A DNA stretch of 45,260 bases from Terriglobia bacterium (lineage in GTDB: Bacteria > Acidobacteriota > Terriglobia > Bryobacterales > Bryobacteraceae), in NCBI GenBank assembly GCA_020073615.1, contig JAIQEX010000042.1, forward strand, positions 1 to 45,260, in the 5' to 3' direction. Numbering within the stretch: position 1 is the first letter of the stretch; each line of letters opens with the position of its first letter. Under the pieces are notes generated by a model. That model was not told the origin of the DNA. It worked only from the letters and a program-made list of their open reading frames with translations, and made no database searches. Below, one piece after another: positions 1 through 45,260 of the stretch. The position numbers and the translations under genes were made by a program.

Positions 1-119
1 AAGCCCAGGTATCGCCGCGCCGTGGTCGGGTCCATCCCCGCTTTCGACGCTGCAATCTCTTGATTCTTCTCTGTGTTCGACAACTTTCTGAGCCTCCTCA
101 CCTGCTCGTCCGTGACCAT
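1..119 (-). CDS. istA: IS21-family transposase IstA, N-terminal fragment (runs off the window)
   Basis: Reading leftwards from the ATG at 119, 39 codons are open to the window edge. The product begins MVTDEQVRRLRKL and continues into an N-terminal helix-turn-helix-like segment containing NQEIAASKAGMD and TTARRYLG. This matches the start of IS21-type IstA transposases, which bind the element ends and carry out transposition with the IstB ATPase. The direct repeats just upstream (162-220) are what an IS21 end looks like. Only the start is visible, so I cannot tell whether the gene is intact. Confidence 0.75.
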   Translation of the reverse strand, partial: MVTDEQVRRLRKLSNTEKNQEIAASKAGMDPTTARRYLG

Positions 120-161
120 CCCTTGGCGCTCGGTGAGCGCGATTCTCGATGGTCACATTAG

Positions 162-220
162 TTGTCGTCGAGCGGGAGTTTTAATTGTCGTCAGCCGGGA
201 GTTCTAATTGTCGCCGAACA
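162..220. repeat. IS21-type element end: tandem 23-bp repeats
   Basis: Two 23-bp units, TTGTCGTC then CGGGAGTT then TAA, lie head to tail at 162-184 and 185-207, followed by a partial third copy, TTGTCGCCGAACA, at 208-220. IS21-family ends carry multiple short repeats that act as transposase-binding sites. With the istA start at 119 reading away from them, these mark the outer end of an element extending left of the window. The exact tip is probably near 220. Confidence 0.65.
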
Positions 221-442
221 GTTGGGATCGATCCCAGCACATCCTGTGGAGAGCGGAGAGCAGTGATTGCCGTCCCATCGGGTATCAGAGAGCCAGGCGT
301 CGAATCGGCAACGATATGTCCGCCATCCAGCGGGCCTAGATCATCGAAGACGCGGCTCAAACCATTGGCGGCCGGACACGCCCGGCGATAAGTCCGCAAG
401 CCCCGGCCGCCGCGACGACTCCTCTTACAGCCAAAGTGTCTC
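221..442. other. Stretch with no supported gene
   Basis: Between the IS21 end and the peroxiredoxin terminator I see no convincing gene. A minus-strand frame stays open through it but starts inside the terminator/repeat region and ends inside the IS21 repeats, and its residues resemble nothing I recognise. It may be decayed sequence next to the insertion. Confidence 0.4.
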
Positions 443-464
443 AAAAACGCAAGGCCGAAGGCCG
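443..464 (-). terminator. Candidate terminator of the peroxiredoxin gene
   Basis: On the minus strand, a short GGCC-TTC-GGCC hairpin (453-463) lies 35 nt after the peroxiredoxin stop and is followed, after a few bases, by TTTTT (447-443). The stem is only 4-5 bp, so this is a weak intrinsic terminator candidate. Confidence 0.35.
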
Positions 465-484
465 TGCCTTCCCCCGGCCCCCAG
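454..484. repeat. Dispersed intergenic repeat, copy 1
   Basis: A small hairpin (GGCC GAA GGCC) followed by a C-rich run ending TTCCCCCGGCCCCCAG. The same 16 bases, also preceded by a GGCC-GAA-GGCC type hairpin, recur at 3880-3910. Each copy sits just downstream of a minus-strand gene, like a REP-type 3' element. Confidence 0.4.
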
Positions 485-498
485 GCTAGCCCCCGTCT

Positions 499-954
499 TC
501 ACGCCCCCGTCTTCACCGCCGCCGCCAGTACCTCGCTCGGATGCGGCATCCCCCGCTTCGCAAAGCGGATCGTCCCCTTGGGGTCGATCAAGTACACCGT
601 GCGCTTCACAAACAGGCCGTCGGCGTGATACAGCGCCGCCACCTTCTGCTTCTCGTCCACCAGCAGCGGAAACGGGAAGTGATACCGCTGGCGGAACTTC
701 TGGTGCATCCGCGCGTTCTGCGGGTTCACGCCGAAGACCTCCACGCCGCGCGCCTCCGCTTCCCCCCAGTCGTCGCGAAACTGGCACAACTGCTTCGTGC
801 AGCCCGGCGTATCGTCGCCCGGATAGAACACCAGCACCACATTGCGCCCGCGCAGCGAATCCAGCGTCACCGTCTGCCCGGAGTCGTCCGGCAGCGAAAA
901 AGCCGGCGCCTTCGTACCTGCCGGCAGCGGATCCGAAAAAAGCCAATTCAGCAT
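499..954 (-). CDS. Peroxiredoxin, Bcp/PrxQ type
   Basis: A 151-residue thiol peroxidase of the AhpC/TSA superfamily that reduces hydroperoxides in the cytoplasm. The fold starts at about residue 9 (PLPAGTKAPAFSL). The peroxidatic Cys52 is in DDTPGCTKQLC, with a second Cys57 five residues on, the usual Bcp/PrxQ arrangement. I chose the ATG at 954 because GAGGTG lies 6 nt upstream; a start at 978 would run into the insertion element. The IS1595 element lies immediately upstream (target duplication at 966-973), so the native promoter has been displaced by 2.9 kb. The coding sequence looks intact. Confidence 0.88.
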   Translation of the reverse strand: MLNWLFSDPLPAGTKAPAFSLPDDSGQTVTLDSLRGRNVVLVFYPGDDTPGCTKQLCQFRDDWGEAEARGVEVFGVNPQNARMHQKFRQRYHFPFPLLVDEKQKVAALYHADGLFVKRTVYLIDPKGTIRFAKRGMPHPSEVLAAAVKTGA

Positions 955-965
955 TCCACGCACCT

Positions 966-973
966 CAAAATAG
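966..973. repeat. Target-site duplication CAAAATAG, left copy
   Basis: Identical 8-mer directly outside the left inverted repeat; its partner is at 3866-3873. Confidence 0.9.
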
Positions 974-997
974 GGCAATTATATACTTGACTAATAC
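974..997. repeat. IS1595 terminal inverted repeat, left
   Basis: 24 bp, starting GGCAATTATATACTTGAC, the perfect reverse complement of 3842-3865. It contains TTGACT (987-992), usable as an inward -35 box. Confidence 0.93.
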
Positions 998-1015
998 GCT
1001 GGTTTGGGATAGACT
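987..1015 (+). promoter_or_regulatory. Transposase promoter with its -35 box inside the left inverted repeat
   Basis: TTGACT (987-992), exactly 17 nt, then TAGACT (1010-1015). The ATG at 1022 is only 6 nt after the -10 hexamer and has no Shine-Dalgarno sequence, so the transcript would start at or next to the start codon. Confidence 0.6.
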
Positions 1016-1021
1016 TGAAGT

Positions 1022-1981
1022 ATGGAAGCCCTCTACGAACCCCAGACCCTTCAGGAAGCAATCGTTTACTTCTCGGCTCCTGGGAACTGCCTGGACTACC
1101 TCATGGCACGCCGCCCCGAATGGAAAGACGGACCGATATGCCCGCAGTGCGGAAGCTCCAACGTAGGCTTTCTCAAGAACCAATTGCGCTGGCAGTGCAG
1201 CAACCGCCACCCACGGCGGCAGTTTTCGATCAAGGTCGGAACCATCATGGAGGATTCCCCGATTGGCTTGGACAAGTGGCTTGCAGCAACCTGGATGATC
1301 CTGAACTGCAAGAACGGGATCAGCAGTTGCGAGATCGCGCGGGCGCTCGGTATTACCCAAAAGACCGCATGGTTCCTCTTGCATCGAATCAGGCTCGCGC
1401 AGCAAGGCCAGCATGGCGGCAAATTGGGCGGCGAAATCGAGGTTGACGAAACCTTCATCGGCGGCAAGTCCCGCAACATGCACAAGAGCAAACGGGAGCG
1501 CGTTATTACCGGTACCGGGGGTAAGGACAAAGTTGTCGTCATGGGTATTTTGGAGCGCGGGGGCGAAGTACGCGCGATGGTCGTAGACAACCGCCGAAAA
1601 AAGCAACTCCAAACTAACATTCGGGAACATGTGGAAGCAGGCGCGGCAATATTTAGCGACGAACTGAAATCTTATGACGGACTGGAAACCGACTACCAGC
1701 ACGCCGTCATCAATCACGCGGTTGAGTACGTGAACGGCAATGTTCACACCAACGGCATGGAAAATTTCTGGAGTCTCCTGAAGCGCGGCCTGCACGGAAC
1801 TTACATCAGCGTAGAACCATTTCATCTGTTCCGTTACATCGACGAACAGGCGTTCCGATTCAACAATCGTCACATGACCGATGCCGAACGGTTTGACCGT
1901 GGCGTCCGCGAGATTATTGGCAAGCGCCTCACCTACGCGGAACTCACTGGCAAGACTAGTGAACCAGAAACGATCAACTAA
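1022..1981 (+). CDS. IS1595-family (ISXO2-like) transposase
   Basis: A 319-residue transposase. The N-terminal zinc-ribbon region has CPQC at 40-43 and a third Cys at 59; the fourth usual Cys is replaced near Asn61/His63. GTIMEDSPI (73-81) follows, then a helix-turn-helix segment (about 101-118). The ISXO2-like catalytic domain starts at VDETFIGG. Probable catalytic acidic residues are Asp142 (VDETF), Asp213 (SDELKSY) and Glu247 in the NGMENFWSLLKRG motif. Length and motifs are complete, and perfect ends flank the element, so it is probably active. A promoter spans the left inverted repeat. It converges on the cargo operon, which ends at 2040. Confidence 0.93.
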   Translation: MEALYEPQTLQEAIVYFSAPGNCLDYLMARRPEWKDGPICPQCGSSNVGFLKNQLRWQCSNRHPRRQFSIKVGTIMEDSPIGLDKWLAATWMILNCKNGISSCEIARALGITQKTAWFLLHRIRLAQQGQHGGKLGGEIEVDETFIGGKSRNMHKSKRERVITGTGGKDKVVVMGILERGGEVRAMVVDNRRKKQLQTNIREHVEAGAAIFSDELKSYDGLETDYQHAVINHAVEYVNGNVHTNGMENFWSLLKRGLHGTYISVEPFHLFRYIDEQAFRFNNRHMTDAERFDRGVREIIGKRLTYAELTGKTSEPETIN

Positions 1982-2039
1982 ACCGTGGCGCGGGAAGCGC
2001 GGACCTAAGCTTAAGAAAGGACCTCTTGACTGAGCAGTA

Positions 2040-2333
2040 CTAGTCATCTTGCCTCGGAACAGCAAACTCCAAGAGAATGCGAAATCCCATCTTGTTGTTG
2101 TGAATGAAGGATCTGATAGTTTGAAGCGCCTTCGTAAAATTGACAGCGGGGTCGGCGATTGTCTGATAATTACGTGGATCACCAGACAACCATTCCTGTC
2201 CGCACCGAATACAATGTAAGGGGATATCCCTAACATCATCCGGAGGAACTGTAAGCCTGTGGCATTTTGCACATTCAAACGTAATCGACTGAACGTCGTC
2301 TAACCCAACAACCATTTTTCGCTGAATCGTCAC
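2040..2333 (-). CDS. IS cargo protein 4: small zinc-ribbon protein, unknown function
   Basis: 97 residues, not recognised. Two CxxC pairs, Cys21/Cys24 and Cys41/Cys44, form a probable zinc ribbon, followed by a charged C-terminal helix-like region (about 60-85). It is the last gene of the four-gene cargo operon; its start overlaps the stop of the preceding gene by 4 nt (ATGA at 2333-2330), implying translational coupling. No signal peptide. The stop is 59 nt from the convergent transposase stop. Confidence 0.7.
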   Translation of the reverse strand: MTIQRKMVVGLDDVQSITFECAKCHRLTVPPDDVRDIPLHCIRCGQEWLSGDPRNYQTIADPAVNFTKALQTIRSFIHNNKMGFRILLEFAVPRQDD

Positions 2334-2530
2334 TGCTTCTCTCCTGTACCGAGGTTGACGGGCCGCTTCCTTTTCGGCCCACGGCGGTGCGGATTCTCAT
2401 CGACACGTTTACGATAAGCACGTTCGCGTCGCATGAGCGTAGCATGTGAAACGGAGAGAATCTGTTTCATCCCTTCGTCGAAACGGCGAAAGGCCTCCGG
2501 CCCTTCGATCCATTCCAGCAATCGGTTCAT
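2330..2530 (-). CDS. IS cargo protein 3: small basic protein, unknown function
   Basis: 66 residues with no family I can name. The N-terminal part is acidic/amphipathic (MNRLLEWIEGPEAFRRFDEG), and the C-terminal half is strongly basic (RRERAYRKR, then PHRRGPKRKRP), suggesting nucleic-acid contact. It overlaps both neighbours by 4 nt (2530-2527 and 2333-2330), so it is almost certainly translated as part of the operon despite its size. A role as regulator or antitoxin-like partner is speculation. Confidence 0.65.
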   Translation of the reverse strand: MNRLLEWIEGPEAFRRFDEGMKQILSVSHATLMRRERAYRKRVDENPHRRGPKRKRPVNLGTGEKQ

Positions 2531-3102
2531 AGTGATTTATAGCGCTCCACCAGTTCCCTGAAGATCTGAAGCTGTGGCTCCGAGAGCTTGATGCTGCGCC
2601 GACCTCCGGAGTTCGCATCGGGAAGCGTTACCCAGACCTCCTTAGCCGTCGTGAATCTCGTGATCAGAAGTTCCTGATTGTGTAGTGTTATCTCCACTCC
2701 CCTATTACCGCCCAGGGTTGTGAATGAAGTTACAGTGCCATAATTAATAGCAACCTCAGTGAGTTCTCCATCGACGGTGAAGATCACTACACTGTCAGTG
2801 CTCCAGGAGCCGGGGCCGTCCAACTGGATCTTCAGGAGCATTCTCTTCTGATCGCCATTGAAACTTTGAGAAGCTATTGGATAGCAGCGCCAACTGAACG
2901 TATCGGCACGCAGGAGTCCTTCGTGGCTTTTTACCGAAGGAATCTTCTTATGGACAAACCACGTAACCTGAAGTGGTTCATCTCTGCTGCTAACTATTCC
3001 ATCAACCACTTTGGGCTTCTTCTGGCCTATGGGCTTCTTCTGGCCTATGGCTATGCCGATAAGCGCGAGGGCAATTAGGACACAACCCAGCAATCGTTTC
3101 AT
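2527..3102 (-). CDS. IS cargo protein 2: exported protein of unknown function
   Basis: 191 residues. A clear N-terminal signal peptide (MKRLLGCVLIALALIGIAIG) with probable cleavage before Gln21. Right after it lies a perfect short tandem duplication, GQKKPIGQKKP, visible in DNA as two copies of GGCTTCTTCTGGCCTATG around 3013-3050. The rest is a beta-rich soluble domain with no cysteine cluster; I do not recognise it. An exported protein in an IS cargo operon is unusual. It overlaps the flanking genes by 4 nt on each side. Confidence 0.7.
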   Translation of the reverse strand: MKRLLGCVLIALALIGIAIGQKKPIGQKKPKVVDGIVSSRDEPLQVTWFVHKKIPSVKSHEGLLRADTFSWRCYPIASQSFNGDQKRMLLKIQLDGPGSWSTDSVVIFTVDGELTEVAINYGTVTSFTTLGGNRGVEITLHNQELLITRFTTAKEVWVTLPDANSGGRRSIKLSEPQLQIFRELVERYKSL

Positions 3103-3824
3103 TTTGAATAAGGCCTCAGTTTCGCAGGCAACACGTAAACGTGTTCGAGATAGTGACGCATAAATGCAATTGCATCCACAGCGTCTTCTTCGGTGATAGT
3201 GCTGTCAATGTCAGAGTAATCTCCATGAGCGCCCTGCTTTCCGAATAGTCGGATACGATGAGCCATTTTACGCAGCGGTTCCGTTATAGTTCCGCTCTTT
3301 GCCAAACTGTCTACCTGCCTGCATAAATCATCCCCCTTCGCCTGCTCTCTATCACAACTTATCTGGAGGGATCTTCTGCACATAAGAACAGTCGCCACAA
3401 AGCAGTTAACCCACTGGCAGCGAATCGCCTCTTGAAAACCAGATGCAACCTCAACAGGGATGTCTGGACCTACTTCATCGTTCGGCTTGCCAAGAGGATA
3501 GTGTTTCTCGTAGCGCATTGAGGCTACAGTTTTTCCGTCGTACAGGACAAAGCCAAGTATGAAATTTCGACAACCCTGACATTGCATGGCACAAACACCA
3601 CGGGAAGTCAGTTTGCCCTCCGCAAGCTCAACGTGAGCACCATCTACAGGCATGAACGAGCACTGCCGCTTACAATGAGGGCATTCTCCATTCAATGAGA
3701 ACCTAAACTCGTTAACCGAGCCTAAATGCATCACTTCCATTGCCACAGGCGTATCCTTCCAGAGGGCAGCCAGATATGGATGCAAAAACTCAAACAGTCC
3801 CCGCCCAGCGCCCTCATTCTCCAA
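3099..3824 (-). CDS. IS cargo protein 1: zinc-ribbon plus DUF4145-like protein
   Basis: First gene of the cargo operon, up to 241 residues. A zinc ribbon is visible (Cys48/Cys51 in CPHC, Cys82/Cys85 in CQGC). The C-terminal half (about 130-230) resembles DUF4145: a helical segment, then LRKMAHRIRLFGKQGAHGDYSDID, including the typical G-x-x-AHG turn. DUF4145 proteins have no settled function; some sit near nuclease or restriction genes. The 3824 start is TTG and overlaps a -10-like box, so GTG at 3746 is a strong alternative, with AAGGA seven nt upstream, as is ATG at 3740. The stop overlaps the next gene by 4 nt. Confidence 0.72.
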   Translation of the reverse strand: MENEGAGRGLFEFLHPYLAALWKDTPVAMEVMHLGSVNEFRFSLNGECPHCKRQCSFMPVDGAHVELAEGKLTSRGVCAMQCQGCRNFILGFVLYDGKTVASMRYEKHYPLGKPNDEVGPDIPVEVASGFQEAIRCQWVNCFVATVLMCRRSLQISCDREQAKGDDLCRQVDSLAKSGTITEPLRKMAHRIRLFGKQGAHGDYSDIDSTITEEDAVDAIAFMRHYLEHVYVLPAKLRPYSK

Positions 3825-3852
3825 GGCTACACCCCTTCATTGTATTAGTCAA
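3824..3852 (-). promoter_or_regulatory. Cargo-operon promoter with its -35 box in the right inverted repeat
   Basis: Minus-strand TTGACT (3852-3847) lies in the inverted repeat, then 17 nt, then TAGCCT (3829-3824). The geometry mirrors the transposase promoter at the other end. The -10 is poor (3 of 6), so this is a candidate; if used, translation should start at GTG 3746 or ATG 3740. Confidence 0.4.
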
Positions 3853-3865
3853 GTATATAATTGCC
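3842..3865. repeat. IS1595 terminal inverted repeat, right
   Basis: 24 bp, perfect reverse complement of 974-997. It contains TTGACT on the minus strand (3852-3847), pointing into the element toward the cargo operon. Confidence 0.93.
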
Positions 3866-3873
3866 CAAAATAG
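3866..3873. repeat. Target-site duplication CAAAATAG, right copy
   Basis: Identical 8-mer directly outside the right inverted repeat; its partner is at 966-973. Confidence 0.9.
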
Positions 3874-3875
3874 CC

Positions 3876-3890
3876 CGGCCCGAAGGGCCG
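3876..3890 (-). terminator. Hairpin downstream of the large secreted-protein gene
   Basis: CGGCCC-GAA-GGGCCG, a 6-bp GC stem 59 nt beyond the stop at 3949. On the minus strand it is followed by GGCTATTTTG, only a weak T-run. The IS inserted directly beyond it. Confidence 0.35.
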
Positions 3891-3910
3891 CACCTTCCCC
3901 CGGCCCCCAG
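3880..3910. repeat. Dispersed intergenic repeat, copy 2
   Basis: Shares a hairpin and the identical 16 bases TTCCCCCGGCCCCCAG with 454-484; here CCCCCGGCCCCCAG is itself partly repeated just after (3911-3924). Confidence 0.4.
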
Positions 3911-3948
3911 CCCCCGGCCCCCAGCCCCGCGAGCGCAGCGAGCCCCCC

Positions 3949-6924
3949 TCATTGCACCGCGATGTTGATCTGATTGCTGTGCGCCAGGCTAACCGACATC
4001 AGCAGCGGCTGCAAACCGGGAGCCAGTCCCGCCGGCACCTGCACGTTCACCTGGTAAAGTCCCACAAAGCCCGGCGCCAGCCCGCTGAACACCGGCTGCA
4101 TCGGCACGGCGCCGATGAACACCGTGGGCGCGATCGCCGTCAGTTGCAACCCGTTTGCGCCTGGCTTTGTCGGGCCCAGGCCCGTGCAGTAGATTTCGAT
4201 GTAGTCGCCCGCCCGTACCGGCGTGGTCACGGCGCTGACCGCCGTGCCCGCGTGCAGCACCGCTCCCGCGAAGATGCCCGGCTGTACGGACTTCACCTCG
4301 ACCGCGGTGGCGGCTTGCGTTCCCGACGGAGTCTCCACTGCCAGCGTCCCGGTTCCTAGCGGCGCGTCCGCGGGCACGTAGAAGTTGATCTGGCCGTCGG
4401 TCACATCCAGCACCGGCAGCGCCGCGCCGTTCAGCAGCACGCGCACGCCGGCCAGCCTGGCGGGCCAGGGATACGAGGCATGCGCCGTCTGCCCGCCCGC
4501 CAGGTTCACCCCGAAGACCGTCTCCAGCGCCCCGGCCGCGATGCCGGCCGCAAACGACGCTCCGTTCACCACCGCCTGCGCCACCGGCACCGCGCTGCCC
4601 GCGCTCATGGCCAGCTTCACGGCCGGCAGGCTCTCCACCGCCAGTTGCAACTGATTTGCAGAGCTAGTGCCGGGCGTCCAGCGGAATTGGGCCTGGCCCC
4701 GCACATCGGTCACCGCCGCCGCCGGCGCCACGCTGCCGCCCGCCGACGCCGTGGCCACCACGCGCGCGCCCGGATACGCCAGATTGTTGGCGTCGGTGAG
4801 CCGCACCACGATAGGGTCGGGCAAGAGGCCCGGAGCGGTTGCCACCTGCCGGTCGCCCGAAACAGCTACCAGTTTCACCAGCGAAGCGTCCGCCACCTGT
4901 ACGCGCGCCGCCGCCGTCTCGTAGGAGGAATCGCCGGGAACGGCCAGCACGTCCTCCACGCCCGTCCGCGCCCCGGTGAAGGTGAACGAAGCGCTGGTGG
5001 CGCCGGCGGGGATGGTCACCGCAGCCGGGAATTGCGAGTTGCCCTTGGACGCCTGAAATTGCACGGTCATGTCCGCGGAGGACGCCGCCGCCAGCGTGAC
5101 CGTCCCCGTGCCCGTGGCCCCTGCCACCACTCCCGCCGCGGGTTGGAGCGAGAGTTTCATGCTGCGTTTCAGCGTGGCATCGGCCACGCCGTTGCCCGAG
5201 GAAGCCTGCGCGTAGAATCCTTCGAACTGCGCCCGGTACGTTTCAATTTTCGTCAGGTCGGCGGCCAGCGGCTGCCCGCCTTGCGGCACCACCATGATGA
5301 ACGCGAAGCGAAAACGGCGCTGCGCCACGGTGTAGTCCGGGGTGCGGCGGCCTTCCGCGCCGATCACATCGTTGACGCTGATGTTCTCCCGCGTGCCATC
5401 GAAGGTGAAGCCCCGCACCGGGCTCAACTGCGAGTAGAACGCGGGCACGCCGGTCACCAGAAACGTATCCGGCACCTCCGCCGCCGCGCGGAAACCCATC
5501 AGGTATTGATCCAGCGGAGAATAACCCTGCACCGTATCGGTGGTGAGAAACTCCAACGGAACGCCCGGCCCACGGTCCACGATGCGCTCGCCTTCCATCA
5601 GCGAGGCCTCCGAGTCGTAGGCGAAATTCCAGTGCGCAAGCTGCACGCCGAGCATGGGGCGCGCGGCCGGATCGCTGGCATCGCGAATGCTGGCGAAGGC
5701 CAGAAACAGGTGCCCGGTCTCGTGGCTCACGATGGTGATCGGCGTGTCGCCCGTCAGCGGGCGCGCCGGCACCTTGCCGTTGGGGTCCGCCGGGTATTGC
5801 CCCAGATTGCCCATGTTGAGCACCGCCTGCAGCCGCGATGCCGATCCATATTGCTGTCCGTGATCCACGGGATCCGTGCCGAACCCGGTGCCGATGCTGC
5901 GCACCGTGTTTTCAAACGCCACGGCGGAAGCCCCCGCGGCGATATCCATATTGTTGTAGACCACCAGGTAATCGTAGGCGTCCTCGTGGGTCGCATAAAA
6001 CTTCTGCGCCACCGTGACCATATCCACGGCCAGCGTATTGCCGAAGCGCTCGGCCACGGCGGCGGAGTAGTCGCCGCTGGCGTCGCGGCGGAAGTCCACC
6101 AGCGAGGTTGCGCCCTGCAGATTGCCTGGCGCGATGCCCACCACCGCGCTGGCCGCGTTCGGGTTGATGCCCGAGTAGGAAAACTCGATGCGGCCGTCGG
6201 GGTAAAGCCTGACCTGAAATGTCTCCGGCACGCCGGTCCCGGAGGACGCGAATTCCGGCACGTTCACCCAGCTCACCACCACGCGCGTTGGCTCGCTCAG
6301 CACGCGCACCCCGCCCGAGGTCCGCGAGGGGTCCAGGTCGTCGAACAGCGGCGCGATGCGCGGCGCGCCCGATGTCATGCGTCCCAGCGACCGTTCGCTG
6401 CTGTTGTTGTCGCCCGCGGTGAAGGTGAGGTTGCCATCCGAGTTGACGAACACCTGGTTATACGTGCCGCCGAAAAATGGGAACGCGAAGGGCAGGCTGA
6501 CGGCACGCGAATCGTCGTCGTCGAGCGCCGCCAGCGGTGCGCCCCCGGAGGCCGCCGCCGCATCGTAGCCTCCCGCCGCCGCCGCGTAGCGGTAATGCGC
6601 CGCGTTGGGCGCGGTGGGCGTAAAGGTAAGCGTGTTGTTGTCCAGGCTGAACTGGTTCTGGCGCGCCACCACGCCATCGGTGTCTTCGACGATGGCGATG
6701 TCTCCGTTATCGCGGTTGGCCGAGGGAGCCGCCGCGGCCAGCGCCTGGATGCCGCCCGCCTGCCGCGCGCGCACCGCCTGCCGGTGCAGGAACAGCGTTT
6801 CGTTCGCCGTCTCGCGCGTGGTGCCGCACACCACCACCTCGTGGCGCGCGGAAACCGGCGCGGCGAGCAAGGCCAGGATACAGAAAAGGAGCCCGAAGCG
6901 TCGTATCATCCCGATTGCTTTCAT
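3949..6924 (-). CDS. Large secreted protein with HETGH zinc-protease motif, Ig-like domain and Solibacter-type C-terminus
   Basis: 991 residues with a signal peptide (about 1-26, ending PVSARHE). Residues 140-260 resemble a nidogen-like beta domain (FPFFGGTYNQVFVNSDGNL). HETGH at 401-405 is an HExxH zinc-binding/catalytic motif; DSEASLMEGE (437-446) downstream may supply a further ligand, so a secreted metallopeptidase is likely. About 600-770 holds Ig-like/invasin-type beta repeats. Residues 780-991 are the TIGR03437 domain typical of Solibacter (NGASF, LNGAALPVL, GQINFYVP, YCTGLGP, YQVNVQVP). No operon partner is obvious. Substrate unknown. The cleavage role is inference from the motif. Confidence 0.85.
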   Translation of the reverse strand: MKAIGMIRRFGLLFCILALLAAPVSARHEVVVCGTTRETANETLFLHRQAVRARQAGGIQALAAAAPSANRDNGDIAIVEDTDGVVARQNQFSLDNNTLTFTPTAPNAAHYRYAAAAGGYDAAAASGGAPLAALDDDDSRAVSLPFAFPFFGGTYNQVFVNSDGNLTFTAGDNNSSERSLGRMTSGAPRIAPLFDDLDPSRTSGGVRVLSEPTRVVVSWVNVPEFASSGTGVPETFQVRLYPDGRIEFSYSGINPNAASAVVGIAPGNLQGATSLVDFRRDASGDYSAAVAERFGNTLAVDMVTVAQKFYATHEDAYDYLVVYNNMDIAAGASAVAFENTVRSIGTGFGTDPVDHGQQYGSASRLQAVLNMGNLGQYPADPNGKVPARPLTGDTPITIVSHETGHLFLAFASIRDASDPAARPMLGVQLAHWNFAYDSEASLMEGERIVDRGPGVPLEFLTTDTVQGYSPLDQYLMGFRAAAEVPDTFLVTGVPAFYSQLSPVRGFTFDGTRENISVNDVIGAEGRRTPDYTVAQRRFRFAFIMVVPQGGQPLAADLTKIETYRAQFEGFYAQASSGNGVADATLKRSMKLSLQPAAGVVAGATGTGTVTLAAASSADMTVQFQASKGNSQFPAAVTIPAGATSASFTFTGARTGVEDVLAVPGDSSYETAAARVQVADASLVKLVAVSGDRQVATAPGLLPDPIVVRLTDANNLAYPGARVVATASAGGSVAPAAAVTDVRGQAQFRWTPGTSSANQLQLAVESLPAVKLAMSAGSAVPVAQAVVNGASFAAGIAAGALETVFGVNLAGGQTAHASYPWPARLAGVRVLLNGAALPVLDVTDGQINFYVPADAPLGTGTLAVETPSGTQAATAVEVKSVQPGIFAGAVLHAGTAVSAVTTPVRAGDYIEIYCTGLGPTKPGANGLQLTAIAPTVFIGAVPMQPVFSGLAPGFVGLYQVNVQVPAGLAPGLQPLLMSVSLAHSNQINIAVQ

Positions 6925-7101
6925 TCTCTCACGCCATCACGGTACCAGGACCACGTAACTTTACGCCGCGTGGTTCGTCTTAGTATGTGAGATCGATAAA
7001 AGCCGATTCGAGGCTTTCCGGCGGTGCCCGCGGCGTTTTCTGCGCCTTATTGATGGTCACCGTCCGCCGATTCAACTTGTACAAAAAGCGAGGTTCTACT
7101 T

Positions 7102-7311
7102 ATGCATAATCGTGTTGTGTCTCTGGCCAGCCTGGCGCTGGTGATTATTTCCGTGGCGTTCTTTCTGCTGGGCGCCTGGTCGGTTTTCTCCGGACAGATG
7201 AGCGTCGGGGACGGCGTGTTTCTGGCCGGGTGGCTGCTCACCGCCATCGTCTTTTCGTATCGCTTCGCGGACCCCGCTTACCTCGAGCCCATATCCATCG
7301 TCAAGCGGTAG
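7102..7311 (+). CDS. Small two-helix membrane protein, unknown
   Basis: 69 residues with two hydrophobic segments (about 6-29 and 37-53) and a short polar tail (DPAYLEPISIVKR). AGCGAGG lies about 9 nt before the ATG, supporting translation. It ends 2 nt before the convergent acylase gene. I do not recognise the family. Confidence 0.6.
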   Translation: MHNRVVSLASLALVIISVAFFLLGAWSVFSGQMSVGDGVFLAGWLLTAIVFSYRFADPAYLEPISIVKR

Positions 7312-7313
7312 TG

Positions 7314-9539
7314 CTACTTCGCTGGCCGGAACTCCAGCGTACTTTTCGCCTGCACCGCGCGGAACGCCATCGGATAGCTGCGGCCGTTGTAGTACGCGGA
7401 CCACTCATCCTTATAATGGCCGGAAAGAGGCTGGCCCGACTCCCCGATGGGGATGTTGAGCAGGGAGCGGTCCCAATCTCCGAGGTCCGCATTCATGCGC
7501 ATCGAGGGCGCCAGCCGCTGCGACGTCTGTTTCACCGTCGTCCCCGAGCCGCTCATGGCCACCGGGCCGATATCGAAATATTTGCCTATCACCGGAATGT
7601 GGCCGAACACCGGATGACGGATCTCCACCTTCAGGTACGCGCCGTACTGCCAGTGCCGGATACTCCGGCCCTGCATGCGCGTGCCTTCCTCCACCGCGTC
7701 GGCCAGCGCACGCAGCAGCATCTCGTCGTAATCGCGAAACCAGCCCTGGGGTCGCCGCAGCAGCAGTTCCTCCACCACCGAAGGCGCCATGGTGAATTGG
7801 TAGCTGTCGCCCTTGCCGGGCGCGGCGCTCTCGGCGGCCGCCGTCCGCACCTGCAGATAGATCAAGGCCATCAGCAAGGGCGCCGCCTGGTCTTGTTCCA
7901 TCTGCCCGTTCCAGGCGCGCAGCAGCGAGACGGCGGTTTCGAGCGTCGCGTTGTGCCCCTGGCGTTTCTCGTATGCCGCCACAACCTGGTCCGCCAAAAA
8001 CCGGTACTGCGACGAGTAGACGTCCTTCTGCACCGCCAGCAGATCGCCCGGCCGCCAGCCGTTGTGCGCCGAAAGCAGGTCGCGGATCTGCCGCACGCGG
8101 TACGGCGACGCGAAGTTTCCGTTCACGGGAAACGGATAGTTCGCGGGAAACGGGTTCTGGTTGGCGGTGGCGATCATGCCGCCCGGCGGGTTGAAGACCG
8201 CGGGCAATTGGTCGAAGGGAATGAAGCCGTCCCATTCGCAATCGCCCTTGGCTCCGTCCGCCGGCAGGTCGCCCTGGTAGCCGCGGCGTATGGGAAGCTT
8301 GCCCGCGGCGTGGTATCCGATGTTGCCGTCCACATCCGCGTAGACGAAGTTGCTGCCCGGCCCGCCCCAACGCGAGAGCGCGGTGGTGAACTGTTGCCAG
8401 TTTTGCGCCCGGTCGATTTCGAGAAGCGGGAACTGCAGGATGCCGGGCTCAGCGGCCGTCCAGCGGAGCGCCATGCGCTCCTTTCCCTCGGCCAGAAAGA
8501 TCGGCCCGTGGCGCGTCACCCACACCGCCAGCTCATTGGCCGCCTGTCCTTTGACGCGGATGATCTCGCGCTCTGCGCGCGCCTGCTCCACCTGCCCGCG
8601 GTAGAGATAGCGGCCCGTGCGGTCGTCAAAGGTTTCCACGTAGAGATCCTGCACGTCGACCTGCAGGCTAGTGATGCCCCAGGCGATGCGCTGGTTATGG
8701 CCCACCACCACGCCCGGCACGCCCGGTATGGTGACCCCGCTGACGTCGAGCGAGGGCGCCGTGAGGTGGGCCATGTACCAGATGCCAGGCAGCGAGTACT
8801 CCAGGTGCATGTCGTTCGACAGGATCGGCTTGCCCGAGGCGGTGCGGCTGCCGGCGATGGCCCAGGCATTGGAGCCCGGCTGTCCGTCGCCCTCCGCGCG
8901 CACCGGGAACAGGAAGTTCACCTTGGCCGCATCGCCTTCGGCCAGCATGGCTCGCTTCACGACTTCGTCGCGCCAAGTCGTGGTCAGGGTGCGGAACATG
9001 TGCAGGCTGATCAGCATGCAATCGATCGCGCTCCACGGCCGCGGCTGGTAGCCGAGCAGCGTAAACTCCAGCGGAAGATTGTCGCGGTGCGTGGCCAGGA
9101 ACTGGTTGACGCCCCGCGCATAGGCGGCCAGGACGGCGCGGTCCGCGGGTGGCAGCACCGTGTAAGCCTGCTCCGCGATACGCCGCAGGCGCATGCGGCG
9201 CGATTCGCGATCCGACTCGAGCCCCGCCGTCCCCAGGATTTCGGCCAGGTCCCCGCCGGCGTAACGCCGCAGCGCGTCCATCTGCCACAGACGGTCCTGG
9301 GCGGTCACATATCCCTGGACGAAGAGGGCGTCCTCTTCGCTGGCGGCGCTGATGTGCGGCACGCCCAGTGTATCGAACCGTACGAAGACACTCGCGTCAA
9401 CCCCGCTCTCGATGGTGCCCGAACGCCGCGGCAGCGGCCGCCAGCCATACCAATAGAAGAGCGCCAGGACCACCGCCAGTGCGAGGGCTACGGCGGTGTT
9501 TACAATTCGGACGATCTTGGCCAGCGGGGGTTGAGTCAT
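7314..9539 (-). CDS. Penicillin acylase (amidase) family Ntn-hydrolase
   Basis: 741 residues. One N-terminal membrane segment (about 12-31) anchors or exports the protein to the periplasm. The family's self-processing site is clear: QPGSNAWAIAG, with Ser223 as the predicted new N-terminal nucleophile of the beta chain after cleavage behind Gly222. The alpha part (about 45-210) has ALFVQGYVTAQDRLWQMD; the beta part has SNDMHLEYSLPGIWY and VGHNQRIAWGIT. The family hydrolyses amides such as acyl-homoserine lactones, beta-lactams or cyclic lipopeptides; the substrate cannot be read here. Upstream TATCAT lies 18 nt before the ATG and no Shine-Dalgarno is visible. Confidence 0.9.
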   Translation of the reverse strand: MTQPPLAKIVRIVNTAVALALAVVLALFYWYGWRPLPRRSGTIESGVDASVFVRFDTLGVPHISAASEEDALFVQGYVTAQDRLWQMDALRRYAGGDLAEILGTAGLESDRESRRMRLRRIAEQAYTVLPPADRAVLAAYARGVNQFLATHRDNLPLEFTLLGYQPRPWSAIDCMLISLHMFRTLTTTWRDEVVKRAMLAEGDAAKVNFLFPVRAEGDGQPGSNAWAIAGSRTASGKPILSNDMHLEYSLPGIWYMAHLTAPSLDVSGVTIPGVPGVVVGHNQRIAWGITSLQVDVQDLYVETFDDRTGRYLYRGQVEQARAEREIIRVKGQAANELAVWVTRHGPIFLAEGKERMALRWTAAEPGILQFPLLEIDRAQNWQQFTTALSRWGGPGSNFVYADVDGNIGYHAAGKLPIRRGYQGDLPADGAKGDCEWDGFIPFDQLPAVFNPPGGMIATANQNPFPANYPFPVNGNFASPYRVRQIRDLLSAHNGWRPGDLLAVQKDVYSSQYRFLADQVVAAYEKRQGHNATLETAVSLLRAWNGQMEQDQAAPLLMALIYLQVRTAAAESAAPGKGDSYQFTMAPSVVEELLLRRPQGWFRDYDEMLLRALADAVEEGTRMQGRSIRHWQYGAYLKVEIRHPVFGHIPVIGKYFDIGPVAMSGSGTTVKQTSQRLAPSMRMNADLGDWDRSLLNIPIGESGQPLSGHYKDEWSAYYNGRSYPMAFRAVQAKSTLEFRPAK

Positions 9540-9608
9540 CGCAAGGGCGTAAGTTCAATGATAGCGGGCGGAAGGGCACGTTGGCGTACACTGCGGGCAA
9601 AGAAACGC

Positions 9609-9637
9609 TTTCCGATTTGCCTTTTTGGGATTACAAT
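9609..9637 (+). promoter_or_regulatory. Candidate sigma-70 promoter for the CNNM-AI-2E-HupE gene run
   Basis: TTTCCG (9609-9614), 17 nt, TACAAT (9632-9637). This would give a leader of about 120 nt before the GTG at 9765. Confidence 0.45.
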
Positions 9638-9653
9638 AGACCAACAAAAAAAT

Positions 9654-9685
9654 GGGCGCCTCCGGGGATACTGGGGAGAGCGCCC
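9654..9685 (+). other. Leader hairpin upstream of the CNNM gene
   Basis: GGGCGC (9654-9659) pairs with GCGCCC (9680-9685), and the adjacent CTCC (9660-9663) with GGAG (9675-9678), giving about 10 bp with one bulge. It lies inside the predicted 5' leader. It does not match the Mg or Mn riboswitch consensus I know, so no class is assigned. Confidence 0.35.
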
Positions 9686-9764
9686 ACCCTACGTAACGGA
9701 GTTAGTTGGTTATCTATAAAGACGCTCCTCGCGCGTTTTCGTTGGCAGAATTAATCTCCGATTT

Positions 9765-11084
9765 GTGATTTATTCCCCATATCGCATCCTGCTGGTGGTG
9801 CTGCTCATCGCCGTCAACGGCCTGTTCGCCGGCGCCGAGGTAGCGCTGATTTCGGTGCGGCAATCGCGGCTGCGCCAGATGGCCGAAGAGGGACAGGTGG
9901 GGGCGCAGGCGGCGCTCAACCTGTTGTCCAATCCCGGACGCCTGCTGTCCATGACCCAGGTGGGGGTGACGCTGGCCAGCCTGGGACTCGGCTGGGCGGG
10001 CGAAGACACGCTGTACCAGATGCTGGTGGCGCTCCTCCATCCGGTGACCACGCCGCTCTCAATCAAGTTCCTGCACGGCGGCAGCCTAGTGGTCTCTTTT
10101 TTGATTATCAGTTATCTCCATGTGGTGTTGGGCGAGGTGGTGCCCAAGAACCTGGCCATCGCGCAGGCGGACCGCCTGGCGGCGCTGGTGGCGCCGGCGC
10201 TGCTGGTGTTCTACAGGATCTCCCTTCCCTTCGTGGTGACCATCGAACGCTCGGCGGGCGCCATCACCCGCGCGCTGCGCGTCAAGGGCGTCCCGCACGG
10301 CGGCGGCCATTCGGCCGAGGAGCTGAAGCTGATCGTCAGCTCCAGCGTGCCCGAGGCCCAGGAGGACATGATCCACCGCGTGCTCGACCTGGAGAAGATT
10401 TCCGTGCGCGAGATCATGGTGCCGCGCAACGACATGATCTCCATCTCGGCGGAAGCCACGCTCGACGAAGTGCTGCGCACCATGGTCGAGCAGGGGCATT
10501 CGCGGCTGCCGGTGTATGAAGGCACGCCCGAAAAGATCGCCGGCATTCTGCATTACAAGGATCTGCTGCCGGTCTGGCAGGAGCGCCGCGAGGCCATTCG
10601 CTCGGGGCGGCCGAGCCGCGCCTTCCGCATCAAGCGGCTGGTTCGCCCCCACCTGGTGGTGCCTGAGACCAAGCCGCTGGCTCCCATGCTCGACGAGTTC
10701 CGCAAAGGCCGCTCGCACTTGGCCCTGGTGGTGGACGAGTTCGGAACCATTGTGGGCATGTTGACCGTGGAGGACGTGCTGGAGCAGGTGGTGGGGCGGA
10801 TCGAGGACGAGTACGACGAAAAGAGCGGGCCCCGTCCCGGCGAAACCGACGAGGTGGAATTGGAGGGCGCCACGCGCATCCGCGATCTGGAGAGCGAATT
10901 CGGCATCGAGATCCCCGCCGAAGCCGGCTTCGAAACCCTGGCCGGGTTTCTGCTGTTCCGCCTGGGCGAGATCCCGCAGCCCGGCAAGTCCGTGGAGTAT
11001 GAGGGCCGCCGCTATACCGTGGTGGAGATGGACCGCAACCGCATCGTGCGCGTGCGCATCGAGAAGCTGCCCGAGCCGCTATAA
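9765..11084 (+). CDS. CNNM/CorC (HlyC) family membrane protein with CBS pair
   Basis: 439 residues, GTG start. The DUF21/CNNM membrane domain covers about 1-190, with hydrophobic stretches near 7-25, 60-80, 105-125 and 140-160. Two CBS domains follow (about 210-345; IMVPRND, HSRLPVYEG, ALVVDEFGTIVGMLT, EDVLEQVVGRIEDE), then a CorC_HlyC domain (358-437). Relatives act in Mg/Co homeostasis as transporters or regulators, with CBS domains binding nucleotide. The older name hemolysin is misleading. It is 15 nt ahead of the AI-2E family gene and likely cotranscribed. Confidence 0.9.
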   Translation: MIYSPYRILLVVLLIAVNGLFAGAEVALISVRQSRLRQMAEEGQVGAQAALNLLSNPGRLLSMTQVGVTLASLGLGWAGEDTLYQMLVALLHPVTTPLSIKFLHGGSLVVSFLIISYLHVVLGEVVPKNLAIAQADRLAALVAPALLVFYRISLPFVVTIERSAGAITRALRVKGVPHGGGHSAEELKLIVSSSVPEAQEDMIHRVLDLEKISVREIMVPRNDMISISAEATLDEVLRTMVEQGHSRLPVYEGTPEKIAGILHYKDLLPVWQERREAIRSGRPSRAFRIKRLVRPHLVVPETKPLAPMLDEFRKGRSHLALVVDEFGTIVGMLTVEDVLEQVVGRIEDEYDEKSGPRPGETDEVELEGATRIRDLESEFGIEIPAEAGFETLAGFLLFRLGEIPQPGKSVEYEGRRYTVVEMDRNRIVRVRIEKLPEPL

Positions 11085-11099
11085 TTACCTCAGCCCGTC

Positions 11100-12128
11100 A
11101 TGCTTGGGATCGACCGCCGCGCCGCCAAATACACCTGGACCGCTTTCCTGCTGGTGCTGCTGATCTGGCTGGTCTACATGGTCCGCTCGACCCTGTTGGT
11201 GTTCATCCTGGCGGTGCTTTTTGCGTACCTGCTTTCGCCGCTGGTCAATCTGCTGGACCGGTTCCTGCCCACCAGCAAGACCCGCACCCTGGCGATGGCC
11301 CTGTCCTACGTCATCTTCCTGGGGCTCGCCGTTTTCATTGGCATTGAGATCGGCACGCGCGTGGTCGAGCAGGCCACCGCTTTCACGCAGGGGCCCGAAC
11401 CCAAGGCCGTGGAGGCGTGGCTGAAAACGGCGCCGCCCGCGATCCAGGCCGAGGTGACCAAGCACACCAACGAACTGTTGGCCGAATTACCCCAGATCGG
11501 CCTGAAGTTTCTGGGGGTGGCCAGCAACCTGATCTTCGTGGTGATTATCCCGATCCTGTCATTCTTCTTTTTGAAGGACGGCCACCTGATCCGCGCGCAC
11601 ATTCTGGAACTGGTGGAAGAAGGGCCGCGGCGCGCCTTGCTGGACGACATCATGGCCGATATTCACCTGCTGCTGGCGCACTACATGCGCGTGCTGGTGC
11701 TGCTCTCGCTCGCCACCTTCACGGGGTACAGCATTTTCTTTTCGATCATGGGGGTTCCGTATGGCATCCTGCTGGCCGTGCTGGCTGCCGCGCTGGAGTT
11801 TATTCCCACCATGGGACCGCTGGCCGCGGGCATCATTGTGGTGACGGTGGCGGCGGTGTCCGGCTCGCATTGGCTCGTCGTGCTGATCTTCATTGTGGCC
11901 TACCGCTTCTTCCAGGATTATGTGCTCTCGCCGCACCTGATGGGCCAGGGCGTGGAGCTCCATCCGCTGCTGGTGCTGTTCGGCGTGTTCGCCGGCGCGG
12001 AGCTGGCGGGCATTCCCGGGACGTTCCTCTCGGTGCCGGTGCTGGCCCTGGCGCGCGTCCTGTACCTGCGCTTCCGCAGGGTGCGGCTCGGTCTGCAATC
12101 GACGCCCATCGCCACCGTCCGCTCATGA
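11100..12128 (+). CDS. AI-2E family (PerM-type) transporter
   Basis: 342 residues with about eight hydrophobic segments. The family pattern is present: paired N-terminal helices (17-50), a soluble amphipathic region (95-140), then VVIIPILSFFFLKDG, YSIFFSIMGVPYGILLAVLA, EFIPTMGPLAAG and the C-terminal SPHLMGQGVELHPLLVL motif. Members are inner-membrane permeases; some export autoinducer-2, others act as Na/H antiporters, so the substrate is open. It starts 15 nt after the CNNM stop and its stop overlaps the next start by 4 nt (ATGA, 12125-12128). Confidence 0.9.
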   Translation: MLGIDRRAAKYTWTAFLLVLLIWLVYMVRSTLLVFILAVLFAYLLSPLVNLLDRFLPTSKTRTLAMALSYVIFLGLAVFIGIEIGTRVVEQATAFTQGPEPKAVEAWLKTAPPAIQAEVTKHTNELLAELPQIGLKFLGVASNLIFVVIIPILSFFFLKDGHLIRAHILELVEEGPRRALLDDIMADIHLLLAHYMRVLVLLSLATFTGYSIFFSIMGVPYGILLAVLAAALEFIPTMGPLAAGIIVVTVAAVSGSHWLVVLIFIVAYRFFQDYVLSPHLMGQGVELHPLLVLFGVFAGAELAGIPGTFLSVPVLALARVLYLRFRRVRLGLQSTPIATVRS

Positions 12129-13084
12129 CGAAGTGGTGCGGGGTGCTGCTGCTGGCCTGTCCGGCCTGGGGCCACGTGGTCAGCATGAGCGCGGGCGATT
12201 TCACCGTGGAGGGCTCCCGCGGCCACTATGAGCTGCGCATGCCGCTCTACGAGGTGGCCCACGCACGCGCGCCGGAGCGCTCCCTGCTGGAGCACATCCG
12301 CTTCTCGAGCGGCGGCCGCGACGCCGCGCTGGTGGCGAGTAGCTGCGCGGCCGACGCCGCCCGCGATCTCTACGTGTGCACCGCCGATTATCGGTTTGCC
12401 ACGCCGGTGGAGCGGCTGGATGTGGCGTGCACCTACTATGCGGTGACGGTGCCCAACCATGTGCACCTGCTGCGCGCGGCCATGGCGGGCAAGCGCGACC
12501 AGGCGCTCTTCGATATCTCCTTCCCGCGAGCTACCCTCCGCTTCCGGCCGCCCACGGCCGCCGAGGAGGCCGCCGCGCAGGCGGGCGCCGGCTTCATGCG
12601 GGCGTTGGGCGGCGCGGCGCAGGTGCTGTTCCTGGCCGCGCTGGTATTGGCTGCGCGCAGCCGCCGCGAGCTGCTGGCGTTGACCGGAATGTTTCTGGCG
12701 GGTCAGGTGGCGTCGGCGCTGATTGTTCCGCACACGCTCTGGCAGCCCGCCCCGCGCTTCGTGGAAGCCGCCGCCGCGCTGACGGTGGCCTACCTGGCGG
12801 TGGAGATTCTCCTGCTCCCCCAAGCCGGCGCGCGCTGGCTGGTCGCGGGCGTGCTGGGCGCGTTTCACGGGTTATACTTCCATCTGTTCTTGCAAACCAC
12901 GGGATACCGTCCGGGCTACGTGCTGGCGGGCGCTGCGGTGGCGGAACTGGCGGCCCTCGCGATTCTCGCGGCCGTGCTCTCGCGCCTGGCTCGCATGGCG
13001 CGCGCGCTCCGCCCCGTGCCGGTGTCGGCCTGCGCGCTGCTGGTTTTCGGGATGGTGTGGTTCTGGATGAGGCTGCGGGCGTAG
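12125..13084 (+). CDS. HupE/UreJ-like membrane protein with extracytoplasmic N-terminal domain
   Basis: 319 residues. A short N-terminal hydrophobic segment (WCGVLLLACPAWG) precedes a soluble domain (about 20-140) with Cys74, Cys85 and Cys102. Six or so hydrophobic helices follow (about 163-315). The helices carry HupE/UreJ_2-type features: VPHTLW, VAYLAVEILLL, GVLGAFHGLYFH. HupE/UreJ proteins are linked to nickel or cobalt uptake; this large variant is of uncertain role. Coupled by 4-nt overlap to the AI-2E gene. No urease or hydrogenase genes are in the window. Confidence 0.7.
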   Translation: MTKWCGVLLLACPAWGHVVSMSAGDFTVEGSRGHYELRMPLYEVAHARAPERSLLEHIRFSSGGRDAALVASSCAADAARDLYVCTADYRFATPVERLDVACTYYAVTVPNHVHLLRAAMAGKRDQALFDISFPRATLRFRPPTAAEEAAAQAGAGFMRALGGAAQVLFLAALVLAARSRRELLALTGMFLAGQVASALIVPHTLWQPAPRFVEAAAALTVAYLAVEILLLPQAGARWLVAGVLGAFHGLYFHLFLQTTGYRPGYVLAGAAVAELAALAILAAVLSRLARMARALRPVPVSACALLVFGMVWFWMRLRA

Positions 13085-13109
13085 GCACGCCGCTGCCAGG
13101 AGGCTTCGT

Positions 13110-13631
13110 ATGCAAGATGTCAACAAGATTTGGAGTAGCGTTGGCTCCGCCGGAACAGTCAATCCCGCCGATGCCAGCAAAGTGTTTCTCTCCGGTTCGG
13201 TCGTCCAGTTGGGTCAGGGCGTGGTTACCAAGCCGGCGGAAAAGGGCGAGGGGATCGGCTTTCCACTAACACAAGCCGTCGTTCGCTACGACGTCACTGC
13301 GGTTGACGGCGTGGCCGACCCAAACCGCATTAACTATGCGCTCAAAGTATTTGGCCGAAAAGGCAGCGGCCAGATACAGGCAAGACTGGTGCAAGTCGCC
13401 ATTCCCCCCGCTAACACGGCATCGCCGGTCAACGAGAGCACCCTGATTCAGTTTCAGAGAAAAAACACGTTTCCACAGTTTTCCGTTGAACAGGCTTTGG
13501 GCCCGGACACGGAACTCAACTTCGTCAACAACAGTTACTATGTGGAGCTGACCCTATCGGGGCACGCGATCGGCCCGGTTCTCGAACCGCCGGCAGTCGC
13601 GGCCATTCAGTTGGAGCTGACGGTACCCTGA
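13110..13631 (+). CDS. Unknown 173-residue protein
   Basis: Not recognised. AGGAGG lies 6 nt before the ATG, a strong ribosome site. No signal peptide and no cysteine. The sequence alternates short hydrophobic strands (AVVRYDVTAV, YALKVFG, YVELTLSG, AIQLELTVP), so an all-beta soluble fold is likely. Codon use looks slightly less GC-extreme than the neighbours. It starts 26 nt after the HupE-like gene and lies 47 nt before the phosphatase, so it could belong to either transcript. Confidence 0.65.
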   Translation: MQDVNKIWSSVGSAGTVNPADASKVFLSGSVVQLGQGVVTKPAEKGEGIGFPLTQAVVRYDVTAVDGVADPNRINYALKVFGRKGSGQIQARLVQVAIPPANTASPVNESTLIQFQRKNTFPQFSVEQALGPDTELNFVNNSYYVELTLSGHAIGPVLEPPAVAAIQLELTVP

Positions 13632-13665
13632 GCGGAGCCGCCCCGGCCGAGGCAGCGGCGCCGCG

Positions 13666-13671
13666 TATAAT
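13666..13671 (+). promoter_or_regulatory. -10 box TATAAT placed for a leaderless phosphatase transcript
   Basis: Perfect TATAAT, 7 nt (CGCTCCC) before the ATG at 13679. There is no Shine-Dalgarno and no clear -35. Confidence 0.45.
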
Positions 13672-13678
13672 CGCTCCC

Positions 13679-15004
13679 ATGGGGGATTTCTCTTCTACGC
13701 CAGGAGCGGACACGCCGGACGGCTGCCTCGATCCGCGGCGCCCCTTCCTGTGCATTCACGCGGTCGACGTTTTCGTGCGCGATCAGGAGGAGAGTTTGCG
13801 GTTCTATGTGGACCAGCTCGGGTTCCATCTGGCCTTCGACGCGCGGCTGCAATCGGGCGACCGATGGGTGGCGGTTACGCCGCCCGATGGGACCGCGGTC
13901 CTCGCGCTAGTCGCGCCCGCTCCGGAATCCAGTCAGTACCGGCTCATCGGGCGGCCCACCGGAGTCGTTCTGGTTACCGACGATGTGATCGCCAAGTACG
14001 AAGAGTGGCGCCGGCGCGGCGTGCGGTTTAGCTTTACGCCCCGGCTGAGACGCGTCAAGTACGAGCGCGCGGCGTCCGGGAGTGCCCCCGGGCCATCGTC
14101 TGTGTCCGACGGGCAGCCGCCGGTGTGGGGCGGAGTCTTCACCCGGTTCCGGGATGTGGATGGAAATTCTTTTGCGCTGGTGGGCTTCGACGAGGTGAAC
14201 CGGGAGATCGAAGCGGAACGGCGGCGGACCGAAGAGAGGCTGGAAGCGGAACGCCGCACCGCGCAGGAACTGGAGATTGCCAAACAGGTGCAGGCCCGGC
14301 TCTTTCCGCAGAGACTGCCGCCCATCGAAACCCTGGAGTATGCGGGCGCCTGCCTGCAGGCCCGCCAGGTAGGCGGCGATTACCACGATTTTCTCGACCT
14401 GGGGCACGGGCGTTTCGCGCTGGTGATCGCCGATATTGCGGGCAAAGGAATCGCCGCTTCTCTTCTGATGGCCAATCTGCAGGCGAATCTCCGCAGCCAA
14501 TGCGCCATCGCTTTGGACGAGCCCGAGCGTCTGCAGCGCTCGGTGAATCAGCTCTTCTACGAGAATACCGGCGAGAGCGCCTACGCCACGCTCTTCTTCG
14601 CCGAGTATGACGACCGGAAGCAGCGGTTGCGCTACGCCAACTGCGGTCATCTGGCGGGGCTGCTCCTGCGGCACGGCGGCGCCGTGGAGCGGCTCGATTC
14701 TACGGGTACCGTGGTGGGACTCTTCCGGGAATGGGATTGCGCGATCACGGAGTGCCGCCTCGCGGCGGGAGACACGCTGGTACTCTACACCGATGGGATC
14801 ACCGAATCGTTCAACGAAGCGGGCGAGGAGTTCGGGGAACAGCGCCTGATCGAAGCCATCGAGCGGCATCGGGAACTGCCCGCACAAGCGGTGATCGCGT
14901 CGGTCTTCGACGAGGTGCAGCGGTTCAGCCCCCAGGAGCAGCACGACGACATCACGCTGATGGTGGCGAAGTGCCGAACGCCCCTTAGCCCACGGCGAAG
15001 TTGA
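13679..15004 (+). CDS. VOC (glyoxalase-fold) domain fused to a PP2C/RsbU-type phosphatase
   Basis: 441 residues. Residues 22-172 form a vicinal-oxygen-chelate domain (FLCIHAVDVFVRDQEESLRFY, DVDGNSFALVGFDE). A charged coiled coil follows at 172-205 (REIEAERRRTEERLEAERR), then a SpoIIE/RsbU-type PP2C phosphatase at 205-433. Metal-binding aspartates are Asp234 (VGGDYHDF), Asp252 (ADIAGKG), Asp372 (YTDGITE) and Asp424 (HDDITL). PP2C proteins of this class dephosphorylate anti-sigma-factor antagonists; the VOC domain would be a ligand sensor in place of the usual PAS or GAF. No sigma-factor partner genes lie nearby. Its 3' end overlaps the convergent lipase gene by 20 nt. Confidence 0.88.
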   Translation: MGDFSSTPGADTPDGCLDPRRPFLCIHAVDVFVRDQEESLRFYVDQLGFHLAFDARLQSGDRWVAVTPPDGTAVLALVAPAPESSQYRLIGRPTGVVLVTDDVIAKYEEWRRRGVRFSFTPRLRRVKYERAASGSAPGPSSVSDGQPPVWGGVFTRFRDVDGNSFALVGFDEVNREIEAERRRTEERLEAERRTAQELEIAKQVQARLFPQRLPPIETLEYAGACLQARQVGGDYHDFLDLGHGRFALVIADIAGKGIAASLLMANLQANLRSQCAIALDEPERLQRSVNQLFYENTGESAYATLFFAEYDDRKQRLRYANCGHLAGLLLRHGGAVERLDSTGTVVGLFREWDCAITECRLAAGDTLVLYTDGITESFNEAGEEFGEQRLIEAIERHRELPAQAVIASVFDEVQRFSPQEQHDDITLMVAKCRTPLSPRRS

Positions 15005-16313
15005 AGATGCCGTTCCAGATCTCCTGGAACGTCTGCCCGGTGAATGGCGGAGTCGACTTGAGGGCGTCGTAAGAGCGATACTGGCGGGCCAGTCTGCGGC
15101 CGGGTGCGGCCCGCTGGCTGCGGTCGGGCTCGAGTGTGTAGTGCCCCACGATATCCAGGTGATCGCCGGCCACCAACACATTCTCGCCAGTGGGCCACAG
15201 CATGGAGGCGGTGTTGACAATGCCGTCGTTGTCCCACAGTTCGAGTGGACCTTGCGGAGCCCCGTTGAGGCGCGTGTTTACCTTGCCGCTCAGTGCGGGG
15301 CGCACGAAGGGGCCGCCGGCGCACGCGCGGTAACAAAGACGGTAGAAGAAATCGGTCCCCGCGCTGAGCCGCAGGTCCTTCGAGAGCTCCGGGTAGGTAC
15401 ATGGGTTGGCCAGGTCCCAGACCGGCGCGGGAAGGCCCGCAGGGAAGCGGAACGGGCGGTTACCCACGGTGGCGTAGGACAAGGTGTCGATGCTCAGAGT
15501 CTTCCATCGCGCGATCTCCTTGCGGCGATCCTCCAGAGTGAAATGCGCCGGGCTCTTCGGTCCGGTGTCCGGGACCCGCGAAGTGAGATCGTCAATGGCA
15601 TGGAAATCCGACGCCACGTCGCGAAAATAGAGCGCCAGTTCGGAGGCGGCTTCGTGGGCGTCGGCGGTCCGCTGGGGACCGGGGTCGCCATTGTGTTCGT
15701 TGGCCTCGGTGAGCGCGTCGCGCGCGGCCAGCGGCAGATCCGCGCCGGTAAGGCAAGCGGCCGCGCCGGCGATGCGGTTTTCCAGTTCATCGAGGAGGTA
15801 CACCTGGGAGCCGGCGACGGCGGCGCGCGCTTCGGCGATCACCGTTTTGCGCAGACAAGGGTAGGAGTGTACCCAGTCGGCGATGTTGGTGCCCCAATGG
15901 GGCACGGAGAGAAACACGACGCGCGAGAGGCGTCGGAGGATGGCGGCGCGCTCGACCGGGATTCCGCCGTCGGCCAGGTGGCGGCCGCGGGCGTGCAGGT
16001 CGGAAACAAGCTGGCGGATATCGAGCCCGCCGGTGGAGTGCCCCACCAGGACGACCTCATCGTCGCCGGCGATTTCGCCGCGCAGGATGCGCTTGGCCAG
16101 ATAGCTTTGCAGGCGCGCCGCGCGCGTGACTACGGCGGCGGTGGGGAGGTTATCGAAGTAGTGCAGCACGGCGGGCGTGTCGCCGATCCGGTGAAACGCG
16201 CCGGTGACGCCGGCGTAGTATTCCACTTTCCCGAGCGCGTCGAACCCGCCGAAGCCGGGCACCAGCACGATGTGAACCCGTTTGCGGGATGCGGATGGAT
16301 TCCGGGCGGCCAT
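14985..16313 (-). CDS. Alpha/beta-hydrolase lipase/esterase
   Basis: 442 residues from the ATG at 16313, chosen because GGAGGT lies 7 nt upstream (an ATG at 16346 has no such site). The oxyanion-region strand is VHIVLVPGFGGFDALG. The nucleophile elbow is VGHSTGG with Ser93; candidate acid Asp363 in NDGIVNTASM and His385 in GDHLDIVGH complete a lipase-type triad. The DGIVN...DHLD pattern resembles triacylglycerol lipases of the bacterial true-lipase group. No export signal is evident, so it may be cytoplasmic. Its 3' end overlaps the convergent phosphatase gene by 20 nt. Confidence 0.82.
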   Translation of the reverse strand: MAARNPSASRKRVHIVLVPGFGGFDALGKVEYYAGVTGAFHRIGDTPAVLHYFDNLPTAAVVTRAARLQSYLAKRILRGEIAGDDEVVLVGHSTGGLDIRQLVSDLHARGRHLADGGIPVERAAILRRLSRVVFLSVPHWGTNIADWVHSYPCLRKTVIAEARAAVAGSQVYLLDELENRIAGAAACLTGADLPLAARDALTEANEHNGDPGPQRTADAHEAASELALYFRDVASDFHAIDDLTSRVPDTGPKSPAHFTLEDRRKEIARWKTLSIDTLSYATVGNRPFRFPAGLPAPVWDLANPCTYPELSKDLRLSAGTDFFYRLCYRACAGGPFVRPALSGKVNTRLNGAPQGPLELWDNDGIVNTASMLWPTGENVLVAGDHLDIVGHYTLEPDRSQRAAPGRRLARQYRSYDALKSTPPFTGQTFQEIWNGIFNFAVG

Positions 16314-16400
16314 GGGCGGGACCTCCAGAGAGTTGGTTTCAACCACTAAGATCTTAAACTCTTTTATGGGAGGCGTCCAGCCCTTGCGGACAACAACGCA

Positions 16401-16814
16401 TCATGGAATCAGGCGGAGCTTCTTGCCGTGAGCCAGACGGAGTACGCCAAAGTCACGCCGGTCGAGGGTGAACATGGTGCCAATCCCCTCCCGGTTCGCC
16501 AGATGTAGCAACGACGCGTCGGCGAGCTGAATCCCCAAGCCCGTGTATCTGGCGAGGATCGCGGCAATTCCAGAGAGATCCGCTGCGCTCAGAGAAACCA
16601 GTTCAAAGGACCGGCCGTTGAAAGAGGACAGGAGCGTTCCGATAGCGCGCGGGTACGCCCGCAGTAGCCAGGCCGCTTCCGTGATTACGGGCCAACAGGT
16701 AAGGAGAGGCCCCCGGATGTGCTGCAGTTGTTCGACGCACACCCGATGGTGCTCGTCGGATTCCGACAGGATGGCCACGATCGGGCCGGTATCCACGAGT
16801 ATAGGGCCGCTCAA
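16401..16814 (-). CDS. vapC: VapC-type PIN-domain toxin
   Basis: 137 residues. PIN-domain ribonuclease with acidic centre: Asp8 (ILVDTGP), Glu46 (PVITEAAWLL), Asp99 (LADASLL) and Asp118/Asp121 (TLDRRDF). VapC toxins cleave tRNA or rRNA and are neutralised by the cognate antitoxin. The start overlaps the antitoxin stop by 4 nt (16814-16811). All catalytic positions look intact. Confidence 0.88.
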   Translation of the reverse strand: MSGPILVDTGPIVAILSESDEHHRVCVEQLQHIRGPLLTCWPVITEAAWLLRAYPRAIGTLLSSFNGRSFELVSLSAADLSGIAAILARYTGLGIQLADASLLHLANREGIGTMFTLDRRDFGVLRLAHGKKLRLIP

Positions 16815-17062
16815 GAACCACTAAATCCACGGAAATGCTCCGGATTGGTGCTGAGGTCCCGGCTGGCCCCCTTCACGGCGCCGATCAGGCCGGTCCGTTT
16901 CGCGTGTTCATATGCGGTGAGGGCATCGTCTTCGGCCGCGAGTAGCCGCTCCACCGCTGCGCGAACGAGATCCGACTCCCGTTTGCCAATGCGATGAGCA
17001 GTGGCCTTCAGCCGGTGACGCAATTCGGCGGAGAACCGCACCGTAACGCGGTAATCTTTCAT
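16811..17062 (-). CDS. Ribbon-helix-helix antitoxin of the VapC pair
   Basis: 83 residues. The N-terminus (YRVTVRFSAELRHRLKATA) followed by a helix-turn-helix pair (GKRESDLVRAAVERLL) fits an RHH/CopG-type DNA-binding dimer. The C-terminal 35 residues would bind the toxin. RHH antitoxins usually autorepress their operon. It lies 62 nt downstream of the BrnA-like gene on the same strand, so the two modules may share a transcript. Confidence 0.82.
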   Translation of the reverse strand: MKDYRVTVRFSAELRHRLKATAHRIGKRESDLVRAAVERLLAAEDDALTAYEHAKRTGLIGAVKGASRDLSTNPEHFRGFSGS

Positions 17063-17124
17063 CGTCAGACATTATATCAAATTTGTCAGACATCGGCCAG
17101 CCGCCTTCCTGCCTCGACTGCGCC

Positions 17125-17364
17125 TCAGTGCGTTCGACTCCGCCGCCGGGAGCCGGCGCGCCGGGCAATCTCGGCGAGGGACCGCAGCGCCGCGTTGACC
17201 GCCGCCGCGTTGGGAAACAACTCGGCCACGTCGGGGTCCAGGAGGACGACGTTGGAACTTGCCTGAAGTCGGGCGGTGTATTTCCCCCGGACCAACACCC
17301 CGAAATCCGAGCGTTTATATTCGGGGCGAAGTTCGTCAGCGGCAAGCTTTATAGCCTTCTTCAT
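17125..17364 (-). CDS. brnA: BrnA-like antitoxin
   Basis: 79 residues starting at the ATG at 17364, 29 nt inside the end of the BrnT-like gene. It carries the pattern LRPEYKRSDFG...VRGKY...VVLLDPDVAELFPNAAAVNAALR, common in antitoxins paired with BrnT/RelE-like toxins. The C-terminal VNAALRSLAEIARR helix would supply the DNA-binding/dimer part. Confidence 0.75.
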   Translation of the reverse strand: MKKAIKLAADELRPEYKRSDFGVLVRGKYTARLQASSNVVLLDPDVAELFPNAAAVNAALRSLAEIARRAGSRRRSRTH

Positions 17365-17623
17365 AGAGCGTCCTCTCTGCCCGCGTTGCAGGCCGGGCAG
17401 TAATGATTCGAATGGCGTCGTCATACTCCGCGTGTGCGACCACGAGCAGGCGACCCGAGGACGACCTGCCGAACGTGACGAAACGCCGTTCATCGAGCGA
17501 GTGATCCGGGTCATCGCCGGTTGCCGACAAGGGATCAAAGAACACGCTCACGGCTTCCCGGAATGAGACACCCTGTTTCCGAAGGTTCGCTGCAGCCTTC
17601 AGGGCATTCCATTTGAAGCGCAC
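17336..17623 (-). CDS. brnT: BrnT-family toxin
   Basis: 95 residues. BrnT signatures are plain: FKWNALKAAANLRKQGVSF at the start, VFFDPLS, HSLDERRFVTFGRSSSGRLL, then RIITARPATRAERTLYEEG. BrnT is a RelE-fold ribonuclease that inhibits translation. The toxin gene comes first and the antitoxin second, the usual order for BrnTA. It is followed by VapBC on the same strand. Confidence 0.85.
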   Translation of the reverse strand: MRFKWNALKAAANLRKQGVSFREAVSVFFDPLSATGDDPDHSLDERRFVTFGRSSSGRLLVVAHAEYDDAIRIITARPATRAERTLYEEGYKACR

Positions 17624-17910
17624 CCGGAGCTTTCACCTCATCTCAGTATAGCGGCCGGGCCGTTGGCGCGCTCCAGTTCTATGACTGGCAAACGCCCTTC
17701 GGGCCGTTCAACTACCTCCTCCAGCGACCCGACGAGTTCGTCCGTCTGATTGCTGGTAGCGTGTTCCAGCGGGTTTGGATCTTTCAATTGCCGTCAACTG
17801 TCATGGGATACCTTGAAGCCGCGGCCGATGGAACTCTTCGTACATTTTTCGACGAGCGTTACGACTTCGACCTGCTTGCGGCAAACCGAGCAGACTACGT
17901 GACCGTTTAG
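17614..17910 (+). pseudogene. Headless ORF remnant, unknown
   Basis: A plus-strand frame stays open for about 99 codons after a stop near 17611 and ends at TAG 17908-17910, but has no credible start codon. Its residues look like real protein (YDWQTPFGPFNYLLQRPDEF, then FQRVWIFQLPSTVMGYLEAA, ending ANRADYVTV). I do not recognise it. It is most likely the 3' part of a gene whose 5' end was lost when the toxin-antitoxin block arrived. Confidence 0.4.
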
Positions 17911-17979
17911 AGCCTGGACGCAGCTTGCCCGCAGGCCGCTGGTTGCGGTATTCTGGAAACTCGATTGCTTATTAAGGAT

Positions 17980-17985
17980 TATATT
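17980..17985 (+). promoter_or_regulatory. -10-like box TATATT next to the rpsT start
   Basis: TATATT lies 6 nt (TAGCAG) before the rpsT ATG. An AAGGAT is also present but 12 nt from the ATG, rather far for a Shine-Dalgarno site. Confidence 0.35.
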
Positions 17986-17991
17986 TAGCAG

Positions 17992-18258
17992 ATGGCAAAC
18001 ACTTATTCCGCGCTCAAGCGGGTGCGCCAGGCGGAACGGCGCACGGAATACAACCGGAAGAATAAGACCCGCCTGCGTCACGGCATCCGCGCCATGCGGC
18101 GCGCGCTGTCAGGCAAAGACCCCAAGGCAGCTACGGACCTGCTCGCGGCGACGTTTTCGCTGATCGACCGCTCGGCTAAGAGCGGCATCATCAAGAAGAA
18201 TACGGCGGCGCGGTATAAGTCGAACCTGCACCTGCGGGTGAAGGCGCTCTCCGCATAG
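17992..18258 (+). CDS. rpsT: 30S ribosomal protein S20
   Basis: 88 residues, usual S20 length, highly basic and helical ([53 protein letters not shown]). It binds 16S rRNA early in small-subunit assembly. It faces the holA gene, a neighbour seen in many bacteria. Confidence 0.95.
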
Positions 18259-18270
18259 TTTCGAAAACCT

Positions 18271-18308
18271 CGCGCCTTCGGCGCGCGGGCAGGCGGCACC
18301 GCCTGCCC
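18271..18308. terminator. Two hairpins between rpsT and holA
   Basis: CGCGCC-TTC-GGCGCG (18271-18285) is followed by a 22-bp near-perfect palindrome with 10-bp arms GGGCAGGCGG/CCGCCTGCCC (18287-18308). They lie between convergent stops and could end both transcripts; no long T-run follows, so the second may instead be a REP-type repeat. Confidence 0.45.
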
Positions 18309-18331
18309 CACCATGAATGGCTCGCGGGTGC

Positions 18332-19378
18332 TCAGGCGGTCAACTGCAGGACGAACTGCTCCATGACGATGCGGTCGTCGGGGCGGGCGTCGCGCAGGCC
18401 GCGGTCCGCTTCGAAGATCAAAGACAGGGCGCGCGCCATCTGCGGGCCGCTGAATTTGGCGACGGTCTGATAGACCTGGTCGGCGCGCGAGGGCCACATG
18501 GGCACGCCCAGACGGGTGAAGTGACCCTGGATCTGCTGGGAACTTTTCAGGCCGGCTTCGCGGGCCGCCAGGGCCATGCGGAACTGCGTGGAGAGGAATG
18601 CCAGGGCCAGCGGCAGGTATTCGCCGTCGCGCACCAGGGTATCGAGAGTCTCCAGAGCGCGGGTGCGGTCGCGGCGGCCGAGGGCGTTCACCAGGGCGAA
18701 GATGGTGGTCGAGCGCGCATCCGGAACCAGGGCGGCGATGTCGTCCACGCCCACCGGGCGCGTGCCGGCGTAGAGCGACAGCTTCTCGATTTCCACAGCG
18801 ATGCGCGTGATGTCGGCGCCCAGGGCCTCCACCAGCAGATCGAGCGCGGCGGAGTCCAGGCGGACGCCGGCGCGCCGCACCAGGGCTTCGGCTTCGGTGC
18901 GGGCTTCGTGGGGAGCGAAGCGGCGCAGCTCGATCACCTCGCGCACGGCGCCGTAGAATTTGCGGACGCGGTCCAACTTGCGCTTGTCCTCGCCCTCGAA
19001 ATCGAAGCGGACCGCTTCGAAGACCACGGTGACGCCGGGCGTGGGGTCTTTCAGGTAGGCCGCAAGCGGAGCGGCATCGCCCGCGGCAGCGGCGTCGCCC
19101 TCGCCGTCTTCGCCGGCACGCGGGCGCGGCAACGGCGCCTCGGCATTGGCCACCCAGAGGAGGCGTTCGGAGGCGAACAGGGAAAGCGAGCGCGCATCGT
19201 CGAGCACCTCGGCGAGCGAGAGCTCCGCCAGATCGTGGCGCGCCACGGCGTCCTCGGGAAACGTGGCGGTGAGCGCCTCCTTCACGCGGCGGCGCTGGTA
19301 GGCTTCGGGGCCGAGCAGGAGGAGGGCGGGGGGCAGATCGCGTTTCTGGATGCGGGCGGCGAGCTGGCCGGCGGTCAC
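18332..19378 (-). CDS. holA: DNA polymerase III delta subunit
   Basis: 348 residues from a GTG at 19378, 2 nt after the lptE stop. The delta subunit opens the beta sliding clamp in the clamp-loader complex. Visible features: PALLLLGPEAYQRRRVKEAL near the N-terminus, VVFEAVRFD in the central domain, LGADITRIAVEIEKLSLYAG and STTIFALVNALGRRDR in the third domain, and a helical C-terminus. An alanine-rich insertion (DGEGDAAAAGDAAP, about 90-103) is unusual. lptE-holA is a conserved order. Confidence 0.92.
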   Translation of the reverse strand: MTAGQLAARIQKRDLPPALLLLGPEAYQRRRVKEALTATFPEDAVARHDLAELSLAEVLDDARSLSLFASERLLWVANAEAPLPRPRAGEDGEGDAAAAGDAAPLAAYLKDPTPGVTVVFEAVRFDFEGEDKRKLDRVRKFYGAVREVIELRRFAPHEARTEAEALVRRAGVRLDSAALDLLVEALGADITRIAVEIEKLSLYAGTRPVGVDDIAALVPDARSTTIFALVNALGRRDRTRALETLDTLVRDGEYLPLALAFLSTQFRMALAAREAGLKSSQQIQGHFTRLGVPMWPSRADQVYQTVAKFSGPQMARALSLIFEADRGLRDARPDDRIVMEQFVLQLTA

Positions 19379-19380
19379 GG

Positions 19381-19911
19381 CTAGAAAGCCTCCAGGATGC
19401 CGGTAACGACGCTGCGCGCCACGTCGCGGCTGACGCGGATCATGGCGGTGCCGCTCTCGTCGAAGTAGGTTTTGGGATCGATGGCGACTTCGTATCGCTC
19501 GCGGAACTCGGCGCCGGTGCGCGAATAGAGGACCTTGGCGGTGTGGCGATCGGTCAGAGCGAGTTGCAGGATGACGACGACCTGCACCCCGGTGGAGCGG
19601 CCGGTGACCGGATCGGAAGTGGTGGGAAACGCGCTGAAGTTGGCGATGGCGCCGGTGAGCACGGCGTCGGCCTGAGCGGGGTCGGCGACAATGGCGTAGT
19701 GGGTGCGCGAGAGGAACTCGCGAGTGATGTCGGCGGGCAGCAGGCGGGCCAGTTGGTAGCGCGTGGTGACGTTGCCGAAAGCAGGGATGGCGATGGTCTT
19801 GATGTTGGCGGGAATCAGCGCGGCGCGTCCGGCGAGGTGATAGCCGCAGCCGGCGACGAAGGGGAGCGCGGCGCAGGCGAAGACGAAGGGAGCGAGCCGG
19901 GCGCGGGTCAT
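19381..19911 (-). CDS. lptE: LPS-assembly lipoprotein LptE
   Basis: 176 residues. Lipoprotein signal with lipobox VAGC (FVFACAALPFVAGCGYHLAG). LptE plugs the LptD barrel and helps insert LPS in the outer membrane. Family features: ANIKTIAIPAFGNVTTRY, LTGAIANFSAFP. The ATG at 19911 overlaps the stop of the Asd-like gene by 4 nt, and holA follows at once. Its presence supports an LPS-bearing, two-membrane cell. Confidence 0.88.
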   Translation of the reverse strand: MTRARLAPFVFACAALPFVAGCGYHLAGRAALIPANIKTIAIPAFGNVTTRYQLARLLPADITREFLSRTHYAIVADPAQADAVLTGAIANFSAFPTTSDPVTGRSTGVQVVVILQLALTDRHTAKVLYSRTGAEFRERYEVAIDPKTYFDESGTAMIRVSRDVARSVVTGILEAF

Positions 19912-20915
19912 AGGAGTTGCCGGGCGACCAGGATGGCGTTTTCCGCGGAGAGCCGGAAATTGTCGCCCACCAGCCAGAACCAGCAGGCCTCGGGCTGATT
20001 GCGGTCGGGGGCGATGGCGCCCACGGCGATGCCGCTCTGCCCCGCCTGGCCGACGATGGTGGGCGGCTCGAGGCCGCTGCCGCGGACTTCGATGGGCTGG
20101 ATGGCCAGGCTGCTCTCCAGGGCCTCGACGCCGGGGTTGCCCTCGAATTCCACCCACGCGGAAAAACTGTACCCGTGAAAGACCGGCGCCTGGACGAGGC
20201 GGAGCGAGGGCATGGGCGCGCCTTCGCCATCGCCGGGGAGGGCGAGCAGAGTGGCCAGATGGCGCTCCACGCGCAGCTCGGATTCCTCGAGGGCCACGGG
20301 CGCCTCTTCGCCGTAGCGGGCCAGCAGGTTGAAGCTGAGCTGGGTATCGAAGACGGCGTGCGGCAGGCTTTTGAAAGAGAGCAGGCTGATGGTCTGCTGC
20401 TGCAGCTCCTCGACGGCGGCGGCGCCGTGCTCGCTGGCGGGGGCGAAGATCTGGATGACGGAGCGGCGGATGGGGTCGTGCGCCTGCAGGCGGCGCAGGA
20501 ACAGCGCCAGGGCGAGGGCGGCGGGGTGGGCGATCACGTGGACGCGCGCGCCGGAGTCGTCGGGATCGGCAGCGGATTCGACCAGCGGGGCGCGCAGGCG
20601 CGCGTCGGGGAGCTCTTCGGCGGCATAGGTGAGGTCGATGATGGCGGCGGGATCGTCCGCGAGAAGTTCGAGAGTCTTTTCGCTCGATGCCGGGGAGCCG
20701 GCCAGAAAAACGGCGCGCGCTCCCGCGAGATTTTCAGCATCGAGACTGGCGACCAGGGCCGGCTCGTCGCCCACGCGCGTGAGCAGGCCGGCGGGCTCAT
20801 CGTCGGCGATCAGGCGGAGCTCGAGACCGGTCACGGTGGTGGCCACGATGTCGCGGATTTCGCGGCCGAGCAGGGATTCGGAGCCGACCAGGGCCACGGG
20901 CTGCCGGTTAGCCAA
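19908..20915 (-). CDS. Aspartate-semialdehyde-dehydrogenase-like protein lacking the catalytic cysteine
   Basis: 335 residues from a TTG at 20915 (GGAG eight nt upstream; overlaps the pssA stop by 8 nt). The N-terminal Rossmann part is PVALVGSESLLGREI. The C-terminal dimerisation-type domain has APASEHGAAAVEELQQQT, the counterpart of the SGAG...ELxxQ segment of Asd. Where Asd has its NPNCST nucleophile this protein has IAHPAALAL (128-136), and its only Cys is near the C-terminus. His247 (APVFHGYS), matching the Asd base, remains. Hence probably not an active Asd, but a USG-1-like or regulatory/structural paralogue. It is coupled to pssA and lptE. Confidence 0.75.
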   Translation of the reverse strand: MANRQPVALVGSESLLGREIRDIVATTVTGLELRLIADDEPAGLLTRVGDEPALVASLDAENLAGARAVFLAGSPASSEKTLELLADDPAAIIDLTYAAEELPDARLRAPLVESAADPDDSGARVHVIAHPAALALALFLRRLQAHDPIRRSVIQIFAPASEHGAAAVEELQQQTISLLSFKSLPHAVFDTQLSFNLLARYGEEAPVALEESELRVERHLATLLALPGDGEGAPMPSLRLVQAPVFHGYSFSAWVEFEGNPGVEALESSLAIQPIEVRGSGLEPPTIVGQAGQSGIAVGAIAPDRNQPEACWFWLVGDNFRLSAENAILVARQLL

Positions 20916-21795
20916 CCTGGTGCTCCGGGGCGGGGCGCTGCGAATGGCGCAGGCGACGACGAACGATGCCGCCGATGCGGATGGCAATGCCGCTGCCCAC
21001 ATAAGCGACGCTCAGGGAGAGGAGCAGGGGCTGAGGCCACATAGCGGTGGCGAAAATCAAGCCTCCCAGCAGGATGATGAGCAGCGGGGTGTAGGGCTTG
21101 CGCAGGTTGATGCCCTTGAAGCTGTAGTAGCGCCAGGTGCTCACCATGAGGAAGCCGAGCAGCAACAGGAGCGCGAGCCAGGCGACGGAAAGCGGCCACC
21201 AGGCGATGGGCTCGGCATCGCTGGCGTAGACCACGGCGGCGACCAGGGCGGCGGCGGCCGGTATGGGCAGGCCGACGAAGTATTTGCGATCGGGCCGGCC
21301 GGGATTCTTGGGGATGGGGTTCTTCTGAATGTTGAAGCGGGCCAGGCGGGCCGAGCCGCACAGCAGAAAAAGAAACGCGATGAAGTAGCCGGCGTTGAAC
21401 AGATGGCGGAGCACCGGTTCGCCGAATGCGGGCTGGACGAACTGCACGCCCCAGGCATAAGCCAGGATGGCGGGCGCCATGCCGAAGCTGATGACGTCGG
21501 CGAGGGAATCCATTTCGCGGCCGAAATCGCTGGTGGTGTTGGTGAGGCGCGCGATGCGGCCATCGAGCCCGTCGAGGAAGACGGCGGCACCGATGGCTTT
21601 GGCGGCGAAGGCGAAATGGTCCGACGACGCGGCGGGGTTCGACGCCGCCAGCATGGCGCCTCGGAAAGAGCGCAGGATGGACAGATAGCCGAGGAAGATA
21701 TTGCCCGCGGTGAAGAGCGTGGGCAGGGCGTAGGCCGCGCGGCGCCGGCCGCGGTGGGGCGAGCGTGGATCCGCCAGCCGCTCTTTAGGCCCCAT
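20908..21795 (-). CDS. pssA: CDP-diacylglycerol-serine O-phosphatidyltransferase
   Basis: 295 residues. Makes phosphatidylserine from CDP-diacylglycerol and serine in the membrane. The CDP-alcohol transferase signature is complete: LDGLDGRIARLTNTTSDFG continuing into REMDSLAD (DG-x2-AR-x8-G-x3-D-x3-D). About seven hydrophobic segments follow the family pattern (LPTLFTAGNIFLGYLSI at the start). The ATG at 21795 overlaps the end of psd by 11 nt; psd consumes its product, so the pair forms the phosphatidylethanolamine branch. Confidence 0.93.
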   Translation of the reverse strand: MGPKERLADPRSPHRGRRRAAYALPTLFTAGNIFLGYLSILRSFRGAMLAASNPAASSDHFAFAAKAIGAAVFLDGLDGRIARLTNTTSDFGREMDSLADVISFGMAPAILAYAWGVQFVQPAFGEPVLRHLFNAGYFIAFLFLLCGSARLARFNIQKNPIPKNPGRPDRKYFVGLPIPAAAALVAAVVYASDAEPIAWWPLSVAWLALLLLLGFLMVSTWRYYSFKGINLRKPYTPLLIILLGGLIFATAMWPQPLLLSLSVAYVGSGIAIRIGGIVRRRLRHSQRPAPEHQVG

Positions 21796-22426
21796 GCGGC
21801 TGCTCCTGGCGGCGGCGCGCGATGACGCTGGAGCCGGCGGCGACGCGCATGCCGGGGCGCACCACGATTTCCCACTCGGGGCCGAACAGGACGTCCACGC
21901 GCGAGCCGAACTTGATGAGGCCGACGCGCTCGCCGGCGGCGACGGTATCGCCAGGCCGCTTGTGGAACACAATGCGGCGCGCGATCAGCCCGGCGATCTG
22001 CTTGAAGACCACCGAGGTGCCCTCGCCCTGGACGGTGACCACGTTCTGTTCATTGCGCTGGGAGCACTCTTCGCGGCTGGCCACGTGAAACTGTCCCTCC
22101 TGGTAGTGGACGCTCCCGATGGTTCCGGCAATGGGCGCGCGGTTGACGTGCACATCGAAAATGTTGAGGAAGATACTGATGCGATTGGTGGCGGGGCCTT
22201 CGGCCTTCACGGCGACGACCTTGCCATCGGCGGGCGCCACGGCCACGGGGCCGGAGGGAACCTGGCGCTCGGGGTCGCGGAAAAAATAGAGGCAGAAGAG
22301 CGCCAGCAGCCAGAGCGGAACGGCGAAGCCCGGCCCGGAGAGCCAGGAGACAAGGCCGCCCGCGGCAATGAGCGCCGCTGCGTAATAGATGCCGTCGATT
22401 ACGATCACCTGGTACCATTTTTGCAT
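21785..22426 (-). CDS. psd: Phosphatidylserine decarboxylase, short (PSD-A) type
   Basis: 213 residues, the short archaeal/bacterial form. Converts phosphatidylserine to phosphatidylethanolamine with a pyruvoyl group made by self-cleavage; the cleavage site is KFGSRVD with Gly174/Ser175. Other motifs: YFFRDPERQVP, VAPADGKV, FLNIFDVHVNRAP, HKRPGD. An N-terminal membrane segment spans about 10-47. The ATG sits at the foot of a 26-bp inverted repeat (22425-22501) and has no Shine-Dalgarno sequence; no better start is seen. Next is pssA, overlapping by 11 nt. Confidence 0.93.
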   Translation of the reverse strand: MQKWYQVIVIDGIYYAAALIAAGGLVSWLSGPGFAVPLWLLALFCLYFFRDPERQVPSGPVAVAPADGKVVAVKAEGPATNRISIFLNIFDVHVNRAPIAGTIGSVHYQEGQFHVASREECSQRNEQNVVTVQGEGTSVVFKQIAGLIARRIVFHKRPGDTVAAGERVGLIKFGSRVDVLFGPEWEIVVRPGMRVAAGSSVIARRRQEQPHGA

Positions 22427-22501
22427 TTCGGTGACAGGCTACGAAACCCCCAAATGCGAAATGCGGCTGGATTTAGGGGTTACGTAGCCTGTCACCGAAA
22501 T
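22425..22501. repeat. 26-bp near-perfect inverted repeat spanning the psd start
   Basis: Arms at 22425-22450 and 22476-22501 (core TCGGTGACAGGCTACG) match at 25 of 26 positions around a 25-nt loop. The left arm includes the first bases of psd; the right arm supplies the last nine codons of the upstream gene. As RNA it would form a very stable hairpin at the psd initiation site. It could be a small non-autonomous mobile repeat, an attenuator, or both. Confidence 0.85.
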
Positions 22502-24113
22502 TGTGGACGGTGATGGCCGTCAGCGGGACCGTCTGACGGCTGGAGGGCTCGATCGTGACGGCGATGGAGAGCTTCTCGAAGGGCTTGCGGAATTCCGGGT
22601 CCTGCGGCGCGCCGGGATCGGCGTCCAGCCACGCGAAGAGGCGGTAGTCGCCGGGGGCGACATCCTGGAAAACGTAATCGCCCTTATCGTCGCTGGTGGC
22701 GATCTTCCGGCGGTCCGCGCGGGCGCCATCGGGAATCAGGGTGACGCGCACCGACGGGGCCGGCTCGCCCTCGGCGTTGAGGACTTGTCCCTCGATGCGG
22801 CCGCCATCGGTGGCGAGCACCAGGGTGATGGCACGGGCGCCGCCCGTGAGATCCACTTCGAGATTGGGCAGGACGCGGTCGCCGAGCTTGACCGACTTCA
22901 GGTACGCGCCGCGAGGCACGGGCATGACGTGAAGCTGGTAGGTTTCCGGCAGGACGTTGTGGATCGCGAACGCGCCGTCGGCATCCACGGTGGCGTTGCC
23001 GCCGCCGGGGCCCGGCTCCTGCGATTGCAGCAACACGCGGAGGTTGGTGAGCGGAGAGGGGAGCGTGCCTTCCACTTTCACCGCGCCCGGAACGTCGATG
23101 CCGGGCACGAAGTCGAGCGTGGGGACTTCGACGTCGTGGTCCACGATCTCCACGAAGTGGCGCGCATACTGCACCTGCCCCTTGGTCTCGGTGCCTCCGT
23201 GGGTGGCGGTCAACACGTAGGGGCCGGGCGGGACCCCGGCAAATTCGAAGAAGCCGTTGTACATCCGCTGGACCCAGCCTCCGCGGGACGGGGCGGCTTC
23301 CGGGGAGCGCCTCTGCAATGTCATGCCGGAGAAAGGCGTGCCGGGCGACGACTCGGGGAGCTTAACGCGAACGGAATAGACGGCCTCGCGCTGGAGCCGT
23401 ATGTCGACATTGGTCAGCTCGGCGCCGGGTTTCAGTTCGAGCGGCGCAGTCTGGGCCACGTCGCGCGCGCCGGGGTAGAAGGTAGTAGCGAAACCCAGCT
23501 CGGGAGGCGCGCCGCGTATCCGTTCATTGGGCATGTTGAAGGCCAGCATAGTGCCGGGCCCGGGCCGCACCGCGGCGCGCAGGTAGTAACTGCCGGGCGG
23601 GATGCCGTAGGCGCGGTATTCGCCACGGTCGTTGGTGGGGGCCGACCTGACGACCGACAGTTGTCTCTTTCCGGAAACATAGGAGTAGCGCAGGACCTCG
23701 ACATAGGCGGCGCGGATGGGGTCTCCCTCCTGATCGACGGTGCGGCCGGAGATGACGCCATCGGGAATCAATTGCAGGCTAACGACGGCGTGCTGTCCGG
23801 GTTCCAGGGTGACGATCATGGGGTCGGCGGCGCGGTCGGGCAGGCGGTCGGTGAAGCTGGGGTGTGAGGGGAGGGCCTGGTATTTGCCGGGCGGAACGTT
23901 TTCGATCTTGAAGCGACCGTCGGCGCCGGCCTCGGTGAGGTAGGTGTCGACGTCGGGAGGTGTCCCCGAGCGCACCGTGCCGCGCAGTGCGACGGTGGCC
24001 TTGCGGACCGGCTTGCCGTCCAGGGTGTTGGTGACGCGACCCTCGACGGTGGCGGGCTGAGCGGCCAGCGTGGCGGCGGCGGCGAGGAGAATCGGCAGGG
24101 CGCGCGAGATCAT
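22473..24113 (-). CDS. Secreted carboxypeptidase-regulatory-like protein B' (duplicated copy)
   Basis: 546 residues. Signal peptide MISRALPILLAAAATLAAQ. A row of carboxypeptidase-regulatory-like (Ig-type) beta modules follows, each around motifs such as VEGRVTN, DGKPVRKATVALRG, GRFKIENVPPGKY, VISGRTVDQEGDPI, GRIEGQVLNAEGEP and GDYVFQDVAPGDYRLFAW. Such proteins are abundant in Solibacter-like bacteria; function unknown, possibly surface adhesion or polymer binding. It is a paralogue of 25898-27517. The last nine residues (NFGDRLRNP) come from an inverted repeat and replace the PASR end of the paralogue. Start overlaps A' by 4 nt. Confidence 0.85.
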   Translation of the reverse strand: MISRALPILLAAAATLAAQPATVEGRVTNTLDGKPVRKATVALRGTVRSGTPPDVDTYLTEAGADGRFKIENVPPGKYQALPSHPSFTDRLPDRAADPMIVTLEPGQHAVVSLQLIPDGVISGRTVDQEGDPIRAAYVEVLRYSYVSGKRQLSVVRSAPTNDRGEYRAYGIPPGSYYLRAAVRPGPGTMLAFNMPNERIRGAPPELGFATTFYPGARDVAQTAPLELKPGAELTNVDIRLQREAVYSVRVKLPESSPGTPFSGMTLQRRSPEAAPSRGGWVQRMYNGFFEFAGVPPGPYVLTATHGGTETKGQVQYARHFVEIVDHDVEVPTLDFVPGIDVPGAVKVEGTLPSPLTNLRVLLQSQEPGPGGGNATVDADGAFAIHNVLPETYQLHVMPVPRGAYLKSVKLGDRVLPNLEVDLTGGARAITLVLATDGGRIEGQVLNAEGEPAPSVRVTLIPDGARADRRKIATSDDKGDYVFQDVAPGDYRLFAWLDADPGAPQDPEFRKPFEKLSIAVTIEPSSRQTVPLTAITVHNFGDRLRNP

Positions 24114-25834
24114 GGCAGCTTGCTCTTGGCCTGCTCGATCTCCTCGGTGGTGATGAGCTTCACACTCACCGTGTCGCGGCCGTTGGCGTGGACGGTCAGC
24201 GAGGCGCCCTGGTGCGCGAACAGTTTGCGGAAGTCGGGCGACTGGATGAAGTTCATATCGCCGAAGTTCTCCAGGGCCAGGACCTGGTAATCGCCGGGCG
24301 GAAGACCGCTGATGGTGGCGTTGCCGTTCGGGTCGGTAAAGCCGGTGCGGAACATGTCGCGGCGCGCCGCGAAATCGCCTTCCGGGATGGCGATCACGGG
24401 GATACGTGCGGCGGGATCGCCGCTGGCGGATCGCACCGAGACGGCGACCTGGCCGGAGTCGGAAGCGAGGGTCAGGGTGAGCGTGGCGCCGGCGATGGCG
24501 TCGATGCGTCCCGCGGAGACATCCTGGTCGCCGAGCCGGATGGACTTGAGGTAGTAGCCTTCCGCCGGTGGGGAGCTCAACTGGAGGTCGTACGCCTGGG
24601 GCACGACGTTTTCCAGCACAAAGGAGCCGTCCTCCTGAACGCCGGCGTTGGCGTACATACCGCCGTAAGGCTCGGCGGGCGACAGCATGACGCGGATGTT
24701 CTTGAAGCTTTCGGGCGGAGGTCCTTCGGCGGCGACGACGCCCTTGAGCGCAAACGACGGGCTGACGGCGACCACGACGCCATCGACATCCTGATCGGCA
24801 ACGCTCACCGTCTGGCGGCCAAAGCTCGTCTTGCCGCCCTGGTTGGATTGGATGGTGAGGCAATATGGCCCGGGGATGAGGCCGCGAAGGTCGAAGGCGC
24901 CATCCGGCTGCAACCCCGCCGATGTCTGGTAGCCCCAGCGGTCAGAGCCGGAGGCGCAAGGGAGCGCCGAGATGCCCGCGCCGTGGACGGGCTGCTGGGT
25001 CTGGGCGTCGACGGCGGTGCCGCGGATACGATAGACGCGCACTTTATGGACGCGGAAGTCGATGCCGGTGACTTCGGCGCCGGGGGTGACATCGGCGGCG
25101 GTGGCGCTGGTGACGTCGGCCGCGGCGGGGTAGAAGGTGGCGGGGAAGCCTTCGTCGGGGCGATCGCGGTGCATGCGTCCGGATGCCTGCGGACCCGCGG
25201 GACGGGCGACCGCCTGGATATAGACGTGACCGGGCTGGAGGTCGAAGATGCGATATTCGCCGTGGTCGTCGGTGGTGTCGCTTCCGCGCTGGGCCAGCCG
25301 TTTCGCGCCCTGCTGGTAATCGAACTGGAGGGCGCGCACGATCAGGCTGGGGATGGGATCGCCGTCTTCGTCGAGCACTTTGCCCGAAATCACGCCGAGC
25401 GGCGACAATTGCAGGGCAGCGCCGGTGACGTGCTGCTCTTCGGCGACGGCGAGGGGCTGTAAGGAGAACATGCTGCGGCCGCTGGGCATCTGGAAGCTAA
25501 AGCCGGGGCAGGCAGCGGTCAGCATGTAGGCGGCGTCGGGCTCTACGCTGTCGAACAAAAAGTGGCCGGCGGCATCGGTGGTGGCGACGTAGGAGTACTG
25601 GCCGCGCAGATTGCGGAGGTTGACGGTGGCCTTCTTGACGGGCGCGTGGGTTACCGAGTTGCTGACCACGCCTTCCACGGTGCCGGGTTTCTTGGGCGGG
25701 CCGGTAGGAACGGGAGGCAGGTCCATGCCGGGGAGCCGCATGCCGGGCCCGCCTCTTCCTCCGCCGCCCACGACCTGGGCAGTGAGAAGCGCCGCGGCGA
25801 GGGAGTAAGTCACCAGCAAGCTAATAAGTTTCAT
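24110..25834 (-). CDS. Secreted carboxypeptidase-regulatory-like protein A' (duplicated copy)
   Basis: 574 residues from the ATG at 25834; this start aligns with the paralogue at 29187 (a GTG at 25855 is also open). Signal peptide MKLISLLVTYSLAAALLTAQ, then a Gly/Pro-rich linker that is longer than in the paralogue. Repeated Ig-type modules: GTVEGVVSNSVTHAPVKKAT, GVISGKVLDEDGDPIP, GEYRIFDLQPGHVYIQA, YRIRGTAVDAQTQQP, DGSFVLENVVPQAYDLQL, NATISGLPPGDYQVLA. No enzymatic motif is seen. It is coupled to B' by an ATGA overlap. Confidence 0.85.
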   Translation of the reverse strand: MKLISLLVTYSLAAALLTAQVVGGGGRGGPGMRLPGMDLPPVPTGPPKKPGTVEGVVSNSVTHAPVKKATVNLRNLRGQYSYVATTDAAGHFLFDSVEPDAAYMLTAACPGFSFQMPSGRSMFSLQPLAVAEEQHVTGAALQLSPLGVISGKVLDEDGDPIPSLIVRALQFDYQQGAKRLAQRGSDTTDDHGEYRIFDLQPGHVYIQAVARPAGPQASGRMHRDRPDEGFPATFYPAAADVTSATAADVTPGAEVTGIDFRVHKVRVYRIRGTAVDAQTQQPVHGAGISALPCASGSDRWGYQTSAGLQPDGAFDLRGLIPGPYCLTIQSNQGGKTSFGRQTVSVADQDVDGVVVAVSPSFALKGVVAAEGPPPESFKNIRVMLSPAEPYGGMYANAGVQEDGSFVLENVVPQAYDLQLSSPPAEGYYLKSIRLGDQDVSAGRIDAIAGATLTLTLASDSGQVAVSVRSASGDPAARIPVIAIPEGDFAARRDMFRTGFTDPNGNATISGLPPGDYQVLALENFGDMNFIQSPDFRKLFAHQGASLTVHANGRDTVSVKLITTEEIEQAKSKLP

Positions 25835-25897
25835 CGCGGGTGAAGGTTCGTTCACCAGGATACAGCAACACAGGGTTGCCGTGGAAGCATCGAAGTA

Positions 25898-27517
25898 CTA
25901 CCGGCTTGCGGGCTTGACGGTGATGGTGTTCAGAGGCACAGTGTGGCGGCTGGAGGGCTCGACCGTGACGGCGACGGAAAGCTTCTCGAAGGGCTTGCGG
26001 AATTCCGCGTCCAACGGGGCGCCGGCCTCGGCGTTCTGCCAGGCGAAGAGGCGATAGCCGCCGGGCGCGATTTCCTGAAACAGGTACTCGCCCTCATCGC
26101 CGGTGGTGGCGGTTTTCAGGCGGTCGGGGCGGCCGCGGTGGGCGCCGTCGGGCACCAGAGTGATGGTTACAGATGCGGCCGGTTGACCTTCGGCGTTGCG
26201 GACTTGCCCCTCGATGCGGCCGCCGTCGGTGGCGAGCAGAATGGTGATGGCGCGGGCGCCGCCGGTGAGATCCACTTCGAGATCGGGCAGGACGCGGTCG
26301 CCGAGCTTGACCGCCTTGAGATACGCGCCGCGGGGCACGGGTGCGACGTGGAGCTGGCAGGGCTCGGGCAGCGCGTAGTGGATTACGAACGCGCCATCGG
26401 CATCCACGAAAGCGTTGCCTCCGTCGGGGCCCGGCTCCCGCGGTAGCAGGATCACGCGCATGTTCTGGAGCGGGGAGGAAAGGGCGCCCTCCACTTTCAC
26501 CGTGCCCGCGACCTCGATGGTGGATACGAAATCCAGAGCGGGAACCTCGACGTCGTGGTCCGTCACCTCTACGAACTGGCGCGCAAACTGCACCGGTCCC
26601 TTGCCGACGGCGCCGGCCAGCGCCGCGGTCAGCACAAAGGAACCGGGAGGGACGCCGTCGAATTCGAAAGCACCGTTCCGCATAGTCTGGGAATAGCCGC
26701 CAAACGGATCGGAATCCGGAGGCCGCCTCAGCAGGGTGATGTTGGGGTAACGCGAGGAGCCGTCGAGCGGCTCGGGAAGTTTGACGCGGACGGAGTAGAC
26801 CATCTCGCGCAGGAGCCGTATGTCGACGTTGGTCAGCTCCGCGCCGGGCTTGAGCTCGAGCGGCGCCGTCTGCGCGGCCTCGCGGGCGTCGGGGTAGAAC
26901 GTGGCCGCGAAACTCCGGGCAGGCTGCGTGCGGCGTGGGCGCTCGTTGTTCATCACTATGCCCCCAGCGGGAGGCGCCGAGGCCCGCAAGTAGTAACTGC
27001 CTGGGGGGAGGCCGTAGGCGCGGTATTCGCCGCGGTCGTTGGTGACGGCCGACCTGACTCCCGACAGTTGTCTCCTTCCGTATAAATAGGAGTAGTGCAG
27101 GACCTCGACGCCGGCATTGCGGAGTGGATCTCCGTCCTGATCGACTACCCTGCCGGAGATGACGCCATCGGGAACCAACTGCAGCGCGAGGACGGCGTGC
27201 TGCCCGGGTTCCAGAGTCAGTAGCGTGGGACCGGCCAGGGGTTCGGGGAGACCGGCGGTGAAGCCGCTGTGCGAGGGCATGACCTGGTATTTGCCGGGAG
27301 GGAGGTAGACCTGGAAACGGCCAGTGGAGCCGGTCTCGGTGACATAGCTGTCGACATTGGGAGGGGTCCCCGAGCGCACTGTGCCGCGCAGCATGACGGT
27401 GGCCTCGCGAACCGGCTTGCCGTCCACGGTATTAGTGACCCGCCCTTCAACGGTGGCGGGCTGAGCGGCGAGCGCACCGGCAGCCGCAAGCAGCATCGAA
27501 ACGGCGCGCACGATCAT
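25898..27517 (-). CDS. Secreted carboxypeptidase-regulatory-like protein B
   Basis: 539 residues. Signal peptide (MIVRAVSMLLAAAGALAAQ), then Ig-type modules in the same order as the paralogue at 22473-24113 and largely the same residues (VEGRVTNTVDGKPVREATVM, GVISGRVVDQDGDPL, GAYLKAVKLGDRVLPDLEVD, GRIEGQVRNAEGQP). It ends ITVKPASR, which appears to be the ancestral C-terminus. Coupled to A by a 4-nt overlap. Function unknown. Confidence 0.85.
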   Translation of the reverse strand: MIVRAVSMLLAAAGALAAQPATVEGRVTNTVDGKPVREATVMLRGTVRSGTPPNVDSYVTETGSTGRFQVYLPPGKYQVMPSHSGFTAGLPEPLAGPTLLTLEPGQHAVLALQLVPDGVISGRVVDQDGDPLRNAGVEVLHYSYLYGRRQLSGVRSAVTNDRGEYRAYGLPPGSYYLRASAPPAGGIVMNNERPRRTQPARSFAATFYPDAREAAQTAPLELKPGAELTNVDIRLLREMVYSVRVKLPEPLDGSSRYPNITLLRRPPDSDPFGGYSQTMRNGAFEFDGVPPGSFVLTAALAGAVGKGPVQFARQFVEVTDHDVEVPALDFVSTIEVAGTVKVEGALSSPLQNMRVILLPREPGPDGGNAFVDADGAFVIHYALPEPCQLHVAPVPRGAYLKAVKLGDRVLPDLEVDLTGGARAITILLATDGGRIEGQVRNAEGQPAASVTITLVPDGAHRGRPDRLKTATTGDEGEYLFQEIAPGGYRLFAWQNAEAGAPLDAEFRKPFEKLSVAVTVEPSSRHTVPLNTITVKPASR

Positions 27518-29187
27518 GGCAGCTTGTTCCAGACCTGCTCGATTTCGTCCGCCGAAATGAGCTTGACGCTCGCCGTTTCGCGGCCGTTGGGGTGGACGGT
27601 GAGGAAGGCTCCCCGGCTCGCAAACGGTTTGCGGAAATCGGCGGACTGGAAAATGTTGGCAAGGTTCATCTCGGACGTTTCCATGGCGAAGACCGTGTAT
27701 TCGCCCGGCGGAAGAGCGGGCAGATAGGCGTCTCCGCGGCCATTCGTGAGGCTGGTTCGGAGCATGTCGCGGCGGAAAGCGAAGGCATCTCCCGGGACGG
27801 CAAGCACCAGGCTGTTGACCGGGGGATCTCCGCCATCGGATTGCACCGAAACCGTGGCCTGGCCGGAGTCGGAAGCGAGAGTGAGCGCCAGCGTCCCGCT
27901 GGGGGAGGTCATATCGATGCGCCCCGCGGACGCATCCTGGTCACCGAATCGGATGGACTTCAGATACCAGGCGCCACCCACCGGGGAGCCCAGCTGGAGA
28001 TCATAGACCTGCGGCACGACATGTTCAAACACGAAGGAGCCGTCCTCCTGGACAGCCGCATTAGGGACCGTGCTCCCGGCAGGCTCTGTGGGATACAGCC
28101 AGACGCGGAGGTTTCTCAGGCTGTCGGGCGGAGAGCCTTCCATTGTCACTACACCCTTGACCTCAAATGACGGGGAGACTGTGAGGACCACGCCATCGAC
28201 ATCCCGATCGGCCACGTTCACCGTCTGCCGGCCACGCGACATTCCTGCCTGGGTGGAATTGACAACGATGCAATACTGCCCGGGGGTGAAGCCGGCGAGG
28301 TCGAACGTTCCATCCGGCCGCAAATCAGCCGATGATTGAAAGCCGTAGATGACGGGAATGGAGGAGCAGGGGAGCGCCGAGATTCCCACGCCATGGAAGG
28401 CCTGCTGGGTCTGCGTGTCGACTGCCTTGCCGCGGACATGATAGAGGCGCACCTTGTGGAGGTGGAAGTCGATGTTTGTGATTTCGGCGCCGGGCGCCAC
28501 ACCGGTGGCCGCAGCGCCAGCAATGCCGGTCGAGGCGGGATAGAACGCAGAGGCATATCCCGCCTCAGGGCGATCGCGGTGAATCCGTTCCGGCCCAGGA
28601 TAGGACAGGGGGGACGCGATGGCCTGGATATAGAAACGTCCGGGCTGGAGGTCGAAGATGCGAAACTCGCCGTGGTCGTCGGTGGTGGCGCTTCCGCGCG
28701 GGCTCAGCCGCCTGGCCCCCTGCTGATAGTCGAACTGCAAGGCGCGAACGATTGTCTCCGGAATGGGATTGCCATTGTCGTCGAGCACTTTGCCGGAAAT
28801 CACGCCGAGCGGCGACAAGGGCACGGCAACGCCGGTGACGTGCTGCTCTTCAGCGACGCTGATGGGAGAGGAGAAGATGTTGCGCCGGCCGGACATCGGG
28901 AAGGCGAAGCCCGGGCAGGACGCGGTAATCAGGTAGGCGGCGGGCGCGACGTTGTCGAACAGGAAGCGGCCGGCGGCATCGCTGGTGGCGGTGTAGGAGT
29001 ACCCGCCGGGCAGGTTGTGCAGAGTGACCGTGGCCTTCTTGATGGGCGCCTGCGTGGCCGAGTTAACGACTACGCCCGCCACCGTGCCGGGCTTCCTGGG
29101 TGGGCCCGCTCCTCCTCCGCCCACGACCTGGGCAGTGAGGACCGCGGCGGCGAGGGAGTAAGTCACCAGCAAGCTAGTAAGTTTCAT
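27514..29187 (-). CDS. Secreted carboxypeptidase-regulatory-like protein A
   Basis: 557 residues. Signal peptide MKLTSLLVTYSLAAAVLTAQ, short Gly-rich linker, then the same module series as 24110-25834 (GTVAGVVVNSATQAPIKKAT, GVISGKVLDDNGNPIP, GEFRIFDLQPGRFYIQA, DGSFVFEHVVPQVYDLQL). A TATCCT within ACCAGGATACAGCA (29207-29220, minus) may be its -10; the same 14 bases precede A'. It lies 56 nt downstream of the PBP gene. Function unknown; export and Ig-type modules suggest a surface role. Confidence 0.85.
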   Translation of the reverse strand: MKLTSLLVTYSLAAAVLTAQVVGGGGAGPPRKPGTVAGVVVNSATQAPIKKATVTLHNLPGGYSYTATSDAAGRFLFDNVAPAAYLITASCPGFAFPMSGRRNIFSSPISVAEEQHVTGVAVPLSPLGVISGKVLDDNGNPIPETIVRALQFDYQQGARRLSPRGSATTDDHGEFRIFDLQPGRFYIQAIASPLSYPGPERIHRDRPEAGYASAFYPASTGIAGAAATGVAPGAEITNIDFHLHKVRLYHVRGKAVDTQTQQAFHGVGISALPCSSIPVIYGFQSSADLRPDGTFDLAGFTPGQYCIVVNSTQAGMSRGRQTVNVADRDVDGVVLTVSPSFEVKGVVTMEGSPPDSLRNLRVWLYPTEPAGSTVPNAAVQEDGSFVFEHVVPQVYDLQLGSPVGGAWYLKSIRFGDQDASAGRIDMTSPSGTLALTLASDSGQATVSVQSDGGDPPVNSLVLAVPGDAFAFRRDMLRTSLTNGRGDAYLPALPPGEYTVFAMETSEMNLANIFQSADFRKPFASRGAFLTVHPNGRETASVKLISADEIEQVWNKLP

Positions 29188-29243
29188 GGGAGGCGCCGGT
29201 CCGACAACCAGGATACAGCAGGCAAGCTACCCGCGCCAGCCAG

Positions 29244-31409
29244 TCAGCGGTGCTTGATGGCCGCTCCGGCAGTGGGCTCCGCCAGGCGGTCGGCGATGCC
29301 GTAGGCGCCCGCGGAGTGCATCTCGCAGCGCACCACCGGCTCGCTGCCCTCGATGAAGACTTCGGAGCGGACGTTGGGGCAGGCGCTGCCGGCAAGCTGG
29401 CCGCTATCGGCGCAGATCTCCTCGGAAACGATGCCGCGCGGCGCGGAGAACGGTTTGGCGTCGCGGTACTGGCGAAAGCGCGCGGCGCGCTTCATGAATT
29501 CCGTCCAGATGGGCAGGGCGGAATGCGCGCCCTCCAGGCCCAGCTCGCGATTGTCGTCGAAGCCCACCCAGACCACGCACAACAGCTCGCTGGTGAATCC
29601 GGCGAACCAGCCGTCGCGCGAGGTGCCGGTCTTGCCAGCGGCCGGCTGCGTGAATCCCCGCGCGCGGACGCCGGCCCCGGTGCCGCTGCGCAGCACCTCC
29701 TCCAGCATGTTCACCATGAGGTAAGTGACGCGCGGATCGAGAACCGCACGCGCCGCGATGCGGTGCTGGTAGAGCACGCCGCCGTCCTTGGCGCGGACCT
29801 GCGAGATGGTGGTGGGCGCTACGTAGGTGCCGTGGTTGGCAAACACGGTATACGCCCCCGCAATTTCGAGCGGGGTAGTTTCGTAGGCGCCCAGGGCCAC
29901 GGCTGGCGTGGGCTTGATGTCGCTGTTCAACCCGGCGCGGCGCGCCATGGCCACCACGTTGCCGTATCCCACCTGCTCGGCCAGGCTCACCGCGGCGTTG
30001 TTGAGGGAATGCGCCAGCGCGGTGCGCAGCGAGACTTCGCCCCTATAGTCCTGGTGGAAATTGCCCGGGCGGTACACCTGGTTGGCGAAGCGGAAGACGG
30101 TGGGCGAATCGTCCAGCATGGTGGCGGGGGTGAAAATCTGCTGGCCGCCTTCGACCGCGGTATCCATGGCGGCGGCGTAGACGAAGGGCTTGAACGCCGA
30201 GCCGGGCTGGCGCATGGCTAGGGCGCGGTTCAACTGGCTGGCGTTATAGTTGCGGCCGCCGGTGAGCGCCTTGATCTCCCCGGTGTGCGGATCGAGGGCG
30301 ATGAGCGCCACCTGCGGCTGGCCGTCGGGGATGGCTTCGCGGCCCTTGCGCCGCTGGCGCAGCTCCCGATCGACCAGCGGCATCCCTATGCGGACGGCCT
30401 CTTCGGCGGCGCGCTGCAGGTCGAGATCGAGCGTGGTGTAGATGTAGCGCGTCTGTTTCTCGTGGTCGTCGAGCTGGGCGTGCAGCTCGTCGTTCATGAG
30501 ATCGACGAAGTACTGGCCGCCGGGGCCCTCGGTCTGCTCGACGGCCAGTCCCAACGGCGCCGCCAACGCCTGCTGGTACTCAGAGGCATTCAGGTAGCCG
30601 TTCTGCCGCATGAGCGCGAGCACCACATTGCGGCGTTCGCGGGCGCGCTCGGAATGGCGGTAGGGGTTGTAGAAACTGGGGCGCTGCACCATGCCGGCCA
30701 GCAGCGCGGCATCGGCGTTGGAGAGCTGCGCCAGCTCCTTCCCCAAGTAGACGCGCGCACCCTCGCCGAAGCCGTTGATGCTGAAGGTGCCGTGGCGTCC
30801 CAGGTAGACCTGGTTGGCGTAATCCTCGAAGATCTGCTGCTTGGTGAGCTTGTCTTCGAGGTGCGTGGCGATCAGAAACTCCTGGAGCTTGCGCTTCCAG
30901 GACTTGTCGTTATCCAGCCAGAGGCCGCGGGCAAGCTGCATGCTGAGCGTGGAAGCGCCCTGCTCCTTGCGGCCGTCCTTGACGTCCACGTAGGCGGCTT
31001 TGACGATGCGCAAGAGATCGAAACCGGAGTGCTGGAAGAAATGCTTGTCCTCGGCGGAGATGACGGCGTGAACCAGGTCCGGGGGGATGCCGGAGAAGCG
31101 CACCAGGAGGCGCTTTTCGCGGCGCTCGGAAACATTGGTGAGGAACGCCGGCTCGAGCGTGAGGGTATCGCCCACGGCCACCTGGCGCGGCGCGGCGAAA
31201 ATGTCGATGGTATCGGAGAAGGCGCCCGCGGCGAGGCGCCGGTCGATGATGCGGGCGAAGCGCACGTAGCGGTAGCCGAAGACGGCCAGAAGCACCAGGA
31301 ATGCGGCGCCGAGGATAGAGGCCGCGATGTGCACGCGGTGGCGCTCGAAGAACCTGGCCAAGCCCGGCTTTTTGCCCTGTGTCTCACGCGTTTGCGGCAT
31401 CTCCGTCAA
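29244..31409 (-). CDS. Bifunctional penicillin-binding protein (class A, PBP1 type)
   Basis: 721 residues. One N-terminal membrane helix (about 27-50), then a glycosyltransferase-51 domain with Glu120 in SAEDKHFFQH, the QGASTLSMQLARGL motif and RKLQEFLIATHLE. The transpeptidase domain has Ser404-x-x-Lys407 (GSAFK), Ser468-Leu-Asn (SLN) and Lys593-Thr-Gly. It polymerises and cross-links peptidoglycan in the periplasm. The N-terminal UB2H-like stretch (about 60-105) suggests the PBP1b subgroup. The start is taken as TTG 31409, with AGGGA seven nt upstream; the ATG at 31400 is the alternative. Confidence 0.93.
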   Translation of the reverse strand: MTEMPQTRETQGKKPGLARFFERHRVHIAASILGAAFLVLLAVFGYRYVRFARIIDRRLAAGAFSDTIDIFAAPRQVAVGDTLTLEPAFLTNVSERREKRLLVRFSGIPPDLVHAVISAEDKHFFQHSGFDLLRIVKAAYVDVKDGRKEQGASTLSMQLARGLWLDNDKSWKRKLQEFLIATHLEDKLTKQQIFEDYANQVYLGRHGTFSINGFGEGARVYLGKELAQLSNADAALLAGMVQRPSFYNPYRHSERARERRNVVLALMRQNGYLNASEYQQALAAPLGLAVEQTEGPGGQYFVDLMNDELHAQLDDHEKQTRYIYTTLDLDLQRAAEEAVRIGMPLVDRELRQRRKGREAIPDGQPQVALIALDPHTGEIKALTGGRNYNASQLNRALAMRQPGSAFKPFVYAAAMDTAVEGGQQIFTPATMLDDSPTVFRFANQVYRPGNFHQDYRGEVSLRTALAHSLNNAAVSLAEQVGYGNVVAMARRAGLNSDIKPTPAVALGAYETTPLEIAGAYTVFANHGTYVAPTTISQVRAKDGGVLYQHRIAARAVLDPRVTYLMVNMLEEVLRSGTGAGVRARGFTQPAAGKTGTSRDGWFAGFTSELLCVVWVGFDDNRELGLEGAHSALPIWTEFMKRAARFRQYRDAKPFSAPRGIVSEEICADSGQLAGSACPNVRSEVFIEGSEPVVRCEMHSAGAYGIADRLAEPTAGAAIKHR

Positions 31410-31612
31410 GGACTGGTCCCTGAGGGGACGAGAGCACGTACGCTGCCATACTTCAGCAAAAAGCCTTACTGGCTAAACACTTGCATGCAAAGGAAAGACT
31501 TGTAAACGGGAGCGGTTGAAATACGGCAGAATCTACCCGATCATGCCTGTGGGATGGATGAGGGGAGGACCGTAATTACCGGCGGCCGGTGTGCGACCCT
31601 GGGAGCGTGCGG

Positions 31613-31804
31613 CTACGCGACCTTCTGGACTTTGCCCGAGCGGATGCACGAGGTGCAGACCCGCATGCGGCGGCCGGCGCCGTTCACCAGCGCGCGCACC
31701 GACTGGAGGTTCAGATTCCAGCGCCGCTTGGTGACATTGTGCGCGTGACTGATGCGGTTGCCGAACTGCGGCCCGCGGCCGCAGATTTCGCAAATTTGTG
31801 CCAT
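31613..31804 (-). CDS. rpmB: 50S ribosomal protein L28
   Basis: 63 residues, usual bacterial length. It keeps the zinc-binding pairs (CEIC near the start, CTSC near residues 50-53), with ISHAHNVTKRRWNLNLQ between. It is a large-subunit assembly protein. Leader about 28 nt with AGGGAG upstream of the ATG. Confidence 0.95.
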   Translation of the reverse strand: MAQICEICGRGPQFGNRISHAHNVTKRRWNLNLQSVRALVNGAGRRMRVCTSCIRSGKVQKVA

Positions 31805-31838
31805 AAGACAGTGATCTCCCTGCTTGATTCGAAGTCCG

Positions 31839-31867
31839 ATTATAGCAAAACCGCCGCGGCCCTATGA
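31839..31867 (-). promoter_or_regulatory. rpmB promoter
   Basis: TTCATA (31867-31862), 17 nt, perfect TATAAT (31844-31839). The -35 box overlaps the start codon of the divergent gene at 31864. Confidence 0.6.
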
Positions 31868-32043
31868 AGCGGAACTTCTGGCAATCCCTGATCGCCGTGC
31901 TGGCGGGCAACGCGATCTATTTCGGCGTGGAGCGATTCCTTCCGCCGCGGGCGCAGCACCAGGCGTATCACATCGACTGGGGGCTGGCGGTGGATTTCTG
32001 GATCTGCCTGGTGTGCTACGGGCTGCTGCGGCTGGTGCGGTAA
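31864..32043 (+). CDS. Small membrane protein, unknown
   Basis: 59 residues (starts MKRNFWQSLIAVLAGNAIYF, ends LLRLVR). Two hydrophobic segments (about 6-22 and 38-57) joined by a polar loop (PPRAQHQAYHID). It begins 59 nt from the divergent rpmB start and ends 1 nt before the convergent TPR gene, filling the gap exactly. No Shine-Dalgarno site is obvious, so expression is less certain than the reading frame. Confidence 0.55.
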   Translation: MKRNFWQSLIAVLAGNAIYFGVERFLPPRAQHQAYHIDWGLAVDFWICLVCYGLLRLVR

Positions 32044-32044
32044 G

Positions 32045-32518
32045 CTACTTCAGCTTGTCCAGTTTCTTGCGGATTTCAGCGGCGTTCCTGGCATCCTTGG
32101 GGTCCGCCTTGGCATCCGCGGCCAAGGCCAGATACCGGGTGTACGCTTCCCTGGCCGCCGGCTTGTCCTTCAATTTCTCCTCCGCGTCGCCCAGCCTGAG
32201 CCAGGCTTCGGCGAATCCCTCGTTCCACCTGGTGGCTTCCCGGAAACGGCCCGCCGCCGAGCGGTATTTCTTCTCCTTGAAATAGAAGTTCCCGACTTCC
32301 ACTTCATGCTGCGCCTGCAAGGGGTTGAAGGAGTACTCCTTGACCGTGAGGGAGGTGTCCTCTTCCGGCGGAACCTCTTCCTTGCTTCCCGCCGGGGGCT
32401 GCGGCCGCTGCTTCTTGAGCTCTTGCGGCTTCTTGTCGGGCGGCGTCTGCGGCTTGCTTTCCTGCGCGGAAAGCGTAACCAGCCCGGCGGCCAGCAGTGC
32501 CAGGACCCAGCGTGTCAT
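32045..32518 (-). CDS. Exported tetratricopeptide-repeat protein
   Basis: 157 residues. Signal peptide MTRWVLALLAAGLVTLSAQ, then a Pro/Lys-rich linker (20-55). The C-terminal half has TPR-like helices (AQHEVEVGNFYFKEKKYRSA, FAEAWLRLGDAEEKLKD, AREAYTRYLALAAD). It resembles BamD-like or other periplasmic TPR scaffolds but is too short to assign. No catalytic residues. Confidence 0.72.
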   Translation of the reverse strand: MTRWVLALLAAGLVTLSAQESKPQTPPDKKPQELKKQRPQPPAGSKEEVPPEEDTSLTVKEYSFNPLQAQHEVEVGNFYFKEKKYRSAAGRFREATRWNEGFAEAWLRLGDAEEKLKDKPAAREAYTRYLALAADAKADPKDARNAAEIRKKLDKLK

Positions 32519-32589
32519 AGCTTGATTTTACCAGCGAAGGCCGGCCGGGGGGCTGGCCGCGGACCAGGGGGTCCGCCCCACGACGAAGT

Positions 32590-32595
32590 TATAAT
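32590..32595 (+). promoter_or_regulatory. -10 box TATAAT upstream of uvrC
   Basis: Perfect TATAAT ending 20 nt before the ATG at 32616, implying a leader of about 14 nt. The sequence before the ATG (CTTCCCTTCC) has no Shine-Dalgarno site. Confidence 0.4.
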
Positions 32596-32615
32596 TAACC
32601 TATAGCTTCCCTTCC

Positions 32616-34412
32616 ATGGAACTCCGGGACAAAGCAGGCCAGCTTCCCCTTGCGCCGGGCGTGTACCTGTACAAGGACGGCGCGGGCCGCGTCATCTACG
32701 TGGGCAAGGCCAATATTCTGCGCCACCGCGTGCGCAGCTATTTCTCCGAGGACAAGCTGGCCGACGTCAAGACCGGCACCCTGATTGCCGAGGCGCGCGA
32801 CATCGACTACATTCTGGTGGATAACCAGAAAGAGGCGCTGGCGCTCGAAAACAACCTCATCAAGCAGTACCAGCCGCGCTTCAACATCCTGCTGCGCGAC
32901 GACAAGACGTACCCCTACGTCAAGCTCACCAGCGAGAAGTATCCGCGCGTCTACGTCACGCGCCGCCTGCGCAAGGACGGCGCCACTTACTTCGGCCCCT
33001 ACTTTCCGGCCAACCTGGCGCACCGCCTGGTGCATTTTATCCACCGCCATTTCCTGGTGCCGTCGTGCAAGGTGGATCTGACGCGGTTCCATCCCAAGCC
33101 GTGCCTGCAATACCACATTCACCGCTGCCTGGGACCGTGCGTCCAGGGTCTCACGACCGAAGAGGCTTATGGCACCGCGGTGCGCAACGTAAAGCAGTTC
33201 CTGGAAGGGCGCCACACCGACCTGGCGCGCGACCTGCGCGGCCGCATGGAGGCCGCCGCCGGCGAGATGCGCTTCGAAGAGGCGGCCTCGCTGCGCGACC
33301 TGCTGGCCACCGTCGAGGAGATCGAAGAGCGGCAGAAGATGGCTGCCGCCAAGGGCGACGACGTCGATATCTTCGCCTGCTATGCGGAGCCGCCGCTGGT
33401 GGCGCTCAATTTGTTCCACCTGCGCAACGGCCAGATCGTGGACCGGCGCGAGTTCTTCTGGGAAGACCAGGCGGAGTTCGAGGAGCCGCACTTCTTCTCC
33501 GCGCTGCTGAAGCAGATCTACCTGGACCAGCAATTCATCCCGGCCGAGATCCACGTGCCCGTGGAGTTCGAGGACCGTGAGGCGCTGGAGGAGTTTCTTT
33601 CCGAGAAGCGCGGCCGGCGGGTAGAGATCCGCACGCCGCAGCGCGGGCAGAAAAAGGCCCTGCTGGCGCTGGTGGAAACCAACGCGAAGCACAGCTTCGA
33701 CGCCCGCTTCCGGGTGCTCAAGCCGTCGTCCAAGGCCATCCAGGAGGCGGTGCAGGACGCCCTGAACCTGGCCGCGGCGCCGGCGCGCATCGAATGCTTC
33801 GACATCTCGCACATACAGGGAACCGACAAGGTGGCCAGCATGGTGGTGTGGGAAGACGGCCGCATGAAGAAATCGGACTATCGCAAATTCATCATCCGGA
33901 CGGTGACAGGCAACGACGATTTCGCGAGCATGCACGAGGTGGTGTCGCGCCGCTACGCGCGGCTTCAGGAGGAGAAGCGGCCCTTTCCCGGGCTGGTGCT
34001 GATCGATGGCGGCCTGGGACAACTGCACGCCGCGGCGGAAGCGCTGGAGGCCCTGGGCGTGAGCGACCAACCGTTGGCCGCCATCGCCAAGCGCGAAGAG
34101 ATCATCTATGTGTACGGGCAGGAGGACGAGCCGGTGGTTCTCGACCGCTTCTCGCCGATCCTGCACCTGGTGCAATCGATCCGCGACGAAGCGCACCGCT
34201 TCGCGGTTACCTTCCACCGCTCGCGCCGCAATGCGCGGCAGCTTACCTCGGAGCTGGACGATATCGCCGGGGTGGGAAAGAAGACCGTGCAAAAACTGCT
34301 GAAGGACTTCGGCAGCTCGGAGCTGGTGCGCGCGGCGACGGAGGACCAGTTGGCGGCGGTGGTGGGGCGGGCGGCGGCGCGGCGGGTGCGGGCGCACTAC
34401 GAGCCAGCCTAA
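32616..34412 (+). CDS. uvrC: Excinuclease ABC subunit C
   Basis: 598 residues. Nucleotide-excision repair nuclease that cuts both sides of a lesion after UvrAB. The GIY-YIG domain is at about 12-92 (GVYLYKDGAGRVIYVGKANI). A cysteine-containing stretch follows (PCLQYHIHRCLGPC), then a UVR motif (about 205-240), the RNase-H-like second nuclease domain (about 365-520; CFDISHIQGTDKVASMVVW, IDGGLGQL, DEAHRFAVTFHRSRR) and a C-terminal helix-hairpin-helix pair (DDIAGVGKKTVQKLLKDFGS). Complete. Its stop overlaps the convergent DUF4139 gene by 4 nt. Confidence 0.96.
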   Translation: MELRDKAGQLPLAPGVYLYKDGAGRVIYVGKANILRHRVRSYFSEDKLADVKTGTLIAEARDIDYILVDNQKEALALENNLIKQYQPRFNILLRDDKTYPYVKLTSEKYPRVYVTRRLRKDGATYFGPYFPANLAHRLVHFIHRHFLVPSCKVDLTRFHPKPCLQYHIHRCLGPCVQGLTTEEAYGTAVRNVKQFLEGRHTDLARDLRGRMEAAAGEMRFEEAASLRDLLATVEEIEERQKMAAAKGDDVDIFACYAEPPLVALNLFHLRNGQIVDRREFFWEDQAEFEEPHFFSALLKQIYLDQQFIPAEIHVPVEFEDREALEEFLSEKRGRRVEIRTPQRGQKKALLALVETNAKHSFDARFRVLKPSSKAIQEAVQDALNLAAAPARIECFDISHIQGTDKVASMVVWEDGRMKKSDYRKFIIRTVTGNDDFASMHEVVSRRYARLQEEKRPFPGLVLIDGGLGQLHAAAEALEALGVSDQPLAAIAKREEIIYVYGQEDEPVVLDRFSPILHLVQSIRDEAHRFAVTFHRSRRNARQLTSELDDIAGVGKKTVQKLLKDFGSSELVRAATEDQLAAVVGRAAARRVRAHYEPA

Positions 34413-36424
34413 AACGCCAGGGCCTCGATCAGCTTGTCCAGCTCCCCTTCGAGAGCCACTTTCTTCTTTTGCAGCTCCGCCTGCTGGTCGCGCAGGCCGG
34501 CCAGTTGCTGCTCGTCGGTGGCCAGTTGCCGCGCGTAGCTCTGCACCTGCTGCTGCTGGCCACTCACGCTGTTGAGGCTCTGGATGTTGCTGCGCACGCG
34601 GCTTTCCTCGCTGGTGAGGTCCTGCACCTGGCGCGCCGCTTCTTTGATGGCGCGATCGTTTTCGGCTACGGCGCGTTTCTGCTCGGCGATGCGCTGGAGC
34701 TGCTTCCGCCCGGCATCGCTCAGTGTGCGGTTGCCCACGTAGCTCAGGATGACGTCCGGCGTCAGGTTCATCACGGCGTACGACTGGTCGAACACGCGCT
34801 CCTCGGAAACGGGAAATTCCTGCGTCGCGCCCGCTGCCAGCGCGATCTCGAAGCGATAGGCGACGGGCGTCTTCTCCGCCGGCTTCTGGTTGAGCAGCTT
34901 GTAATCCTGGCGCAGCGGGTGCTCGATGATCAGCGTCTTGGCTTTCTTGTCCACATTGCGTACGGTGTAGGTGCGGGTCTCTTCCGCGGCCAGCCTGGTG
35001 GTCATCACGCCGCGGCTGGCGTGGATCTCGCGGACCACGGCCTGCTTGCTGCCGAACGCCTCGGTGATGCGCGTGCCCAGGTCCACCGCGTAGCTGATCA
35101 GCCGCTTGTCGCCGGCTTTGACCGTCTCCATCAGCGCTTCTCCGCCATAGGCGCCGCCGTCGTAGACCGTGATGGGGCCGCCATCGAGCGTCTTGCCGCT
35201 GTTGTTGGTCAGCTCCGCGGCGTTGGTGGGATGCTGCGAGCTGTGGTCGGAATAGATCAGCAGCTTGCGCCCTTCGATGGCCTGCTGCAGGAACGGCAGC
35301 ATGGCCGATTCGTTCTTGCGGATGGTCACCGGCTGCGCGATGCGGTATTCGAAGAGCTCGCCCAATTCGCCGGCGGAGGCGGAGGCGACAATCGAGCTGG
35401 GCGCGACCCCGGTCCCCGCCTCCAATTTGCCGAATTGCTCAAGACGATTAACCACCTGCGCCTGCGGCGCCGGCGCCATCTGCTTGGCCATTCTGCCGTT
35501 GACCGCTCCCCCGGCCACGCCGGCCAGGGCGCCGAGGCTGGCATCGAAGCCTCCTTCGTGCACCACCGGCCGCGCGGCGCTGTCGTCGGCCAGCTCCGCC
35601 TCGGGCCGCGCTACATATTTCGGCGCGTAGAGTTGGCTCACAAACGAGATCGGCCTCCCCGACACCAGGGAGAGCTGCACCTTGGTCCAATCCTCGCCCG
35701 TGGTGTTGTCCACGATGGCCCAACCCTCGATCACCGGTTGCCCGGAAGCGCCGAAGATCAGCCGGTAGCTCGATTTCCACACCGGCGAGGGAATGGTGTA
35801 GCTGGCCACCACCTCGCGCTCTTTGGCGTCGGTGGAATCGATGTACACGCTGCGCTTGTCTTTGGAGCGCGCCGCCGCCACCGCCGCCAGGTAGTCCTTG
35901 AACTGCTGTTGCAACTGCGTGTCGGGGAAGCGAATGCCGGTGGCCGCGCTCAGGTCCACGTTGCGCATTTCGCCCGAGTCCAGCAGGAGGGTGAGTTGCT
36001 CGCGCTCGGGGGCCTTATCGCTGCCCGCGATCAGGCGCCCGTTGACGATCACGCCCGTCACCGTCTCATTGCCGAACTTCAATTCCAGCCGCCCGCCCTT
36101 GAGCTGATCCAGCATGGCGCTGAGCGCCTCCGCCTGTCCGATCCGGAAAGGAAACTCGGCCAGCTTATGGCTCAACGGATCCATGGAATCGTAGCGCAGG
36201 CCGGAGATTTTGCCGCCGCCCGGCTCCGCGATGGTCAGCGATTTCAGAACGTCGTTCATCTCCGCGGCATTGAAATCGAGCCGCGCCGATTCGCCCGGGC
36301 CCAGCCGGCCGGACCGCTCGAAGAACCCCACGCCGTGCTTGTACAGCACCACCTGCTTGACGGGCAGATCGGCGGGGTGCGCCAGGGCGGCGCTCAGTAA
36401 CAGAGAAAAGAAAAAGCGTCTCAT
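34409..36424 (-). CDS. Exported DUF4139-domain protein
   Basis: 671 residues. Signal peptide (MRRFFFSLLLSAALAHPA). The N-terminal region begins LPVKQVVLYKHGVGFFERSG, as in this family. The DUF4139 beta-rich domain covers about 205-570 (ASYTIPSPVWKSSYRLIF, EGWAIVDNTTGEDWTKVQL). The C-terminus is a long coiled coil (about 585-671; Gln/Glu/Lys-rich). The family includes MuiA-type mucoidy inhibitors and eukaryotic homologues, with no defined enzyme activity. AGGAG lies 12 nt before the ATG. Confidence 0.82.
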   Translation of the reverse strand: MRRFFFSLLLSAALAHPADLPVKQVVLYKHGVGFFERSGRLGPGESARLDFNAAEMNDVLKSLTIAEPGGGKISGLRYDSMDPLSHKLAEFPFRIGQAEALSAMLDQLKGGRLELKFGNETVTGVIVNGRLIAGSDKAPEREQLTLLLDSGEMRNVDLSAATGIRFPDTQLQQQFKDYLAAVAAARSKDKRSVYIDSTDAKEREVVASYTIPSPVWKSSYRLIFGASGQPVIEGWAIVDNTTGEDWTKVQLSLVSGRPISFVSQLYAPKYVARPEAELADDSAARPVVHEGGFDASLGALAGVAGGAVNGRMAKQMAPAPQAQVVNRLEQFGKLEAGTGVAPSSIVASASAGELGELFEYRIAQPVTIRKNESAMLPFLQQAIEGRKLLIYSDHSSQHPTNAAELTNNSGKTLDGGPITVYDGGAYGGEALMETVKAGDKRLISYAVDLGTRITEAFGSKQAVVREIHASRGVMTTRLAAEETRTYTVRNVDKKAKTLIIEHPLRQDYKLLNQKPAEKTPVAYRFEIALAAGATQEFPVSEERVFDQSYAVMNLTPDVILSYVGNRTLSDAGRKQLQRIAEQKRAVAENDRAIKEAARQVQDLTSEESRVRSNIQSLNSVSGQQQQVQSYARQLATDEQQLAGLRDQQAELQKKKVALEGELDKLIEALAF

Positions 36425-36473
36425 AATTTCGATCCACTCCTGAAATGCCGCTGGTGCCGGTTCCCTTTCACGG

Positions 36474-36887
36474 CTACTCGCCCATCACCTTAATGATGAC
36501 GCGTTTGGCCCTGCGCCCGTCGAATTCCGCATAATAAACCTGCTGCCACGGGCCAAAATCCAGCTTTCCTTTGGTAACCGGCACCAGCACTTCGTGGTGT
36601 ACGAGCAGGCTTTTCAAATGAGAATCGCCGTTGGTTTCCCCGGTCCGGTGGTGGCGGTAATCCTGGCGGAAGGGCGCCAGTTTTTCCAGCCACTCGTCGA
36701 TATCGGCCAGCAGGCCGTCCTCCGCGTCGTTGACCCACACCCCGGCGGTGATGTGCATGGCCGAGACGAGAATCATACCTTCCTGGACGCCGCTTTTCCG
36801 CAGGGCCGCTTCCACCTGCCCGGTAATATTCAAATATTCCCGATGTTTTGCGGTCTTAAATGTGAGATAGTCCGTATAGAATCTCAT
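36474..36887 (-). CDS. YjbQ-family (UPF0047) protein
   Basis: 137 residues from the ATG at 36887. The longer frame to 36920 would run into the divergent response-regulator start, and family members start about here. Conserved family stretches: [50 protein letters not shown]. Members have weak thiamine-phosphate-synthase activity; the true role is unsettled. A TATGAT lies 6 nt before the ATG. Confidence 0.88.
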
Positions 36888-36893
36888 AGGGAG

Positions 36894-36899
36894 ATCATA
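36894..36899 (-). promoter_or_regulatory. -10-like TATGAT placed for a leaderless YjbQ-family transcript
   Basis: Minus-strand TATGAT, then CTCCCT, then the ATG at 36887. No Shine-Dalgarno site and no clear -35. Confidence 0.4.
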
Positions 36900-36911
36900 C
36901 AACCACCGACC

Positions 36912-37304
36912 ATGAGCCATGCCGCTGGACGCATCCTCATCGTGGACGACGAGCCTTCACTGCTGAAGATGATGAGCGTCTACCTCGCGCGCCTGGGATT
37001 CGCCGTGACCACCTCCGACCGCACCGACGAGGCCTGGAGCGAGGTGGCGGCCGACCCCGCGAGCTTCGCCGTGACGGTTTTGGACGCCACCATGCCCGGA
37101 CTCGGTATGGAAGATCTCGCTTTGCGCATGCTGCACGTCAACCCGAAGCTGTGCGTGCTGGCCACGAGCGGGTATCCTGTGGACATGAGCGCGCTCGCGG
37201 CCATCGCTCCGGGACGGGTCGGCTTTCTGCACAAGCCCTTCACGCCGGAGAGCCTGGCGGCCGGGATTCGGAGGATGCTTGGCCCGCAAGAAGAAAACCT
37301 TTGA
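36912..37304 (+). CDS. Single-domain response regulator
   Basis: 130 residues, receiver domain only. Acidic pocket in ILIVDDEPS, phospho-acceptor Asp in TVLDATMPG, Thr/Ser in LATSGYP, and Lys in FLHKPFT. No output domain, so it probably acts through protein contacts like CheY, or as a receiver for the hybrid kinases further along the window. The ATG at 36912 overlaps the longer frame of the divergent YjbQ-family gene. The tiny basic gene starts inside its 3' end. Confidence 0.88.
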
Positions 37305-37434
37305 CCTGGGCAAGGAGGTGAAGGCCATCGCGCGCGAGCGCGTGGGCCGGGTTCCGGCGGCTCGCGCCATCGAACCGAAGGCATCGCGGCGCCGGCCCAA
37401 GCACAAGAAGCCGGTGGGGGAAGATCTCCCGTGA
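37279..37434 (+). CDS. Tiny basic protein coupled to a response regulator
   Basis: 51 residues from a TTG at 37279, with GGAGG just upstream (37270-37274). It overlaps the response regulator by 26 nt and the next gene by 4 nt (GTGA). Composition is strongly basic ([20 protein letters not shown], then SRRRPKHKKP), ending in an acidic EDLP. I do not know the family. The overlaps at both ends favour a real gene. Confidence 0.55.
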   Translation: MARKKKTFDLGKEVKAIARERVGRVPAARAIEPKASRRRPKHKKPVGEDLP

Positions 37435-38168
37435 GACAACCGGCGGCCTGGAATCGGCGCGAGTTTCTGGCCTTTGCGTCTCTGTTCGGCTGGCTGCCAT
37501 TTTTGCGGCCGGGACATGTCAGCCTGGCGGGGGCGCGTTTCCGCATCGTGCGCAACGGACGGTCGAAACGCCGCTACCTGTTGATTCACGGCGACGAAGA
37601 GACGGCGCGCGGACTGCTGTTGCGCCACATGCAGGCCCACGACGGCACCGCCATCCTGATCGAAAGCCATACCCGCAACGTGCCCATCGAGGGCGGGCAG
37701 ATCGATCCCAACCGCATGTTTTCCCGCGCCGGCGCGGAGATCAGCCTCAAGGCCCTGAACCCCGATTGGGGGCCGGAGCGGATCGTGCGGGCGCTCGATC
37801 TGCTGGATCGCGGCCGTCCGCGCCTGCTGGCGGCGCTGTTCCCGCCGGCGGGCGGCCTGCTGGTGGCCCTGCACAATAATACGGACGAGTATTCGGTGGC
37901 CAACGAAGAGCCGCTAAGCGAGGCCGGGTCGCTGCGCGACCGCGAGCACCCGCACGCCTTCTTTCTGTGCACCGATGCCGGCGATTTCAAGATTCTGTCG
38001 GATTCGCCGTATAACGTGGTGCTGCAGCAGCATGTCCAAGAGGACGATGGCTCGCTTTCCCGCCTGGCCGCGGCGCGGGGGGTGCGCTACGTGAACCTGG
38101 AGTCGCGTATGGGAAACCGCGACCGCCAGGAAGACATGCTGGCGTGGCTGGAGTGGCACCTGCCGTAG
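37431..38168 (+). CDS. Tat-exported protein, possible zinc peptidase/desuccinylase-like
   Basis: 245 residues. Twin-arginine signal (NRREFLAFASLFGWLPFL), so probably exported folded. LIHGDEETARGLLLRHM resembles the HGDE-type first metal motif of M14/succinylglutamate-desuccinylase-like zinc hydrolases, and LVALHNNTDEYS could give the third ligand. Between them ILIESHTRNV and GGQIDPNRMFSRAG fit the NPNR-type substrate stretch of that superfamily. This assignment is by motif only. GTG start at 37431, overlapping the tiny basic gene by 4 nt. Confidence 0.6.
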   Translation: MRQPAAWNRREFLAFASLFGWLPFLRPGHVSLAGARFRIVRNGRSKRRYLLIHGDEETARGLLLRHMQAHDGTAILIESHTRNVPIEGGQIDPNRMFSRAGAEISLKALNPDWGPERIVRALDLLDRGRPRLLAALFPPAGGLLVALHNNTDEYSVANEEPLSEAGSLRDREHPHAFFLCTDAGDFKILSDSPYNVVLQQHVQEDDGSLSRLAAARGVRYVNLESRMGNRDRQEDMLAWLEWHLP

Positions 38169-38172
38169 CGAA

Positions 38173-40590
38173 TCACTCCGGGCTTCCTGTGGCCGCGTTG
38201 GCGGCTAACGCCTCGCGGACCTTCTGGCCCAGGCCGGCCGCGGTGAACGGCTTCTGCAGGAAGGGCGTGCCCGGGTGCAGCAGCCAACTGCTGTGGACGC
38301 GGTTGTCGGTATATCCGGACATGTACAACACCTTGATCTGCGGGCGCAGCTCGGCGATGGCCTGGGCCAGGTCGAGGCCGCTGAGCTGCGGCATCACGAC
38401 GTCGGTGAGGAGCAGATGAATGGTCTCGGGGAGCTCGCGGGCAAGCTGTAAGGCGCGTTCCGGCGATTCCGCTTCGATCACCCGGTAACCCTGTTTGACG
38501 AGCATGGCCTCGACCAGCTTGCGAATGCCGGCTTCGTCTTCGCACACCAGAATGGTCTCATTGCCGCGCGCGCCGGCGATGGTGAGGGCGGAGGGCGCTG
38601 GCTCGGCGAAAGCTTCGGCGACGGGCAGATAGATTTTGAAGGTGGTTCCCTGCCCCGGTTCGCTATAGACCATGATTTCGCCGCCGCTCTGCTTGACGAT
38701 GCCGTAGACGATGGCGAGGCCGAGCCCGGTCCCCTTCCCGGCCTCCTTGGTGGTGAAAAACGGCTCGAAGACGCGGCTGCGGATGGCGGCGTCCATGCCC
38801 GCGCCGGTGTCGCTGATGGCCAGCATGGAGTACCGGCCCGGCGCCACGCCGATATGCCGCCCGGCATAGTGCTCGTCGAGCGTGACGGCGGCGGTATCGA
38901 TGGTGAGCTTGCCGCCGCCGCTCATGGCATCGCGCGCATTGACCACCAGGTTCATGATCACCTGGTCGATATGGATGGGATCGGCCTTGACGCTGTCCAG
39001 CTGGGGATCCAGATGGGTGGCGATCTCGACATCTTCGCCGATCACGCGGCGCAGCAGCTTCATGGAATGGGTGACGATCTCATTGAGGTCGAGAACCGCG
39101 GGCTGGCTGATCTGGCGGCGGCTGAAGGCCAGCAGTTGCGCGGTGAGGGAACTGGCGCGGCCGGCGGCGTATTGGATCTCCTGTGCGTACTCGGTGAGGC
39201 GCGGAAGGGCGCGGGATTCGTCGAGGAGCATTTCGACGTAGCCCATGATGACCGTGAGCAGGTTGTTGAAATCGTGCGCGACGCCTCCGGCGAGGCGGCC
39301 CACGGCCTCCAGCTTTTGCGACTGGCGGACCTGTTCTTCCAGGCTTTTGCGCTCGGTCACGTCGCTATCGATGGCAATGGTGCCGGTGATCCGGCCGCGG
39401 GCGTCGCGCAGGGGCGCGGTCCAGATACTGACGTCGATGAGGGCACCGTCCTTTTTCCGCCGTTTCCGGTCCACCGCAACCAAGGCTTCTCCGTTGCGGA
39501 AGCGGGCCAGCCACTGCTGGAACTCGTCCTGCAGTTCGGCGGGAATGACGGGCAGGGGGCGGCCGATGACTTCGCTTTCGCTCCAGCCGAAGATGCGCCC
39601 GGCGGCGGGATTCCAGAAAGTGACGCGGCCCTCGAGGTCCAGCGCCCAAATGGCCACCGGCGTGGAGTTGATGACGGCCTGCCGCACCTCATTGGCTTTG
39701 TGCAGCTCTTCGTTGGCGGCGCTCAACTCGCGGGTACGCTGCGCGACGCGGCTCTCCAACTCGATATGGGAGGCGCGCAGCTCCTCGTTGCTGGCCGCCA
39801 GCAGCTCGGAGGTTTCCTGCAAAGTGCGTTCCAGGCGCGCGATCTCGTCGTGCCCTTTCACCGGCGCGGCGATGGGAAGGCCTTCGGCGACGCGGCGGGC
39901 ATACTCCTCGACGTGGTGCACGCGGCGGGCGATACCGGTGGTGAAGAGCAGCACCGCGGCCAGTCCTCCCAGCAAGCCCACCAGACCGCCGACGAAAATG
40001 GCAAGCTCCAGGCGGCGTTGCGCCCGCTGTTCGGCCCCAGTGCGCACGGCCAGCAGGCCCTGTTCCTCGGCGAGCATGGCGGCGATCTCGCCGCGCAGGA
40101 TATCCACGTCGGCTTTGGCGCTTTGGAGCTCGGCAAGACCGGCGCTGGCGCGATTTTGGACGACGTCGCGGCGCATCGCCTCCATGGATTCGAGCGCGAC
40201 GGCGGTGAGCGCCCGCACCTTGGCCAGCCGGCTGCTCTGCGGGGGACTATCGCCGAGCAGCTTGTCGAGAGAGCCGAGCGGCGCCTCCAGGCTGGTCCGC
40301 GCCTCGCGATATGGTTCGAGAAAAGCGTCCTGGCGAGTGAGCAGATAGCCGCGCGTCGCGGTTTCGGCATTCAACATCAGCATGAGCACATCGCGGATCT
40401 GCGAGCGCACTTCGAAGGTGTGCTCGACCAGCGAGTGGGCGGTGCGCGCCTCCCGCTCGAACTGGTAGAAGACCACCATGGCGGCCAGCAGCGCGCAGAC
40501 CGGAAGGGACATGACGAGCACGCCCTTGGTGGTCAAAGAGAGGCTGCGGAAAGGCCTGGTCAAGCGTTCGGAGCGGATGCCGGACATCAC
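38173..40590 (-). CDS. Hybrid sensor histidine kinase (CHASE3-HAMP-PAS-HisKA-HATPase-receiver)
   Basis: 805 residues. Two membrane helices (about 24-42 and 196-218) bound an extracytoplasmic CHASE3-type helical domain (NAETATRGYLLTRQDAFLEPY). A HAMP-like region (219-270), coiled coil and PAS domain (302-412; FWNPAAGRIFGWSESEVIG) follow, then HisKA with His439 (GVAHDFNN), HATPase (NARDAM, DTGAGMD, GKGTGLGLAIV) and a C-terminal receiver with Asp730 (LLLTDVVMP). Signal unknown. The start overlaps the mtaB-like stop by 4 nt, an odd pairing with a tRNA-modification gene. Confidence 0.93.
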   Translation of the reverse strand: MMSGIRSERLTRPFRSLSLTTKGVLVMSLPVCALLAAMVVFYQFEREARTAHSLVEHTFEVRSQIRDVLMLMLNAETATRGYLLTRQDAFLEPYREARTSLEAPLGSLDKLLGDSPPQSSRLAKVRALTAVALESMEAMRRDVVQNRASAGLAELQSAKADVDILRGEIAAMLAEEQGLLAVRTGAEQRAQRRLELAIFVGGLVGLLGGLAAVLLFTTGIARRVHHVEEYARRVAEGLPIAAPVKGHDEIARLERTLQETSELLAASNEELRASHIELESRVAQRTRELSAANEELHKANEVRQAVINSTPVAIWALDLEGRVTFWNPAAGRIFGWSESEVIGRPLPVIPAELQDEFQQWLARFRNGEALVAVDRKRRKKDGALIDVSIWTAPLRDARGRITGTIAIDSDVTERKSLEEQVRQSQKLEAVGRLAGGVAHDFNNLLTVIMGYVEMLLDESRALPRLTEYAQEIQYAAGRASSLTAQLLAFSRRQISQPAVLDLNEIVTHSMKLLRRVIGEDVEIATHLDPQLDSVKADPIHIDQVIMNLVVNARDAMSGGGKLTIDTAAVTLDEHYAGRHIGVAPGRYSMLAISDTGAGMDAAIRSRVFEPFFTTKEAGKGTGLGLAIVYGIVKQSGGEIMVYSEPGQGTTFKIYLPVAEAFAEPAPSALTIAGARGNETILVCEDEAGIRKLVEAMLVKQGYRVIEAESPERALQLARELPETIHLLLTDVVMPQLSGLDLAQAIAELRPQIKVLYMSGYTDNRVHSSWLLHPGTPFLQKPFTAAGLGQKVREALAANAATGSPE

Positions 40591-41888
40591 AGACTAGCTT
40601 CGCGGAGTCCCCCCGCGGTTACCCCGCCGATCCCCAAATCCACAATAACATTGGGTTCGTGGGCGCGGGCAAGCTCGACCTTCAGATAATTGCCGGTAAG
40701 GGCCGCGCCGGGTTCGTGGAGGGTGACGGCGGAGAGCGTCCGCCCGACCATGCGCTCGCGGAACGCGCGGTTTTTGGCCGCCGCCAGCTCGCGCAGGACG
40801 CGGTTGCGTTCCTTGCGGACGGGAATGGGAACCTGGTCCGGACAGGCGGCCGCGGGGGTGCCGGGGCGCTCGGAATAAGTGAACACGTGTAAATAAGTGA
40901 AGGGAAGGCCGGCGATGAAGCTGCGGCTTTCTTCGAAATCGGCCGCGGTTTCTCCCGGGAAGCCCACCATGACGTCGGCGCCGATGGCGGCGTCGGGCAT
41001 GAGGGCGCGCGCTTTTTCGACGCGGCCGGCGTAGTGGCGCGGCCGGTACTTGCGATGCATGCGCCGCAGGATGCGGTCACACCCGGTTTGCAGCGGAGCG
41101 TGGACGTGGGGGGCGATGCGCGGGGAGGAAGCCATGAGCTCCAGCAGGTCGTCGGAGAAATCCATGGGCTCGACGGAGCTAAGGCGCAGGCGCTCCACGC
41201 CGGTTTCGGCGAGCAGCAGGCGCACGAGATCGGGCAGGCGAAGGGGGCTGCCCGCTTCCCTGCCCCACCGGCCAAGGTTGATGCCGCTGAGCACGATTTC
41301 GCGGTAGCGCGCGGCGAGCGAGCGCACCTGTTCCACCACGCGCTGGGGCGGCGCACTGCGGCTGCGGCCGCGCACAAATGGAATAATGCAGAAGGAGCAG
41401 CGATTGTTGCAGCCGTCCTGAATTTTCAGGTTGGGGCGGGTGCGGTCGCCGGCGGCGTCCTCGACCGGCGCGGCGAGAAAGTCGTGCTGGGCGAAGATAT
41501 CGCCGACGTGGATATTGCCGTGGTAGGGGGCGGCAGTGGTTTCGAGCGAGACAAGATCGGCGATCTGCGTTTTATGGGAATTGCCGACCACCCAGGAGAC
41601 GCCGGAGAGCGCGGCGAGCTCCTGGGGCGCGCGCTGGGCGTAGCAGCCGGTGACCAGGATGCGGGCCGCGGGATTTTCGCGATGGACGCGGCGGATGGTC
41701 TGGCGGACATCGTCATCGGCGGCGGAGGTTACGGTGCAGGTGTTCAGCACCACCAGGTCGGCGTCGGAACGCTCTTGGGCGGGGGCCAAGCCCTTGGCGG
41801 CGAGCAGCGATTCGAGGGCGGCGCCATCGGCCTGCGTAGCACGGCACCCGAAGTTCTGGACGAAGAATTTCCCCACGGTATGTTTCAT
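40587..41888 (-). CDS. mtaB: MtaB-like tRNA methylthiotransferase (radical SAM)
   Basis: 433 residues. MiaB/MtaB family: adds a methylthio group to t6A-type or i6A-type adenosine in tRNA using two Fe-S clusters. The N-terminal cluster ligands are Cys15 (FGCRATQ), Cys51 (NTCTVTS) and Cys82 (GCYAQR); the radical-SAM triad is Cys160, Cys164, Cys167 (DGCNNRCSFC). ADVMVGFPGET and a short TRAM-like tail follow. The ATG lies in TATAATG; if that is a -10 box, the start may be GTG at 41876. There is no Shine-Dalgarno site. A damaged copy of the 5' end lies at 42643-42856. Confidence 0.92.
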   Translation of the reverse strand: MKHTVGKFFVQNFGCRATQADGAALESLLAAKGLAPAQERSDADLVVLNTCTVTSAADDDVRQTIRRVHRENPAARILVTGCYAQRAPQELAALSGVSWVVGNSHKTQIADLVSLETTAAPYHGNIHVGDIFAQHDFLAAPVEDAAGDRTRPNLKIQDGCNNRCSFCIIPFVRGRSRSAPPQRVVEQVRSLAARYREIVLSGINLGRWGREAGSPLRLPDLVRLLLAETGVERLRLSSVEPMDFSDDLLELMASSPRIAPHVHAPLQTGCDRILRRMHRKYRPRHYAGRVEKARALMPDAAIGADVMVGFPGETAADFEESRSFIAGLPFTYLHVFTYSERPGTPAAACPDQVPIPVRKERNRVLRELAAAKNRAFRERMVGRTLSAVTLHEPGAALTGNYLKVELARAHEPNVIVDLGIGGVTAGGLREASL

Positions 41889-41937
41889 TATACGGGGGCG
41901 GGAGGATGTGCCGCGCGCGGTCTCCGCCGAGAGCCGG

Positions 41938-42258
41938 CTACCGAATTCTCACTACATCCCCGGGCCTGATCGAAGCCATCGCGGAAGCTGCCGCGGGCAC
42001 TAATAGCGCCAAGTCGCGCAGGCGGTTGGCCGGGGCACAGAGAGTTACGAGAGCGATCTTCCGTCCGCTCAGATTCTGTTGATCCGGAATATTCTGGTCA
42101 ACCGTAATGAGAACATCAAAACCGCCTTCTTCGGCAGCCTCCAGCAGACGCCCGTTTTTCAAGCCCGCCAGTCTGGCGAAGCGGGCGGTTTGGCACTCGT
42201 GGCTTGGGAAAACAAGCCGTAGCCGCTGGTCAACGCACTCGTCGAACCGGACCCTCAT
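41938..42258 (-). CDS. DUF5615 PIN-like protein (putative toxin)
   Basis: 106 residues. DUF5615/Mut7-C-like PIN fold: Asp6 in FDECVDQRL, FARLAGLKNGRLLEAAEEGG, FDVLITVDQNIP with Asp54, and LVTLCAPANRLRDL. These proteins pair with DUF433 proteins in toxin-antitoxin-like modules. Its start overlaps the DUF433 stop by 4 nt. Activity not demonstrated for this copy. Confidence 0.82.
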   Translation of the reverse strand: MRVRFDECVDQRLRLVFPSHECQTARFARLAGLKNGRLLEAAEEGGFDVLITVDQNIPDQQNLSGRKIALVTLCAPANRLRDLALLVPAAASAMASIRPGDVVRIR

Positions 42259-42482
42259 GAGGCGCGCACGAGCAACCGCTTCCTGGCCTCCTGAAGCGCT
42301 TCCAAGGCCAGCGCGCGCGAAACGGTTGGAAAACCCAGCAGAAAGTCTTCCAGCGTTTCGCCTCCCTCCAGGTACTCAAAAAGCGTTTGGACGGGCACTC
42401 GTGTCCCTCGGAATACGGGCACCCCATGCATGGTATCCGGGTTCGTGGTGATCGCTTGCGTCACGATTCCATTGGGGTGCAA
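42255..42482 (-). CDS. DUF433 protein (putative antitoxin)
   Basis: 75 residues from a TTG; a GTG at 42464 (VTQAITTNPDTMHG) is the more typical family start. The core MHGVPVFRGTRVPVQTLFEYLEGG followed by LEDFLLGFPTVSRALALEAL is classic DUF433, a helix-turn-helix protein that precedes DUF5615. The pair lies between mtaB and a broken duplicate of its 5' end. Confidence 0.85.
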   Translation of the reverse strand: MHPNGIVTQAITTNPDTMHGVPVFRGTRVPVQTLFEYLEGGETLEDFLLGFPTVSRALALEALQEARKRLLVRAS

Positions 42483-42554
42483 CGGCCAACCGCCGGCGGT
42501 GCTGAAGCCCGCGCGGCTACCGGCGCTACGCAGGCCAATGGCGGCGCGCTCAAT

Positions 42555-42642
42555 CTACCTTCTGCCGCCGTGGCCGCCGCCACCACTATGGGAACCACCG
42601 CCGCCGCCGGAACTGCGGGAGCCGCCGCCGCTACCACCGAAA
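42555..42642 (-). pseudogene. Orphan glycine-rich C-terminal tail
   Basis: A minus-strand frame reads SFGGSGGGSRSSGGGGGS and further Gly/Ser/His, ending GGHGGRR and a stop at 42555. It looks like the 3' end of a Gly-rich-tailed protein whose body is missing; the sequence directly upstream is the mtaB duplicate. Confidence 0.4.
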
Positions 42643-42856
42643 CTGGGCGAAGATATCGCCGACGGGGATATTGCCGTGGAAGGGGGCGGCGGCCTCAAGC
42701 GAAACAAGCTCGGCGCTCTGCGTTTTATGGGAATTGCCGACCACCCAGGAGACGCCGGAGAGCGCGGCGCCATCGGCCTGCGTAGCACGGCACCCGAAGT
42801 TCTGGACGAAGAATTTCCCCACGGTATGTTTCATTATACGGGGGTGGGAGGATGTG
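42643..42856 (-). pseudogene. Truncated, internally deleted duplicate of the mtaB 5' region
   Basis: 214 bp closely matching the mtaB 5' end plus its upstream 20-odd bases (41487-41910). An internal 207-bp deletion (69 codons, in frame) lies between two GCGGCG repeats and removes Cys51 and Cys82. Translation starts identically (MKHTVGKFFVQNFGCRATQA), jumps to SGVSWVVGNSHKTQ, and stops after FRW. It cannot encode an active enzyme. Confidence 0.88.
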
Positions 42857-42894
42857 GGAATCGAGGAGACTGGTCGCGTAACATGAACTCAGTT

Positions 42895-44505
42895 TCAGGT
42901 GCGACACGAACCTTCAACCGGAGCTGCGGCGGAGCCCGGCCGCGGCTGAAACCATTTCCTGAGCACGGTGCGGAGTTCGCCCGTGGCTATGGGCTTGGCG
43001 AGATAGTCGTCCATTCCGGCGGCCTGGCACTGTTCGCGCGCGCCCTCCATAACGTGCGCCGTCATGGCGACTACGGGCGTGCGGCATCCATGCGCTTCGC
43101 GGCGCCGAAGTTCGGCGGTCGCGGTGTAGCCATCCATCACGGGCATCTGGCAGTCCATAAACACCATGTCGTAGGGCTGAACGCTTAGCAGTTCGAGCGC
43201 CTCCCGCCCGTGCTGTGCCAGATCGACGGTACATCCCAATCGCTCGAGCATCCGTTGCCCGATTCTCCGATTGATCGCGTTGTCCTCGACCAGCAGCGCG
43301 CGGCAGCCTTCGCCGGGGCGGCCATCGACAGCGCTGGACAAGACGTCCAGACGCCGGGCGTTTTCGATTTCCGGCGCCGGGGCCGCGACGATCGGCAGCG
43401 GAAGTTTGCAGGTGAAGACCGAACCCTCGCCGGGCGCGCTGTCCACCGAAATGTCCCCTCCCATCATGAGCGCCAGGCGCCTGGAGATGGCGAGACCCAG
43501 CCCGGTACCGTCGTGGCTGCGGGTCAGCGATGAATCGACCTGCACAAAGTCGTGGAACAGGCACGGCAGCTTCTCTCGAGGTATGCCGATGCCGGTATCC
43601 TCGACCGAAATGCCAAACAGCGGAAGGCCGTTCTGGTCTTCATAACGCGTGACGCTCAGGGCCACGTGGCCGCGCTCGGTGAACTTGACGGCATTGCCCA
43701 GCAGATTGGTGACGATCTGCCGGATTCGGCCGGCATCGCCGGAAACCGTCTGGGGAGGCACTTGAATATCCAACCGTAATTCAAGCCCTTTTTGTCGAAG
43801 CCGCGGGGCCATCAACTCCGCCACCCCGGACGCCAGATCGGTCAGGCTGAACGGGGCCGGAAGAACTTCCACGCGGCCGGCTTCGATTCTCGACAAGTCC
43901 AGGACGTCGTTGACGATGGCCAGCAGGGCGCGGCCGGATTCCCGCGCCGTCTCGGCGAAGGCCCGCTGTTCGGCGCCGAGCGGGCCGTCCAGCAGCAGCT
44001 CGAGGTTGCCGAGAATGCCGTTCAGGGGGGTGCGGATCTCGTGGCTCATGTGCGTCAGGAATGCGCTTTTGGCCCGGTTGGCGGCTTCGGCCGCGAGTTT
44101 CTCGCGGAGCAGTTCGCGGCTTTTGGCCAGTTGGTCGACCATGGAATTGAACGATTCCGAGAAGTCGCCCATGAAGTCGACTCGTTGCGTGAAGTCTCCC
44201 TTGGCAATCTGCTCCGTTTTCCACGAGAGGTGGCGAAGACTTGCTTGCAGATTTTTCAGGGACTGGGTAACCAGCATGCCGCCCCTGGGAAGATCAACGG
44301 AGAGATCGCCCCTGGAGAGGGTCGATGTGAACTCGGAGGAGACCCGATGGGCGGATATCAGGGCATTGACGTACTGAACCAGTTGCGCGAGCTCATTCTG
44401 CGGATAGTCCGAGGGCAAGTCGATCTCGCTGGGTATCCGCCCCTTCAAAAGGTCATGGAGTGCGCCGCTGATCCTGTCTATGTCCCCTTCCCGGAGCGTG
44501 AGCAT
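42895..44505 (-). CDS. Hybrid histidine kinase with HAMP-like N-terminus and receiver
   Basis: 536 residues, no membrane helix. The N-terminal region (about 60-130) looks HAMP-like (QIAKGDFTQRVDFMGDFSESFN). HisKA has His155 (THMSHEIRTPLNG), HATPase has NLLGNAVKFTERG, DTGIGIP and GTGLGLAIS, and the receiver has Asp451 (MVFMDCQMPVMDGYTA) with Lys in YLAKPI. It starts 12 nt after the V4R gene, which most likely provides its signal input. The target regulator is not in this stretch. Confidence 0.92.
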   Translation of the reverse strand: MLTLREGDIDRISGALHDLLKGRIPSEIDLPSDYPQNELAQLVQYVNALISAHRVSSEFTSTLSRGDLSVDLPRGGMLVTQSLKNLQASLRHLSWKTEQIAKGDFTQRVDFMGDFSESFNSMVDQLAKSRELLREKLAAEAANRAKSAFLTHMSHEIRTPLNGILGNLELLLDGPLGAEQRAFAETARESGRALLAIVNDVLDLSRIEAGRVEVLPAPFSLTDLASGVAELMAPRLRQKGLELRLDIQVPPQTVSGDAGRIRQIVTNLLGNAVKFTERGHVALSVTRYEDQNGLPLFGISVEDTGIGIPREKLPCLFHDFVQVDSSLTRSHDGTGLGLAISRRLALMMGGDISVDSAPGEGSVFTCKLPLPIVAAPAPEIENARRLDVLSSAVDGRPGEGCRALLVEDNAINRRIGQRMLERLGCTVDLAQHGREALELLSVQPYDMVFMDCQMPVMDGYTATAELRRREAHGCRTPVVAMTAHVMEGAREQCQAAGMDDYLAKPIATGELRTVLRKWFQPRPGSAAAPVEGSCRT

Positions 44506-44517
44506 GGCGGGCCTTAA

Positions 44518-45042
44518 TTACCCGGCCTTGGCTTCGAACCGGCAGACCCGATCGCCGGAGCACCAGCAATCGACCTCCTTGACGGAAAACTCGCGACCCG
44601 TGTACGCCAGGAGCAACCCGGCTATGAAGCCCTCGTCATAGGTGCAAATTTCCTCATCGCTCACTGGCAGCCCCGAGCAATCCAAGTCCTCAGCCACCGT
44701 GATGGTGAATCTGAGACTCTCTATATCGGCTTTCTCAACCCTGAGGATGCCTACCCTGAGTTGACTCAAGACGTCCTGAAGCGCACCGATGAACTCGGAG
44801 AAGCTCAGGCCCTTGGCGACGAGGTTTTCATAGAAGTGCTTGCCGGCGCTTTTGCCCGCGTCAAAAAAGACACGGCGGGCCGCTTCCACGCCGAAGTCTC
44901 TGATGAGTACGTCTCGCAGCGTGAACTGCATCAATCGATAGACCGATACGTCCGTCGTGAGCCCCAGGTTGGGGCGCCCCTCGGCGACGTTCCCCAGCAT
45001 GCTCCAGTTGAACAGCAGTTCCTGTCTGCTTTCTTTGAACAT
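44518..45042 (-). CDS. V4R-domain sensor protein
   Basis: 174 residues. The V4R (4-vinyl reductase) domain covers about 95-172, with Cys122, Cys133, Cys159, Cys161 and Cys167 (VDCWCSGDRVC) and CTYDEGFIAGLLLAYTG. V4R domains bind small hydrocarbons or metals in regulators such as XylR-type N-termini. AGGAGG lies 4-5 nt before the ATG at 45042. Cotranscribed with the hybrid kinase, so it probably feeds that kinase as a stand-alone ligand sensor. Confidence 0.85.
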   Translation of the reverse strand: MFKESRQELLFNWSMLGNVAEGRPNLGLTTDVSVYRLMQFTLRDVLIRDFGVEAARRVFFDAGKSAGKHFYENLVAKGLSFSEFIGALQDVLSQLRVGILRVEKADIESLRFTITVAEDLDCSGLPVSDEEICTYDEGFIAGLLLAYTGREFSVKEVDCWCSGDRVCRFEAKAG

Positions 45043-45107
45043 TGAGCCTCCTAGATTCTTAAATCGGAGATCGTAAACAAGAATACTTCAACATTTTTGG
45101 TGTAACA

Positions 45108-45260
45108 TCACGCTGCAGCAAGCAGGTCAACGATTTGCTGGATGGCCTTGTCGGCCTTGTGATAGGCAGCTTCGAGTTTGCTCTCGGGCCGGTGAGCGGG
45201 GTCGGGCTGGTGGTGGAAGCAACTGTTGGCAAGTGGACCGCAGAGACGCTTGTGGAAGAA
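45108..45260 (-). CDS. C-terminal fragment of an unrecognised gene (runs off the window)
   Basis: The minus strand is open from the window edge to a TGA at 45110-45108, about 50 residues: FFHKRLCGPLANSC, FHHQPDPAHRPESKLEAA, ending AIQQIVDLLAAA. The charged helical end looks like real protein. No family assigned. Confidence 0.45.
   Translation of the reverse strand, partial: FFHKRLCGPLANSCFHHQPDPAHRPESKLEAAYHKADKAIQQIVDLLAAA

Follow-up and report, generated by a model that had tools for sequence, protein, structure and literature searches.

An aspartate-semialdehyde dehydrogenase homolog without its catalytic cysteine, encoded with psd and pssA in Acidobacteriota: a putative Usg-like pseudoenzyme

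The window analysed here is a 45,260-nucleotide stretch of DNA from a member of the Bryobacteraceae (Terriglobia, Acidobacteriota; assembly GCA_020073615.1, contig JAIQEX010000042.1, positions 1 to 45,260). On its minus strand, tightly packed in the order psd-pssA-asdL-lptE-holA, lie two phospholipid synthesis genes, a gene for a homolog of aspartate-semialdehyde dehydrogenase (Asd) hereafter called AsdL, an LPS-assembly lipoprotein gene and a gene for a DNA polymerase III subunit (Table 1). Neighbouring genes overlap by 11 nt (psd/pssA), 8 nt (pssA/AsdL, with the pssA stop codon at 20908-20910) and 4 nt (AsdL/lptE, with lptE starting at 19911), and holA, for which a GTG start was chosen by eye, begins just past lptE. 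The original prediction, made from the sequence of the window alone, had described the AsdL reading frame as coupled to both pssA and lptE, and the two overlaps are confirmed. Translation of AsdL would begin at a TTG (20913-20915) with GGAG 7 nt before it, a start context that is identical in the closest relative (L044). By eye, the lptE product carries a signal and a lipobox-like Cys. Elsewhere in the window, two long minus-strand ORFs (22473-24863 and 25898-27517) share the near-identical start of a secreted-looking protein, AAQPATVEGRVTNT.DGKPVR.ATV.LRGTVRSG, and are apparently neighbouring paralogues.

Table 1. Features of the AsdL locus, in coordinates of the window
Feature	Coordinates	Strand	Basis
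psd, phosphatidylserine decarboxylase	21785..22426	-	PF02666 142.2 bits, cut-off 22; NF003685 186.5, cut-off 183
pssA, CDP-diacylglycerol-serine O-phosphatidyltransferase	20908..21795	-	TIGR00473 120.4 bits, cut-off 107; PF01066
AsdL, Asd-fold pseudoenzyme (335 aa, TTG start)	19908..20915	-	Pfam, phmmer, AlphaFold
His130 codon, column of the Asn preceding the Asd nucleophile	20526..20528	-	multiple alignments
Pro131 codon, column of the Asd nucleophile Cys	20523..20525	-	multiple alignments; pairwise alignments place the column 1-2 residues later
His247 codon, family-specific conserved His, non-catalytic	20175..20177	-	alignments
Tyr249 codon, column of the Asd acid-base His	20169..20171	-	alignments
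lptE, LPS-assembly lipoprotein	19381..19911	-	PF04390 34.3 bits, cut-off 23
holA, DNA polymerase III delta subunit	18332..19378	-	TIGR01128 174.3 bits, cut-off 80, for 18332-19372

The markers of the Asd fold first noticed in this reading frame hold up well, with Pfam, phmmer and AlphaFold all placing the match far above chance. Pfam PF02774 (Semialdhyde_dhC) scores 39.5 bits on the window protein against a cut-off of 26, and no Pfam NAD-domain match is returned at E 0.001. The best phmmer match in the PDB is 2hjs, a USG-1 homolog (E 3.2e-16). An AlphaFold model, computed from 64 sequences (the window protein and 63 of the 80 loci from genome contigs), reaches a pLDDT of 89.9 and presents the Asd-type arrangement of Rossmann and dimerisation domains. 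Its top structural match is again 2hjs (Z 33.9, rmsd 3.0, 319 residues), tied with the true Asd 2gz3_B (Z 33.0), and entries of Asd type, malonyl-CoA reductases and entries of ArgC type make up the 50 structural matches listed. Given a highest 19-residue hydropathy of 1.5, AsdL would be a soluble protein, and a dimeric one if it resembles Asd.

The window protein stays below the cut-offs of the NCBIfam models for Asd and USG-1/Usg. The best model for the window protein is NF004224 (100.1 bits, cut-off 284); NF005957 gives 66.7 bits (cut-off 273) and the Asd model TIGR01296 gives 51.9 bits (cut-off 324.2), and no ArgC model is found among the matches at E 0.001. As controls, the true Asd at locus L155 scores 448.3 bits with TIGR01296, and E. 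coli Usg scores 289.3 bits with NF004224 and 683.5 bits with NF005957. In all six AsdL proteins scanned the best model carries an Asd name and always stays under its cut-off, so that annotation by best match would miscall these proteins.

The active site is where AsdL departs from Asd. Its nucleophile segment reads IAHPAALAL and its lone Cys is residue 311 of 335, in agreement with the early observation that the catalytic Cys is missing and the only Cys lies near the C-terminus. In multiple alignments that include E. coli Asd and true Asds from the phylum, Pro131 occupies the nucleophile column, preceded by His130; the pairwise phmmer registers pair the Cys of 2qz9 with Ala133 and that of 2hjs with Ala132. 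We favour the Pro131 register because intermediate sequences, reading NPHP (L141), SPHP (L125) and PAHP (L124), bridge to Asd. Judging from these alignments, the register of the loop is uncertain to the exact residue, and no register brings a Cys to the nucleophile position. Alignment with Asd and USG-1 proteins, which had been proposed as a check, places AsdL closest to USG-1.

Retention of the catalytic His, which the original prediction had seen in His247, proved to be a register error. In an ungapped stretch, F-H247-G-Y249 of AsdL aligns with F-Y-G-H of 2qz9; Tyr249, two residues after His247, therefore occupies the column of the acid-base His. The column of the substrate carboxylate Arg (Arg267) holds Gln242, that of the phosphate-site Arg101 holds Glu100 and that of the substrate amino-group Glu (Glu240) holds Ser; the phosphate-site Lys243 column holds Arg, a conservative change in a helix whose alignment is less certain. 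Residue roles are taken here from an excerpt of PMC3276109, which gives activities of <0.01% for Asd C136S and 1% for H277N.

These replacements recur across the phylum. Over 168 distinct AsdL proteins (distinct meaning a distinct aligned sequence, since some loci of our two collections belong to the same genome), the nucleophile column holds Pro in 148, Ala in 11, Ser in 5, Gly in 3 and a gap in 1, and in no case Cys, which extends the loss seen in the window across Acidobacteriota. The acid-base His (His274) is kept in 51 of the 168 and Arg267 in 13. Other positions are strongly kept in the family: Gln174 in 168/168, His247 in 159/168, His130 in 133/168 and Glu162 in 126/168, the last two falling to only 33/55 and 21/55, respectively, in AsdL of other classes. 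Five Cys-containing loci (L041, L155, L157, L270 and L271) were excluded as true Asds before counting. Since pssA was detected beside none of them (L270 having only 833 nt upstream), the rule that a pssA-adjacent copy has no Cys is independent of this exclusion. The loss of Asd catalysis in AsdL is well supported.

In the cofactor region, Gly11 (147/168), Ser161 (160/168), Gly164 (148/168) and Asp318 (160/168) are largely kept, and 147/168 proteins have an acid residue within positions 37-40, where the Asd rows L041, L155 and 2qz9 have Arg. Within the own family of the window genome, Gly11 is found in 96/100, Leu15 in 95/100, Gly73 in 96/100 and Asp318 in 99/100. The kept residues and the added acid residue are consistent with an altered but retained dinucleotide pocket. 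An Asp close to the end of beta-2 is also found in at least one true Asd (L155), which makes the acid residues a weak indicator of NAD, and a preference for NAD or NADP read from this position is suggestive only.

The genomes that carry AsdL speak for its independence from the aspartate pathway. The window genome has three members of the family, namely AsdL, ArgC and a complete Asd (C195) with an intact NPNCST motif, whose gene is followed by that of aspartokinase; a true asd elsewhere in the genome, which it had been suggested to look for, is thus present. We also considered 14 small genomes (1.9-2.9 Mb) of other classes with AsdL matches. Twelve have no Asd/ArgC NAD-domain match above 50 bits besides AsdL, and 11 of these 12 have no aspartokinase match above 45.4 bits either (cut-off 208.7); among the 11, four show a second NAD-domain match close to the cut-off of 26 (25.9-30.3 bits), and the G363 genome is only 80% complete. 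The twelfth, G427, has an aspartokinase and no Asd detected besides AsdL. A dimerisation-domain search in three of the 12 (G491, G427 and G335) returned AsdL only. Another of the 14, G418, has strong Asd/ArgC-type matches and no aspartokinase. AsdL is kept where no aspartyl-phosphate-making enzyme was detected.

AsdL occurs in most sampled genomes of its class and in many other Acidobacteriota. By similarity to the window protein, AsdL occurs in 34/37 genomes of the own family (the window genome included), in 0/20 genomes from other families of the order and in 3/4 further genomes of the class. Profile matches at E 0.001 or better, which take in some true Asds and some weak matches, were obtained in 262/299 genomes sampled from the class and 87/198 sampled from the phylum, and 59 regions from 58 of these 87 genomes form our phylum sample. 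Among genome contigs, 294 stretches encode a relative; 80 loci were taken from these, all but one of them titled as Acidobacteriota groups. The exception, a contig named Nevskia soli (NZ_CAJCHS010000186.1, L113), carries a Bryobacteraceae-like psd-pssA-AsdL arrangement, and its record name or binning looks doubtful. A tblastn search of plasmids gave 59 records, all below 60% identity; of the five listed, H4, the one inspected, is a true Asd with NPNC.

In a tree of 66 proteins, a branch with support 100/99 separates the 35 AsdL rows from the rest, and the Asd of the window genome and ArgC lie apart from them. AsdL and E. coli Usg group together with support 99/96, Usg being a single row and the branches long. 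The tree took 35 of 150 AsdL loci, four of them long-branched, and left out three other rows that are themselves AsdL and one duplicate; it is rooted for drawing only. One alignment used 36 of 38 references, without L008 and L041. Across seven pairs of relatives, dN/dS is 0.14-0.34 for asdL, 0.12-0.24 for pssA and 0.19-0.48 for lptE, and AsdL is under purifying selection. It is nevertheless dispensable in some lineages, because it is cleanly absent from six same-class loci in which psd, pssA and lptE stay contiguous. One copy (G349:C25:24352-24849, L281) has an in-frame TGA and is possibly a decaying gene or an assembly error.

Gene order was compared over loci with enough flanking sequence, leaving out those with <900 nt upstream or <1000 nt downstream of AsdL. 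Of 163 distinct AsdL, 153 have pssA as the immediately preceding gene in the same orientation: 95/97 in the own family, 12/13 in the other families of the class and 46/53 in other classes. The two remaining own-family cases also carry pssA and miss the gap rule, which leaves eight real exceptions (L131 and seven loci of other classes). In those seven, a DUF465 gene sits directly upstream of AsdL in place of pssA. DUF465 genes are found upstream in 38/50 loci of other classes and 12/13 of the class's other families and, with a single probe, in 0/78 own-family loci. In the group of loci comprising L130 (4406-4693), L141-L144, L247-L249, L251 and L253, a DUF465 protein often precedes the whole psd-pssA-AsdL series, and its gene directly adjoins AsdL where psd and pssA are not adjacent.

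Downstream, the neighbour depends on the lineage. In the class of the window, lptE follows AsdL in 100/109 cases (own family 93/96, other families 7/13), and the lptE profile used detected no such gene in other classes. The gene following AsdL in their 54 testable cases is msbA-like in 11, lolC-like in 2, yicC in 3 and of another kind in 24; in the remaining 14 it encodes an unnamed secreted protein, with a lolC-like gene coming next in ten and about 3 kb further on in four. Of 20 annotated neighbouring ORFs, those lying downstream of AsdL in other classes are msbA-like, yicC, gmk, coaBC, lolCE-like, lolD-like and clp genes, among others. MsbA, LolCE and LolD are called "like" here because their scores stay under the NCBIfam equivalog cut-offs. 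The unnamed secreted protein, at L148:7009-7833 and related loci, has about 275 residues and a signal-like start (by eye); it matches nothing in Pfam at E 0.01 or in NCBIfam at E 1e-10. The phospholipid/LPS setting recognised in the window is confirmed, and of the proposed conservation of a pssA-lptE context the pssA half stands across the phylum, while lptE was detected after AsdL solely in the window's own class. The widely conserved context is psd-pssA-AsdL, with frequent outer-membrane lipid, LPS or lipoprotein export genes. A cluster of the order ilvC-psd-pssA-leuA-asd is known and raises the idea that AsdL stands beside pssA as its relic; no leu gene is among the annotated ORFs downstream of AsdL in other classes, and the idea is not supported.

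We also looked for a tie to PssA itself. In the three genomes of one family (G498, G412 and G463, 3/3; 92-93% complete), AsdL is present, psd was undetected and pssA matches reach 27-29 bits; since these genomes keep AsdL with such weak pssA matches, PssA is not its sole partner, and the proposal that AsdL requires PssA is weakened. PssA residues compared over 158 distinct AsdL-plus and 27 AsdL-minus loci showed no clear docking signature.

Inactive Asd homologs are already known as USG-1/Usg, the precedent named in the original prediction, and AsdL is most like them in sequence and in structure (a tied top match); in the tree, with its single Usg row and long branches, the two group together. 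The likeness consists of an Asd fold with an impaired active site and a shared QAPVF motif. The details differ: E. coli Usg has Ser for Cys and keeps the His, 2hjs of P. aeruginosa has Asp for His and keeps a Cys in the loop, whereas in AsdL the nucleophile column is mostly Pro and the His column often Tyr, and the window protein scores below the cut-offs of both USG-1/Usg models given above. Asd shares with AsdL the fold, the length and part of the cofactor-site motifs, but its nucleophile, acid-base His and substrate Arg and Glu are replaced in AsdL; ArgC, too, has an active-site Cys, unlike AsdL. The neighbourhoods also part ways, as E. coli K-12 usg lies in pdxB-usg-truA-dedA-accD and AsdL neighbours psd, pssA, lptE and holA. 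AsdL is set apart by its residues, by its scores under the Usg cut-offs and by a conserved envelope-lipid context of its own. In E. coli (NC_000913.3, 2433012-2437851), usg is near dedA and accD, and the DedA family is described, in a source excerpt, as lipid-carrier flippases; because of this proximity the envelope-lipid setting may exceed Acidobacteriota. An excerpt of PMC6358828 links Salmonella usg to intracellular survival. A literature search found no paper on an Asd-like protein in a psd-pssA operon among the matches listed.

AsdL is best read as having taken on a new, non-Asd role: the residues that Asd needs are lost, absence of the Cys is conserved, envelope-lipid genes surround it and the gene is under selection. 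In this respect the earlier view of a dead enzyme recruited to a new role within an envelope operon stands, without its retained catalytic His and without lptE as a general partner. More specifically, we propose for AsdL a Usg-like pseudoenzyme that has come to serve as a non-catalytic accessory or regulatory protein of envelope-lipid supply and probably binds a ligand, a reading to which we give about an even chance. The Cys/His/Arg chemistry of an Asd-type ancestor would have been lost, probably early in the history of the Acidobacteriota, and the protein would have become a soluble accessory protein encoded with the genes of phosphatidylserine (PS) and phosphatidylethanolamine (PE) synthesis. 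A small ligand, dinucleotide or nucleotide, may still be bound in the old Rossmann pocket and, with AsdL contacting an enzyme or exporter, could tune or scaffold an envelope-lipid step. The likeliest target would be either PS synthase or the point at which lipid passes to the outer-membrane exporters encoded downstream. The envelope link itself comes from gene order, by association, and the binding or regulatory role and its mechanism are inferred. Dehydrogenase-like folds do serve as ligand-dependent regulators in the dead-dehydrogenase proteins NmrA, Gal80 and CtBP; AsdL is proposed to work alike, though the families differ, and a literature search on regulators of this type returned no match. 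In a more tentative version, AsdL would be a widely conserved pseudo-dehydrogenase sensor in which a nucleotide or redox signal in the pocket sets PS/PE synthesis against LPS or lipoprotein export.

Two other accounts are serious rivals, and the present results leave them and the ligand-regulated reading unseparated. AsdL could be a purely structural partner, a ligand-free protein that scaffolds or stabilises PssA or the lipid/LPS exporters, a view favoured by its overlaps with pssA and lptE in the window and by the conserved gene order; nor does the excerpt of PMC3276109 name the near-invariant Gln174, Glu170 and Phe195 as active-site residues. Such an account does not explain the constraint on the nucleotide-site region in the own family (Gly11, Leu15, Gly73 and Asp318), nor the genomes that retain AsdL with no PssA detected, and we hold it unlikely. 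Rather unlikely as well is an enzyme with non-covalent chemistry, for instance NAD-dependent reduction or isomerisation of a lipid-related substrate, working through His130, Glu162, Gln174 and His247. These conserved residues lie in or close to the former active-site motifs, and the Rossmann fold is intact in the predicted structure, but His130 and Glu162 vary in other classes, and none of the 50 structural matches listed has such chemistry by title.

The simpler explanations fare much worse. A functionless relic carried along in the operon might be suspected from the clean absences in some lineages and from the in-frame stop of the G349 copy, but dN/dS values near those of pssA contradict it, near-invariant residues persist across the whole phylum set, and AsdL remains beside DUF465 in seven loci without an adjoining psd-pssA; we consider it very improbable. 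Least probable of all, to the point of being nearly dismissed, is an active Asd that uses another nucleophile: the fold is there, and G427 has an aspartokinase and no other Asd detected, but the column is without Cys in 168 proteins and is mostly Pro, the substrate Arg and the His are replaced in the window protein, 11 genomes keep AsdL with no aspartokinase detected to make the substrate, and the window genome already has a complete Asd.

If the accessory reading of AsdL is right, the protein would be an added regulatory or structural player in phospholipid and outer-membrane biogenesis in a bacterial group common in soil. The psd-pssA linkage found in many lineages makes the role of an inactive Asd homolog testable in the cell envelope. 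Should the sensor version hold true, envelope-lipid control would gain a layer so far unrecognised, and AsdL would offer a clue to the function of Usg-type proteins.
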